Source: Flammulina velutipes (Eukaryota > Basidiomycota > Agaricomycetes > Agaricales > Physalacriaceae). From it: 64,000 nucleotides of DNA. The DNA lies in NCBI GenBank assembly GCA_011800155.1, contig CM022376.1, forward strand, positions 1,674,001 to 1,738,000, written 5' to 3'. This document shows positions 1-64,000 of the stretch, piece by piece (positions within the stretch are counted from its first letter, which is position 1; the number at the start of each line of letters is the position of its first letter). The translations under genes and the position numbers were made by a program. The notes under the pieces were generated by a model. That model was not told the origin of the DNA. It was given only the letters and a program-made list of their open reading frames with translations, and ran no database searches.

Positions 1-1
1 G

Positions 2-671
2 TTTCCTTTCGGAGATCGGCTCGCCAAACTGCGTTCCTTCAGCGTCCACTTCAACCCACCTGAAAGGAAAACCGAAGTCAACCGACTCTGCAAGTGGATC
101 CGTCGTGTCATCTTTCATTCGCGCTTGGATCACATCGCTCTGCTTCCCGAACTTGGTCGAGATGCGTGGATCACGCTACCGGTAGCATATGATGCGCTGT
201 TTGCGTCGTTGTCGGTGAGGCACGCCCAAACACTTCGACATATAGAGGCCGGATCGATCTATGCTTCCGCAAACATCTTTTCTCAACTCTTCAGCTCGTT
301 ATCCGTCATTGAGACGATAGAAATAGCTGTGGGGCTATCTGCGATCAACCGAATCTTAGAACCCAAGGATATCCCGCGCTTCTTACATACACTGGTAATC
401 AACCTACGGCACGGGAAGAAGACGAAAGCCGGAGCTGCTGCGCAAAACTTGTCGGATGACTTGGTTCGGGATCTTATGAAGGGGAGCAGGATATTGCGGA
501 GTGTGACTATAAATGGTATCATTTGGGAGGTGAGCGTTGTAACATCATGCTGTTCCTAGTAAGTAACTAACTTATTATTTGTAGGGTGCTTGGGTCCTGG
601 ATGGGGAGATGACTTTCAAAGTCAAACGAGCTCTCCCCTCGACGCCTCCATGGGAGAGGGAGAAACGCTAA
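2..671 (+). CDS. Hypothetical protein, C-terminal part (5' end outside window)
   Basis: An open frame runs from the window edge to about 529, then a 55-bp GT-AG intron (530-584, with a CTAAC branch-point-like site) leads to a short last exon ending with TAA at 669-671. About 205 residues are visible. The protein alternates hydrophobic and polar stretches rather like the leucine-rich tails of fungal F-box proteins, but I see no diagnostic motif, so no function is given. The exon junction keeps the frame, which supports a real gene. Confidence 0.55.
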
Positions 672-710
672 CCGGCGCGCAAAACTTTCACAGTCTCATC
701 ATTCCAGGTT

Positions 711-1825
711 TCATGCCACCCATTTTCCTTTCAAGAGAGCCTGTCTCTCCTTCTCGTGCCTCTCGAACATATCATCCCACAACGTCAGCTCTGCTCTTCT
801 AGCTGCGACCATCGACCTATTCTCCCTCGTAATCCAGTCCGTATCCAACATGGCCAATGTCGTCACATCCTTCCAACCGCACCAAAACGGACTGTAGATC
901 GACTGGCGACGAGTTCCCTCGTGCGCAAATGATCTATGGACATCGATCGGGGGAAAAAACCTGGAGTTGAAAGAGGACGTACAATTTTGTGAACGCCTTG
1001 AGTGTATCAAGCTTCCATGGCCCGTCCATGACCTGGGCTTGGACGCGATGGCAGTGGAACTGCTCGAAGGCGATGGGCAGGAGCTCGGACAGGGCGTCCC
1101 GGGCAAAACCCCAGCCTCGTTCTTCGGGTTTGATAATCACGCCGACGTTCGTTTGTTGCATGTTAGGCGCTTCCATAAGGTAGACGAAGCCGATTTTGGT
1201 GGTTTCATGGACCTGTTGGGATGATTACCTCAAAATGACCTAGATAAAAGTGTTACTCGTACTATGATGTCTGACGTCGGTCTTGGTTTCTTTTGTGGTT
1301 TGCCGCCATGGGAGGATCCTGGGGTACTTTCGGTCGTGGACGATTCGGATTTAGTGCTACTGTGTGTGTTCTCTTTGGCGCTTGTATTTTGGCCCGTGTT
1401 CTGCCCGTTCTGCCTTTCGTTTCCCTTGTTTCGTTTCCTCTGCTTCCTGCTGGGCCGGGTCTGTGTTGGAGGAGGAGGTTTGGGTTGAGTATCCTCCTTA
1501 GTATCCTCCTTATCATGATAAAGCGATGAGGATCAAAGTACTGGTAGTGATCTATCTCATGCACCTCTGGTTTGATGATTGTAGTAGTGGTCTGCGATTA
1601 AATGAGCCCAGGCCTAATGGGTACCAGTATTCGACGGCGATAATAACTCACCTTGTTGATAATGGCGAAATATACCGCCCTACCAGCAAAGGTGAGAACA
1701 TCCTCAAAGTTGGCCGCATCGATGGAGCAGAGCTGGAGTTGTTCGAAGAGGTCTTGCAGGTTATCAAGGTAATCATCCAGGCCATCCAGACCGGGTCTGC
1801 CTAGAGATATCGAACTCGAGCTCAT
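711..1825 (-). CDS. GNAT-family N-acetyltransferase-like protein with atypical N-terminus
   Basis: The 3' half is clearly the C-terminal part of a RimJ/RimL-type GNAT acetyltransferase. It shows a strand ending in GFVYLMEAP, the acetyl-CoA loop region (PEERGWGFARDAL), and after a 49-bp intron (934-982) the motif HEGTRR followed by WKDVTTLAMLDTDW, usual for these fungal enzymes. The family should have about 80 more residues before GFVYL, and these are absent. Upstream, a frame-consistent model joins exons 1652-1825, 1263-1508, 983-1212 and 711-933 (290 residues), adding an unrelated acidic segment and a Lys/Gln/Ser-rich linker. Alternatively the upstream exons are a separate small gene and the GNAT part is a 5'-truncated remnant starting near 1176. 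The GNAT identity is secure; the start is not. Confidence 0.6.
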
Positions 1826-2263
1826 GATAGCGAGAGGAAAACGAGGCGGCGCTTAGATTTGGAATCATATCGAGCTTGTTATGTACGCATCTAAATCGTG
1901 GGAAGGTGCTGGTAACTTTAAAATAATTGTTCACCGGTCATGAGGCCGGAATTTGGATTTGAAAGTTCTGTGTGGTGTGATAGACTTTATGGATGCTGGA
2001 ACAATGACAGTCCGCATGAATGATAAACGGCCAGACTGGTTCCAGAATGGCTTGAATTTCAAAACGCCACACACACGTGATGGGAAAATTGTCCCAAATT
2101 CGACCCGGTGACTCTGCCCCGTGAATCTTAAATAATCTCCGCGCGTTTTAATCTTCAACCACCACCACCACACCGACGGACAACTCTGAACGACGCGCTG
2201 AGCACCGAGCGCAGTCACGAAGACCTCTGTCAAGACGGCGGCGCCAACATCTAGCAGGGCGCG
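1826..2263. other. Intergenic region, divergent promoters
   Basis: No gene is recognised in this gap. It lies between the start of the leftward GNAT-like model and the start of the rightward gene at 2264, so it probably carries both promoters. A C-rich run of CCA repeats near 2156 is the only visible sequence feature. Confidence 0.4.
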
Positions 2264-4114
2264 ATGAATCGTCGACAGCGGGCAGAAGCAGAGACGGTGC
2301 GTCAGCCATTGTGCAGAGCATAAAATAATTTTACTGAACACCGCCTGCTGCAGCCGTCACGGCCCGCGACGCCCTCATCGTCGCAATCGACGATGACACC
2401 GTCATTATCAACGTCCAACTCGAATAGCAATTCATCAGGATCCCCACCGCTGCCCGTCACGCCTGTTGTACGCGCAGGCCGCCCCAATTCACGCTATCCC
2501 GACCTCGGTCGTGTCCCTCTTCATCGACGAGGCACTTCACAGACGTACGAACGATTAGAGGATCTTTTGCGAGAGGCTGGATACAAGGAAACACGTGTAT
2601 TTACGCCGGAGACGGAGCGCATTGCCAGACAAGCAGAAGACGGCGGTGATGAACGCTCCCAGAAGAGCTTGCGTGGCGTGGTTGACTTTATCACTGGTCT
2701 TGGGGCAACACTTGGCAGATCGTCTAGTCTTCGTCAGCAATCCTCCGAATCCAAGGATCACTCAGACCTACCTTCACGTCCGAACTCAGTCGCTTATAGG
2801 CCGAAGCTGTCTCCTCCAGCGTCCCCGCTACCCCAGCGGTTTTTCAAGCAATCCCCCATCCCAAGTCGACCGCCGACACCTGGCAGCATTACCTCTGTCG
2901 AGTGTGCCGGTCCAACGCCCAAGGCCAGCTACCATAATCCCAAGTACACTCGAAACCAGCGTTCCCAACTACCACACGGCCTCTACGAAAACAGCAATGG
3001 CTCACAGGCCTCCATACGGTCCCAGCAATACTTGGCGCGTGGTCCCGCCTCATCACGCGGGCCACGGAAAATTGGCCAGTCATCCAAATCGGCGTTACCT
3101 CACAGACCATCCGAGCCCAACATTCTCCATCCCCAGCCATCCCGTGCGGGTGCTTACCTTCGCCACATGGCGTCCGTCGCGAGCATGCCGGCGCGACCTA
3201 GTTCAACACCTGTCCGCCAGCTTAATCTTAATGAAGAGGACGATGACATCGCTCCGCGGCGCAGAGGCAACGGGGAGGGCGAAGAGGACCAGCCTCCACC
3301 GTTGCCAAAGACCTGGCTGGAGACTGTTGCCCGTGCAGTGATGTTTGGTGGCGTCGGCTATGTCGGTGGGCCACAGCAACATCAGCAGCAACAGCCAGAA
3401 AAGGAGACCGATGCACGAGGCAGAAGCACGGATCGTCAGACGTTACGGCCACCTGAGCTCATGTCGCGGATGTCGGGGCGAAGATCAGGACGGAGTGAAA
3501 GCGAGGTGAGCCGCACTCGCGTGGTGTGCCACAGTGCTCCTCCAAGTCGGGGGGCATCGCGTAGCAGGGACCGTGGCGACTCTGTCGAGACCAAACCTAG
3601 GACCAACACTAAGCGGAATGCCTCTCGTCCAAATGTTCCGAGCTTGGCGAGGACCAAGGTGGAAGGGGAAAACTCGGATTGGCGCCCTTCCGGGAAAAGA
3701 CCCACACCGACGACGCGTTTCCTCGCTGGTTGGGGCATGGATGCGGACGCTAGCCACAGTAGCAGCAGCAGCGACGAGTTGACGGATGATGACGATGGGG
3801 AGTTGGACCTCCGGCAGATGCTCGTACCTCCGAAGAGGCAGAATTCGATACGAAGTCTACGGAGGCACCTTTCGGACGTGAATGGGGAGCCGTCTAGGCG
3901 TCCTGGGCTGGGACGTGTGACCAGTGGGTTTAACCCGGATTATGGGCAGTGGGATGGGTACAGCGAGCAGCATCGATCCGTTTGGGGACGCAGACGAGAT
4001 CCTCCTGTCAGGCGAGGGTCGTTCGAAGAAGACGATGAGGGGAGGCCGTATTTTGATTCGAGAAGGAGTATGGGGAGTAATACGCGAACGGCGCTGCCGA
4101 CGGTCTGGTCATGA
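2264..4114 (+). CDS. Intrinsically disordered Ser/Arg/Pro/Gln-rich protein
   Basis: Two exons, 2264-2296 and 2354-4114, joined across a 57-bp GT-AG intron, encode 597 residues. The start was chosen because it joins the long downstream frame in phase and gives a continuous polar N-terminus. The protein is low in complexity: Ser/Asn runs near residues 25-45, a short helical segment (YERLEDLLREAGY), a HQQQQ run near residue 355, an acidic stretch (DELTDDDDGELD), and many SxxR and RS motifs that look like phosphorylation sites. A single hydrophobic segment near residues 335-350 (TVARAVMFGGVGYVGG) is too short and weak to call a membrane helix. No known domain was recognised. Length, uninterrupted frame and codon use support a real gene, possibly regulatory or cytoskeletal, but the function is unknown. 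Confidence 0.75.
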
Positions 4115-4766
4115 TTCTTTCTTTCTCTTGGTTTTCTGTAGCACACACCAACTGACTAACCTATCCTACTACTATCCGCATTCTTTATTACTACATGGAA
4201 CGAAGCATACTACAGTCCTCTTTGGGTTACTATGTACACAACTTACAATATGCACATTGAACATAGATTTCATTCTTTTGAGCCCACGTGGTGTATGGAT
4301 CATGGGAGGATTCAGGATACTAACTTAACCTAAGATACGTTACATCGTGTAAGCTTTGCTATGATCAAGCTCGAGAACTTCTAGACTTCGTAGTCACAAA
4401 AGAAAATGATCAGCGAAGTAAAAGAAGTTGATGAATGCGCCACACTTCGTCGTTACTAGCACAGAAAAAGCAAATGACCTCAACCGCGCTTGGATTAGCT
4501 TACACAAAACGTCTATTCTCGTCCAACAATTATTTTATACCTATCGCCTCATCTCCGCCTCACGCCAACCGCCAACATGAAATTCCAAACTGCGCCACAC
4601 CCTTCTGAAGAAATTCGAGCTACGGTCGAAGTAGAGCTCATGTATGTCTATTAGTTAGTTAACAATTAAAATCCGCTCTCTAGATTACAAAGAACCCTAG
4701 TATACTATAGCACTATTAATATTAGTTTGAATTATTGATATTTGTAGCTCCCAAAACGCTTCATCA
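4115..4766. other. Intergenic region between convergent genes
   Basis: This holds the 3' ends of the rightward disordered-protein gene and the leftward P450 gene. It is AT-richer than the flanks. A tiny open frame begins at 4577 but stays open for only about 25 codons; I see no convincing gene. Confidence 0.4.
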
Positions 4767-6835
4767 TTACTCCCGGTCCCGCGCGATAAACTGGCACTTG
4801 AAAGGCCTCGGATGGCTGAGTTTAATGAGTCTTCCAAATCAATCGTCAACTAGAACCACTCACCTAACAAACCCCGTCTGAAATCCATGCTCCGAACCCG
4901 GCTCACCATCCATTACAAACGCCGCCAACAGCTTCACCACAACGATCCACACTCCATTATCAGCATAGTACTTCCCCGGACACTTCCTATCCTCTATCCG
5001 TCAACTTCCCTTGCCCCAAAATATTGAATAAACTGAACGCACCTCCTCCCAAAGCCAAACACGATTTCCCTGGGATCAAACTCGCACTCCCGCTCCGGAA
5101 TAAATGCGTCAGGATTCGGGCAGTCCTTGAGAATCGCACTGTCAATATCTATGTCAGCAAGGCATGAAATTCATGATAGACAACTCACTATATATTAGCG
5201 ATAATCGTACATCCCTCCGGAATAAGCTGATCATGGTAGATATCGTCCTCCATAAGACGATGCGGGATACCCAATGGAACGGGTGGGTTCCACCTCCCCA
5301 GCGAGTTAGTCTAACGCTCTAAGAAGACGAGACTACATGCATGCTCACCTATACACTTCCTTAATCACACTCTCGCAGTACGGCAACGAGGGCCTATCTT
5401 CAAACTCCGGCACCATACCACGTCCAACGACACGGTCTATCTCTGCCTGTGCCTTACGCTGAACTGCCGGGTTGAGAACCATGGCGAGAATGAAGCTGCT
5501 AAGAACACACGCAGTCTGTCAAGGTCGTGTCAGGCGTAGCGTTTGCGCTCGGGGGAACAGAACTGACCGTGTCTTCTGCAGCAGCATACAAGGTCCCCGC
5601 GACGCCCTTGATGTCCTCCTCTAAGCTTGCGTCAAGCATACCCATGTCCTGGTTGTTCTCGATAAGCCTAGCGGTCATCGATGGCAGGGCCACGCCTTGA
5701 CTCTGGAACAGGATTAACGTCCAATATAGTAGCGGAGGTCGAAAGTGTCTTACCAACTGCTTCTTGACAGCCTCATACGGAAGATTAAACATCATGTCTA
5801 CAGCAGTCTTAACTTGCTCCGCGTCCCGTTTGAATCCCGAAAAAGGTGCCCATGTAGGTATGTGTCTATCGAAACCAGACATTAGTTCCCCCAAAGAACA
5901 ACATGCTCACAAACATACCTGAGCATAGGAAAATAATCCACCAGACTATTCGCAGGCGTCCCACTCTGAATAGTCAACGTCCCCGCTCGCTCAGCTACTA
6001 AACCGATCAGGACTCGGACGGTGCACCTCCGATGTGAACGCGCACCTAGCTGAACATACGGATCGTCGATCGACGTGACTTGTGCGCCATACGTCACTTT
6101 CAAAATAGTGGCGGCGGCATACCTATGAACGGTCAGCCCGTCGGACATCTCGGACTGAGGGGGGACTAACCGACGAATGTGCTCTCGGAATGCATCGGGC
6201 GAGCTAGTAATCCCTTCGATGAGTGTTTGCGCCTCGCTTTGTTGCAGCGGTGTCAACGCGCCTACTGCGCGCTTGTTGAATGTTTGGTGGATGAATCGGC
6301 GGTGTGTCCGGAATCGTTCACCACTGGGAGGTGATTGAGCGAGGGTAATGTAGGCTTTAGAAGTATGACTTACTAGCGAACATGCGTCGACGCGTTCTTC
6401 CATCCCATCCTATCTTGCCGTCAGTAATTGGTAGTATATATCTACATTCGAGACCTACAGTTCTGATAAAAGCACAAAGCGGGGTCGATCAGAGTAAATT
6501 GCGCTGCGCTTCTCAAGAAGATCACACGCGGCTTGCAGACTGTTCAGCACGACCATCGGTTGTGAGAAAATTCGAAGATGGATGACATCGCCTAGAAGAA
6601 ACCGTCAGTTATCAAGGTTCTCATCGGGCGTGAGGAGTCCCTTACCGTATGTGTCCGCCCACTGCATAAAAGTCCTCTCTGGGTTATGCGCAGGTATCTG
6701 TAATGCATTCCCAACGAAAGGTAAAGGCGTCGGTCCAGGAAGTCTCGAACGCCGTCCTAGGTGATGCACCAAAAGACCCAAGGCGAAGATCAGCACAATG
6801 GATGAAGCCACCGTGAAAGAAGGCGTCGTAGACAT
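4767..6835 (-). CDS. Cytochrome P450 monooxygenase
   Basis: About 13 short exons encode a complete microsomal P450 of roughly 500 residues. The start ATG at 6833-6835 is followed by one N-terminal membrane helix and the proline-rich hinge [12 protein letters not shown]. Further motifs are the C-helix region [10 protein letters not shown], an I-helix segment with AAAEDT followed by T, the K-helix ESVIKEVYR (ExxR intact), PERE in place of the usual PERF, and the heme loop FGFGRRKCPGK. The heme loop is split by a 57-bp intron and is complete only after splicing, with Cys as axial ligand. The C-terminus ends in [15 protein letters not shown]. It resembles the basidiomycete P450s annotated as O-methylsterigmatocystin oxidoreductase-like, but the substrate cannot be inferred. 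No reductase or biosynthetic cluster lies nearby, so this looks like a stand-alone detoxification or secondary-metabolism enzyme. Confidence 0.88.
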
Positions 6836-7137
6836 CGCTGGAGAATGATGATAGACCACACCTTCGGGTCTTTAAACCCTCGCCAGTCTCACCACAACAA
6901 ATACAAAGCAAATTCGCATGTCGAAAAAGTGCGGGTGGGCGTGGCGTCGGTTCCTTTGCAATCAATGTGAGGCGCTGGATGAAACGTAGGAGGACACGGT
7001 ACAACCTAGCACGATGTTTTAGGCTATCGTGCTAGAAATGGTAGAATCACCGAACCTCCCGAGTCGGAGTACCTTTGCTAGGCCGTGTCAGCATTGCGGT
7101 CGATGAACACGTCGTCATCCTATCTTGTGATGACGGC
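6836..7137. other. P450 upstream region
   Basis: This contains the putative promoter of the leftward P450 gene. No gene or RNA is recognised. Confidence 0.3.
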
Positions 7138-8179
7138 CTAGTGTACATCGAAGCCCAACAGGATCCCCAACTGAATTGCTAAGGCGCGTAAACAATGAAC
7201 AGAAGAGGCGACATTAGACAGCACAGACGATGACACAGGGCCATCGTCGATTCGGAACCTAGTAAGTACTCTTATCTGGTGTACTTGCCTCAGCTCGATG
7301 AACGGACATGCCCGCAGAGGCAGCAATAAATCGGTCGGTAGAGCAAATCTATAGTACAAATTAGCTTTGGCATTGAGACGACGGGAACGAGTAGATCGTA
7401 AATGAGAGGCACGTATGCGTAGGGATACCTCCAGGATACCAAAATCCGAAGGGCTCGGTACGAAAGATAGTCCGCAGGAATCGCTAGAACCAAGTCTTTG
7501 CACTCACCATGTAAATTGTCCGAAGCCCCCGAGACGTCTTCTATGGCTTCAAGCCACGACTAAAAGTATCGAGTGAATGCGACCTAAAGACGACGTCGAC
7601 TGTCAAAACGTCAGCTCGCATAAATCCGACCACTCAAGAGCCGAGGTCGTCAAGCATAGACAGTTAACCGTAAAACAGGATTCATCCAGTCATTCAGAAA
7701 GATGCTAAACCATAGAAAAGCGTTGATTACAAAACGAACAAGGAAATGCGTGGGACTAGTCGGCCTTGGGTCATGTCTGATCCTGCTTCGGCACTTGAGG
7801 TGGCGTAAAACATTGAATGTTAAGAAACTCACCTCTACTCCAGCGGCGGAATCGGATTCCGGACAGACTGGACGCAAATTCAATCAAGCATTCTATAGGC
7901 CGAAACGCCCTTACCGTTCGTAGCGTGCATAGTTTGAGGATTGGCTTGTTGACGTTTATACGTGTCTCTGAGCGCAGAAAGACAGAACTCACTCATTTCC
8001 ATGCTCTGGCGTAGATTTCTTTGCGTATTGATGCTTTCTTTAACACGTAGTATTTCAGATTCGAGGGTATCGCATTGTAGCTCGGCCTCTTTGTTCTGCT
8101 CGCGGTATTTATCAAGTTTTACTAGCAGCTCGGGCGCTTTGCCAATAATCTGCGAGGCAAGAGGAGAGACGTCAGGCAT
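7138..8179 (-). CDS. Hypothetical multi-exon protein with N-terminal coiled coil (tentative)
   Basis: The first exon, from an ATG at 8177-8179, encodes a strongly helical heptad-like segment (YREQNKEAELQCDTLES) of about 60-90 residues. Downstream, several short frame-open pieces with good splice sites can be joined (donor GTAAGG near 7913, donor GTGAGT near 7833, an exon at about 7510-7570, and a terminal piece ending LGILLGFDVH at 7138), but I could not settle one exon chain. An upstream ATG at 8213-8215 is in frame and would overlap the start codon of the divergent gene. No family is recognised. It may be a real small gene or partly decayed. Confidence 0.35.
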
Positions 8180-8213
8180 GTTGGTGGCGCAAGGACAAGC
8201 AAGTGTGGCAAAC

Positions 8214-9023
8214 ATGGATCAACAACAATCCTTGCTTGACCTCCTACCATCACCATCTATCAACATGACTACGTCTACTGCTCGTCTTCCTATCAACTCT
8301 CTGCTTGATTTCGACGTTCTTGAAACGGCGAAGCTACTGGAATATCAGCTACGCGAGGTCGAAAGTTACGTCCAGGAAATCAAGACCAGCCGCGACAAGA
8401 ATAGGGCCAGGAGAAAGCGTCTCGACAAGGAGCTCGCCTCGCTCAACGCCCAGCTGCACCAAGAATGCGCGTTAACTCTCAAAGTCGCTGCCAGGTTTCG
8501 TCTCACCACCGCTGGAGGCTCCTGGTTCCCAGACAGAGCCATCTACGATCTGCTGGACGACACCTATCTCGCATCTCTGCCTCCGCCCGCTCGAGCGCCT
8601 TCCTCACGTTCAATCACGTACCCCGACGATCCATGGAACTCTCAAGTTAGTTTCGGACCGGTCATGCAAGCCGCGTCTTCGTTCATCGAACATCCGGAAC
8701 CTTTCAACGAGAACTACGTCCTCAACAGCTCCTCTCGCACGTCTCCTCTCGCCTTTGACAACAGCAACTTTCGCTTCACGCCGCCCACACTCTTTCCCGA
8801 TCCTTACTATCTCCCTCTGCCGCCTCCTTCGTCGGATACGTTCGCCAACTCCATGTCTGCATACACCCACGCTTCGGACGATGCACCTCCGCCTGAACGT
8901 CGCGCGTTGGGAGCCATCCAAGAAACCGGCAATGGGGAGTCCACGGCGGTCGTCGAGCAGGATAGCTTGATGAAAACGCGAAGCAAGTCGCGCTCGACAG
9001 TATGGAGACAGCTCTGGGTTTGA
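8214..9023 (+). CDS. Hypothetical protein with short coiled coil and Ser/Pro-rich tail
   Basis: A single exon of 269 residues. Residues about 35-80 form a charged helical coiled coil (LEYQLREVESYVQEIKTSRD) followed by basic residues (KNRARRKRLDKEL). The C-terminal half is rich in Pro, Ser and Phe and likely disordered, ending with a basic KTRSKSRS patch. The nearest ATG upstream of the helical part was taken as the start. The gene is head-to-head with the hypothetical gene on the minus strand, and both can begin in the same few bases, so they share one promoter region. The coiled coil next to a basic patch is loosely bZIP-like, but the leucine spacing is not convincing. Confidence 0.65.
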   Translation: MDQQQSLLDLLPSPSINMTTSTARLPINSLLDFDVLETAKLLEYQLREVESYVQEIKTSRDKNRARRKRLDKELASLNAQLHQECALTLKVAARFRLTTAGGSWFPDRAIYDLLDDTYLASLPPPARAPSSRSITYPDDPWNSQVSFGPVMQAASSFIEHPEPFNENYVLNSSSRTSPLAFDNSNFRFTPPTLFPDPYYLPLPPPSSDTFANSMSAYTHASDDAPPPERRALGAIQETGNGESTAVVEQDSLMKTRSKSRSTVWRQLWV

Positions 9024-9229
9024 GCGATACAGCCTGAGATCCCAGCAGTTAGGTGATTCTACACTGTTCTGTATCCTTCCATTCACTGACTTGCTACAGT
9101 GCCCGGAGACGAGCAGCGTCATGCCCAACATCTTGCTAGTAATTTAAGCTACGGTCTTTTCTTTCCGTGGAATATGGTCGTAGAATTATAGCTTTATTTG
9201 AGATCTCGCAGAGCTTGCCCATACTCAAG

Positions 9230-10363
9230 ATGTTACTCGTTCAGAAAGGGGAAACGACCATTGAGGACCACGAGGCGGTCATTGTCAACAAACACCTTGC
9301 TTTGTCCTTTCCAGGACCTTTCTTTCAAGTTTACCCTCCTTGTATCAAAGGGCCACTTGACGCGGTATTTAGCTGAACCGAGTATACTGACGATGTTCCA
9401 GAGAGATTTTCCCCGGAGGAGTCGTAGAAATGCACGGAAGCTGGACTCATACCGCGACATTCAGATACACTGTTACCCCGGTGGTGAATGACCCACTGGA
9501 CGTATATTGGAACAGGAAGAAGGATTATTACGCTTCTGTTTTGTCGTCAATTCTTGCCGGTACGTTACCATGCGTCGAAAGCTGTAGTACTACTACTATC
9601 AATGCCGTGTATGTGGTTCAGAAGAACTTATAAGAGATCGCATAACTGACTTGTTGCGCAGATCCACTGAAGATGATTCGAAGGTCACTCGTTTAGGAAA
9701 ACGAAGGATGTCCGTGGTTGAGGAAACGTACGCGATTCATTGGGATGAATGAAGGCTCGTGGCTAATGATTGATTAGGACCAGGCCATCCAAGAAAGTCA
9801 AGTGTAAAGTTGAAAGCAGCCCCAAAGTATCGAGGAAGGTATTCCCGCCGAGGACTACCAGGTATTTCCGACTCCCACGTAAACGTACCGTGACGCTGAC
9901 CCGCTTTCGCTTTCTCAGGGCGAGCCGATTCACTTTCCATGCCCCCGACGCGCCCACCTCTGTACAACTCAACGCCCTCACTCCGATACAGCGCACGATA
10001 ATGAAGCCCATCAAACCCAACAGCAAATTATGGCTCCGGCCCCACGCATTCGCGTTCTACGCCTCCCTCCAGCTCGCGCCCTCCCAGCTCAAAGCCCTCG
10101 GCAAACTCGACCATAACTTTAACTGGGACGAGCGTATTGCGTATTTGAATAGCGATCCGTGGATCGTTGAGGGGAGCGTTGAGGTGTTCCAGGTGCGGTG
10201 TGTGGGGTGTGATAAGGTGATTAAGCTGGAGAAGCCGAGGGAGGATAAGAGCGATGAGGTGGGGTATTATCATGGGAATTGGAATAAACATAGGAATTTG
10301 TGTGAGGGGGTTTATAGGATGTGGAGGGAGATGGAGGGGCTGACGTCTGGGGGAGGATTGTAG
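9230..10363 (+). CDS. Hypothetical protein with CxxC...HxxxxxHxxxC zinc-binding-like C-terminus
   Basis: The clear part is the last exon (about 9919-10363). It ends with a compact domain bearing Cys pairs and histidines: VRCVGCDKVIKLEK, then YYHGNWNKHRNLC about 20 residues later. This looks like a one-zinc module seen in hypothetical basidiomycete proteins, and the Trp and aromatic residues around it are well spaced for a small fold. Upstream exons start near ATG 9230. A plausible chain skips introns at about 9278-9314 and 9365-9401, and further introns lie around 9553-9660, 9729-9778 and 9867-9918, but the phase across 9550-9780 is not resolved. A DNA- or protein-binding role is possible but not shown. 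Confidence 0.5.
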
Positions 10364-11344
10364 CGGGTAGATAAAGAAATGAAACGAAATGTGGCGCAAC
10401 CTTTGATTGGTTTGAATTTGTTATGCTCAGGTAGAAATTCCTCAATCTCGTGAACATATATTTGAAGTCTCTATTATATATATCGAAACCCAACTTCTCT
10501 CCTTGATATCTGCAAGATAAACGTGGTTCTGGCAGTGCGGTCGCCCTTACCACCATACGCTCTCCGTTCTCTAACTTCTCGACCTCGCTCGTCTCCTCTG
10601 TTAGCACGTAGCGTTTTATTATAATATGGCATATTGTCTGCATTAGTTGTTCTTCTCTCTCTCTGTAGGTTTATAGTCCAGTCAAGAATGTGCGCCACCG
10701 GAGATATGACTAAGTCGGGATTCGGTCCGGGTGAAACTGGGTTAAATTGTTACGGTCATCCTTGACGCCACTGCTCTATGGCGACAATCACTCTTACTTG
10801 AGCCTTTGACGGGCCCGTATAAGAAACTACGTTCTAATGCCACAACTGTTTATTAGGCGCCTCTACATAGCTGATTGAACATCGGACGCTGTGGTAGTTG
10901 TCTTTCTCTGGCTGGACTGCTTTGAACATTACCTCCGAAATGTACTTGCCAAGACTCTAGATCCATCAGACACGGCGTATTGGCAAGTCTCTGGCACGCC
11001 ACATTAGCATTCTTCCTTCTTCCGATGCGGATCTTGTCTCGCGAACGTTGACTTGGCTCCTTGTATCAACACTGCAGAACCTTTCGTCCCATTGGCAATA
11101 TCATTCATGGAGTATATGACACTCGTCGGTCCAGGCGGGGAGCAGTGACGAGGTGAGCACACTTGTCGCAGCAAAACTCGGAGCAACGACTGAAATTGAA
11201 TGCCAGATCATGTGACGATGATGCCTTTGTCCGCTCCAATTGACGCCACAGTCTCACCGTTAGTGTCATCAACACAAAAATGATGTCACTCGATCGCAGG
11301 TATAAAGTCTTGTCTGAGCCGCAGACTGTTACTTCATTCCCATC
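10364..11344. other. Long intergenic region
   Basis: No gene, RNA or repeat is recognised in about 980 bp between the zinc-binding-like gene and the LEA-like gene. The last 100 bp before 11345 probably contain the promoter of the latter. There is a CT-rich tract at 10650-10665. Confidence 0.4.
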
Positions 11345-12300
11345 ATGTCCCAATTCACATCCAACAACACTTCCAACAACAACACCACCGGTGGCTTCAG
11401 CGACACTCGTCCTGAGCACCACATCCACGGCTCTGCCGACCCTCTTCCTGGTACTCGTGGCGTCAACCCAGTCGCCTACGACTCTATGGAGAGCAGCACT
11501 GCAGGCGCAGGAGCACCAACCAGCACCAACTTCGGCGGTGTGACTGGCGACCGCCACCACGAATCCAGCCATCTCCCAGGCGGCCTGAGCTCCCACGGCG
11601 ACAAGACCCACACCGACCGCCACACCGAGACAGGCGCAGGTCGTTTCGAGTCGGCCGACAACCACACTGGCGTGTTGGGCTCCCACAACGATAATGCTCG
11701 CACTGATCGTCAAACCGGCACAGGCGCGTTCAACAGCAGCACTGATCGCCAAACCGACACTGGCGCGTTCAATAGCAGCACTCAGCGTCAGCCCGAGTCT
11801 GGTCATCATACCGGCGCACTCGGCTCGCACGCTGCGACTCATACCGATCGTCAGACCGAAACTGGCGCTGGTCAGACACACAGTGGTGCAGGATACGACG
11901 CGCAGCGTCAGACTCAATCTGGTCACCATACTGGCGACCTAGGTCGCAACACTGGTGATGACCGTCACACTGGAACTGGCAAAGGTCCCCTTGACCAGCA
12001 TAAAGGTTAGTCAACCTTTTCGTTGCATCTTCTCATCGTTCTAACTGTCATCTGCAGGTGGCGTAGCTGCTGGTGGACGCAGTGATGTTCCCCAAGGCCA
12101 TGCTTCCGCTGTGGACAAGCTCATTGGAAAGTCAGAACAGGTAAATACATCTCCCATCTGTATTCGTTCGATTGCTGACAGTGGCTCGTTAGGCATTCGG
12201 CAAGGTCTCACACAATCCTGAGATCCAGGAGCGTGGTCAGTTGAGGGAGACAGGCGGGAAGGCCGCAGTGACAGAAAATGCCCGCGCATCCCGCGATTAG
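11345..12300 (+). CDS. Hydrophilic LEA/hydrophilin-like protein with degenerate repeats
   Basis: Three exons (11345-12005, 12058-12140, 12193-12300) joined in phase give 283 residues that are almost wholly Gly, Thr, His, Asp, Gln and Ser with hardly any hydrophobics. The middle carries degenerate repeats of the form TDRQTxTGA and SGHHTGxLG. The conserved C-terminus reads SAVDKLIGKSEQAFGKVSHNPEIQERGQLRETGGKAA, recognisable as the CsbD/LEA-like tail of fungal stress proteins. Such proteins are usually induced by drying, heat or sporulation and are thought to protect macromolecules. That role is inferred from composition and family, not seen here. There is no signal peptide, so a cytoplasmic location is likely. 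Confidence 0.8.
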
Positions 12301-12483
12301 TTGAGAGTATGGCATATTCTGGACCGTCTATAACAAACATGTATTACTAGCTCGTCATTGAATCGCTTCTCTTGCAACTCATTCGCGTGTCACAATCGTC
12401 ACTATGCGACTCGAAAAAGTCATTCATCGACCATAACAAAAATCCAGTATATTGTCACCTTGGCGTATCTGATGATACTGTAT

Positions 12484-13596
12484 TCACAGAAGACACGACA
12501 AGAAGTCGCCCAACCTCTCCAACACGTACGCCTGAGCCTCCGCACCTGCATCCAACTTATTCTCCGCGTTGAAAACGCTAATGCTAGCAAAGCAACCTTT
12601 CCCTACTACATCACTCTCCGTAGGTAGCCTCCTACCCCCGCAATGCTCCACATCCGTCGCGAACAAGTTGAAGAAGATCCTAGACAAGATCCATCGATAG
12701 TCCTCAACTGCGCAATTGTCCACCGAGGCGTAGTTGACGTTAACACTTATGCCCGCGGGGAGGATATCCCCAGGGGCCGCGATGATAGCGTCTACGAATT
12801 GGGTGGTCAGCGCTGCTGCAGTCCGAGCTGCGATGGACGCTGGGGAATTGGGCGAGGACTGCAGAGTGGTGTACGAAACGGAGGAGCCGGAGGAGGATGA
12901 GAATGCGATGGAGGGGATGCCTTGTTTGGCGGCTTCGGCGGCTGCGCCACTTTAGATTTGATTGTGAGTGTCTGAGGGCGGGAAGTGGAAGGGAGACGTA
13001 CATTGTACCGGAAAAGAAGACTGAGAGGCCGAGGTTTGCTGGAAGGGCAACGTGTAAATGGAATGATTCGAAAGTTCGTGGGTATGGATGTACATACCAC
13101 CAATGTTTGGGCCCGAGACGACGAGGTCTGGAGGGGCACCGAAGAGCTCGGCTGAGCGATTCTGGATACCGTAGCGAACGGCGTCGACGGGGTATGCATT
13201 GACGTAGTTCAAGAACGCTGGATAGTAATTATGACCGTGACACGGATGTATGGCAGACCAGACAAAACTAACGATTAGACGCGTCGGATCCCACTGCCGG
13301 AGATCCTGAAGGGCAAGTGTCGAACTGACACGGGTTTTGTAGAGTTGTAGGCGTCCTGCTGTTAGACCCAGTCCCCGACTGATTCTCGGCTGGGGACGAC
13401 AATAGAACCTTCAAGTTGTAAGTACCAGTCACTTGTAACTCAACGAAGGCGAACGTACGGAGAACCCAGCTTGACTTAATGCCTCGTACTGTGCGCGAAT
13501 CATGGAGGTCGCCCATCCATCGTCGTTGGAGAGGAGAACGTTCGTCTGAGCTTCAGCGCGTAGCACGAGGACAGACAGGAATAAATTGAGCCGCAT
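12484..13596 (-). CDS. Secreted SurE-family 5'/3'-nucleotidase (survival protein SurE-like phosphatase)
   Basis: Five exons (13459-13596, 13273-13408, 13098-13217, 13002-13038, 12484-12949) sum to 897 nt, or 298 residues, with all junctions in phase. A short signal peptide (MRLNLFLSVLVLRAEA) is followed by the SurE metal-binding signature VLLSNDDGW. Next come SSPAENQSGTGS (the family's SP...SG region), PDLVVSGPNIG (the SGxNxG motif), and SGTIGAAAEAAKQGIPSIAFS (the SGTVGAA...G motif). Metal-ligand positions (NDD and the later Ser and Asn) are present, so the enzyme is probably active. SurE enzymes remove phosphate from nucleotides or act as acid phosphatases. The signal peptide points to secretion or the vacuole, consistent with phosphate scavenging. 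Confidence 0.9.
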
Positions 13597-14489
13597 GGTG
13601 GTGTCTCAGACCAGGTTAGAACATATGGTTGGTTTTATAGGTGGGAAGGACAGCGAACGTGCATATGGTCCTATATGGTCGGGTATGTTGTTGCCGACGA
13701 CATGTGGACGGTGAGTTGATGGGTGGGGTGGATCGAGAACCTAGTAGCGCGAGCGCCATTTCCCACGCACGTTGTCTGGTTCAAAAGAAGTTGCGGACCG
13801 TTCTCTGCGGGTGTAATTATTTGCAGTACGCGAAAGCGCTGAACGATGTCACTGAAATCTCTTGCGTTAACGCGTAATTCATTCACATTACTGCAAGACT
13901 GTCAACGGTGGGAAATGCATACATAGTTCGACTTACGCGCTACGACAATTATAACATCCGCTAGTGGCGTGCACATGACTATTGAGCGCTGGTATCCGTA
14001 GTGTTAGCGCAGGGAGGTCATGGAGGCTCCTACTTGGGAAAGGGAATCACAGCAATTGGAAGGAAGTTGGAAGGAAGGGGGAACAATGGCCGGGCCGGCC
14101 TTCCCGATCATCATGACCACCATCAACCAACTTCCACTTCGTATATATTATTCACTGCCATTGGACAGCCTTGCTGGTTCCAGTTCACTCGTATCAATAA
14201 AACACTTGGTAAGTGATTCAAAACTATATGGCCCGGAATACACGATTCTCAATGAAACTCCACATCGGTGATTTCTAGGCTCTAGCTCGCGCAACTTCCA
14301 AATTTGCACGACATTACTTAGCTTCTCACAACGGGTTCTTTTGCGTCATCAAGTGGCAAACATGATGGAATCCCGAGTGGCGTTCTTTCTGTCCACTTTC
14401 CTCGTTCGTTTCATGTAGCTGTCCTTGAGTTTTGAGGGCGCTATAAGCCATAGCTGGTATCTTGATCTAGGCAGACCGTTAATCATACC
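13597..14489. other. Intergenic region; the right part matches DUF6534 upstream regions
   Basis: From about 14,150 to 14,489 the sequence resembles the DNA upstream of the other two DUF6534 genes, including the run around CCGAGTGGCG and a GCTATAAGCC box about 60 bp before the start codon. The part left of 14,150 holds nothing recognisable. Confidence 0.5.
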
Positions 14490-16154
14490 ATGTCCTCCCA
14501 TGTAATCGTATCTCTCGACGCGAGCCTTGGTGTGTTGTCATCTGCCTACGATTCACACATTCTAAATACTAATATTCTCCATCTATAGGTGTAGCACTTA
14601 TTGGTGTGCTGCTCATGTGCACACTTCTTGGAATCCTCATCACTCAGACTCATACATACTTCCAAACGTTTGAAAATGATCGCACCTGGCTGAAGATAAC
14701 AGTTAGTCCTTCTACTCCTTGAACGGTATTTCATAGTGCTGATCGATCCATAGGTTGGCATAGTTTTGTATGATTCCAGTCTAGGCTCGCTTGATAAACC
14801 CTCGCTAATGGTAAAACAAACAGCATCCTCGAGGTGGGCCACTCAATCTGTGTAATGCACGTCTCCTATCTCTTCACTGTCACTGGATACGGAGATCCCA
14901 CCACCATGGTGAACCCTCCCAAGACGTTCGCGGCTAATATCGTCATGACGCATCTACTCAAATTCATAGGCAAGTCGAAACTTCCCTTTCAATAGTCTCA
15001 AACTAAGATACCTCCAGTCGAGACATATTTCGCCTACAGAATCTGGCGACTTACCTCCAACAAGATCATCGCTGGGATCGCCGGGATCCTCAATGTCATC
15101 GTCGTATCAATCGGGATTGCCTTAGCCGTAAACTCTTTCTTACTGGAATCTCTCGCTGAATTCCGGATGAGGATGTCCTGGGTTATACCAACTTCGTTCG
15201 GTGTATCACTCGCGGTCGATGTTTACATCACTGCCACACTCATCTCATGGCTTGCTCAAAGACGCCGCGTTGCCCTACGTTCGTAAGTTCTCAACATGGA
15301 TATCAAGAGACGGAGGCTTACTTGGACGGGATATTAGCACCGCCAAGATTCTGGACAGGGTACTTTTATGGGCGATTCGTCAGTTATATTCTATGGTACT
15401 AAATAACCCATTAAGCTGACTCTGATTGCCCACCAGAAACAGGATTTGTCACCTGGTGTGTGGCGGTTCATAGAACATGAGCTTCCCCGGGCCATCTAAT
15501 TGCCACACAGCTTAAACTCTATTATATTGTTGATCACTGTGAGTTGCTATACTTCCGCTCTCCAACCCAATATAACCCAGTCTAATAGTTTGAGCTTATG
15601 CCCGTGAACTGTATGAACCAATATTTCTCCTCCATTACATGACTGCACACTCATGTTCGACAGTCGTTTGGATCGCATTCTACATCATTCAGCCAAATCG
15701 TGAGTTTGACTGAGCTAAGGAAGGGCCACCGGAACTGACAGCGTTGCTGATAGTCTACTCCAACTCCTTTCTCGCAAGGTTAGCCGTATCTTCAAATTCA
15801 TTGTCCGATTACTCATTCCTCTCTCCGCCAGTCTCAATGCTCGCGCGTCAAATAGCAGACAGCCTGAGCATATCAGTCTCGACATCGAGTCAAATGATGA
15901 GAGTATGATAGCAGGAAGCTACCTGACCCGCTCCGCCACGGTAGTATGCTTTGATATTCCGGTATGGGGTGTATTACTAAACTATTGACAGAAGGATTTC
16001 GAGTCGCACTGCAGGTCAAAGGTAGGGATCAAATGCCTTCCCACAATAACACTCTAATGTGTACTACTAGGGTAACGACTCATCGCGGTTTACGCATTCT
16101 GGACCAAGTATAATAGATATACGGCCACAAGCAAAAGAGAAGGACAGGAGATGA
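14490..16154 (+). CDS. DUF6534 seven-helix membrane protein, copy A (intact)
   Basis: Fourteen short exons sum to 972 nt, or 323 residues, all in phase. The start follows a conserved ACCATGTCCTC context. The protein shows the pattern of the basidiomycete DUF6534 family: seven hydrophobic helices, with TM1 VALIGVLLMCTLLGI, then GHSICVMHVSYLFTVTGYGDP, VETYFAYRIWRLTSNK, MSWVIPTSFGVSLAVDVYITA, and a last segment LYSNSFLASLNARAS followed by a polar tail. The intron after KFI starts with GCAAGT, a GC-AG intron, while the two paralogs have GTAAGT there. The function of the family is unknown; a receptor-like or transport role is only conjecture. Compared with copies B and C, the exon layout is the same. 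Confidence 0.85.
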
Positions 16155-16945
16155 AGTGGGGTGGATATTCCTATGTTCAGTGTATATTCAATATCTCCCA
16201 TGTCTGTTATCACGTCTCCAGCCGTACGAGTCGAACCAAGCAGTTGTGTCGTGCAGACAACAAGGACGCGGGCGCTGGCACGAATAGTAGTGGTTATGTC
16301 GCTGTCCCAAAACATATGATCGCTTCATCGGATGTGCGGGCCGCCTATGCCGTGCATTCCTTTTCTCCGACACAACAAGTCGTGCATGAATTAGGCATTG
16401 GAAGGTCGTCTTGTGGTTATATTCTTGTGGTGAGAGGATACCCAACACTCGCATCCAACACGCAAGGTCGAAACTGGCCGATGCCTAACGATTACGTCCA
16501 ACACAAGGTGAAAACTCGCCGGGTTGGTATTTTTTTCTCAATTCACTCATTGCTTCTCCAGAATCCTCGTGTATAGATGAGGCTGCGCTCCTACCTCGCT
16601 TTGATAGATACATCTACAGGTGACCTTGCGTATACAGCCGAAGATATCCCTCTCTCTGTGCTTACTTGCTCTCTGGTCTCAGTTCACTCCGATCAGCAAA
16701 AACTCTATAGTACGATACCCCACATCAGTGATTTCCAGCTAGATCTCCAGGTGCATAATTACCAAATCTGCGCGATACCAGGTTCTCACCACTGGTTCTT
16801 CAAGCTTCAAGATCAAGCAATATGATGGACTCCCGAGTGGCGTTATTCTTTGTCTACATGCCCCGCTCGTTTCATCCAGCTGTTTCTGAGCTTTGCGAAT
16901 GATATAAACAGGCCAAGGCTAGCATCTTGATCTACGCAGTAAACC
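16155..16945. other. Upstream segment of DUF6534 copy B, duplicated at copy C
   Basis: From about 16,500 (CAACACAAGGTGAAAACT) to 16,945 the sequence matches 30,440-30,908 upstream of copy C over roughly 450 bp with small indels. It includes a GATATAAACAGGCC promoter-like box about 50 bp before the ATG. The DNA left of it holds no recognised gene. Confidence 0.6.
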
Positions 16946-18980
16946 ATGTCCTCGCACTCAGTCGTGACTATCGATGCGAGCCTTGGTGTGTTGCCTTCCA
17001 CCCACGATTCACTGTGTCCCGAATCTCATTCCCCACTAGGCGCAGCACTTATCGGTGTGCTGCTAATGTGCACACTTCTCGGGATCGTTATTACTCAGAC
17101 ACATACCTACTTCCGAACGTTCGAAAACGATCGCACCTGGCTAAAGACGACGGTAAGTCCTTAACGGGAGGGGTAATTCTTACTGATCGATGCGTAGGTT
17201 GGCTTAGTTTTGTATGCTTCCAGCCTCGCTCTGTCATCTTCGCTCATGCTAATGCTAAAACCAACAGTATCCTCGAGGTGAGCCACTCAATCTGCGTCTC
17301 GCACGTGCTCTATCTCTTCGCGGTGACCGGGTACGGAGATCCCACGGCCATGGCGCACCCTCCCAAGACGTTCGGAGCCAACATCATCATCACACTCCTG
17401 CTGAAATTCATCGGTAAGTCGAATCCTAGTTTGTCCCAAACTACAGTTCTGACCCCGAGTCGTATCCATTGGCAGTCGAGACATATTTCGCCTACAGAAT
17501 CTGGCGACTCACCTCCAACAAGATCATCGCTGGGATCGTCGTGGTCCTCAATATTGTCGCCATATCATTCGGGATCGTTATAGCCTCTAATTCTTTCATA
17601 CTGAAATCACTCCCGGAGTACCGAGTGAGGATGTCCTGGGTCATACCGACTTCTTTTGCTGTATCGCTCGCGGTCGATGTTTACATCACTGTCACTCTTA
17701 TCTCGTGGCTCGCTCGAAGACGTCGTGTTGCCTTACGCTCGTGAGTTCTCACAGTGAATGTCAATGAAGGACGGCTTACTCATGGACGGAATACTAGAAC
17801 GGCTAAGATTTTGGACAGGGCGCTTTTATGGGCCATTCGTCAGTGATATTCGATCGTAACGACCTAATCGTGAAACTGACTCTGTGCGTGACTCAGAAAC
17901 AGGATTAGTTACAAGGTCTGTCGTGATTTAAGGAGCTTGTCCGCACGGTCTTACTGTCAGCGAACAGCCTGAACTCTGTTATATTGTTGATCACTGTGAG
18001 TTGCGCTAGAACCCCTAGAAGTTAACCTAAAACAATCTACCAATTTGAGCTTATGCCCGTGAACTGTACGGCCCAATATTCCTTCTTCGTTACATGACCG
18101 CCCATTCACGCTCAACGTCCAACAGTCATTTGGATCGCATTCTACATCATCATCATCATCATCAATTACGCGGCGCGGACCTATACAGATCGCCGGACGC
18201 TAGAGTACGAGACGACACAAATGTATCGTACTTGCTAGTAACTACCCCCAATACCTTCCCAAGTCGAGCTCGCAGGTCGAGCATAAGCTCACCATCGCGG
18301 TAGATCTTGCGGTCAATACAGGTGGAAAGCCCAGGTTAGCCTCTTTCTTCATTCAACGCGTCAACCAACCATGCCAACTCCCGGTGAGTACATTTGCGTA
18401 GCGTAAAAAACCTTCAGTACCTTGGCGAAATACATTGCTACCATGTTGATCGTAGATCGTTGATATATCATCCTCTTCAAGAAGTCAACATCACTGATCC
18501 CGGAAGTGTAATACAGCCGAAACGTGAGTACAGTTCGACTTGGTCAATGAATTGCCACTAAATCCTCTGACAGTCTACTCCAACTCTCTTCTCGCGAGGT
18601 TAGTTAATTGTCAAGCGTCAGCGTACTCAGTGACATCTCCACCAGTCTCAATGCACGCGCATCAAATACCAGGCAACCTGATAATATCACCATCGACATC
18701 GAGCTAAGTGGCGAAAGCATGATAGCGGGAAGCTACCAGACGCGTGCTATGGCGGTTAATTCAGTACGCATCGACATCCCCTCATGAGGTGTTTTTACTG
18801 AACCGTTGACGGAAGGAAATCGAGTTGCGCAAGTCAAAGGTAAGAATCATACCTGTATGCCTTCCCGCAATACTTAATTGGTTTCGTCAGGGTAGCGACT
18901 CACTGCGGTTCGCGGGTTCTGGACCGAGCATCTTGGAAATACGGGCACAAGGAAAAGAAGGGGAAGAGGAGACGAAATGA
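16946..18980 (+). pseudogene. DUF6534 seven-helix protein, copy B (broken)
   Basis: The first eight exons match copies A and C and stay open: ATG at 16946, TM1, FILEVSHSICVSHVLY, VETYFAYRIWRLTSNK, ILLIT. The acceptor before the FELMPVN exon is lost (ACCAAT where A has TAATAG and C has ACTAG). Just after the next exon begins (FYII), about 375 bp of foreign sequence starting in a CAT microsatellite (18,146-18,165) is inserted up to about 18,523. After it the last exons resume (YSNSLLAR, then SLNARASNTRQ, ending GEEETK). The final intron acceptor is also shifted. The gene can hardly give a full-length product. Confidence 0.75.
18150..18523. other. About 375-bp insertion in DUF6534 copy B
   Basis: Present in copy B only; copies A and C read straight through at this place. 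It starts in a (CAT)n run and contains no transposon ends that I can see. It could be a captured gene fragment, since it holds a donor-like CGGTGAGTACA near 18,381. Its origin is unknown. Confidence 0.55.
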
Positions 18981-19422
18981 ATAGATCTTGGGTACCGTGT
19001 GTATGGAAGGACTCGAGAATCTGTATGTATATACGTGTGTCCGACGGAATTCACCAAAGGTTTCATAGGTAGGTAGGTAGTGGTCCCAATATTATAGCCC
19101 ATTTTTACTCTTCTGCATTCATGCACATGTTTCGGCACAGGTCCTTCTCCCGCTTGGAGTGTCCATAATGTTTCCAGACAGTTGTCCTCCAGTATTACAT
19201 TGGATCGAGACCAGACGATTTGCTCGAGAAGTAACCCGTCGAATATCTGTGGGGATCCACACAGTGGACGACAGGCTGGAGCGTCGCCCACAGATCATAT
19301 GTTGAACGCCAGGGCGTAGTACTAGCAGATGGCGGTGGTAACGGTGGTGCCGTCGATGGATAACATCCCGCAAGAAACTCCGAGGCTTCTGAATCACCGA
19401 ACCAGATAGCAGGAAACAATTG

Positions 19423-19750
19423 CTACGGTCCCAGCGTCCTTCTAGCGATGGATAAGACGAGTTGAATTTGCAAAGTGGGGATGCAGGATGGACTTATACA
19501 CGAGCACTTTGGAATATATTCCTCTCCCTGGTCTCGAATATCGCGTGGCTGCGGCGCTATGGCTAGTAGCTGTTCCATAGGGGACGCACCCAAGTAAACG
19601 AGTTCCAGCCAAGCCCAAAACCTGGAAAAATCATTGTTAGCATACGAGGACAATGAATGCAAATCGTCGGAGACTCACGGGTTTTACTGGCGCGATCGGA
19701 TATCGATGAAGTTCACCGGTCGACGATAACGAGCTGACATCTGTGAATGC
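19423..19750 (-). other. Exon-like open pieces downstream of the F-box gene
   Basis: On the minus strand an acceptor (TTCACAG near 19,734) opens a piece ending IAPVKP. A 61-bp intron-like gap then leads to a second open piece of about 70 codons ending with TAG near 19,447. A second frame is open over the same DNA, so coding status is unclear. No family is recognised. The stretch 18,981-19,422 holds nothing convincing. Confidence 0.25.
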
Positions 19751-19832
19751 TCATAGAAGAACACTATCCAAAAAGTCAGCGCCGACGACAATCTGTCAAT
19801 GAAGAGGCGTACATGGAAGCCGAAGAGCTCAT

Positions 19833-20683
19833 TCAACTCTTTCCATCTAAAAATGCATCCACGCGATCCCAAAAGTCAAATCTTTTGAGCATCGACTCGT
19901 CCGCATCCATGATATGGTTCATCGAGCGTGGATCACCGATGTTGACGAGCAGAAGGCGAGGATCCCGTTCGCGGAACGGTGACCACCATTCTATAAACGC
20001 GGCATCGAGCTTGGCGCTGACAACAGCGATGCATCGATAGGAAGGTTCGCCCTGGAGGTTGATGAGCGCCTCCTCAAGCAGTCCTTCCTCGCGGTCCACG
20101 TCCCCGTAAAACATTAAATGTGATAGGGCAGGACAACGGCTAAGGAAGGGGAAAACGACGGAATGCGGGTATAATCCCAAGGAGCACAGCTGCAGGTGGG
20201 TAAGGGAGGGTGGCGCATGAATGTAGACGACCAGGCCGAGGGTGTCGAATATGATATGCCGGAGAGAGCGTAAACGTCGGAGGTCCGGGATGTTGGGAAA
20301 CATGTTGTCTCTGAACTTGACATCGCTGACTCGGAGGTACAGATGGGTTACACTGGTGAAGGTAAGAGCGGCGCGCGCAAGTGGCGTAGACGTTCGCAGA
20401 TTGCGGACGGTGCGAGCGAAAAATGGTTCATCGTTTCGCCTTTCGTAGCACCTATCGAAACAACGCTTGTCTTTGTAAGTGCCCATGAGAATGATATTTC
20501 GGTAGAGCACTGGTTCGATCCTGTGGTGGACAAGGTCAGCTTGAGAGATATTAATTAGAAGAGGACGCACCAGTTTCGTACGTCCTGCGATACAAAGAGC
20601 AAGTTGTACGCAGTCTGCGTACTATCGAACGCTGCAGTTTCAAAGACAAGGCGAAGTAGATCGACAGGGAAGTCAATAGACAT
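19833..20683 (-). CDS. F-box/LRR-like protein
   Basis: Two exons (20571-20683 and 19833-20520) separated by a 50-bp intron encode 266 residues. The N-terminus FPVDLLRLVFETAA...AYNLLFVSQDVRNW, continuing into IEPVLYRNIIL, is the degenerate F-box motif common in Agaricomycetes, followed by FFARTVRNLR and a series of leucine-rich strands (VTHLYLRV, SLTHLQLCSLGL, ALSHLMFYG). F-box proteins link substrates to the SCF ubiquitin ligase through Skp1; the substrate is unknown. The gene is divergent from the dead GT90 gene, and its start region is duplicated at 28.58 kb. No stop codon or frameshift is seen. Confidence 0.8.
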
Positions 20684-21260
20684 GGTGGTAACAAGGCAAG
20701 CTAGTATTAGCCTCTTACCACCACCATCACTCGCAGCCATCTTCGCTCGTACAACAACCGTGGATATAAATGCTACTAAAATGCTCTCTGTGAATGTACG
20801 ACGACGCAGAAGCAGCTTAGAGCCCAAGTCCTAGTGCACGGTGCGTATCCTTTTGTCCTTTGAGAATGTCCGTTCAAGGGCAACCACAGACAGGGCATAT
20901 ACAATGGCAAATTCCACACCGAGAACTAGAGCTGACTGTAATGCTGGACACTGTGCATAGGTCATTATTTCCCTTTCTTCTCCCTTCTTGTCGTACTCAC
21001 TTCTCTCCAGTGAGACGATTAAACGCGTGAACTGCTATTCGGAGTCGCCACCTCCATATCTATGTTCATATTTCTCCACGCGTTTTCCCCGACCAGGAGA
21101 TTCGAGAGAATCCATCGTTCAACAACAGATCACGGACGCATCATAATTGTTGACAGCGCTAGTGAGTACATATTCTCCTCGTTGTTTTTCATGCTAACCC
21201 TATCGCAGTGCGCCTCAAGGGATTCCTTGTTCTGTTGTCCCGAATCAGCATCCAGTTGCG
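20684..21260. repeat. Segment duplicated at 28,575-29,240 (F-box promoter and probable GT90 5' region)
   Basis: From the F-box start codon rightwards, the sequence matches 28,575-29,240 with many substitutions and small indels. Shared runs include TAACAAGGCAAGCTAG, CATCTTCGCTCGTACAACAA, TTTTCCCCGACC and GATTCCTTGTTCTGTTGTCC. Part of it is probably the 5' coding region of the adjacent GT90 gene. Confidence 0.7.
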
Positions 21261-21434
21261 CGAGCAGAGAAGGAATAGGAGGCCAAACAAAGCAGCGCTA
21301 GTTGAGTTGATACGGAAGGCAACCCCTTCGATGAATGGTGCGTCCAGCCGTTTCCCCTTCGTTTTACATCCAAATTTATAAAAGTTTCCAGTGGGAATAC
21401 GTATAGCGACACAACGTCCAACTTCCAGACAAAT

Positions 21435-22830
21435 ATGTACGAACAGATATACCGCGACTTGGAGCCTTACTGGGGTATGGATCCTACCGACTTGCGGGAG
21501 CTCTACACCCGGCTGGAGAATGAAAAGTCAAATTTCATGATTCTTACCAAGGAAGACGCCGGGAATTTGGACCTCGTCAACTCGCTCAGCAATCCCGATA
21601 GACAAGAAGGTCCTGCCTGGAGTGCGATAGAACTCCAGGCGAACGTCCAAGAACATTTGCCTTTTAAGCAATTTTCACTCATGATGACCGTCCCAACAGG
21701 CTAACTGACTTCAACATGAAAGAGTCGCTTCTGGAGGCAATCAAAACCCAATCTGGTTGGTGCTAATAACTTCGTTCTGTGACGCTTCGCTGATGTATCT
21801 ACAGTGCTCCGCAAGAAAGACCTAATCATACCGCACTATAGACGTTGGCGGTCTGCCTGCGACCCAGACTCGCACGCCAGCACAATCACGTTCGACCTGG
21901 ACGCTCCAGCACCATCCAAGGCCTCAAAATCATTCATACACGACCATCGACTGGCCATGGACCCGTGTCTTCATCCCGAGCTCTGGTGGACCCACGGGCA
22001 GTTCGTGTCGCACGACACTGGCCCCGGAGCGCAACCCGCCATGATCCCAGAGTTCGCTTACTGCTCTACCACACTTCATCATGATATTCGGGTCCCGTCG
22101 CTTTATGGGTGGGTCGACGGAGTATCGTCTTCGGAAGATCCTGTTTGGAATGGCAAGATCGAGGAACGGATGGTGTGGCGAGGGCTCAACACAGGGATAA
22201 CGTATTCCGAGTCATCTCGGTGGGATATGTCGCGCACAGAACCAGTCTTCTCGCGAAAACTAGTGCGATTGCGGGGAACGTAGATGTTATGCCGCTTACT
22301 CAGCCTGATCAACAGGTTGGATTGCCTGTGCCGATGAAGAATGCATTCCTCAGCCCAGCGTTGTTTGACGTCGGAATAGCTGGGAAGTATACTTGCTCTG
22401 GCTCGGTCTGTGCCTACCTCGAGGAGCACTTTCCGCCCAAGAATCGTCACAACGGAAAGGATACTTGGCGTTACAAGTATATTCTGGATGCAATTCGTCC
22501 TCTTACATTCACATTCACTCACTGACCATAATCATAGATTGGCGGGAATGGCTGATCTGGTCTGTTTTAATGTCTGATGTCGTCGAACTCTCTAGTGTTC
22601 AAGTCTACGATCTACCCAGACTGGTACGTGGATCGTGTGCAGCCTTGGGTGCATTATGTCCCGGTTCAGGTAGATTTGTCAGATTTGCATTATACACTTA
22701 TGTTTTTCTGTGGCGGGTTGAATGGGAGGGACGGGAATGATGAGTTGGCGTAGAAGATCGTGTGTACTGGGAAGAGGTGGACTCGGAACTATTGGAGGAA
22801 GAGGATATGACTGCTTTTATATATCTCTTT
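21435..22830 (+). pseudogene. CAP10-like glycosyltransferase (GT90), pseudogene
   Basis: Pieces of a GT90 (CAP10/xylosyltransferase-like) protein appear in order: RDLEPYWGMDPTDLRELYTR, then after a frameshift HDDRPNRLTDFN, IIPHYRRW, VWRGLNTGITY, RHNGKDTWRYKYILD, SSNSLVFKSTIYPDWYVDRV, and QPWVHYVPVQVDLSDLHYT. There is a frameshift near 21,665, in-frame TGA and TAA codons just before SSNSLVFKS (about 22,550-22,570), and TAG after NDELA (near 22,750). The frame changes several times. The gene cannot make a working enzyme. Intact relatives add sugars to capsule or cell-wall glycans in basidiomycetes. Confidence 0.85.
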
Positions 22831-23247
22831 TTCGGGTCGTCCTACTGCTTTGATCTTGTACTTCGATTAGGCTGATACGGTATGCACTCGGCGCGCTTCG
22901 AGACAACAATCGCGGTCACGTGTATTATCACCATAATGCACCATGACTTTTAGGTTCTGTACGGGATGTAATGGGTGTCGCCTCTTTCAGGCATCGTGGT
23001 AAGAGCAATGAACTTGTAAGGCTACATTCAATGTCTAGCATACAAATGATAGCCTATCAACGGTGTAGGTAACTATCCCCGAGGGAAAGTTAGACGTCTG
23101 CGACGAGCCTCTGATACGAGCAAGTGCGATCGTGCAAGGAGGGTGGGAAGTAGAGGACTCAGAAGAAAGCCAGCTGAACAGAGAGAAAGACAGTGAGATG
23201 TATAGAGACAAAGAGAGAGATAGAAGGTCAAGCATGTAAAGACTCGT
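22831..23247. other. Intergenic region
   Basis: No gene is recognised. A purine-rich GA tract at about 23,175-23,225 gives a long Leu/Ser frame on the minus strand that is not coding. It contains the 3' flank of the leftward gene at 23,248. Confidence 0.4.
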
Positions 23248-24262
23248 TCAGTATCGAGGAAATGAGAGGGGAGGTTTGAGTTGCCTGGAGGACGGCCTGT
23301 GCCAACTTGAAGGACTGCGTTGATTCATATGTTCGATGACTCGGCCTGGCCAGTCAGCTCGGAACATCTCTGCGGTGGACCCAGTATCATTCCAATGTTG
23401 AAAGCTGCCATGGAAATTAGACATATGTGGCGCAGAAGTGGAACCAGTGTTGAGGTGTGACTCGGGATGGCGTGTATGAGGGATATTTGGGGCTTCCGAC
23501 ATGCCCTCCCAGCCTCCCATATACCGATAAAGTGAATGCTCATCATTGTGACGTGATGAGGGGAAACGAACACTGTGGCGCAGTCCCGAAGGGGGTCGGT
23601 GGAACCCCTCATTTGTGTCCCCGATATGAACATTGAGATGTTGGCTATTTGGGTGGGAGTGACTCGAAGGCGGGGTGTATCCAGTCGTGCGGTGTGGCTC
23701 TGAGTGATGTCGGTGGTGTGATTGGCGACTTTGTCGCGTAGATTGGACAACATGAGGAAGTTTCAGCCTGGCTTGGTGTGCACTATCGGTGGCGCGGCAT
23801 GGGGTACTGTCTTTCTCAGGCAGAGGTGGTGCACTGACAGTCCTGTTCCGTGTCGAGGACTCATCAGGAGCTCCTTGAGTTTGGTGCCGTCGAACACATT
23901 TCCCCACGATGGATGAGAGCCTTGCCACTGTCCATTCCGATCCATCTTCCTTGACAAGATGTAGGCGAAGACAAATTGTGGTGGAAGTACCGGTCAGTAG
24001 TACTTGTTTTCCGTACTGACCACGATGTCGATCTGCTCGTTTTCGTTGACTGAAGCAGAGCCTGATTTCTTCAAGTGGCCTTTGAAGAATCATAGCATCA
24101 ACTATTCGGTAACGTTGAGAGATGTAGTCTCACGTACCTGCCCAGCTGCTTTGAGATCATCTCCAACAGAAACGCAGGAGGTTGGAAAGTCATATCTGTG
24201 TAAATCTCGTCGAGGACAACAGTTACGAAATCTTTACTAGTGGCACTAGAAGTAGAAGACAT
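23248..24262 (-). CDS. Hypothetical protein, His/Ser/Pro-rich C-terminal half
   Basis: Two exons (24138-24262 and 23248-24079) joined by a 58-bp intron sum to 957 nt, or 318 residues. The start MSSTSSATSKDF leads into a predicted globular N-terminal part of about 100 residues (FQPPAFLLEMISKQLGRPLE...CLRLHLVKEDG). The rest is polar and histidine-rich (RQSRQSHHRHHSEPHR), likely disordered. Nothing matches a family I know. The correct phase across the junction argues for a real gene. Confidence 0.6.
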
Positions 24263-24759
24263 CCCGGCAAGGCTGCCCTCTTGTTGACCTTCCCGAGGAC
24301 CTTATAAGCTCTCATCTGAACAAAAGCTTTTGTCTGAAGAGTACTCAGAGTCACAGTGCATAATAGACGTCGCCGTTGCCAGTATTTCTCAACCTGAGAA
24401 GACAAGGACATCCGTGCAGCACACAAGCGGCAAACAATAATCCAGTAACCTGATAACATCTCTTGAGTTCACAAAAGGGAATTGCAGTGTAAAAGGACTG
24501 GATGATGACGGCCTGGCTCAAAGCTTCAACTTGAGGGTTATCCAGTAACATCCGTATCTGGCTCTTATGACCATGATCGTTTGATGGCTCATTCGGGATT
24601 TTACCGCCACAATTTAGATACACAACGCAAGTACAATAGAACACTGTCATTACACAATTTCAGTCTGTGTACCACTTTTCAATAGCTCTACTTGTCTCGA
24701 ATTTGATCGCTGGCTCGTCATCGTGATTGATTCAGAGAGCTAGTAGTAGAGAACTGCAA
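24263..24759. other. Intergenic region
   Basis: Open frames here are short and overlap on one strand without supporting splice sites. It probably holds the 5' flank of the hypothetical gene to the left and the 3' flank of the DUF6535 gene to the right. Confidence 0.35.
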
Positions 24760-27743
24760 TTAGCAAGAGTTACAATATTTGTAAGAACAACATGCCTTTG
24801 GAGGATACCCATGAGAAGACGAAATTGAATCAATGGTCTTCCCTGATTCGGATTGCTGGGGCATAGTCTGGTGTAGGAAATCTTTCAAGTCGTTGTAAGG
24901 TCCATATTGAAGAAGTATTCGCCAATTGAAGGGATCATAGCCTGAGCATTTGGTAGCATGATACTCATATTTTGCTTTCCAGCCATCAGTCTCCACAAAA
25001 GCAGAAAGAGCTTTGCCACACTCTGACCATGCCATTTCCCCCACAATGCTGGACAAACGGTGTAGTTGTTTCCTTCGATCTGCATCTGCAAATAGGACAT
25101 GTTTGGATATCCGGAAGAGGTTCGAGGACGTTAGATATTCTAACGTAGAGCGATACTCGGCAGGCCCGAGATAGCTGAGCGTTTCCAATCCATTCACATA
25201 TGCGCACGCCAAAAATGGATAACTAAGGTCGTAGTAGTGTTCCTGACGTGGACGAACTACATTGGGCCAGGCCGCAAGTGTACGCTCAATCTCATCGAGC
25301 CACTGCCGTTCACGCAAGAGGCGGTAAACATCGGCAGAAAGATGAGACATCGACGATGTCAGGAAATTGAGTATATCGGTGATGAGGGGCGAAGGAAGCC
25401 TAATCGATGGGTGAAAAGTGATCCCCAATATATCCAGTAGGATAGTCGGGGTGAGGAGAAAGCGCATGTGTGGCTGAAGGTTTGGCTCCAGATTGAAAGT
25501 TCGGAAGAGGAATAGGCAGACATCCATCTTTTGCCCGGGTGTCAGCGTGTCAGTTTCGATGAAATCATACGCGCACACAACGTCAAGCAGGGCGTTGAAC
25601 AGTGGCATGACAATGGAGGGATGTTGATGGAGGGTATCGTGACCGCTAGTAGGTTCTATACCAACAAAAAGTTCGATTCGTTGCCATAAATCTTCTTTCC
25701 AAAGGTCATGCGCGCGGACGGTGTGCGATGTCATGAGGTTAAGTTGAATAGCAAGATGCGATGGAAGATCGGGTGGGAACCGCACGCGAGCTGAGGAACT
25801 GTATTCATTCAAAACCAATTTCGTGAAGGAAGGAAACATGTAGCGTTGGATTGCATGCATTAGCGAGACAGGCTGTTCTGTTCCATCTCCATCAAGGATT
25901 GTCAGTGGAAATTTGTCCAGGCCAAAGGGAAACTTCACGGTGAGTGTGACGAGTTCCTTGCGAGACTGGTCGCAGTTAGTGTCTTCGTCACAGAAGTGTT
26001 CCATGAGTAGGAGAGGAAGCATGGCCTGCCAGACTTTCGAGTCGTCAACGTCAACGTCGAGCCATCCAGCACCTCGATGCAATGCGCTGGTCATGATGAG
26101 AGCCCAAGATAGGACATCCATTTTGGTGGTTGTATTGATGAGTTGGGCGCGAAGGAATTCAGCAGCCTGGACAGGACGATGATCGTAGTTCGTGAGAATG
26201 GATAGATGTTGGTCTCCCAGCTCCGAACCAGTTAAGCAACGGGGAAGGTTAAAATCGGCTTCGATCCTCGAGAGCGCTCGAAAGAGGCGCTCATATACTG
26301 GCCTTTCTGGCAGTTTGCCTTCAATGGAAGCCATGGTGTTGGTAATGGAGCTTTGAAGGGAAGGGATACTGTCGCGAATGGCACCAGAATACTGTAGAGG
26401 GAGATTGCTGACAGCTTGCATGACGACCCGCTGAACGGAAGAATTGGACGACACATCGAATAACCACGAGAGGCAGTGTATGTCGATATTGCTAGCGTCA
26501 GAGTCAACTTGCAATTTTTCCATAGCCTTGAGAGACGGTGGCTCTGTGGATGGGGAACCGTATCTCTTGAGCATGTACCCTTCATATGTGCGAGGATCCG
26601 GGGGCACAACGGGAGGATTGAACCATTGCCTAACAGGCTCCAATCGATGCCACAGGTAGCGCGAGAACGAGTGGGAGTGGAGGGTCAACGGGGTCTTGTA
26701 TGGGCATCCCGGTTTGAAGAGTGGAAGGAGGTTCGTGGTGATGTAGACTCCAAAGGCGGCGGCGGCGATGGCACCAATGACGCTCGCTATCGTTGTATCG
26801 AGTGTACATAGAAACACTGTTAGTCCAGCGAAGAAGACACCGAGGGCAATATGCATGAGGACCGGGAGAAGACCTATAATGACAGGAACATGCCATTGCT
26901 GCAAGCTCATGTACCTGAACTGACGGATGCGACAACGGTCGCGGGGCGTGCCAGAGGGGACGGACAAGTACTGGTGTATCCATTGCTTTGTCAACACAGC
27001 AACAAGTGCTGTAGTCAAACTCAGCGCAAGGCTCGTGAACCAAAGGCCGTTGACCCAAAGCGCGGATAGGCTGGGTCTGAAAGCGGCGGCCATGTTAGTG
27101 GAGCGCGGGATGCTCAAAACGCCCGCAGTGCCGTTGAGGATGGCGGCACGAATGAGTTCGGAGACCTCATTCATCTTGGACGCATTAATCTCTTGGAAGT
27201 TAGGTTGAAGGTTTTGGGACGTTTGGGAGACAAAGGTGGTGACGACGGCAGAGAACAATCCAGCCTATGAGATCTCGCTGAGAAATGTTTGAACAGTGCT
27301 GTAATGACAACTCACAAAAACAAGAAGCACATCAAGGGCGTCTCTCCAGTTCTCGACCATCTCAGTATCAAATTTGCCGCATTCGTCCAGGAAAACTTTC
27401 CAAATCCTAGCCATGGGACCCATCTCTTTGTACTCCTCGTCATCGGGGTATTTCTGCTCATAATCGAACGGGTCATTCGCTGCGTGGCGCAAGTTAGTCA
27501 ACGACGAAAGTGAGAGTTGCTGCAATGCTTACACTTCTGAGTACGCGCTTCAGAAGCTCTGATGCCCATAAGCGTGTGCTTGGTAGTCCTAGGAGCGGGA
27601 TAAAAAGCTGGCATGGGGAAAGCGGGTCCATTCTGTGTGTCGGCGTTGGACGCGTCAATAGGATAGTCAGAGCCATTGCCGGTATCAGGAGGACCGGAAT
27701 TGTAGAGTGTAGATCCTTTGGAAGGAGGAGGAGATTCTGCCAT
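24760..27743 (-). CDS. DUF6535 domain membrane protein
   Basis: Three exons (27533-27743, 27316-27479, 24760-27264) sum to 2880 nt, or 959 residues, with every junction in phase. After a Pro/Ser-rich N-terminus comes the DUF6535 hallmark: [55 protein letters not shown] (TM1), then WVNGLWFTSLALSLTTALVA with KQWIHQYL (TM2), a third helix (VIIGLLPVLMHIALGVFFAG) and a fourth (SVIGAIAAAAFGVYITTNLL). The last 700 residues are a large soluble, helical region without a named domain. The family is expanded in Agaricomycetes and its function is unknown. No damage is seen, in contrast to many neighbours. Confidence 0.88.
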
Positions 27744-28574
27744 GGTCGTGGCGCAAAATCAAGCTAGAACAGCTAACGGAATGTGGGGACTATCTGTCAC
27801 ACAGGATCCTCGTGCACTGATTTATCTAGGTCCAGCCGGAGAAGCGCTATACTTTATTCCTCCATTGGAATAAGAGTGTCCTTCATTGCCTTGAACGCCG
27901 CGTTGCCTTGACAAGTACCAGAATTCCGTATGTGATACAAGGGCATCTTCGAACTTGGCAGTCCAGATATGATGTGGACGAGAATAGTGTCGTATGCAAT
28001 ACTTTTCCTTCGTATTGGTAGCAGATTAGGAACAAGGAAGTATATTGAAGGACTAGTGGGTTGAACTTGATCAGTGGTGGTGGTGGGCATGTTGTAAAAC
28101 GTGTTGATGGATTCATTGATGGTATGTATTCCTACGCGGGCCGGTCAAGCCGTGCACTGGATTCGTCGTTCAACGTTCAATGGTCAAAAACCAACAAGGA
28201 TTGTGTTAACTTCAATGTGGATCTTTCGTAGGGTATCGATTGATTGCCGTTGAATAGACTATGGTTAGACGCCTGGTGAGCAAACACCATATTCTTAAAA
28301 ATACCTAATCCTCCTTTATCCAGTCAAGCAAGGCTCTGCCAAGTTCAAAAGCTGCCCACCGATTACCGCCTCTTATGGTGCTCAGCTCGACCTCAAAAGG
28401 AGCCTACCTACAGTACGCCGGCGCGCTTCGAACCTCCTCGAAACCTCTTCTACATTCAGTCCTCCTCACACGGTGCCTATCTCTGACTCCGATTGGACAA
28501 TTAACTCAGAAGTTACTATTTACCACCTCGACACTCTTCCAATGGTAATCGGACGGCAGAATGGACATGATGGT
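27744..28574. other. Intergenic region
   Basis: About 830 bp without a supported gene. Short open frames on the minus strand at 27,854-28,116 have no start or splice context. Confidence 0.35.
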
Positions 28575-29240
28575 AACAAGGCAAGCTAGGGTTAGCCTCT
28601 TACCATCATGATCACTCAAGCTATGTGTTCAGCCATCTTCGCTCGTACAACAACCGTGGTTGTGGAGGCTACCAAAATGCTCTCTGTGAATGTGCAATGA
28701 CGCAGAAGTGGCTTAGCGCACAAGTCTTGACGTCTTCAGTGCGTATCCTTTTCTTTGAGAACGTTCATTCAAGGACAACTGTAGACAGAGCATAGTCTTT
28801 CGTATCCAATGGCAGATTCGACGCCGAGAACGGCTTCCAGCACTAGCCGACAGCCCAACTACAATCGTCATCGGAGCTGGCTGGAATCCTGGGTGCATAT
28901 TTTGGCTTCTCCTACAAGTCATGAACTTTGTGCTACAAAAGGTCAGTACTTCGCCCCCCTCTTCGCTCTTGTCGTGCTCAATTCTCTCCAGTGAGATGAT
29001 TGAGCTGGTGGACTGCTATTCGGAGCCGCCACCTCTTGAGGATAATCATATATATCGACATATTTTCCCCGACCGGGAGAGTCGACATGTCCTGACAATC
29101 CATTGTCCGACAGCAAAATCACGGACTCGTCACAACGATTGGCAGCGCTAGTGATTACTTCTTCTCCTCGTTGTTTTTCATGCCAACCGTACACAGTGCG
29201 CCGCAAGTGATTCCTTGTTCTGTTGTCCCGAATCACCTCG
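28575..29240. repeat. Second copy of the 20,684-21,260 segment
   Basis: This matches the F-box/GT90 intergenic segment. The F-box side keeps only the start codon and one or two codons before the frame diverges and stops. The other side keeps an exon-like piece from ATG 28,809 (MADSTPRTASSTSRQ) and a frame IELVDCYSEPPP that may be the GT90 5' coding region, but no GT90 body follows. Confidence 0.65.
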
Positions 29241-29697
29241 AGGAGGAATGGCAGTCGTCTCTCAAAGTCGCTCTTGTTCTCTCGCGCATTCAGCAGAGCT
29301 TTTTCTAGTACCAGGAATATGGCGGGCTATATCCTTCCGCACGCAGCGAGTCGTATAAATATGGTCGATGGATTCGGCGACCGAATCAATCGTTGACATA
29401 GAACTTCTCTCTCCTTCTCCTTGATGCTGGGATTGGCTGAGATTTTCCGGACGGAGTCCGACCGACAGAGCATTGGGTGTCCAACGCAGTGACTCTGAGG
29501 TGAGCTCATTTTCTATACTGAAGGCAAACCGAAGGACCATATATACTGACTTACAAACAGCAACCATTATGCATTTCCCACCGCCTTCGGAGATCGGCCG
29601 GTACAATTCCGCCCATCTGCGCTTCGTATAAAGGTCAGTTGAGAAAATTATATACTGGAAATAACACCCATTCTCTTACAGAAACAATCCAACACCA
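29241..29697. other. Upstream region of the SDR fragment
   Basis: No gene is seen. A possible TATA-like CGTATAAAGG lies about 70 bp before the SDR start codon. Confidence 0.3.
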
Positions 29698-30345
29698 ATG
29701 GCATTCAACTCGCAGCTCAACAGCCAAGTCGCTCTCGTCACTGGCGGAGGAACTGGGGTGTACGTGGCGGTTCTTCTAAATACAGTTTTCATCGGCGCTA
29801 ATACATACTTTCCAGCGGCTTGATGATCGCGCAGGCATTTGCCAGCAGCGGCGCCAAAGTCTGCATTACCGGACGGCGCCTTCAAGTTCTCGAGGCTGCC
29901 ATCGCTTCTTCTGGTCCGACAGCAGGATCTATATTCCCGTACGTCGCAATCAAAGTTCTCATACCTTCGTTTTGACCGCTCTCATACACAGATTTCAAGT
30001 CGACGCAGTCGACGAGGACGCCGTAAAGAAGGCAGCCAAATTCATTGAGGATGCGGACGGGAAACTTGACGTTCTCGTGAACAAGTAAGACCGTCGATTA
30101 GGCACACGGGTTACTGACGAGCTCGAACGAACAGTGCTGGTGTCAACGGGCCTATCCGCGACTTGGACAAGTTCATGGCTGAAAAGCTGTCGACAGGCGA
30201 CGCTACCCGGATGGAGCCAGAATCTGCGAATGACTGGGTAGACATGTTCAAGCTCAACACCATCGCGCCGTTCTTCATCATCCGCACCTTCAAGGACCTC
30301 CTCGTCAAGGGTGCAGAGCTCAACCAATACGACGAGTGCTAGAAA
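29698..30345 (+). pseudogene. Short-chain dehydrogenase/reductase, truncated
   Basis: The start MAFNSQLNSQVALVTGGGTG, the Rossmann glycine motif (TGGGTGGG, completed across an intron), GAKVCITGRR and the NNAG motif identify a classical SDR. Four exons with clean 50-60-bp introns are open. The frame ends at YDEC (TAG near 30,342), just after NDWVDMFKLNTIAPFF and FKDLLVKG. The catalytic Ser and YxxxK motif, and the whole C-terminal half, are missing. The lost part begins exactly where DNA homologous to the upstream region of a DUF6534 gene starts, so a rearrangement cut the gene. The product, if made, could bind NAD(P) but not catalyse. Confidence 0.8.
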
Positions 30346-30908
30346 AGTCATCTCGTGCCTTGGAAAGGCCATCCTACAGCTCTATTGCGATGGTGGCTTC
30401 GGTGAGACAATGCCTGACGTTCACTTCCAACACAAGGTGAAAACTTGCCGGGCTGATATCTCTTTCAATTCACTCATAATCTCTCCAGACTCTCAGCGTG
30501 TAGATAGGACTGCGTTCCTACCTCATTTCGATGGGTCCATCTACAGGTGACCCTGGGGTTTGTCGCCGAGTATCCACCTCTCTCTGGGCACACTTTCCAT
30601 CGAACAGCCTTCCTGGTCCCAGTGCACTCGTATTCAATAAAAAAACTTGGCAAGTGATCCAGAACTCTATACTCCGAAATACGCGATGCTCAATGAATCC
30701 CATATCAGTGATATCCAGCTCTCCAGGAGCACAACTTCCAAATCCTAGCTGTTCTTTCACATCAAATAGTTCATCCTCTAGCATCATGATGGAATCCCGA
30801 GCGGTGTTTTTTTCTGTCTTCCTTCCCATTTGTTTCATCCAGCTGTTCTTGAGCTTTCAAAATGCTATAAACAGGCCAAGGCTAGCATCTTGATCTACGC
30901 AGTAAACC
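30346..30908. repeat. Duplicated upstream region of DUF6534 copy C
   Basis: This matches the DNA upstream of copy B and, nearer the gene, that of copy A. The box GCTATAAACAGGCCAAGGC before the ATG is nearly the same in copies B and C. The left edge marks the rearrangement breakpoint in the SDR gene. Confidence 0.65.
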
Positions 30909-32631
30909 ATGGCCTCCCATTCAGTCGTAATTGATCTCGACGCGAGCCTCGGTGTGCTGTTATCCGTCTACGATTCGATCCTTCCCCAGTACTGACACTC
31001 TACATTGATAGGTGCATCAATTATTGGTGTGCTGCTCATGTGCACACTCCTTGGGATCGTTACAGCTCAGACTCATACATACTTCCGTACGTTTGGACAC
31101 GATCCCACCTGGCTAAAGACAACAGTCAGTCTACCACTTTCCGTCTACTTTATCTTTATGGGGGGTATTTCTCATTGCTGATTGATTCATAGGTTGGCAT
31201 AGTCTTGTATGCTTTCAGATTCACTTCATGAACCCTCAGTAATGCTAAAACGAACAGCATCCTCGAGGTGGGGCACTCCATCTGTGTCGCGCACGTTTCC
31301 TACGGCTTCGCGGTCACTGGATATGGAGATCCCACAGCCATGGCAAACCCTCCGAAGACGTTCGCGGCTAATATCGTCTTAACTCATCTGCTCAGATTCA
31401 TCGGTAAGTCGAAAATTCCCTTTCAATGGTCTCAAACTAAGATACTGTGGTTCCTCCAGTCGAGACATACTTCGCCTACAGAATTTGGCGACTTACCTCC
31501 AACAAGATCATCGCTGGGATCGCCGTGATCCTCAATACCGTTGTCTTAGCAGTCGGGATCGTTTTGGCCACCAATTCTTTCATACTGAAATCGCTCCCTG
31601 AATTCCGGGTGAAGATGTCATGGGTCATACCAACTTCAATCGCTGTAGCACTCGCGGTCGATGTTTACATCACTGCCATGCTCATATCGTGGCTTGCTCG
31701 GACACGCCGCACCGCGCTGCGCTCGTAAGTTCCCAAAAATGAGCAGTATCAGGGAACGGCGGCTTACTTGGACGCGATACTAGGACGGCCAAGCTTCTGG
31801 ACAGGGCACTCTTATGGGCGATTCGTCAGTGATATTCTGTTGTAACAAACCAGCCGTGAAGCTGACTATGTGTGTGCCAGAAACGGGTCTCGTTACATGG
31901 TGCGTGGCAGTTCATAGAACTTAGGGAGCTTGCCAAAACCATCTGACTGCCACTCAACAGCTTAAACTCTGTGGCAATGTTGACCACTGTGAGTTGCTAG
32001 AATTCTGCTCTCTAAGCCAATATAACACGGTCTACTTTACACTAGTTTGAGCTTATGCCCGTGAACTGTATGATCCACCATTCCCACTCCGTTATATGAC
32101 TGCACGCTCATGTTCGATAGTCGTTTGGATCACATTCTACATCGTGAATCCAAATTGTGAGTTTGACTGAGCCAATGAATCAGCACTGGAACTGACGGTG
32201 CTGCTGGTAGTCTATTCCAACTCCCTTCTCGCAAGGTTAGTCAGAGCTTACTTATTCCTTGATTGCTTACTTAGTGTTATCTCTACTAGCCTTAATGCTC
32301 GCGCGTCACATAACAGGCAGCCTCTCAATATCAGTTTCGACATTGAGTTGAGTGGGGATAGTATGATAGCGGGAAGGTACCAGACACAGGCTGCCACAGC
32401 CAATACGGTACGCATCTCTATTCCTGGAATGGTGGGTATTACTGACCCGTTGACAGAAGGATCTTGAGATGCACAATCCAAAGGTAAGGACCAAATGCCT
32501 TCCCTCAACAACTGTTCAATGTGAATCACCAGGATGGCGACTCGACGCGGTTTGGGCCCTCAAATTCTGGACCAAGCATCGTGCTAGACATACGGTCACA
32601 AGGAAAGGAAAGGGACCAAGAGACGAAGTGA
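30909..32631 (+). CDS. DUF6534 seven-helix membrane protein, copy C (apparently intact)
   Basis: The exon layout is the same as copy A, about 14 exons, with all GT-AG boundaries that I checked present. Motifs are ASIIGVLLMCTLLGIVTAQT (TM1), the GHSICVAHVSYGFAVTGYGD segment, VETYFAYRIWRLTSNK, SWVIPTSIAVALAVDVYIT, AKLLDRALLWAIR, YSNSLLARLNARAS, and a tail ending ERDQETK with TGA at 32629-32631. The GTAAGT donor after RFI replaces the GC donor of copy A. This copy is probably functional. Its upstream region is joined directly to a truncated SDR gene. Confidence 0.82.
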
Positions 32632-32668
32632 ATGGATTTTGGTTATCATGTATACGAAGGACTCGGGA

Positions 32669-33653
32669 TTATTTATCGATATTCTCACTGTGCGTCGCTA
32701 TGTCATTCAATTTCTCATTTGCCTCCCCGCCCATTTCTTCGTCCTTCGCATCGACTGGTAGCCTCGAGCGCCTCCTTAGCCAAATGATCAGGCGTCTTTT
32801 GATGGATTGTATACACGCCTATGCGAGTTTGGCTCAGCAATGGTGAGAAAAGACGTGGTTTGAAATCATACCTTCCAGAATATCGAGAAGGTACTCACAC
32901 GGCGAGATAAGGGGCTACTGTGACTGCTACGCCACCGGACTTAGAAACGTTAAACGCTGGTTCTTGAATACAGAAGGACGCCTACATTCATCGTATGGGT
33001 ACAAGCCATGGCCTGGAAGCACCATGGCAAATGTTATTGCCGTCGCTGAAAGAAAGACCATGAAGATAAGGAGGACCGCGCGGCAAGCGCCTTCGCCTAA
33101 CGGTGTCCAGAAATTCTCAGTCTCCAAAGGGCTTCCGTCGGGTGAAGAGACAGGGTGGAAGATCAAATGAGCACAAGGCACTGAAAGACGTTGAGTATTG
33201 GGAGGGCAAGCATAAATAAAACATACTGGTTACCAAAACGATTAGGTATATGTAGATTAAGACCTGTCGATTTGAATCATATCCAGCCTTGAACCAATGA
33301 CTCGGTGGGGCGAGGAGGCTTGCAAGAATGACGACGGCGTTGAGAATCGTCGAGACGAGGGCGACGGTAGGGTTCGAAGACCAAAGATGTGCCACGAGGG
33401 CCATGTAGATCCCATACGTGGACCCGAGCAGGAATAGGTTGATCGTAGGGACGTATTGGAGAATGGCGCAGAGCTTGTTGCATAGAAAATAAGCAGCGGT
33501 GTAGATGGGCGCACACCGTCGGGTCTTGGGGTGGTTCATTTCTACTGGAGCTGGAAGGGTTAACAGAGGTATGTTCTCATTAGTCGCGAAGATGGTTGGG
33601 CGTTCGTCATGGGAAACGGCTGGCGGAGAGAGAGTCCCAGAGCTGGAGGACAT
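32669..33653 (-). CDS. Small multi-helix membrane protein (possible frameshift)
   Basis: The start is at 33651-33653 (MSSSSGTLSPP). About four hydrophobic segments are visible: TAAYFLCNKLCAILQYVPTI, IYMALVAHLWSSN followed by TVALVSTILNAVVILASLLA, IYIYLIVLVT and, after a 46-bp intron, VLLIFMVFLSATAITFAMVL. The exon ends SVFKNQ. Continuing directly gives a premature stop at 32,927, but a one-base shift near 32,953 restores AFNVSKSGGVAVTVAPYLA. An 84-bp intron then leads to the charged tail SIKRRLIIWLRRRSRLPV...ATHSENIDK. The gene is therefore either frameshifted or uses a splice I did not find. The family is not recognised. Confidence 0.5.
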
Positions 33654-34074
33654 GATGGTCAAAGATTCTCAGAGAATAGGAGCTCCGTCACACGTCCCGT
33701 TACATTTCACGACTGAGAATTCAGCTCTACTGACCTCTGCCGGGGGATATAATTTGGATCAGGCCAAGCACAGCAATACGAGGCATCGCTATTATCCTCT
33801 GAATATGTGTGAGGTCAAAATTCTTATATTTTCTCGCCATCATACTATCATGACGCCACAGTCAGTGCTACCATGTTTTCTCGTGATTTCGAGACCGTTA
33901 TTGACGGTGGGTTCCTTTGGTAAACCCACATCGAATACTGGTTTAATATCTCAAATCGCCGATGCTCAGACTGAATCAATGGCACATTCAATTTGAGGCG
34001 CAATGAGAGAAAATGGTATAATTTCAGATGTTCGGGTATGGCAATACAGTAATAAGTAAGTTGGAAGGACGGTA
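33654..34074. other. Intergenic region
   Basis: No gene is recognised. It lies between the start of the membrane-protein gene and the end of the LRR-like gene. Confidence 0.35.
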
Positions 34075-34991
34075 TCAGCATCGACTAACGATGATTTGCT
34101 CTACCGACCATTCCGACCCGCATTGCAACGCCACAGCGTGGTCTATTTGTTTCGGCGAGTGGCCTGGCTTGGAAGACTCCTGCATGACACGGGGTTTCAT
34201 GAGAGTCACCATGCACGTCTGTGTCTCCGGGATAGTCGCCACAGCGGGCGGGGCGACGATAGCCCCTTTCTCCGCCACACATATCCGGAGTCTGCTCATT
34301 TTGGGCAGTGATGAGAAGTTTAGTTGGACTACAAGTTCTCGTTTAGAAAAGGATCGCAACGGAAAGATGAAGAGGAAAACATACCCTGGTAGAACGTGGC
34401 CAGTGTAAATATAACCATCTCCTTATTGTTGTCCAATATGGTCTGAAGGAGCTTAGTTTGTTTCGGGGTGGCGGAGGTGTGTTGGTACTCCTTGATATCC
34501 AAGAATGAGATCCCGGTGCTCGTCTTGCAGATCCACTCGCAAATCTCGTCGTTCCATCCCGACAGCTCGAATACCCGCACATGTGGTAAAATGGCGGAGA
34601 GCTTCTGGAGGGAAAGCGAAGGACGCGCCGCACGGTGTTTCTTCGAATTAGGGGCCTCGGGGGTTATGATGATAGTGAGGTTGCGCGTGTTGGGGAACTG
34701 GGAGAGTGCAGTGGCGATGGTGGTGAGGGAAGGTGCGTTGACGAGGGTGATGCTTAGGTCTGTCACCCAGGGGAACGACTCGATGAGGATGTCGCCCTGC
34801 TTCCGGTCGACTTTGACGCGGACGCGCTTGATTTGTTCAGCGCGGAAGCCGTAGAGATTGTGCAGCTCTAGTGAGATTAGAGGCACGGGCTTGTGGGTGA
34901 GGCGTGCGATGAGGGAGGAAGCGCGGGGTGTTTGGATTGGGACGAGCATATTGTCGTAGGCAGTGTAGGCGGGGGCACTGTGCATTAACAT
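34075..34991 (-). CDS. LRR/F-box-like protein (no F-box seen)
   Basis: Two exons joined by a 56-bp intron (about 34,330-34,385) form roughly 290 residues. Regular leucine-rich strands are visible (LISLELHNLYGF, WVTDLSITLVNAPS, FPNTRNLTIIITPEA, LPHVRVFELSGW, GISFLDIKEYQ), as in the C-terminal LRR part of basidiomycete F-box proteins. The first ATG in frame is at 34,989-34,991. The normal F-box would lie before this and is not seen, so the gene may be 5'-truncated or start in an upstream exon that I could not connect. A role in ubiquitin targeting is only suggested by similarity. Confidence 0.5.
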
Positions 34992-35349
34992 GGTGATGAT
35001 GAAGTGGTGGAGGGTGCGTTGGTTCAAGGTGATGATAGCAAGAACGAGTGGAATCCCCAGGGTTTAAGTAGCTTTTCGGAAAGTGGAGCCTGAGGCTGAG
35101 GCTGAGCCATAACGACATCCGAGACAAACAACAACCGTGAGACACTTGGTCAAAGGAGTAGTTCGACTATCACATGCCTCAGGCTGTATGTATGTTAGCC
35201 CAAATCCTGGAAGCCAGAGCGCGCTTTGAAGGACAGTGGGTGCAGTTAAGCACAATGGTGTTGCTATGGAGACGGATTTAAGTAGCTTTACGTAGGAGAG
35301 GAAAATATCATGACTGGCGGTGGGCTAAAAATAGGTTACATTTTGTGAA

Positions 35350-35925
35350 TCACGACTCTGAGCGCAAGGCGGTGCTGTCTGCTGTAAAATAAGAGACGTA
35401 GCTTTCGCACCACTCGAGCGGGGAATCGATGCCCGAGGTCGAGTTTTTGATGGAACGTGGCGAGGGCCCAGGCAGGGACCCCGAAGTTCGGCGATCCCCG
35501 GATTTCGATGAATCATCGATCGACAAACGCCTCGGCGGTGCGGGGCGGGAGAAAGGAGAGAAGAGCGGGCTCGCACGCATCAACAACAAAGAGAATGGGG
35601 GGGGACGCGTGAAAACCAGACATGAGGGAGGGTGGAAGGAAAGCAAGCAACGCAAAGGGAAAGCGACTCACCCTGCTGAAGAAGAAGTTGAAGATAACGG
35701 CGGCATCGCGAGTCACAAGTGAACAGATAGTTTGCTTGTTTCGACGGACGGACGGATGGATTTCTGGTAGAGAGTTTCAAAAGAGAGCGAAGTGGGGGAG
35801 AGAAGAGAAGAAGGTGGTATATATAGTGGTGGAGATTCACGTACTCTGAATAGATAGGCTTCGCCGCTGATTTTGATTTTCGTGCGTGCTTCTACGCTCG
35901 GGAGTGTTTCCCTCGCCTCGGTCAT
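35350..35925 (-). CDS. Possible small gene (tentative)
   Basis: From an ATG near 35,925 the frame TEARETLPSVEARTKIKISG stays open to a GTACGT donor, and an intron of about 80 bp leads to an exon IHPSVRRNKQTICSLVTRDA. A further intron may lead to a Ser/Pro/Arg-rich end near 35,350. The splice sites are good but no family is recognised. Other frames are also open in the last part. Confidence 0.25.
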
Positions 35926-36124
35926 GTTATTGCCATCCAAGCTCTCTATTAGGGTTTAGGTTTAGCTCGCGCACACTTGCTTGTTCAAATACTTCACTTC
36001 CGTGGACGGATTGCCTCGAGAAACTTCCAAGTGATGCTATTGTCGGAAACGCGTCGACGATGGATTATAGGCTATGATATAGGGTATCGGTGTCGGACAC
36101 GGGTCCAATGATAGTACATCGCGG

Positions 36125-36300
36125 CGGCTAGAACGCCGTCCCGTGACCTCGATCGTGTGTTGTTCAACGCAGACGATAAATAGTTGAATGAAGGACAACA
36201 ACAAGAGAGAAATAGATGAGAGATATGAATGACGAAACGTCGGAGTAGTTTGGAAGATGGCAAGTTTAAGGTGTGCTCCAGGTAATTCACACGATGGTCC
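36125..36300. repeat. Dispersed repeat, second copy near 61,700-61,905
   Basis: Shared runs include GTCCCGTGACCTCGATCGTG, TTGTTCAACGC, GAAGTAGATG-like stretches, AACGAAACGTC, GGAGATGGCAAG-like and GTGCTCCAGGTA. Both copies have the same orientation and are about 25 kb apart. No open frame or terminal repeat defines the element class. Confidence 0.55.
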
Positions 36301-37331
36301 ACATTTCCCACAATGTCTTCAACGTGCAGAGAGACCTGCTGTCTGTCTGACCTTCGGAATATATAAAATAATGATATATTATTACATTCCTAGGTGATGA
36401 GACGCCAAACCCTGTCCCTAAACAGACCAAAAATACCGTGGCGCAATGGAAGGTCAGGCAAGTGCGGGTTTTTTGACATTCCCAAGAAATGAGACATTCT
36501 ACGTTGTATAGTAGCAGGGGGTAGACGACTTTACTCGAGAGTCCCGAGCAAATTATTAAAAGACGAGCGAGCGAACAAGGACACTAATCGTGCATTGGTT
36601 TGGATGGCGAGCGCGCGGGTCGAGTCAGGCATGAAAACAAGGTGGATTGGGATGGGAGCGCGGGTCGTAGGGGATCGTTTGGGATCGCACGCGTATTAAA
36701 GCGTATTAGAGCGAGGTGGTGTTGGTGGTCGAGCGGTGGTACCAACAACCACTATTAGTCATGCTGCCAGATAGACTATTCCCCAGGTCTTCCTATCTCA
36801 GCACTTAGGTATTCCTCCGGCCCACGACGACAGTAAATCAAGTCGAATCGTTGTCGGTTCGTTTTCGAATTGCGCGCTGATACGCTACGGCTCGTCGGGT
36901 AGCTGGAGGGTGCGTCGGTTAGATATCGCTGGAGAGGTCCGTCAGTTAGATAATCGCTGGAGGTGCGTGCTTTGGTTAGCTCTGGAGATGTGGGCTTACC
37001 TACTTCTTCGTGCGCTCAAGCTACCGCTCATTTGTAGGTGGGTGACTGACTACGGCATTCCAGCGCGCCATGCATGCTGAATATAATACAACCCTAGCTC
37101 GTTTTGCTCGTTTGGCCTCAATCATCCATCCTACATCGCCACGGTCCGCTCGCTCGCTGAGATAATCGATAGCAGTGAGTAGCACACGCTCCTTGGCTGT
37201 GCTCTGTTGACATCCTCCATAGTCGCATTTGCTAGAAGAAGCGGAACGAACTATCTCCTCTCCTCTCTCTGCCGGCTTTGATTCATCGACACTCGTACAT
37301 CGTACAATTCCCTGTCAATTGGATCACCATC
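36301..37331. other. Intergenic region, no gene recognised
   Basis: About 1 kb with many short internal similarities (GCGAGCGAGC and GGTCGAGC-like runs near 36,560-36,730, and repeated CGGTTAGATA/GCTGGAGGTG near 36,915-36,985). No coding region is supported. Confidence 0.35.
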
Positions 37332-37779
37332 ATGTCTATCCCTATCACCCAAACTTTTTACCTCTCGACCGTGTCTCTTCGCTTGACACAGTCGAACCCA
37401 CCGGCATCCGACAATCTGGCAACTATGATTTTACACGATATCCGCCATCGTGCGTTCACGTTTTGCGAGCACGCTGCATACCTGGTGCTACTGTAAGGAT
37501 CATGCTATTTATCACGCTGACCCAATGTGACCGTCATTTAGCAATGATTACCACCGTTCCAACGACTCACCAACATTCCCTCAAAATATATGCCCTCACA
37601 TCACGGTGCGAGTCTATCGCTCGGACGGCGCAACCATCGGAACACTTCATGTATATGAGGACATGTCCATACTGATCTTCCGACATTCCGTTCTCGTCGT
37701 AGAGCTTCTTCGTCGAAAGAAACGCTGCATTAAACGATTCTTTAATCCAAGTGATGTATTGTATGTGCCCACAACCTAG
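37332..37779 (+). CDS. Small hypothetical protein
   Basis: Exons 37332-37492 and 37542-37779 around a 49-bp GT-AG intron sum to 399 nt, or 132 residues. The second exon looks coding (SPTFPQNICPHITVRVYRSD, GTLHVYEDMSILIF, then a basic stretch RRKKRCIKRFFNPSDVLYVP). An alternative donor near 37,450 would join it to another open frame of the first exon, so the N-terminus is uncertain. No domain is recognised. Confidence 0.4.
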
Positions 37780-38349
37780 ATATAGAACACAGCAAAAATC
37801 TTGAATTTCTTGCAATACAAAACTTGTAATATTCATCTGTCAGTCCCAAAATCACAGTTGCGACGAACACAAACAAACTCACATCAAAACGCGGATAAAT
37901 GAAATGAAGACAGACTCTATTCCGTTGCTTATCTTATCCGCCACGCCTTTTGCCGGTTTAGCACCTAGAAGGAAAGTAGCTTTCGATATACGAACAGATC
38001 TCTGAGGATTGAGGGTGGCCGACACCCGGGGAATGTTCTATAGTTGACAGACATTCCCGACGCGGTAATGTGCACCGCCGTAATAATGGCGACGACGATG
38101 CATGACGCAGACAATTTGTCGCGTTGCTTTCAAATCTTTGCGCGCCTTTGCCGAGACGGTGCTTTTTCTGTACTTGTATATCAGATAGAGATAGATAGAT
38201 GAATAATTTTGAACAATCATACCCTGAAAGAGGATGACAACACTCATCCGACACAATGGGTACAATAGATAGAAGTTATCGACATTTGACCTTTGAGCAG
38301 ACGGATGACAGGCAGCCTTGCACATTGCGTTTCTGGCCACTCTGACATT
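37780..38349. other. Region between the small gene and the STH1 3' fragment
   Basis: No gene is recognised. Short minus-strand open frames directly downstream of the STH1 fragment do not resemble any known C-terminal extension of that protein. Confidence 0.3.
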
Positions 38350-39523
38350 TTAGAACCCATACAATACAATTCATGAAGGTCCACCATCGCCTTCGCATAC
38401 GCAGCATTCAACACCTTCTCCATCTCCTCCGCATCCTTATACACCCACGACCCCTCCTGGTTATATGTCCGCCCATTGTTGAACATCGACCCCGATCGTC
38501 ACGGAACGCATCCACAGTCTTGTAGTTTCCCTGATTCCGCTTCTGAATCTCTGCATAGAGATAGGCTGAGCTGGTAGTAGTCCGGGTAGATCTAGTCCGC
38601 GTCAGAAACCGATACATCCACCGAAAAGCAGGAAGAACTGACCTTCTTCGGGTACAGCCATGAAAAGATCACGGCGCATGTGCGCCTCCGCCTCACATTC
38701 ATACACCGCATCATGACAGTCATCGAACGCCTTCTTCATCTTCATCCTATCCTTATAGTTCGACGCCAAGTCAGGTACTCGCGTCTTTCTACGTTTCTGC
38801 AAATGTAACGGCAGATAACTAGCCTGGCGCAGAGGGGTAGGAGTAAGAACACACCGCCGTCCGGTCATCATCCTCACTCGCTATCGGCAGCGTAAGCCAC
38901 CACACCTGCCCTGCCCACCACGTTTGCGTTTCCCATTCGGTGGAGTGTCATGGTTCCACGCTTGCGCCGAGGACAGTCATTTACATCTTCCAGGTCATTG
39001 CCATTCTTCCAAGCCTAACAATATTGGTCAGTTGACAGTTTAAGACAGAAACTGGAATCACCTTTGCCCAGGTATCGTCATCGAGGTTGTCGGTGTAATT
39101 GACGACGGCGCAACATCGACCAACTACGGCCCTCAAGAAGGTCTTCCTCTTCCTTGGCAGCGCGAAGGGTTCGTCCGTCTGATAGCAGTCTGGCAGCTCC
39201 TCAACTTGCATAAGAGGTGGTGATTTCCCTCGGTTTCCTTGCGCGTGCCGGCGTTCAGCGTTCCTCGACATCTTCCTCGACATCTCTCTCGCGTCATTGA
39301 ACATTCATATCGTCAGCTTCTTCAGCTTTGAGAATAAGGCTATGGTTCAAGTCAGCAAAGAGTCCCACCACAATCCAAAAAAGCTAAAGCATACCAAAAA
39401 CTCCTCCTGCTCTTCCTGCCTTGACTTGTTATCGGACCAGCTTGAATGATCTTGTCATCAAGATCAAGTTTATACCGCACGCTGACGGGATGAACTGCAG
39501 AATAAAAACAGCCTTCGTTGTTT
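38350..39523 (-). pseudogene. STH1: STH1/SNF2 chromatin-remodelling ATPase, 3' part (end of motor to bromodomain)
   Basis: In order on the minus strand: TTKAVFILQFI (end of the helicase lobe, normally QTKAVLILRF), RYKLDLDDKIIQAG, EELPDCYQTDEPF and AVVNYTDNLDDDTWA (SnAC-region hallmarks of RSC/SWI-SNF ATPases). A basic PNGKRKRGG linker and KKAFDDCHDAVYECEAE follow, then bromodomain pieces YPDYYQLSLSLC (frameshifted), IQKRNQGNYKTVDAFRDD and MFNNGRTYNQEGSWVYKDA. Frameshifts, stops and small deletions break every stretch. It continues the 5' part at 51.1-53.6 kb; the transposon lies between. Confidence 0.85.
39517..39523. repeat. Left target-site duplication of the KDZ element (GTTGTTT)
   Basis: The same 7 bp occurs at 51,123-51,129. 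In the STH1 gene the sequence on the left of this copy continues the sequence on the right of the other copy. Joining them at one copy gives HRIDQTTKAV on the minus strand, one Thr more than the usual HRIGQTKAV, so the exact edge could differ by a few bases. Confidence 0.6.
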
Positions 39524-39554
39524 CAACCCTTGCAGCAGGGTGTACGGAAATCCC

Positions 39555-39664
39555 GTGGTTATAACCACAGAGGCGTTTTACAATTTGAGTGGTTATAACC
39601 ACACATAGGAGCCATATCCCGCTGGTTATATCCACAGGATCCTACCTTCCTGTTATATCCACTA
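39555..39664. repeat. Left subterminal palindromic repeats
   Basis: The perfect 14-bp palindrome GTGGTTATAACCAC occurs at 39,555-39,568 and 39,589-39,602. Two degenerate copies follow (CTGGTTATATCCAC near 39,622 and CTGTTATATCCAC near 39,650). They lie within 150 bp of the left end and are likely transposase-binding sites by analogy with other DNA transposons. Confidence 0.7.
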
Positions 39665-39793
39665 CTCAAGGCCTTAAGCCTCATATCTTGCACTTGAGCC
39701 ATACTAAGTCAATGATTTAAAGCTTAAGTCATTTATTTACAAGAAGATATAATACATAGTCCGTAGGTGTACATAAACATAAACGTCCGGGTG

Positions 39794-42700
39794 TCAATTG
39801 GCGCGCGGCGGGGCATCTTCCTCGTCATCGGCGTCATCACCATCTGATCCAGCGTCTCCTCCGTTATCGTGTCCTCCCTCTCTTGTAAGATCACCGTCAT
39901 GTCCACCCTCTCTCTCGCCGTCACTCTCGCGCTCCGAGTCAGATATCTCGACCCTAACATCACTGCGATCGGGAATGCGTACCCTCCGAATACGACATGG
40001 TGAGGCCCACGTCGCCTGGAAGTCCCGTGCCAGCTCGCGCCGTATCCAGGCTTGACGCTTGGCCAGCGCCACCACACCCTCCTGCCCAGCAGCGTCCAGG
40101 TCGTCTCGGGTGCATGCACGCTCAGATTCCCACTGAACGGCTTCGTGCTCGAGCGCCTTCAGCGTAAATCCACGCTCGCCAATGACCATGGACATTTCCT
40201 CCCGATAGCGCATGACCCTTGCGCGACTCTTCAGCCACTCAGAACGTAGCTGTCCCTCGACATCGTCCTTGCTCAATCCATCCAGACCGCTCTTCACCCT
40301 CCATATCCACGACAGTTGGTAGGAGCCACTGCCAAACTGGTGAACCTCCCCAGTGTTCCCGAGTTTCTTCTTCTTCGCTTTCGGAACGTCGATGTCGAAA
40401 ATTTGACTGTCCAGGGCACGGACGTCGCTGTCGTTCAAGATTCGCAAGTCGCTCTGCCAATCGCCGGGGCCACGTAAGACTAGTAACGCCTCTCGAGCGA
40501 CACGATACTTTCTGATAGCGAGCTGTGTCTTCGCCTCCAAACGGTCCACCATCTGGAATGTCCGAGTCGTCGCTGCAACGCCACGAAGATTCTTCTGGCG
40601 AAAAGCCTTGGCAGAGCGCTTCGTGCGCTGCAATGTCCGTATCGTCTCCAAAGCGTCGTGGCATTGGGCTTCCCGAAGTTTGGCTTCTCTTGATGCCATA
40701 TCAGGATAGCATCCAGCCTCACGTATCCCTCTTGGCAATGCAGAGGGTAAGAAGACTGGCTCCGTTTCGATATCACCCTCACGGCTCCCCGCCAGTTTGG
40801 CCAGCTCCCCCCGCACGCACCCCATGTAGGATCCCTGTAGTTGGCGAAATTGGGTAATATGCCTTTGGCACACGATGCGCTTTTCTTGCACGTCCTTGAC
40901 CACGCTCGGGGAGTTAGACTCCTCGCAGTCAAGAAGAAAGACGATTCTACGCCTATGTCGATAACCATGAGTTTCGCACCGTAACGCCTGAGGAAAAAAC
41001 GTACTGCATGTCCTCAATAAGGAGTCCGAGCATAAGGCATGCTGTTGCCGTTGTCTCGTGGATCGCCGGGATTACACGATTGGCCCTGCGCTCAGTCTCT
41101 TCCAGTGCCGTTTTGACTTCGTTCATCGTCTTGTCTGGAGAGATAGATATCAGCAGGAGTATCAAAAGAGCTGAAACCCTTGACTCACATGTTACAGCAT
41201 TGTAGTAGGGACTGTCAAGCGACTGGTCTGCCTCCCATGCCTCCACCTGCTTTACCCAGCGTTCGGCGCATCCAGGCTCCAAGATTGCTGTGAACTCTTC
41301 ATGAGCATCCAATTGTTGCCGGTAGGACGCCTGGGTTTTGGCCAGACGCCCGTGAAGATGAGCTCCTGGCATACAAACATTAATACTGGTACAATCATAA
41401 AGAATAAGAGATGAAACCTACCTAACGATATGAACTTCTGCCAGTTATGGGCAGAAAAACGCCGATCCAATGTGTCGTGTCGCGCACCCGATAGCATTTC
41501 CTTCGTCGACGATGCAGCGTGGTTGAGCTGAGACCATAGCCTTTCTATGCCTTCGCCGTCAGTCCTGCCGATGCCCGGTTGAATGTTCATGCAATGACAG
41601 CACTGACAGTCGAATTTGTGCCCCTTGCAGTGGCATTTCGGAATTCCGCCACATACTCTCACACACTCCGGAAGCCTAAGATGCTCAGGCATAGTCGCCA
41701 TCCGCTCGTTGAAACGTTTCCGGTATTGACACCATATGTCGTAGGAAACGAAAAGCTCTTTGAGCTTGTCGCTGTCAGCGGAAACGGCGGACAGCAAGAT
41801 GTAATCCATGTTACAGTAACTAAAAAGACGATTTGTGAGTAACGTTGTCTGCGTATCAGAGGAAAATCGTACCGTTCTCCTCGCTGTAAGTCGCCGACTC
41901 CCAATGGGCGTATCATCTCATGCCGCGCACAAACTGCCATTCCCACACCCGTTGCCTGGAGCCCCGACGTCTCCTTGGTCTCAGCATGGGCTAGCGTCTT
42001 GAAGCCGCTGCAGGAACTAATCTAGACGCTGTTAGTGCACCAACCTCAGAGGATTTGGAGATTGACTTACATCTTTCTGTTTGGGGTTGTCAGCCAGATG
42101 CTCGAAATATCCCTGGTTTGCGACGAAGTAAGCCATACCCGTGTGTAGGCCAGGATCCAATGACGACGGACGGCGCAGGTTTTTGAGGCGGAAGTTGGCA
42201 TCGAGAGCAAGAATCAAGCGAAACCGATACCTAGCAGTGTTCAGCATGTTAGCTATACCATTAGAAAACGACAACATACTGTTCCGAGAGCGGCAATGAA
42301 TCCCAATCATCCGGGAGGTTGACGCCTGGGCGTGGACACGCAGGGCATCGAACAGCCAATCCACCCGGTGCAGTCGTCACAATACCGTCCTGAAAAGCCC
42401 CACGTCCCGCCCGTTTAAGCATCTTGATGTGCCCGAACTGCCTGTTCATGCGGAACAAGGCTTTGGAACGATCCTGGGGTGGTGGTTTAGTACATAGAAG
42501 AAAATAAAAGATATAACACACTTTAGGCACATGAATGCCTGTATTGTCTGTACGCCTAATGAGACTGTTATAGAATTCATGGTTTGAGAGACGTCCGGTG
42601 GCCGAGAGCATCTCGAATGCCTCCAGAGTGCGGAACGTTGCTCCTGTCTTGGGAAAACGCGTCGTTGCCGGCATCACCTCCGAGCGAAGCAGCTGGATAC

Positions 42701-43487
42701 GAGCAGGTTCCCTTCGCTCACACCCACAGAAGTCAATGTTGACAAGATGTATGCCATTGTCGTGAATCATGGTGAACGTGCGGTGGGCCGCAATCGGTCG
42801 AATACATGGGGAACCAGCATGGGGGCCAAGCTGAATACGGAGACCTAGTTGGCGGAGAGATACTGGTTTAAAGAACGCTTCTGAATCCCAGCACTACGGC
42901 ACAGACGTCAACTAAACGGACATGGTTGGAGTGACAGCACATACCTTTATCCGATGAAAGGGCAGTCGTCGGTGGCTCTTGACAATGCAGTCTCCACACT
43001 CCATGAACGCCCCGAAACAGTCCTCGCAGGTGTATGAAGCCTCTCTCGGGACCGCCTCGATTCCCTCATTCCGGAAGCGCTCAAGACAAGCCCCACACGT
43101 ATTGGCGATGCAGTCTCCTCGTCCTTCAAGGCGGACAAACTCGTCCAGGAACTCTTGAGGCCTTTCATCCTCCACCCAACATAGTAGTGCTTGGTCCTGG
43201 AAAAAAAGCGTTAGAATATATTATCACTGTTGGTTCCATTAGCTTACTGAATTCGCATACCGACGCTTTCTCTTGGGGCCAACAGCGGGCGAAACGACTT
43301 CGGGGAGATATTCCTCGCTCCTCAGCACAGCCCTTCCTTGGGGAGCGTTGACACGAGCGATAGGTACCGGGACGGATGTAATATTGCGTCGGCGGTCTCC
43401 CGAGAGACCCAGTGTTCTTGCTTCCAGTAGTTCGTCGTCGTTGTCGTCGCAGTCAGCTCGGGCAGGCCGTTTGGTTCCTTTGGCCAT
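39794..43487 (-). CDS. KDZ-superfamily transposase
   Basis: Ten exons (43248-43487, 42945-43196, 42522-42893, 42280-42473, 42071-42230, 41873-42021, 41422-41819, 41189-41365, 41005-41134, 39794-40952) sum to 3231 nt, or 1076 residues. After a basic N-terminus comes the CxC-type zinc cluster (about residues 95-160: CGACLERF, YTCEDCFGAFMECGDCIVKS, HRRLPFHRI). The RNase H-fold catalytic motifs follow: LALDANFRLK (Asp about 363), SYDIWCQYRKR (Asp about 483), a Cys/His cluster PKCHCKGHKFDCQCCHC, and GRTDGEGIERLW (Glu about 548). The C-terminal third is charged and ends in an acidic tail. All catalytic residues are present, so the enzyme may be active. Its acidic tail and exon count are as expected for fungal KDZ transposases. 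Confidence 0.93.
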
Positions 43488-43688
43488 CGAGTTGATGATG
43501 GTGTAATAAACAAAGAATTATTCCTCACGTGACGGATTCGACGCGTGAGGTGCATCACTGCAATTTCAACCATTGAATCAAAGCATTACATGGCAGTTGC
43601 AGCAAGAAATACATTTCACCAGACAGACACTACAAGAAATACTGGATACAAACGGTGCAAGATACACAAGACTAAGACGTCAGGAAAA

Positions 43689-44445
43689 TCAACTAAGCCC
43701 ATCGTCGTCCTCCTCCTCCTCCTCGTCTGGGGACATCCCAGACATCAGGAACGCCTCAACATCGGAATGCGACCAGGACCTATTCAGGGTGCAATCTTCA
43801 CCAGCAGACTTGCCCGCGTCGTAGGCTGCGATAGCCTTCGACCTATAGGACATGAGTTAGTAGTTCCGGCAATAACTTGGTTGACTCACGCGGACGAAAA
43901 AACCTGGCGATCGCGGCCAGACCTGACCAGGAAATATGGATCTCTTGAGGTGGGTGTGGAGGACGACGAGATGGAAGGCGCATATCGCACGCCAGGAAAA
44001 TGCGTCCCTCGGAAGTCAAACGATGACGATGGCGTCGGAGCTCTAGAGGCCGTTTTTGTGGGTGAGGATGGGGCAGTCGGAGTAGAGACAAAGGATTGGT
44101 CGAGACGTGGTCCATTCTTTCGTGGCGAGGATTGCGGGGTTGAGTGCTGGGTACCATGAGTGTGGAGAGAAAGACAGATATCCCTCCATTTGACCTGAGC
44201 GTCGGAGTAGGAGTTCGTTCGAGTTGGTTTGATCTCGCCTTTGGCCAGAGGCACAATCTCCCTGGATGTTGGTAAGAAAAGAACAGTTGTCTTCAAGGAA
44301 AGACTTACAATGAACTGTATATCCCTTGGTGGTCGCCGTTCGACTTCACGTAGTAGCGAGGGAAACTGGATACCGATTGGCCCTCCTCCGAGGGAGCACA
44401 GTAAAACGTCGGCGTACAGCTGCGTCGTGAATTGCCGCTTGCCAT
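43689..44445 (-). CDS. Transposon cargo: protein with two RNase H1 N-terminal (viroplasmin-like) domains
   Basis: Three exons (44309-44445, 43890-44261, 43689-43842) give 220 residues. Near residues 28-80 the pattern RYYVKSNGDHQGIYSSLEIV...SYSDAQVKWRD fits the small RNase H1 N-terminal fold (YYVV..G...GIY..W......G......F.....A...). A second, weaker copy sits at the C-terminus: PYFLVRSGRDRQVFSSASKA...SWSHSDVEAFL. Between them is a Ser/Thr/Pro-rich linker, and the end is acidic. In other proteins this fold binds RNA/DNA hybrids or double-stranded RNA. No RNase H catalytic domain is attached. A role as nucleic-acid-binding accessory factor of the transposon is inferred. Confidence 0.65.
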
Positions 44446-44626
44446 GCTCGATGATGGTGGTTCAACAATGAGAGTAAAATATTCCAAGTTGAACCAAAGA
44501 AGCCCACGTCACATGTCCGGTGTACTAAACCACGCCCGTAATTAAACCCGCGGACGAGAGACTATATCATGCATCGTATATTGACGCAGGTAGATGACAA
44601 GAAACATACATGGCACTATACACTAT

Positions 44627-45593
44627 CTACAATTCGGGGGACTTGGTACGGGAGCGCTCGCGCGCAAAGTCTCGCAACATCATCGCAATGCCCTCTATCT
44701 CCTCGATGTCATCCACAGACATAGCATCCAGGTCCTTCTCGGCGATTTTGCGGAGCGTGCGCGACGACGGCCAAGAGCCCGCGGGCCAAGCGGACGAGGA
44801 GGTAGATGCGACGGGCGTTACTGGAGCGACGGTTTTCGACGGGGGAGGGACGGGCGAAGGAGTCTTCTTGAACTTGACAGCGACGGGCTTCTTAGAAAGA
44901 GTTTTGGGTCGAATAGGACGTGGGCGCGGGCGTTCACCAGAGCTCTTCTTGACAAGGGGAACCTTGGGATCGAGGAGATCCATCGGCCTCCACACCGTAC
45001 CCCCGTCCTGGCGGTAACGTAGCATATCGATTGCCCACATCAAAGCCGGCCACCAAAATGTCTGTTTCCGAATGTTAGTATTTGGTTGTAAGATGTAAGA
45101 GGGAAATAATACCTTGTGACGCACACGGCGACGTGCACTGTAGGCCTCGTCGAGTTCGTCGAGCTCACGCACGAGCTTAAATTCGACATCACACACTGTC
45201 TTGAAGTGTTTGCAAATAACGCGGTCTGAAATCCTATCGCGTCGAGCCTGGATAGCCGCCAGAGCCTGGACGCGAAGGAAGGGATACAGCTGGCTATTCT
45301 CGCTTCCGAGGCCCTACACAAAACAGTTAGACAGGACGACGTTCATGAACGAAAGTGGTGGACTGACCTCTGGACGCTTGGGCGTCGATAAGAGTGTCTG
45401 TCCAGGCAGAAGCTTCCTGCGCTTGGGCTTCGAGCGCTCCAAAGTCAGTTTTTTGATTCCGGGCTTGGGTGTCGAACGGCGCCTCTATGAAAACACTAGA
45501 TTAGAAAAGAAAGCAGTAATGACAGACATTACTTACCTCAGGGACCTTCGGGGATGGCGACGCTGATTTCTTCTTGGTCGACGTGCGGGCCAT
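44627..45593 (-). CDS. Transposon cargo: basic Lys/Pro-rich protein of unknown function
   Basis: Four exons (45537-45593, 45368-45484, 45113-45313, 44627-45061) sum to 810 nt, or 269 residues. The N-terminus is strongly basic (RTSTKKKSASPSPKVPE, KRRKLLPGQTL). A middle helical part (FKTVCDVEFKLVRELDELDE, ARRRVRHKTFWWPALMWAID) may be the folded core. The tail is Pro/Ser-rich and ends in an acidic-basic helix (SVDDIEEIEGIAMMLRDFAR). No known domain. Its intactness and position between the transposase and the divergent promoter suggest a function in the element. Confidence 0.7.
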
Positions 45594-45929
45594 ATTGGTG
45601 GTGGTGGAAAAGGTGGAAAGTCGATACGTGGGAGGACAAAAATAGAGGGGGAGCGACGATCCCAACTGTACAGTTGGATAGAGACTCCGACTAGTGTGTG
45701 CCGAGGAAAGGCGAGGACCCGGCTCGCCTCCCCGTAAGGAGGAGCTGGCGTGATCTATCCATATTCGTGGCCATGAATTTAATCGGCGTCTCCAAATGTG
45801 ACCGGAATGTGTGGCGCACAGAACTGCCAGGTCGATGTTGTTATTCCCCGCTGACGGTATAGTACTACAGACGACGATGCGACCCACGTTCCGATGCCCG
45901 TAAGATGCCCATAAGAAAAAAGAGGCAGG

Positions 45930-46612
45930 TCATACTTTTTGCTGGTACAGGAGCCGCCTGTCCTTCCAACGTGTAAGAAGCTTGCCCTTATCTGCCCACT
46001 GGCGCATGTCTTCAACGTAGGAAAGTACTCGGGTAAAGCGGTCACGTATCGCTGCCCCTTCCTTCCAGAGGTCGTCCAAAATGCCCACTTCTTGGCGGAT
46101 GGTCTCCAGGCCCGCTTCTATGTCCTTGAGCTGGAGCGCGAGACTCGTCTCCACATCCATTAGGGCCATACGACCATCCTCTGACTCCTTCGAGCGATAC
46201 TCAGCTATAAGCTCACTGGCATACGCTCGCAGCTGACTGTCGTTGGATTGGCCTCGCAATACAGCGTCTATCCTGCGCAAACGTCGAATGCATCGTTGGA
46301 CTAGACGGTTATCGATGAACCTGTTCCCAAATGAGTTGACTTATAACACAGTTGAACGAGGACGTCCACGAACCTGTCGGGAATGCTCTGAGGTGTTTGT
46401 AGGCGACGACGACGATCGAGGGGTATAGCGACCTTGGCGTCATATTTATTGCGCATCTTGATGAGCTCTTGCTCACGGTTGCTGTAAGGCTGGCGTCAGT
46501 AGAAGTAATGGAGAAGTATTAAGGGCACGCACTCGTTGTACCACGCCATTTTCGAAGCCCTACGAGCCTCACGACGCTCAGGAGAGGAGTTGTAAATCCG
46601 CTTGCGTCCCAT
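45930..46612 (-). CDS. Transposon cargo: basic-region coiled-coil protein (bZIP-like start)
   Basis: Three exons (46533-46612, 46374-46481, 45930-46320) sum to 579 nt, or 192 residues. The N-terminus SSPERREARRASKMAWYNDN followed by REQELIKMRNKYD resembles a basic region, and long helices follow (LRAYASELIAEYRSKESEDG, VETSLALQLKDIEAGLETIR, QEVGILDDLWKEG). The Asn and Cys/Ser positions expected of a bZIP basic region are not clear, so this is only bZIP-like. It is the first minus-strand gene from the divergent promoter. A regulator of the element's genes or a DNA-binding accessory factor is possible. Confidence 0.65.
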
Positions 46613-47224
46613 CGACTACCTGTACTGTCGACAAAATTAGCAGGTGAGTAATGAGAAAGAGATTGAGAACTTACTTGGTGTAGGTCCAGGCAAGTGACAG
46701 CGGGAGCCTGCACGTCAGAGGGGGCGTCGACGGTGGTGGTCGAAAGCTAAGTGACGTTCGCTATGCAGATTTGGTTGGCCCTACCAGATCATTGGACATT
46801 AATTGGACACATACCCTATACCTCCGGGAATATGTGGAATGGTTGGTGCCATCGTCAAGAGCAGGATCCATCGTGCTAGGATATGTGATTGTTAGGCATA
46901 GAATGGGTTGTGGAAGGATTCTATGTCCACAACTTTGGTCGTTTCGGAGACCCTGGACCAAGGCCCGGGATATTGACCATTGGACATTAATTGGACACAA
47001 ACTCGATGCGTCGCTATGGCTCAAATAATGATCAGGATATATTTCATACACGGTTTATACACTATTCTACTGACTTGCGATAGCTTTACAAGTGTGCACG
47101 ACACTTATATGTACCAGTCGCAGGCAAGTTGGATCAGTTGGGTTCGGATGTCCGGGAAGCGGCAGAGCGGCATGAAAGGGTACGATCAGATTCCGCGGGA
47201 ACAAATTTTCATCCAACCATCATC
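46613..47224. promoter_or_regulatory. Divergent promoter region inside the transposon with duplicated 19-bp motif
   Basis: The region between the leftward and rightward gene groups carries two exact copies of TTGGACATTAATTGGACAC at 46,792-46,810 and 46,980-46,998, each built from two TTGGAC half-sites 11 bp apart (about one helical turn). This is the layout of a site bound by a dimer. No start codon or coding frame is supported in between. Confidence 0.5.
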
Positions 47225-47805
47225 ATGTTGTTGAAAATGTAAGTGCGCTCGTCGAAATCAGGGTTCCCTGTTTCTGATGTGATACAGGTTCAAGGGCACC
47301 CGCAAGGATTTCCTCCTGTATTTCCTGGATCGCTTCGAGACCGCCAAGTCCCAAGGGCAGACTGCACTGGTCGTCGACATAGTTTTCCTCTTTTACGTCC
47401 GCCGATACACTTGGTGGGTCCCCATCGACGAAGAGCTCATTGCCGGCACAACCTACGATGAAAACACCCTGCCGCCGGATGTCATGGCGACCAAGGGCGC
47501 GAAGATGATCGAATTGCGCGAGGTACGTCTGAATTAACCATGGCGCTGCTATTACTGATTCACGGACGCAATAGCTCATCAACAACTACTACGAGTATGT
47601 CTACGCGCGCCACAACCTCTGCGAGGACATCTACAAGTTCGAGCAACGTTTCAAAACAGAGTTTTGCATGGTGGATCACACGGGGAGGAAGGCTACGGCG
47701 ACGAGGAACTTTGAGTTGGAGCCTGAGCAGGATTACAGCGACGTTCCTGGATTGCCTGGACCCCAGCCGGGGATGAGCCGTCTGTGGAAGGTGGTGCCTG
47801 CTTAA
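47225..47805 (+). CDS. Transposon cargo: short TWW-domain protein
   Basis: Three exons (47225-47238, 47288-47522, 47575-47805) sum to 480 nt, or 159 residues. The core FKGTRKDFLLYFLDRFETAK...RYTWWVPIDEELI...TYDENTLPPDVMATKG matches, residue by residue in spacing, the N-terminal region of the next gene (RLEFL...FTWWLPMDQEP...VYDEATLSEEDMALKG). It then has its own C-terminal end (YARHNLCEDIYKFEQRF). The first exon is only 14 bp, and the start could lie farther upstream. No enzymatic motif is seen. Confidence 0.65.
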
Positions 47806-48014
47806 ATTTTTTCTGCTTTGGCCTGTAGACGTCGGCAACTAGTTGAATACACGTGGCTCCATTATTCTGTACGATTCGACGGTGTTCTAACGATGTGACT
47901 TTGTACTGCTGAGCCGAAGAGGTAAGCTAACTACACGAAAAGCCTGCCCCTCTTTTCCTTCGTTCGACAACTCTAACGGTTAACCTAACATCGCATCAAC
48001 CTGGATCCTTCGAG

Positions 48015-50132
48015 ATGGCAGTGTATGTATCTGATATTCTGTTCTCGGATCATCCTAACATTGATACAGGGATGTATCTCCATTTCGCCGGAATTGGGCC
48101 AAGGGTCAGCGGCTGGAGTTTCTCAACTGCCACCAAGATGCACATCGAGCGAAACGACGCAAAGGCCGAAACGCAGGTTTTGAATACGCCCACGAAGTCG
48201 TCAACGCTTTCGTCAAGAAATTTACATGGTGGTTGCCTATGGACCAGGAGCCGGATGATAGCACGGTCTACGACGAAGCGACACTCAGCGAGGAAGATAT
48301 GGCGCTCAAAGGACAGGCTTTAAGTCGCCTGACGAAGGTGAGCCTTTTTTTCTTTGCATAGAATTCTTTTCTAACTCCCGCAGGGCATCGAAAACTTCTT
48401 TGAGAATCGTTGGGGGTCAGCAGACCCAATCGCGCGCATGACGAAGGCAGACATTGCTCGCAATCCACTGGCTGCCCTCCTCGCCAAGGTGTCGGGCGTC
48501 AAGCTCCAAGGGCAACGTCGTCGAGGTCTTACTCCCTTCCAAATGTGGTCAAAAGAGCAGTTCGGGACCGTTCGAGACGATGTGGACGAGGAAGTGGAGG
48601 AGGAGTGCGTTAGCTCACAGAGGGGACGTGTGGCGAAGGCGCAAGCTCATTCGATGGCAGCGTTCAAAGCGCTACCGGCTGATGAGCAAGCAGTGTGGAA
48701 GGAGCGGGCCCGGGAGGATCAAGCGGCGGTAGCGAGGGCAAAGGAGGCATTGAGCGGTCCTCTTACTCCTCTTGGTCCAGTTGAAACGCAAGAGTGCGTC
48801 ACTTTCTTTCTTTCATACCCTGCCCTTCACTAACTTTTCTCAGAGTCATTGATAACCTGGCGAATACGATGCAGGAATTTATCGAAGGGTTGGCCATCCT
48901 CACGAGTGGCAACGTCTCTATAATTTGGGCTGGCCCGGAACCTGTGAAAGGTGGCCAAGTGAACGTCGTATCGTAAGTGCAGGTTTTGTATTCCCTTGCA
49001 TATTTGGTCACGCTATATTCTAGAGTGCACGCGGGAGCGAACAAGGCTGCTATCCCGGAGACGTTCGATATGGCGGGCGGTGAACGGGGGAAGAGGCGTC
49101 GCAAGATAGTCGAAACAGCGTTCGGCGAGTTCGCCATGGAATGCTTCAGTGCGTGTTCAGGCCATACGCGTAATGTGTGCTAATGTATTTTTAGCCATAA
49201 GTGAGCAAGAGAAGCGCACACTTCCGACAGTCGCCGTGTCCCAGACCATGCCCTCGTTCATGAGACAACCTAAGCCTTGGAATACTGTTGGGGAAGCCCT
49301 CCCAGTCCTGTCTACCGCCTCGCCACTTCCCCTCCATGGATCCTCAGCACACAAGCGCCCTGCCGACACGAATCTGGAGGGCTCGAACGCCAAGAAACGA
49401 GGTTCGGTTTTGGACGACAACGAGGACTACGAACCCGACGATCAGACACTCGGTCCCACTGAGACTAGGGCGATGCCAAGGAGAGGATCAAGAGCAGCGT
49501 CGGGCAATTCTCCCGCTCCTCCCTCGAGCGTCCCTCCCTTGGCCTCCTCTCCTCCTGCTCCTCCCTCGGCCTCTCCTCCTCCCGTTCCTCCTCCCGTTCC
49601 TCCTCCCGCTCCTCCCGAGAAGGAGATCAGGTTGCTCCCAGATTGGATCGCACGGGCCGAAGAACGACTCCTGGCTTTTGACGTGCCGGTGGAGTTCCGA
49701 AAGGTCATCGAGCTTTGGGTACAATTAGAAACCCAGGATCCTGCGAAGTTCCCCGATCCCCTCCCCTTTCTACCCGCTACAAAACGACCCGGTTGGGTCA
49801 CCTTTTGGATTGCCCGAGGACGCTCCAGGGAGGACGATTTTTCGTCGAAGAAGCACACAGCCCTCTCGAGAGAATTTTGGCAGTGGTGGATTTCCATTCA
49901 GCCAACGTGGCGCGGAGTGAAAATAGGCGACATATGTGTCATGAACGAACACCGTCCCGATGCTGGCGACGAATCTTGGGGATCTTTGGACACACGTGGA
50001 ATCAACGGATTTCTTTCCGTGCTGATGGCGCTCGGCTGGTGGGGGGAGGTAGCAGTGGATAGTATGACAGACTTAAGTGACTGGTATCGGGCGTCGAGTG
50101 ATGTAGGTTGGGTTCTATCGTGTTTGGTGTAG
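48015..50132 (+). CDS. Transposon cargo: long TWW-domain protein with HMG-box-like segment
   Basis: Six exons (48015-48022, 48070-48337, 48384-48793, 48844-48972, 49024-49148, 49195-50132) sum to 1878 nt, or 625 residues, all in phase. Residues about 10-95 form the domain shared with the short protein (FTWWLPMD, YDEATLSEEDMALKG). Residues about 120-210 (GLTPFQMWSKEQFGTV...HSMAAFKALPADEQAVWKER) have the Trp and Lys spacing of an HMG-box-like fold. A middle Ala/Val-rich part (GNVSIIWAGPEPVKGG), a basic KKR patch, a proline-rich spacer (49,510-49,610) and a conserved-looking C-terminal domain (FWQWWISIQPTWRG, GLDTRGINGFLSVLMALGWW-type residues) follow. Proteins of this build recur in Agaricomycete genomes. 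DNA binding is an inference. Confidence 0.75.
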
Positions 50133-50229
50133 TCTACCTCGGACTTTTTCTTGTTCATTGCATACATATGTTATTGTTATTTTGTACCATGACCTATATG
50201 TACAATGTATATCTTGCTGAGCTGTAAAG

Positions 50230-50778
50230 CACGAGGCGCATCCACCGCTTCTGGGGGCAATATTGCCCCGACGACTGTGTATTAGATCCAGAGGCATTCG
50301 GACGGTGCGTTCCCGCCGCTTTCACCCATTCCCGTACTTTTGGGTACACACGGGATTTGCCGGGGTCTGGTACATCCGTGGCGCACGAAGCGCATCCAGC
50401 GCTTCTGGGTACGATATGGCCTCAATTACACTAGATACCTTGTGAAGTCCCTTTTGCCAGTATGAATGTCATTTTTTAAAGCATTTGCAAGGCGCGTTCC
50501 CGCCGCTTTTGCCCATTCCCGTACTTTTGGGTACACACGGGATTTGCCGGGGTCTGGTACATCCGTGGCGCACGAAGCGCATCCAGCGCTTCTGGGTACG
50601 ATATGGCCTCAATTACACTAGATACCTTGTGAAGTCCCTTTTGCCGGTATGAATGTCATTTTTTAAAGCATTTGCTAGGCGCGTTCCCGCCGCTTTTGCC
50701 CATTCCCGTACTTTTGGGTACACGCGGGATTTGCCGGGGTCTGGTACATCCGTGGCGCACGAAGCGCATCCAGCGCTT
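50230..50778. repeat. 187-bp tandem repeat array
   Basis: Nearly identical units start at 50,307, 50,494 and 50,681; the third ends early near 50,778. A degenerate partial unit lies at about 50,230-50,306. Each unit contains CCCGTACTTTTGGGTACACA, an imperfect hairpin, and GCGCATCCAGCGCTTCTGGG. High identity between units indicates recent amplification or gene conversion. It lies between the last cargo gene and the right end. Confidence 0.85.
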
Positions 50779-51122
50779 GTAGATGTTCTATTGATTGATA
50801 CACTGGTAAAATGAATAGAATAATGAATAAAGATGATATTTCCGAACTATTGGAGGTCGTAGCAGCCCGCTATCCGCGCCTATCCCGCCATATCTGCCCA
50901 ATAGCGCGCCAGAGGGTTAATGCCGGGAATTGCCGCTGAAAAGACAGCCCGAGAAGCCCGAAAATGATAGCTTTTAAAAGAATACTTTAATAAGGGAGTT
51001 AAATATAATTATTACAAGGGAGAAATAAACTGTGCTAATTTGAGTGTTTATAACCACACATGAAGGCAAAGCCCTGTGTGGCTACAACCACTACCTTTTG
51101 GGTAATATTACAGCCTGGCCTG
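50779..51122. repeat. Right terminal region of the transposon with subterminal repeats
   Basis: Near 51,040-51,055 stands TGAGTGTTTATAACCACACA, close to the left-end sequence TGAGTGGTTATAACCACACA in the same orientation. TGTGTGGCTACAACCACT follows near 51,075. The last bases are CAGCCTGGCCTG. No gene is present. Confidence 0.6.
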
Positions 51123-51129
51123 GTTGTTT
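51123..51129. repeat. Right target-site duplication of the KDZ element (GTTGTTT)
   Basis: Second copy of the 7-bp flank found at 39,517-39,523; see the left copy. Confidence 0.6.
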
Positions 51130-53620
51130 GATCGATACGATGGGCACGATCTTAGGCTTGCAAATCGGCCTGAGGATTCCAATCACTGTCAAAGCTATAC
51201 ACAGAAAAAAGATATCAGCGTCGAAATTGTAGTATCACAAACGAGCAGGTCCTTACACGATGACAGTATCAACCGTCTGCAAATTGAGACCCAAACAAAC
51301 CACCACCAGCGTGTCGATGAAAGCCTTGTACTCCGTCTTCGTACCACCATCCAATCGAAGGTATTTCCAGGTTCATCATCTTCAAGAAATCTTCCATGAT
51401 ATCCATGACTCGCATCATTTGGAAGAAGATCAAGACCTGCGTTCGATGAGTCAGGGAGAGGTCGGAAAGGCAAAAAGAAAACATACTCTGTGATTGGGGG
51501 CGAAAAGTTCTGGCAACGGTTGAGACGTTCGAGCTTGCCAGACGAACGAACGAGCTTGTCGTCAATGAGCCCAGTCGGGTTCACCTTATTTTCGACACTC
51601 TCGAAGAGGAAAGGATGGTTGCATATTTTTCGCAATTGCATGACTCGTTACTGAGACCGTTCACACCACCCGACTTGTTTCTGAGATAAATAGTCAGCTT
51701 TGGTCTCACCGAGTGAAGATCAATATACCCCTTCGTTTCGTAACTATACGCGATCATTTTGTACTTCTTCATCTGCTTGTATAGCTGATTCTGCAGGCCG
51801 CTCATCCTGCCTTCTCCACCTTGTCGGGCAACTCGCTCTCCACATCCTTCTTCAACCGACGGAGCAGGAACGGCCGCAACACCTTGTGCAAACGACGAAT
51901 AATGAGGAGCGCCTCTTCTTCATTCAGCTCGATCTTGTCGATCTTGTCTCCCGTTCCTGCGTTGGCACAAGGCGTGTCGAACCATTCATCGAACAACTTC
52001 ACGGAGTTGAAGACCTTGGGCAGGACGAAGCGCCCACAGCTCGGGGAGATTGTTTTGCAGGGGAGTACCAATCAAGATGAGGCGATAGCGGCAGTGATAG
52101 TAGGTGGAGAGTGTCTGGCTCGTCTGCGATACAAATCCAGTAAGCAAAAAGATGTACCAAGACAAAAAAACATACCGATGATGTGTAGCCATTTTATCTT
52201 GCTCAAATAAGGCCGATCCTTGATATATTCGTAGGTGGTGAGGGTAACCTGGAAGTAACCAACATGTAGATCACCCTGCAACGCTTGACGCTGAGTAGAA
52301 TTGCCTTTATACGAGACCATCTAGATCGCAGGCGCTCATTTCGCGAATCCTGCCGACCAATTCGTCATCGTGTAAAGAGGCACGATGGCAAGGTAAGGTC
52401 CCTTTTGGCGTTTCACCTCGACGAGGAAAGAAATGAGGGAAATGCCGAGACTCTAGCGACACAGCATTAGTACACGCTTTGAATAGTCTAGCGAACTCAC
52501 CATCTCGTCTGCTAAAATGCCATTGAGTCGATTGTTGTATGAACTGGATCATCCACTGGAGTCCCTTCAGCTGGTAGTCCTTCTGCCACCAACGAGAATA
52601 TTGTGCGGTGACCTTCTCAGATATCCTATGAGCGATGGCGTAGTAGTCGATCTTGCTCTTGTCGGTTTGAGCATCATCAGCGATAATGTTGCCTTATTTG
52701 CGGAACCGTCCTCAGTCTGGAACTGGTAGTGCTCCATAGGGCCGCCCTCGTTCTGTTGAGCCACGACGGCGGCCTGCGCAAGAAAATCGAGATATGTTTA
52801 TGTTTGGCGAAGAAGATGCGTAATCGTATAATAATGCGTGTGTCTTTGGCAGTGTCGATGAGCTTCATGTAAGCCTCTTCATCGTCGGCTTTGAGGGCCT
52901 TGCGACGTTCCTTGGAAATCCTTTCAATCCTCTTCTGCAGCTGCTCGACGCGCTTAAGTTGTTTGGCGCGACGTTCCCGCTCTGTGCGTTGCTTGCGCTC
53001 GATGATGCTGTGTCTCGGAAGTCTGCGTGGTTGAGAGGCGCAGAGGCAAGAGTGTGCCATCGCCCTCTGCCTCTCTTTGCTTGAGGCGTCGTCGTCCTGT
53101 TTGAGGGAGTCACCCATTGTAGAGGGAAGGTCTTCAAGCTCGCGCATGCGCTGACGGATGCGCTTCCACGCAACGGTCTCGCTCGTTGAGAATCTGGTTT
53201 GGGTCAAGACCCGAGGGCATGATTTGTGGGGCCGAGCAAGCGCTGGAGACGGGTCGCAAAGAGTTTCGGATCTGTTTCTGGTTTGCGCTGGGGATGGGAG
53301 AGAAGGGGTGGCGGTAGGCGTTGTATGGGTAGATGCCCCTGTCGTCTTCGAGGAATGGCAGGTCGGGCGAGGTCTATCTCAGCATCGTCCTTGAGATCTA
53401 CCACCCAGCACCCACGTCGCGCTGTGCCTCCAACTCTGTTTTGGCGACATTGACTGTGCTGTCAATGATCCTTGCAGCGACATTAGGAATTTGCATTTGC
53501 TTTGCTGGTCGACTATGCTGGCATGGCTGGCGGAGGCTCATTAATAGGCTCGGCGTCAGGAAAGTCTCCTCTAAGCAGCTGGACGGGAAACGATAAAGTT
53601 GACAGTGTTCGAGAATCAAG
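51123..53620 (-). pseudogene. STH1: STH1/SNF2 chromatin-remodelling ATPase, 5' part (HSA to helicase lobe 2)
   Basis: Recognisable pieces in order on the minus strand: LNERD-like region, RQRMRELEDLPSTMGD, HSA segment RKQRTERERRAKQ and [190 protein letters not shown] and FDSDWNPQADLQA. Introns are retained. Many frameshifts and stops break it (for example a stop after DLQA), the Walker A region is not in frame, and part of lobe 2 is deleted. The sequence stops at the transposon edge. Confidence 0.88.
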
Positions 53621-54206
53621 AACAGCCCGCCGACTAAAAACTAAAAAGCCATTTAGCAATGAGACCCCAAACAGACAAGGAGATCCTTACGAGCAGCGGT
53701 CGCATTCTTGGAATGTCCACTAAAGACAGGCCGAGGTCATTCTTCTGCATGCGGTGCGGTGAGAAAGATCCCGCCAATTGGGAAGGGAAAGCAAAGAGTT
53801 GGAGAACCATGGTGATGGTCAGCTCCTCGTAGCTGTAATACATGATGATCTCGTACAGGTCGCTGACTTCGACCCCTGAAAGACTTTTCGCGAGTTCTGT
53901 CGAACGCATTGTCGTCTTCCTGGCTAGACGACATTAGTGCTGAGAAATTTTGTGGTTGAAGTGGCATCTACCGACATATCTGGCCCAGCGGGCCATGTAG
54001 CCTTTCGTATACCGTTAGCTTGCGCATATCCCATGACTGTCAAGTTGTCGGGATTGATGTAACTTCAGCAAAACTGGTTGTTGATGATGGCGACTATCTC
54101 ACCCTAGCCAAGAGTCGGGCTAAGGTAGCATGTTCGGCGTACAGATCCCTTGAAGGAATGAATGCCAATGACACTGTGTCATTCTTAGAAATAGATCACA
54201 AATATG
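53621..54206. other. Gap between the STH1 and VPS13 fragments
   Basis: Minus-strand pieces stay open for 60-90 codons here (for example LSGVEVSDLYEIIMYYSYEE near 53,830), but I cannot assign them to VPS13 or STH1. They may be further decayed gene material. Confidence 0.3.
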
Positions 54207-57200
54207 TCACCTGCACTCACGAGAAGAGATAGAGCAAAGTAGGTGACATTGGTGAGTAGAGGAAGCGTGGTCGACGAATGCGCTCGAAGAATTGTTCTTG
54301 AGAATGAACCGAGGGGTGAGGGTTATGACTTTGGTCAGCTTGTACTTCCCAAGACCCTCAGACCATAATCCGACATGCACTTCGTCCTGTTTCGCGTTGA
54401 GAGATGGTATGGCCAACGCAGTTTCCGCAGACGGAGCTTCGACGCTAACGCTCTAATTGCACAAAGTCAATCAGTGCCAAGAGTTTGGTAGGATGTTTGC
54501 TGACCTTCGACCAATTTGAGTCGCCAACTTTGATGCTGAGCTCGTGGCCATTGTCTGACTGGTGCGATAGAACTGCAAGTATCCCACATCAATCAATTAA
54601 TTGAATAGTAGTGAGCATAACGACACGTACGGAACGGAGTTGAAGAAGACAAAACATCTGTTCTCGTCAGCATCGTACACATGCACACAAAAAAGTACTT
54701 ACCAGGTCGCCTGCCACATCATCATGCGCGCTTGCTCTGTTACTTCTCAGAGAACGAATTGAGAAAGGAAGCCCGGTGTTATTGACCACAAGGAAAGGGC
54801 ACGACACTTGGACCTTGAAAGCCCCTCCAGAATTGGGATATCGTCTGGGTGTCTGGGTCAAAAGGTCAATCGAGATTCCACTTCCCGTGCAATAAACCCA
54901 CAGGCAGTGTAGTTTCAGAGCTTTCGTCCACGTTCATCCTTTAGGGTGAGTCGTTTCTCCACATCAAAGCCCGAGTTTATGTCGGTGTTGATGATTGCAA
55001 ATTTGCTTTGTTCGAAAACTGTGACCCGTTGTGAGGCGCGCTCCATTCTGGTATACTATGTACGTACCTGTGTCTTCCACTTCAACGTTGAGCAAAACTA
55101 GATGTCCGAGTTCTACAGAGTGAACTGGCATGATCCCGCCTTTTCTAAGATAACTGCGCCAGTTCTGGTCCGTTTTTTTGTCATAGACCCGATACTGAAG
55201 GTTGTAAGGCAGCAGGTTCTCCAGCTCGATAGGTGCAATTTGAGCGTGATTTTGGGGAATTTACTGGATCTCCAGTCAGAAGAGATATCGAGAATCAAAC
55301 TTGACTCACCGAGCTCCCGCCTGCCCGCCTTGATAGTCCGTCTCAACCCAAGCTTGGAATCTGAATGAGGCCTCCTGGGGTTCGTTGTGAGGGCATCTAA
55401 TCGTGAAGGCTCTAGTAGAGATAAGATCCTCCCATCGGATGGCAGGACACCATTTATAACCAAAGCCCTCTATAGACAATTCAATACGGGTTATCAATCG
55501 TGCAACATATGACCACTTACGGTCTGGCTGGATACAAATCCTATGGCGTGCCGCTGAATCAATTGGTAGAGCGTAGTCTTGACCAGGGACCACCTTCTCC
55601 AGGTTATGGACGGGGTGTCCGCCCTCATCCGCAAGGGTGACTTCAAGCGGATACAACGTCAAGTTCTGGATTCTGTAGGTCGAGCGGAGGGTCACGATCT
55701 CACGATCTTCACATTATCGACCACTTCCACCTCGCATAGTGGTCTGTTGGTGTACTTGTCTGTGCGAGGACGAAGCGGGAAAGTGTATTCGCCTTCACGA
55801 TCCACCGGGATGCTGCGTATTTGCTCCCAAGGTTGTCCGACAACTTGAACACCAATGCTATGTTGACCTGAAGACGACACATGCTGCCAAAAGTTAGTCT
55901 TTGTGGGGAAAGAGTTGTAGGGACACATACCTTTCGCAGGGTCTTCCAGTCGTCGAATCGCCAGTCGATGGCATCGCCATGCATAACTTTCATAGAAGCG
56001 GAATCCTTGTCACTCGGATCACCATCGTCGTCGGACCACACGTAGATAGGTGAACCTGTTCGATTCCGAATTTTGTAAGGAGCGTAGCTTCCCCGAGCAC
56101 TCTGTAGGACGCGTTCTCGCCCCTTGCTCCACATATTCAACGTGGTGATGGCCAACTCCGCGAAAGCCGTGCTGAGATTGAAGTCCAATCGGTCCCGAGC
56201 AGACAGACCAAGAGTTATGCCACTTGTAGAATCTTGTTTGGAAGCCTATTAGAGACACATGAACACTAACACAAAGCAAAGAACAACATGGACTTACAGT
56301 AACGGTGAATGTCCATGGGTCGATCACTGTTGAGTTTGTCAAATTCCATAGCTGATCTGGGTGGCCAACGTGGTCGTCGCATTCAACTAATTGAACCATG
56401 AGCAAGTACAACGACACCGGAAAGGCAACACTCACTTCGCCGGACCAATCCTTCGGCTCCGATGATGAATCTCTTGACCTTCAAGTGCAGCATGGGTTGC
56501 TCATACATGTCACCAAACGAGCCTTTGAGCTGCAAGACAAATATGGTCAGTTTTACAGCACCTTGAACAAAGTACTCTTCCTTGCCTGCTCTTTCGACGT
56601 AATCAGGCAATTGTTTTCCCTTCGAGATCGTTTGACGAGATGAGGACTTTTTGGATGTGACTTGGGACGGCCTATTCCTCTGTAACGATGTCTGAGCCTC
56701 TCCCGACGCGATTTCCGGCGACCTCTGAGAGCTCAGCTCAATGGCTTTATTGACAATAGACGTAATGAGGATGATGTCTCTGTAAGATCTTAAAGATGCT
56801 CGGAACACGATTGGTTTGGCGTTGATCTCCATATTCGTCATTTGTTGGGACGAGTTGGAGCGGCTGTCCAGCGACACGGTTAAATCGAAATCGTCCAAGA
56901 ACGCTCTCGGATTCTTTGCCCATTGGCCAAAGACATTCCCAAGCGATTGATATTGAGAGCAAGTATGCCCTGCTACGACTTAGCGAGATGCTCTAGAGAG
57001 TAGCGGATGAAACGTACTTGTTGTGACAACATGATTTGCTTGATAGTCAAAATTATGGACTGGGTCTCCCGGGTTGGAGTCGTTCTCCAAGACGTTGATT
57101 GACACGTCGTGCAAATCAAGGCGGAAGTCAAAGCTAGACTGAGATTGTACGCTGAGCGCTGAGCGCGCGAAAGATCCCGATGCTCGACTCCAACAGTTGC

Positions 57201-57320
57201 CAGGATGAATGTTTCCCAGAAGCTTGAACGATGGCGATAAGTATGGCGATAAAATCGAGACGAGGTGCGTTTGGCTGGAAGGATTTTATTTAGCAGAAGA
57301 AACATCCCCCCGCATGACAT
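54207..57320 (-). pseudogene. VPS13: VPS13 lipid-transfer protein, internal fragment, decayed
   Basis: Pieces in order on the minus strand: KNPRAFLDDFDLTVSLDSRS, PIVFRASLRSYRDIILITS (the repeated chorein-type core), then the VAB/SHR-BD part: FAELAITTLNMWS, SYAPYKIRNRTGSPIYVWSD, YRIQNLTLYPLEVTLADEGG, CPFLVVNNTGLPFSIRS, LGKYKLTKVITLTPRFILKN. VPS13 (over 3000 residues) forms lipid-transfer bridges at membrane contact sites. Only about 800 residues are here, broken by frameshifts and stops, with introns still visible. It points the same way as the STH1 fragment. Confidence 0.82.
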
Positions 57321-58399
57321 TCATTGACTGCGAGAGTTGAGTCGTGATGCACTGGGCCTTTTCCTCTACGGGATGCTCGAGGAGGCTGGTGGTGGAATTT
57401 AATATGAACGGGTGCGCCATAATATTGGAAATAAAGCCTGATACATATATGCGACATATGCACACCAATGCTTCAAAACTGGACAAATGATTAGCTCTGC
57501 TGGCAGACAGAAGAGGAGTAGGTACAACGAACTGCATATGCCTGTATTGTCCGTCGCGCCCTCGAAGTCTCGGGATCGGGATCGCCCTCCCTCGATGCTT
57601 CGTGGTGGTATCAGGCTTTCTTCGACATCCGACAGCCACGGCGCACTGCTGCTGAGCGCTGAACGTCAAAACACAAGCTGTCGACATTGTTAATGGTTGC
57701 AGGAGGCAAAAGGTGAAAGTGTGGATTTCTTTTGCCCACAATGGTAAGTGCCCTGACTGTTGTCGTTGTCGGGTATTGCCGAGTGGCTATGCCCCAACCA
57801 CCACAGTTCTCGCTAGCTCTAGCTAACTATCTTAGTATCTATAGTCCGCTAATTCTGGCGTGACCCATCCACCTCCAGGAAATTAGAAAAGGCTTTGTCT
57901 ACGCATACCGGGTAGAGGAATACAGGCGGGAGAGGGGAGGCACATAAACATGTCCAAAACAACTCGCCAGACTATGTACGTTATCGCGTTATCGACATAG
58001 TGAATGGACGTGTGCCAGGGTTAGTCTCTCTTCCGTGCATTTGAACGTAATACGCAGCAAGCTCTCTACTCAACACAGCCATCTTGTCTTCCATGCTAGG
58101 TCTTGGTAAAGACACAATACTATTGGACTGAAATGTTGGGTCGCGGGCTTCAGAACCGTAATGTTCACATATTGACGCAAGGGCTTCAGACCGAAAAATG
58201 CAAGAATGTTTCGAAGCTACAATTTGTCTTACAATATGGTATGCATGGCGTATGCCATTCATTGAAGGGGTAGGTATGATTGGATTTCCTGCTTCAGGCT
58301 GTCAATCATCTCCTTCTTGCCATGCCTTGGCTTCGGCGCCCAGCCAAACCTCGAAAGGGTCAGCCCGGATGCGAGCGTTGGTGCCGAGGAAAGCTATAA
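57321..58399. other. Region without a recognised gene
   Basis: Short open frames on both strands lack domains and splice support. It separates the VPS13 and epimerase fragments. Confidence 0.3.
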
Positions 58400-59250
58400 A
58401 GGATGGTGTCAGCAAAGAACTAGCCTACGATGGGCCAGGAGACATACACCGAAGAAGGCCTTTTCTCCTCATCTGTGTACGAGCTCGGTTCAGGATTGGT
58501 CCCAAGACCAAGTTCAACCACCGCTTGGGATATGGCAGTGGCAACTTCGATTCGATGAAGTAGTGGCCCTCTCGTCCGTGTGCAGTCTCTGGGTTTTTGA
58601 CGATTGCTTGGAACAGAGTGATGTAGAAATTGACGGCTGGAATACAATCAGCGTCACTACATCGCCATAGTTGAAACATACTCACTGTCATCGACGGATA
58701 CGTTGTGCCAGACGTCGAGACCGTCGCCAATGATGCCGCCTTGCCTTCTATATATGATGTTGGTCTTGATGCTGGCGGGGAATTGGACGGAATGGGTGTT
58801 CTGTACGCCGAAGTCAGCAACAGCTCTGTGAGCCAGCCCATACATTGTTGAGGGGGAGGACAAAGTATGATCGGTGTAGCCTATACCCCGAGGTCAGTGA
58901 GCCATCAATGAGCATGTATACTGTATTGACCTTGTTTATCTGCGTCCAATATCAAGAGATCGGTCTTTCTATGGATCTGGCTTTCGGGGATTGCTGCTAG
59001 TCGGTGCCAGATGAGTGCGGGTTTCGAGCCGTCTGCTTGGTCTTTCCCGTCCAAGATTTCTCTCGTCGACGCATGCGAAGTTGCGAAGACGACGTCAGCT
59101 TTGGATGCGGCGTCGCCAACGATCACCCTGTCCAGAGCGCGCAAAGGCAAAGGCCGCCGAGCCCACTGCTCGGTCGTCCATCCGCATCGTGGAGGCCTCT
59201 GCAAACGTGAAGAAGGCAATGCGCCTGGCAAAGGCAGCAATCTTACCCGT
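58400..59250 (-). pseudogene. NAD(P)-binding epimerase/dehydratase-like protein, decayed
   Basis: Minus-strand pieces match the basidiomycete NAD-dependent epimerase family: VIVGDAASKADVVFATSHAS (normally DKADVVFH), LIWHRLAAIPE in place of the LIHTSGT motif, a VQNTHSVQFPASIKTNI stretch, RRQGGIIGDGLDVWHNVSVD (the family's G...WxxVHIDD), ITLFQAIVKNPETAHGREGH and YFIESKLPLPYPK. Frameshifts separate these. The N-terminal glycine motif is not seen. Confidence 0.65.
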
Positions 59251-60798
59251 GTATGCCAGGACGCACGCCCGCAACCTAGACGCCTGCAGCAATCTTACAT
59301 TTGCGTCTGGGGTAGGATTCGGAAAAATATTAAATACACATTCTAGTTATGTCGTTAGGAATGGAACACCACCTCGACATCGTGAGGGTGAGACGTACCA
59401 GCTGCGAATCAATCAATACAAGCGAGTTACAAAGCAGCTAGACAAAGAGTTAGTCAAAGAGATACACAGGGAGTCATGGACATACTGATTGGAGAACTTG
59501 AAGCGAAAGGACGTCGCGATGACAAAACAACTATACTAATAAGCTTCAGCCACTCGGCGTTCACCGTCAAACTATATATAGGTACTACGAAGTTGAATCA
59601 ACGATAGTACCTCCTAGTAGCGTATATTAATAATCTGTGCCCATTCACCAAGTGCAACGTGACCAACGCCGTTCTGGCGAACGGCTCGTGGGTATACCGG
59701 CGTGGCCATTGTGCACTCGGTTGTCAATACTTCACGTTTGAAGACTGACCAAGTGAGGTCAGTTCAATGCAGGGTGCAATTGAAGTTTAGTGAATGCTCA
59801 CACTATATTGCCTCGTACCGCCCCGGGAGCGATGGTATGATCACTTTTCCCGCGAGTCAAAAACGGCAGAAAGACGTGTCGAATCCATATCGGGACTCGA
59901 GAGTGTAGGTGTCGTCCATCCATCCAGTCGACTTTCGTTATGGGGTGACAATCACAATCGTGAGGTCAGCATTCATGTGGTAAGATCCAAGTCAAACGAG
60001 CACTTACACTGCGTTTCGGGCGCAAATGACATGCATAACACGTCCTGTAATACAGCCATTTGAGAAAATGATATTATATCCATATCCCACTATGCATCAT
60101 ATTGAAGTCCGTCGTTGGAGACGTTCCAGGCCACAAAGACGATAGCGATAGAGTGTGATAATGGGGTTGTGACAAATATCATCCAGACTAATGATATAGA
60201 GGTCAAAATTAGCAGTAGAAACAAGTGTGCGCCACATAGACGTACCTGGAGCACGAGTGCATCGGACATGATGGTTAACGCGCGACGTATAAGTTGATCA
60301 GTAGAGAGCGTGAGTTTGCCTAATTCGACGAGTTAGTAGCTGCAAGGCGTGATATCGAGAAGGAAATACATACGAAAGCAATCAAAAGATTGTATTCACC
60401 CCCATACGGATACCGTTAGGAATGGGAAACTGGCGTTCGAATCGGGCGCTAATTGATGCGTTCTAATGAGAAGGGGAAGTCAGTCAGTGCAGACAGCGAG
60501 AAGACGAAAGAATACTCACCTCGATGTGTCTTGTCGCGTCGATATCGATATATCGAGGAGTCGCTCGTCAGAGGGGTGTTGACCGTGTGCCTTTTTCTGG
60601 ACGAGGTTTGAAGGAAACGAAGACACCGCATATCGAGTTGTATGCCGTTCGTGATATTGAATAGGCCATTCTCGTCGAAGCGCACACCGGTCGCGTCGGT
60701 ATACCGACGAGCCGTTCGTAAGAACGGTGTCGACCGTGTGCTGCGTATCGAATAGGAGGTGTCTAAATTTGTTGAGCAGGAATGCAGGAAGTACAGGC

Positions 60799-60858
60799 GA
60801 TATAGGAAGCAGACGCACCATAAGTCCGGATATAGGAAGCAGACGCACCATAAGTCCG
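60799..60858. repeat. Exact 30-bp tandem duplication
   Basis: Two identical units, each starting GATATAGGAAGCAGACGCAC, lie head to tail with no gap. Identity of the units suggests a recent event. Confidence 0.9.
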
Positions 60859-61650
60859 ATTCTTGAAATCATTATGTCTAACGGTGGATGAGAACGGCTG
60901 CGAAAACACTGTTGTTTTTGACATAAGTAAGCAAACGAAGGAAGGGACGTGCAAATACGTACCAGTCCGCAGTCTCCATTCCCGTCAATCCTATGTGATA
61001 GCGCTTATCCTATATAGTACTCTAAGGGTACGAAACGAGTATGGTGCGTTAGAACATACTGGATTAGTTGAGATACGAGGACGTCGATGTTGGTAGTACG
61101 TTGCTCATTGAAATGCTATACAAAATGTTAGCGTAAATAGAGCAGCGAGCAATGAGATAGAAATATACCAATAGTCGCGTCTGTGCCCGATGTCGAGCAT
61201 ATTCTCGAGAGCGTCGAAAAGGGAATTGAAGACAAAGTAGAGTTGTATGAAGGAAGATAATGAATAAGAGAGAAAAAGAGACAATGGGAAGGAATGATGA
61301 TACTCAGCTAGCTAACCTATCGAAAGAAGAGCCCCAAGCTGTGGAAGTACGGAATGAGCTTTGATGAGAAGATGGTGGCGGCGCGTATGTCGAATTCTGT
61401 TGAAAGTGACCTTGGGATATACATCTTAGACGTGTATAAGGTCGTACTTAGGCGGCGCCTTGGACCGCTGAAGGCTCGACCGTCCAAGATGATGATCGTA
61501 GCAGTGTCCGTCCCTGTTGTATGGCGAAAACAAACAAACAGCCAATTAGAATCACGTAGAGAGGATGAATAAAGGCATAATAATAGCGTAAGACGAGAGC
61601 AACGAGAGCGTCAAGAACGGCAATTATGATGGTAAGAGACAACAAACGAA

Positions 61651-61698
61651 CGAATCAACGGCACTCGCCTAGAACGAATTAACGGCACTCGCCTAGAA
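61651..61698. repeat. 24-bp tandem duplication
   Basis: Two units of CGAATYAACGGCACTCGCCT plus AGAA with one difference (C or T at the sixth base). It borders the dispersed repeat that starts at about 61,699. Confidence 0.85.
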
Positions 61699-61905
61699 CA
61701 CTGTCCCGTGACCTCGATCGTGTATTGTTCAACGCGTCGAGCGTATAGGTGGAGGTGTGAATGAAGGAGCCAAAACATGAATATAAGAGTCATACTTACA
61801 TGAAGAAGAGCAAGAGGGAAGTAGATGGATGGTGTCCTTTTTAACGAAACGTCCACCTGGATAATTCGGAGATGGCAAGACATGAGGGTGCTCCAGGTAT
61901 TTTCT
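61699..61905. repeat. Dispersed repeat, second copy of 36,125-36,300
   Basis: Shares GTCCCGTGACCTCGATCGTG, AACGAAACGTCC and GTGCTCCAGGTA with the other copy in the same order. The copies differ by many substitutions and indels, so the duplication is old. Confidence 0.55.
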
Positions 61906-63339
61906 GTGACATGCAGAAGGTCCTGGTTTCTGATACTCACTCAGAACTCCATTCTGATCATTGCCAGCGTTATCGGTGTGAGAGAGATGCAATTCATTAT
62001 CATACTACGCGATACATCTGATTCTATAGCTAAGTTGTACGTTGTACATACCCTCGTAGAGCGCTCATATTACTCTCCGTCCGTTGTCCCGTCTGGACGT
62101 CTCGAACTACCCCGGCAGCCGATATCACGATGCGATGAATGACGGAGTGGCGCCACGGACAGACCTGTTTGGCACTCGCGCGGACGTAATAGGCATAATC
62201 TATCTATTTCAAGGTCAGAAAACGTCAGAGTCCAGGAGTGAATAACACAACTTTATTCGTATCCAAGTCATCCTGCGAGGGACCCAATACCGATACCCGT
62301 AAGCTCCAGAAGAGATCTATTTTCAACCTTGAAATCCAGGTGTGTTTTCGCACCGAGCTAACTACAATAACGCGTTATCAAGGTGAGGATAAGAGTAGAA
62401 GATGAGAATTAATATTCGCATGTTGCGTATTTCCGCATTTTAGGCTTGAGCTCTACGGGGACACTCACGGACACTCACGGACAAGCTCTTCGACTGTGTG
62501 GCGTAATGTGCTGACTACGACGTAAGAGTTTGCGCGAGAGGCCTGGTGTCAATAGCAGTGGATAACAAGATGTCTATGTCTGTTTTCTTGGTCAGAAGAG
62601 AGGGTCGAAATCGAAAGCAAAAAGACATACCAATGGCCTATTATAATTCATTCGAGCGTTCCTATGCTTGAGTAATGATTCCCGTATATTCGGCGAGCAT
62701 AGCTCTGTAAGGGCAAGGGCAAGGCGAACATAAGAATTGCGCATTCTCTTCTGAGTGATAATATATACACTTCAAATGGGTAAAAGGATACACTGCCCTT
62801 GCCTTTTCAGAAAGAAGCAGAAGGATAGTGGTACTCCGCCGGGAGTAGTGCCCAGAATGGTCGTGATTCACAGTCATGACAGCCAGTCGCAGAATTGTAC
62901 ACTAGACAGCAAGTCCAGAGTCCATCCCGTTCCATGATGTTTCGTAGAGGTTGTCAAGCTTGTGTACGTAATCAGGCTACTCACTGACATTTTCTGTTGC
63001 TTGAAATCCTATTCTTTCTTGGTATTATGGATGAAAAAATGCTATCTAAATCAGGTCATGCAATGCATATGCCTGAGCGCCATGTCGACCATGTCGACGC
63101 ACATAACTCAAGCCTCCAACCCCTCATAGTGACGCGCGTAGCAATATGATAGCATTACTTACAATAAATATCCATATAATGAATTATTATCTTGCCCGTA
63201 GTCATACAGAGGTCCATGGAAGCGACAGAAATTATGGGGAATAAGAATACACATGCATAGAATGGAGAGCGCCTGAATTTGGGTGAAATGATCTCAAACG
63301 ATCGCCTTCCATGTGCCACGTTCGACCAGTTCTACGAGT

Positions 63340-64000
63340 CGTCAGAATCGGAAGAACGGGAATTGGTAGACTAACCTTGACGGAACAGCGGCAAGAGCAC
63401 TATCATGACTGTCATGAACACCAAGAAGATACTCAGTATGCAGCGCTTGATCCAATCGAAGACAGGGCCTGAGTTGGTCTTGAAGGAACTGCCCATCACT
63501 TGTATATCCCCTAACAGGAATGCTGGTCATCAAGCTTCCCAAAAACACACTGATAATGTTCAAAACGGTGGGTAGGCGACGAAGAAGAAGCAACTTACTG
63601 GTCAAGATAAACCAGGACGCCCCCTAGTAGAATGTCAAGAAGCGGAGCGGAGGATGGTACCGAAACTTTCCACATTGAAAGTATTCCGTATGCCTGATCC
63701 TGCCACCCCGACCGAATTCGTCCATGCCTGCGTAGATATCCTCGTTCAGATGCAGACCCTTCTTCGGTACACCACCACGAGTATTCATGAACAAAGGATA
63801 TACGGGTAACGCAGCTTTCCGCCGATCCAAGCCACGGGTGGTAGAGCGTCCTTGAAGTCTTGACCCCACTGAGCATACGGGTTCTGTGCCGTCGACACCT
63901 TGAGTTCCTGGTTGGCGTCGATGAGCTGGACGCTGGAGGTATTCACCGCGGTAGAAGATAATGGCGTGAAGCTCAATGCGGAACTTGGAACTTGGGCCTG
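63340..64000 (-). pseudogene. FKS1: 1,3-beta-glucan synthase (FKS-type) fragment, decayed, runs off the window
   Basis: Minus-strand pieces of the conserved catalytic region: [88 protein letters not shown], and later a piece matching YTSSGQF in the form GYTSDGQF. Frame changes occur between the first four pieces. A large deletion removes the stretch between QCGK and RFLTFY (about 40 residues in FKS proteins), and the next part is frameshifted. FKS is the plasma-membrane enzyme making cell-wall glucan. This copy cannot work. Confidence 0.85.

Follow-up and report, generated by a model that had tools for sequence, protein, structure and literature searches.

A probable recently transposed, TET-less Kyakuja element with paired subterminal boxes in Flammulina velutipes

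Do six genes that lie between two copies of the heptamer GTTGTTT in Flammulina velutipes form one mobile element, and if so, of which class and how recently did it move? The window analyzed here is the whole stretch of 64,000 nucleotides, C9:1674001-1738000, of a 38.1-Mb assembly in 23 contigs (C-numbers denote contigs of that assembly; positions without a contig are those of the window). A first-pass annotation had read 39517..51129 as an intact, multi-gene KDZ transposon. Our results support an intact transposon of the KDZ class and refine it to a Kyakuja-like one, by its 7-bp duplication and CA..TG tips. We are highly confident that it is a DNA transposon of the Kyakuja (KDZ) type, complete, TET-less and recently transposed.

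Borders, copies and insertion site

The element, its target-site duplications and the surrounding host sequence are:

39524..51122, no strand: whole element, read as Kyakuja, 11,599 bp, tips CAACCCTTGC...CAGCCTGGCCTG; the homology of other copies begins and ends exactly here
39517..39523, no strand: left target-site duplication GTTGTTT, same as 51123-51129; other copies have other 7-mers at this place
51123..51129, no strand: right target-site duplication GTTGTTT, same as the left copy; border fixed by copy comparison
38381..39523, minus strand: host pseudogene, 3' part, SNF2-family ATPase paralogue (SnAC domain), by PF14619 and homology to a paralogue on C2
51130..53501, minus strand: host pseudogene, 5' part (SNF2 ATPase), PF00176 at 5.5e-14, with in-frame stops and frame changes

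Both GTTGTTT copies were found at the element borders, where they had been placed earlier. The heptamer is not rare in the window (12 occurrences vs. 7.9 expected), so that the 7-bp repeat by itself is weak proof and the weight comes from the comparison of copies. For a 601-bp probe of the left border, the matches to C9:1739836, C21, C20 and C14 began at 39,524 and ran inward; for a 601-bp probe of the right border, those to C9:1751433 and C19 stopped at 51,122. The borders, previously given to within a few bases, are thus exact to the base. The accompanying claim that such borders can seldom be fixed was too strong, as they are published for other Kyakuja families in the available text of PMC12730594.

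Another full copy with the same ends, which the first-pass annotation had proposed to look for, was present at C9:1739836-1751433. It has identical end bases, is 99.97% identical to the window element (differing over 11,599 bp by two substitutions and a single 1-bp gap) and is flanked on both sides by CGAGGTC, not GTTGTTT. It lies on the same contig in the same orientation, 14.7 kb away. Two full copies that differ so little and have different target duplications bear out the suggestion that the element may be recent.

More diverged copies were also observed. The left 7.9 kb of the element is present on C14, C20 and C21 (~98.3% identical over the aligned pieces, with ~2.5 kb extra inside this part on C14), left-flanked by TCGAATG, and the right 3.7 kb is present on C19 (97.3% identical), right-flanked by TCGAATG. 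The C14, C20 and C21 copies are mutual segmental duplicates that match over 14-17 kb. These older copies (C14:10.6k-21.1k, C20:13.9k-21.9k and C21:7.9k-15.9k) sit on small contigs, and the duplicates are >99% alike. A related element, nested in the opposite orientation, interrupts each of them; it has similar tips, and its target duplication is the 7-bp AGCTCAT, with the two sides read from different contigs. A duplication of 8 bp for this nested relative was considered and rejected, as re-reading gave the seven bases of AGCTCAT with one G shared with the tip. Two situations would have spoken against a single mobile unit: copies ending at other points, and the same genes sitting at fixed places without a transposase. 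Neither was seen in this genome, where the copies share their ends and the extra genes adjoin KDZ transposases.

Another Kyakuja family was noted at C1:1273151, C5:2825983 and C10:2219274, with left ends that are identical as far as read. Since the three identical left ends have three different flanks, that family has probably been mobile recently too. The right end of its C1:1273151 copy was looked for at C1 only and was not found there.

The element had been described as interrupting one gene. One locus does lie on both sides, but an intact gene does not: the interrupted sequence is a decayed pseudogene or duplicate of a SNF2-family ATPase. Its 3' part matches the SnAC domain PF14619 at 1e-5 (26.4 bits, just under the cut-off of 27). 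When the flanks were joined with one GTTGTTT, they showed continuous homology to the C2 paralogue (81% over 2,177 columns). This paralogue (C2:3222k-3228k) is uninterrupted and serves as an empty-site paralogue; the alignment crosses the junction, and at the insertion site itself the paralogue has three bases fewer. Against a partial model of it, the window copy shows many stops and frame changes. Because the element copies are almost identical, decay of the host gene most likely preceded the insertion.

Tips and subterminal boxes

The element has no terminal inverted repeat. CAACCCTTGC and CAGGCCAGGC differ, and the tips are asymmetric, CAACCC...GGCCTG, reading inward CAACC.. at the left and CAGGCC.. 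at the right. The sole inverted pairing at the ends is a subterminal pair of 58-nt arms, 71% complementary, 31 bp in. The subterminal palindromes of the first-pass annotation are real, and comprise the following boxes:

39555..39568, no strand: left box 1, GTGGTTATAACCAC, 31 bp from the tip
39589..39602, no strand: left box 2, GTGGTTATAACCAC, 65 bp from the tip
39622..39635, no strand: left third, weaker box, CTGGTTATATCCAC, from the window match scan
51044..51057, no strand: right box 2, GTGTTTATAACCAC, 65 bp from the tip
51078..51091, no strand: right box 1, GTGGCTACAACCAC, 31 bp from the tip

The box is a 14-bp palindrome-like sequence with the consensus GTGGTTATARCCAC, located 31 bp from the tip and followed by a second one exactly 34 bp further in; some other ends also have a third box, 33 bp past the second. 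With up to three mismatches allowed, the window contained five matches, all at the two ends of the element (1.6 expected; at least five in 1 of 100 shuffles).

In nine families of this genome the box pair was present at 15 of 15 distinct ends, a biased sample: the box played no part in locating the window's own ends and the C5 and C12 left ends (the latter two via duplication and CAACC), and the remaining ones came from end-sequence similarity or from the box pattern. The one exception in spacing, 32 instead of 31 bp, was the left end of the element at C8:470k-482k. Over the 15 ends, first boxes scored 5-7 of 7 as palindromes and second boxes 4-7 of 7; in one first box, on C1, both halves carry changed letters and form a perfect palindrome (GTGCTTATAAGCAC). 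Box positions alone were used to predict nine tips (C8:2186k left, C8:2198k right, both C13 tips, C8:481k, C1:1273k, C8:2096k, C5:2826k and C10:2219k), three of which are copies of one family; eight start with CAACC or CAGGCC at the predicted base and one is a single base off. At the predicted loci, duplications were found for the C13 pair (GGGTCGC) and for C8:470k-482k (AGGTGTC), and none for the C8:2186k pair.

Genome-wide, box-like matches were in modest excess (93 vs. 67 in a backward control), and the signal therefore rests in their placement. When no more than one mismatch was allowed, the box matched 52 distinct places, 45 of them no further than 125 bp from one of 23 tips, and all 22 spacings between neighbouring boxes near those tips are 33 or 34 bp, which is partly circular for the predicted tips. 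The nested relative has no boxes at 31 and 65 bp, so the boxes mark one clade. Judged from the sequence, they are probably binding sites for the transposase. No published report of them was found in the main texts of the open literature, and the words subterminal and sub-terminal are absent from the main text of PMC12730594.

All 21 aligned tips have CA, one of them after a one-base shift; this is partly independent evidence, as some were located via CAACC or CAGGCC. Perfect 7-bp duplications were found at 8 of the 9 insertions with both flanks read (GTTGTTT, CGAGGTC, TCGAATG, AGCTCAT, GACGTAC, GAAAACC, AGGTGTC and GGGTCGC), the two flanks of TCGAATG and AGCTCAT coming from different contigs. 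The element at C8:2186141-2197950 has good tips and boxes and no duplication (left flank ..CATAAC, right TATATCC). This six-gene relative is perhaps a product of recombination between elements.

The six genes and their conservation

The genes and non-coding parts of the element are:

39794..43487, minus strand: gene A, CxC2-KDZ transposase, 1076 aa, 10 exons, by Pfam and homologues
43689..44445, minus strand: gene B, 220 aa, 3 exons, without a significant Pfam match but with relatives at further Kyakuja loci
44627..45593, minus strand: gene C, 257 aa, 4 exons, no Pfam match
45930..46612, minus strand: gene D, 192 aa, 3 exons, no significant Pfam match
46613..47224, no strand: divergent intergenic region between D and E, 612 bp, contains a 38-nt direct repeat
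47225..47805, plus strand: gene E, 159 aa, 3 exons, no significant Pfam match
48015..50132, plus strand: gene F, 625 aa, 6 exons, no significant Pfam match
50294..50778, no strand: tandem repeat with a 187-bp unit, 2.5 copies that are 98% alike, located between F and the right end

The gene models are spliced and each runs from ATG to stop, with 23 introns in the six genes, all GT-AG. Under these models five further genes, B-F, are open besides the transposase, and the element contains no broken frame, just as the first-pass annotation had it. Its view of the transposase as complete was likewise upheld: gene A matches the full profile of the KDZ domain PF18758 (8.8e-63, 212 bits) and the CxC2 domain (1.7e-35, 122 bits), and an alignment of 18 sequences (gene A and 17 from the 120 homologues listed of 929) shows no variation at D363, D483, E545 and E548, which suggests that these residues are catalytic. 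Among the matches listed, the best homologue is from Hymenopellis radicata (53% identical), and the nearest transposases are from Hymenopellis, Cylindrobasidium and Armillaria, as unlabelled Agaricomycete CxC2-KDZ proteins.

Gene E resembles the N-terminal part of F (35% identity, E 2.4e-7). For F, searches with the whole protein and with residues 1-325, a low-complexity query, gave no relatives at E<=0.001 among 7,992 and 7,998 scored protein candidates. Pfam found no HMG domain in the whole F protein, and the best HMG-type match was HMG_WDHD1 at E 0.14 on one exon. A single-sequence structure model of one exon was too poor (pLDDT 59) and gave no useful PDB match. The 612-bp stretch between D and E is a candidate for the divergent promoter of the first-pass annotation, and the direct repeat in it (46787-46824 and 46975-47012, 84%) is possibly a shared regulatory site.

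The second C9 copy differs from the first at three places, with an amino-acid change in C and two lesions in F, a changed intron donor at 48,973 and a 1-bp deletion at 50,041. Because of these lesions, gene F may be dispensable or the second copy inactive.

Four further families (C8:2188k-2197k, C12:1921k-1930k, C13:1449k-1457k and C8:471k-480k) carry all six genes with order and orientation unchanged, at roughly 33-68% protein identity. Since this gene order recurs in four other families of the genome, the six genes are, as read from sequence, an element-borne cassette. Three loci had no match for one gene each: E at C8:2101k-2110k, F at C1:2831k-2840k and C at C5:2353k-2363k. Among the matches listed, with near-identical copies included and E left out of the count, 11 of 12 C clusters, 25 of 26 D clusters and 32 of 33 F clusters lie within 13 kb of a KDZ match, vs. 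an expectation of at most 6.2%, the share of the genome within that distance of a listed KDZ match; a few clusters on small repeat-rich contigs (for example, C14:4746 and C21:2155) are near the KDZ gene of another element. The exceptions are one C and one D at the same locus near the end of C19, and an F at C13:1005371. Five weak E-like matches (33-35%) were found elsewhere, four of them >13 kb from any listed KDZ match.

Comparison with the C20 copy, which is damaged (its B is interrupted by a stop at codon 138 and has lost 1 bp), gave a pooled dN/dS of 0.24 for A-D, from 29 synonymous and 23 non-synonymous changes (approximate p 5e-7). Separately, the ratios were 0.30 for A (p 0.005) and 0.06 for B (p 3e-5), and those for C (0.57, p 0.48) and D (0.19, p 0.08) were not significantly below 1. 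The same holds for F against C19 (0.56, p 0.07), and gene E had one change only. Mismatches between copies amounted to 9.8 per kb in coding sequence vs. 15.0 in intergenic and 22.1 in intronic sequence.

Class, proposed mechanism and role of the accessory genes

Kyakuja elements are described in the available text of PMC12730594 (Kojima 2025) as having 7-bp duplications, CA..TG tips and no terminal inverted repeats, and Zisupton and Dileera as having 8-bp duplications, with terminal inverted repeats in Zisupton. The element carries the full PF18758 profile with its D, D and E residues, as in the KDZ superfamily, and ends in CA..TG between 7-bp duplications, without terminal inverted repeats; its placement in Kyakuja over the sister groups is by tips and duplications, not by tree. 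According to the same text, TET+ Kyakuja elements, including Kyakuja-1_LB and Kyakuja-2_LB, share the 7-bp duplications, CA..TG tips, absence of terminal inverted repeats, KDZ transposase and an Agaricomycete host with the window element. In contrast to them, it yielded no TET/JBP gene and has five other genes in conserved order and paired subterminal boxes. No TET/JBP gene was found on C9 at all, and genome-wide there were only three weak matches below the cut-off (C1, C6 and C8). KDZ elements of ~9-11 kb, KDZ1-3, are reported in the available text of PMC12810828 to be mobile in Cryptococcus neoformans. They resemble the window element in size and in their KDZ transposase but have terminal inverted repeats of 139-241 bp, duplications of 4-8 bp and CxC1, compared to no such repeats, 7 bp and CxC2 here.

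Could the element instead be a Zisupton or Dileera? The KDZ domain is common to all three groups and the Pfam model cannot separate them, but the duplication of 7 rather than 8 bp, the CA..TG tips and, compared to Zisupton, the absence of terminal inverted repeats make this improbable. Still less probable is that the two C9 copies arose by assembly or segmental duplication and not by transposition. Their shared contig and orientation, their distance and their near identity would fit such an event, which does explain the C14, C20 and C21 copies with their matches of 14-17 kb; for the C9 pair the flanks differ, as do the perfect 7-bp duplications, and a duplication is therefore very unlikely.

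A more serious alternative concerns the accessory genes, as only the transposase may matter, with B-F as passengers of host-related or no function. The lack of significant Pfam matches, the lesions in the second copy of F and its lack of relatives in the protein searches, the loci without a match for C, E or F and the weak E-like matches away from KDZ genes are all in line with passengers. On the other side stand the order and orientation kept in four diverged families, the clustering of D and F near KDZ matches far above expectation, and the low dN/dS of the A-D pool and of B alone. The conserved order argues for a function of B-F that serves the element, and the lesions in F together with the weak constraint on C and F call for caution; on balance we regard the passenger reading as rather unlikely. 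The gene order kept from family to family and the slow change of at least A, B and the A-D pool lead us to infer a role for some of the five accessory proteins, either in helping transposition or in protecting the element.

The behaviour of RNase H-fold (DDE) transposases provides the general model for how a Kyakuja element could move. The transposase would bind the two boxes at each end as dimers via its cysteine clusters and pair the element ends. It would then cut the DNA 31 bp outside box 1, at the CA..TG tips, and join these to target strands with a 7-bp stagger. Near-identical copies could result from transposition during replication or from gap repair. Tentatively, Kyakuja may be a multi-component transposon in which the five accessory proteins and the palindrome pairs (31/65 bp) form an obligatory apparatus, so that ends described as lacking terminal inverted repeats would be symmetric subterminally and bound by a complex of transposase and accessory proteins. 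KDZ/TET elements reportedly encode extra proteins as well, said by Iyer et al. in 2014 to include one with a divergent HMG domain. The window element has extra proteins in common with them, and gene F could be this HMG-like protein, although an HMG domain is unproven in F.

Taken together, the Kyakuja class is already described, and what is new here is a base-exact, recently mobile, TET-less member and a candidate rule for its ends. An apparently recent element with exact borders and all genes open is a good template for a transposition assay of the class. For Kyakuja elements without terminal repeats, the box geometry is a candidate rule for locating the ends, and the boxes themselves name candidate binding sites that can be tested. 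The existence of a conserved five-gene cassette also prompts the question which role its proteins play.
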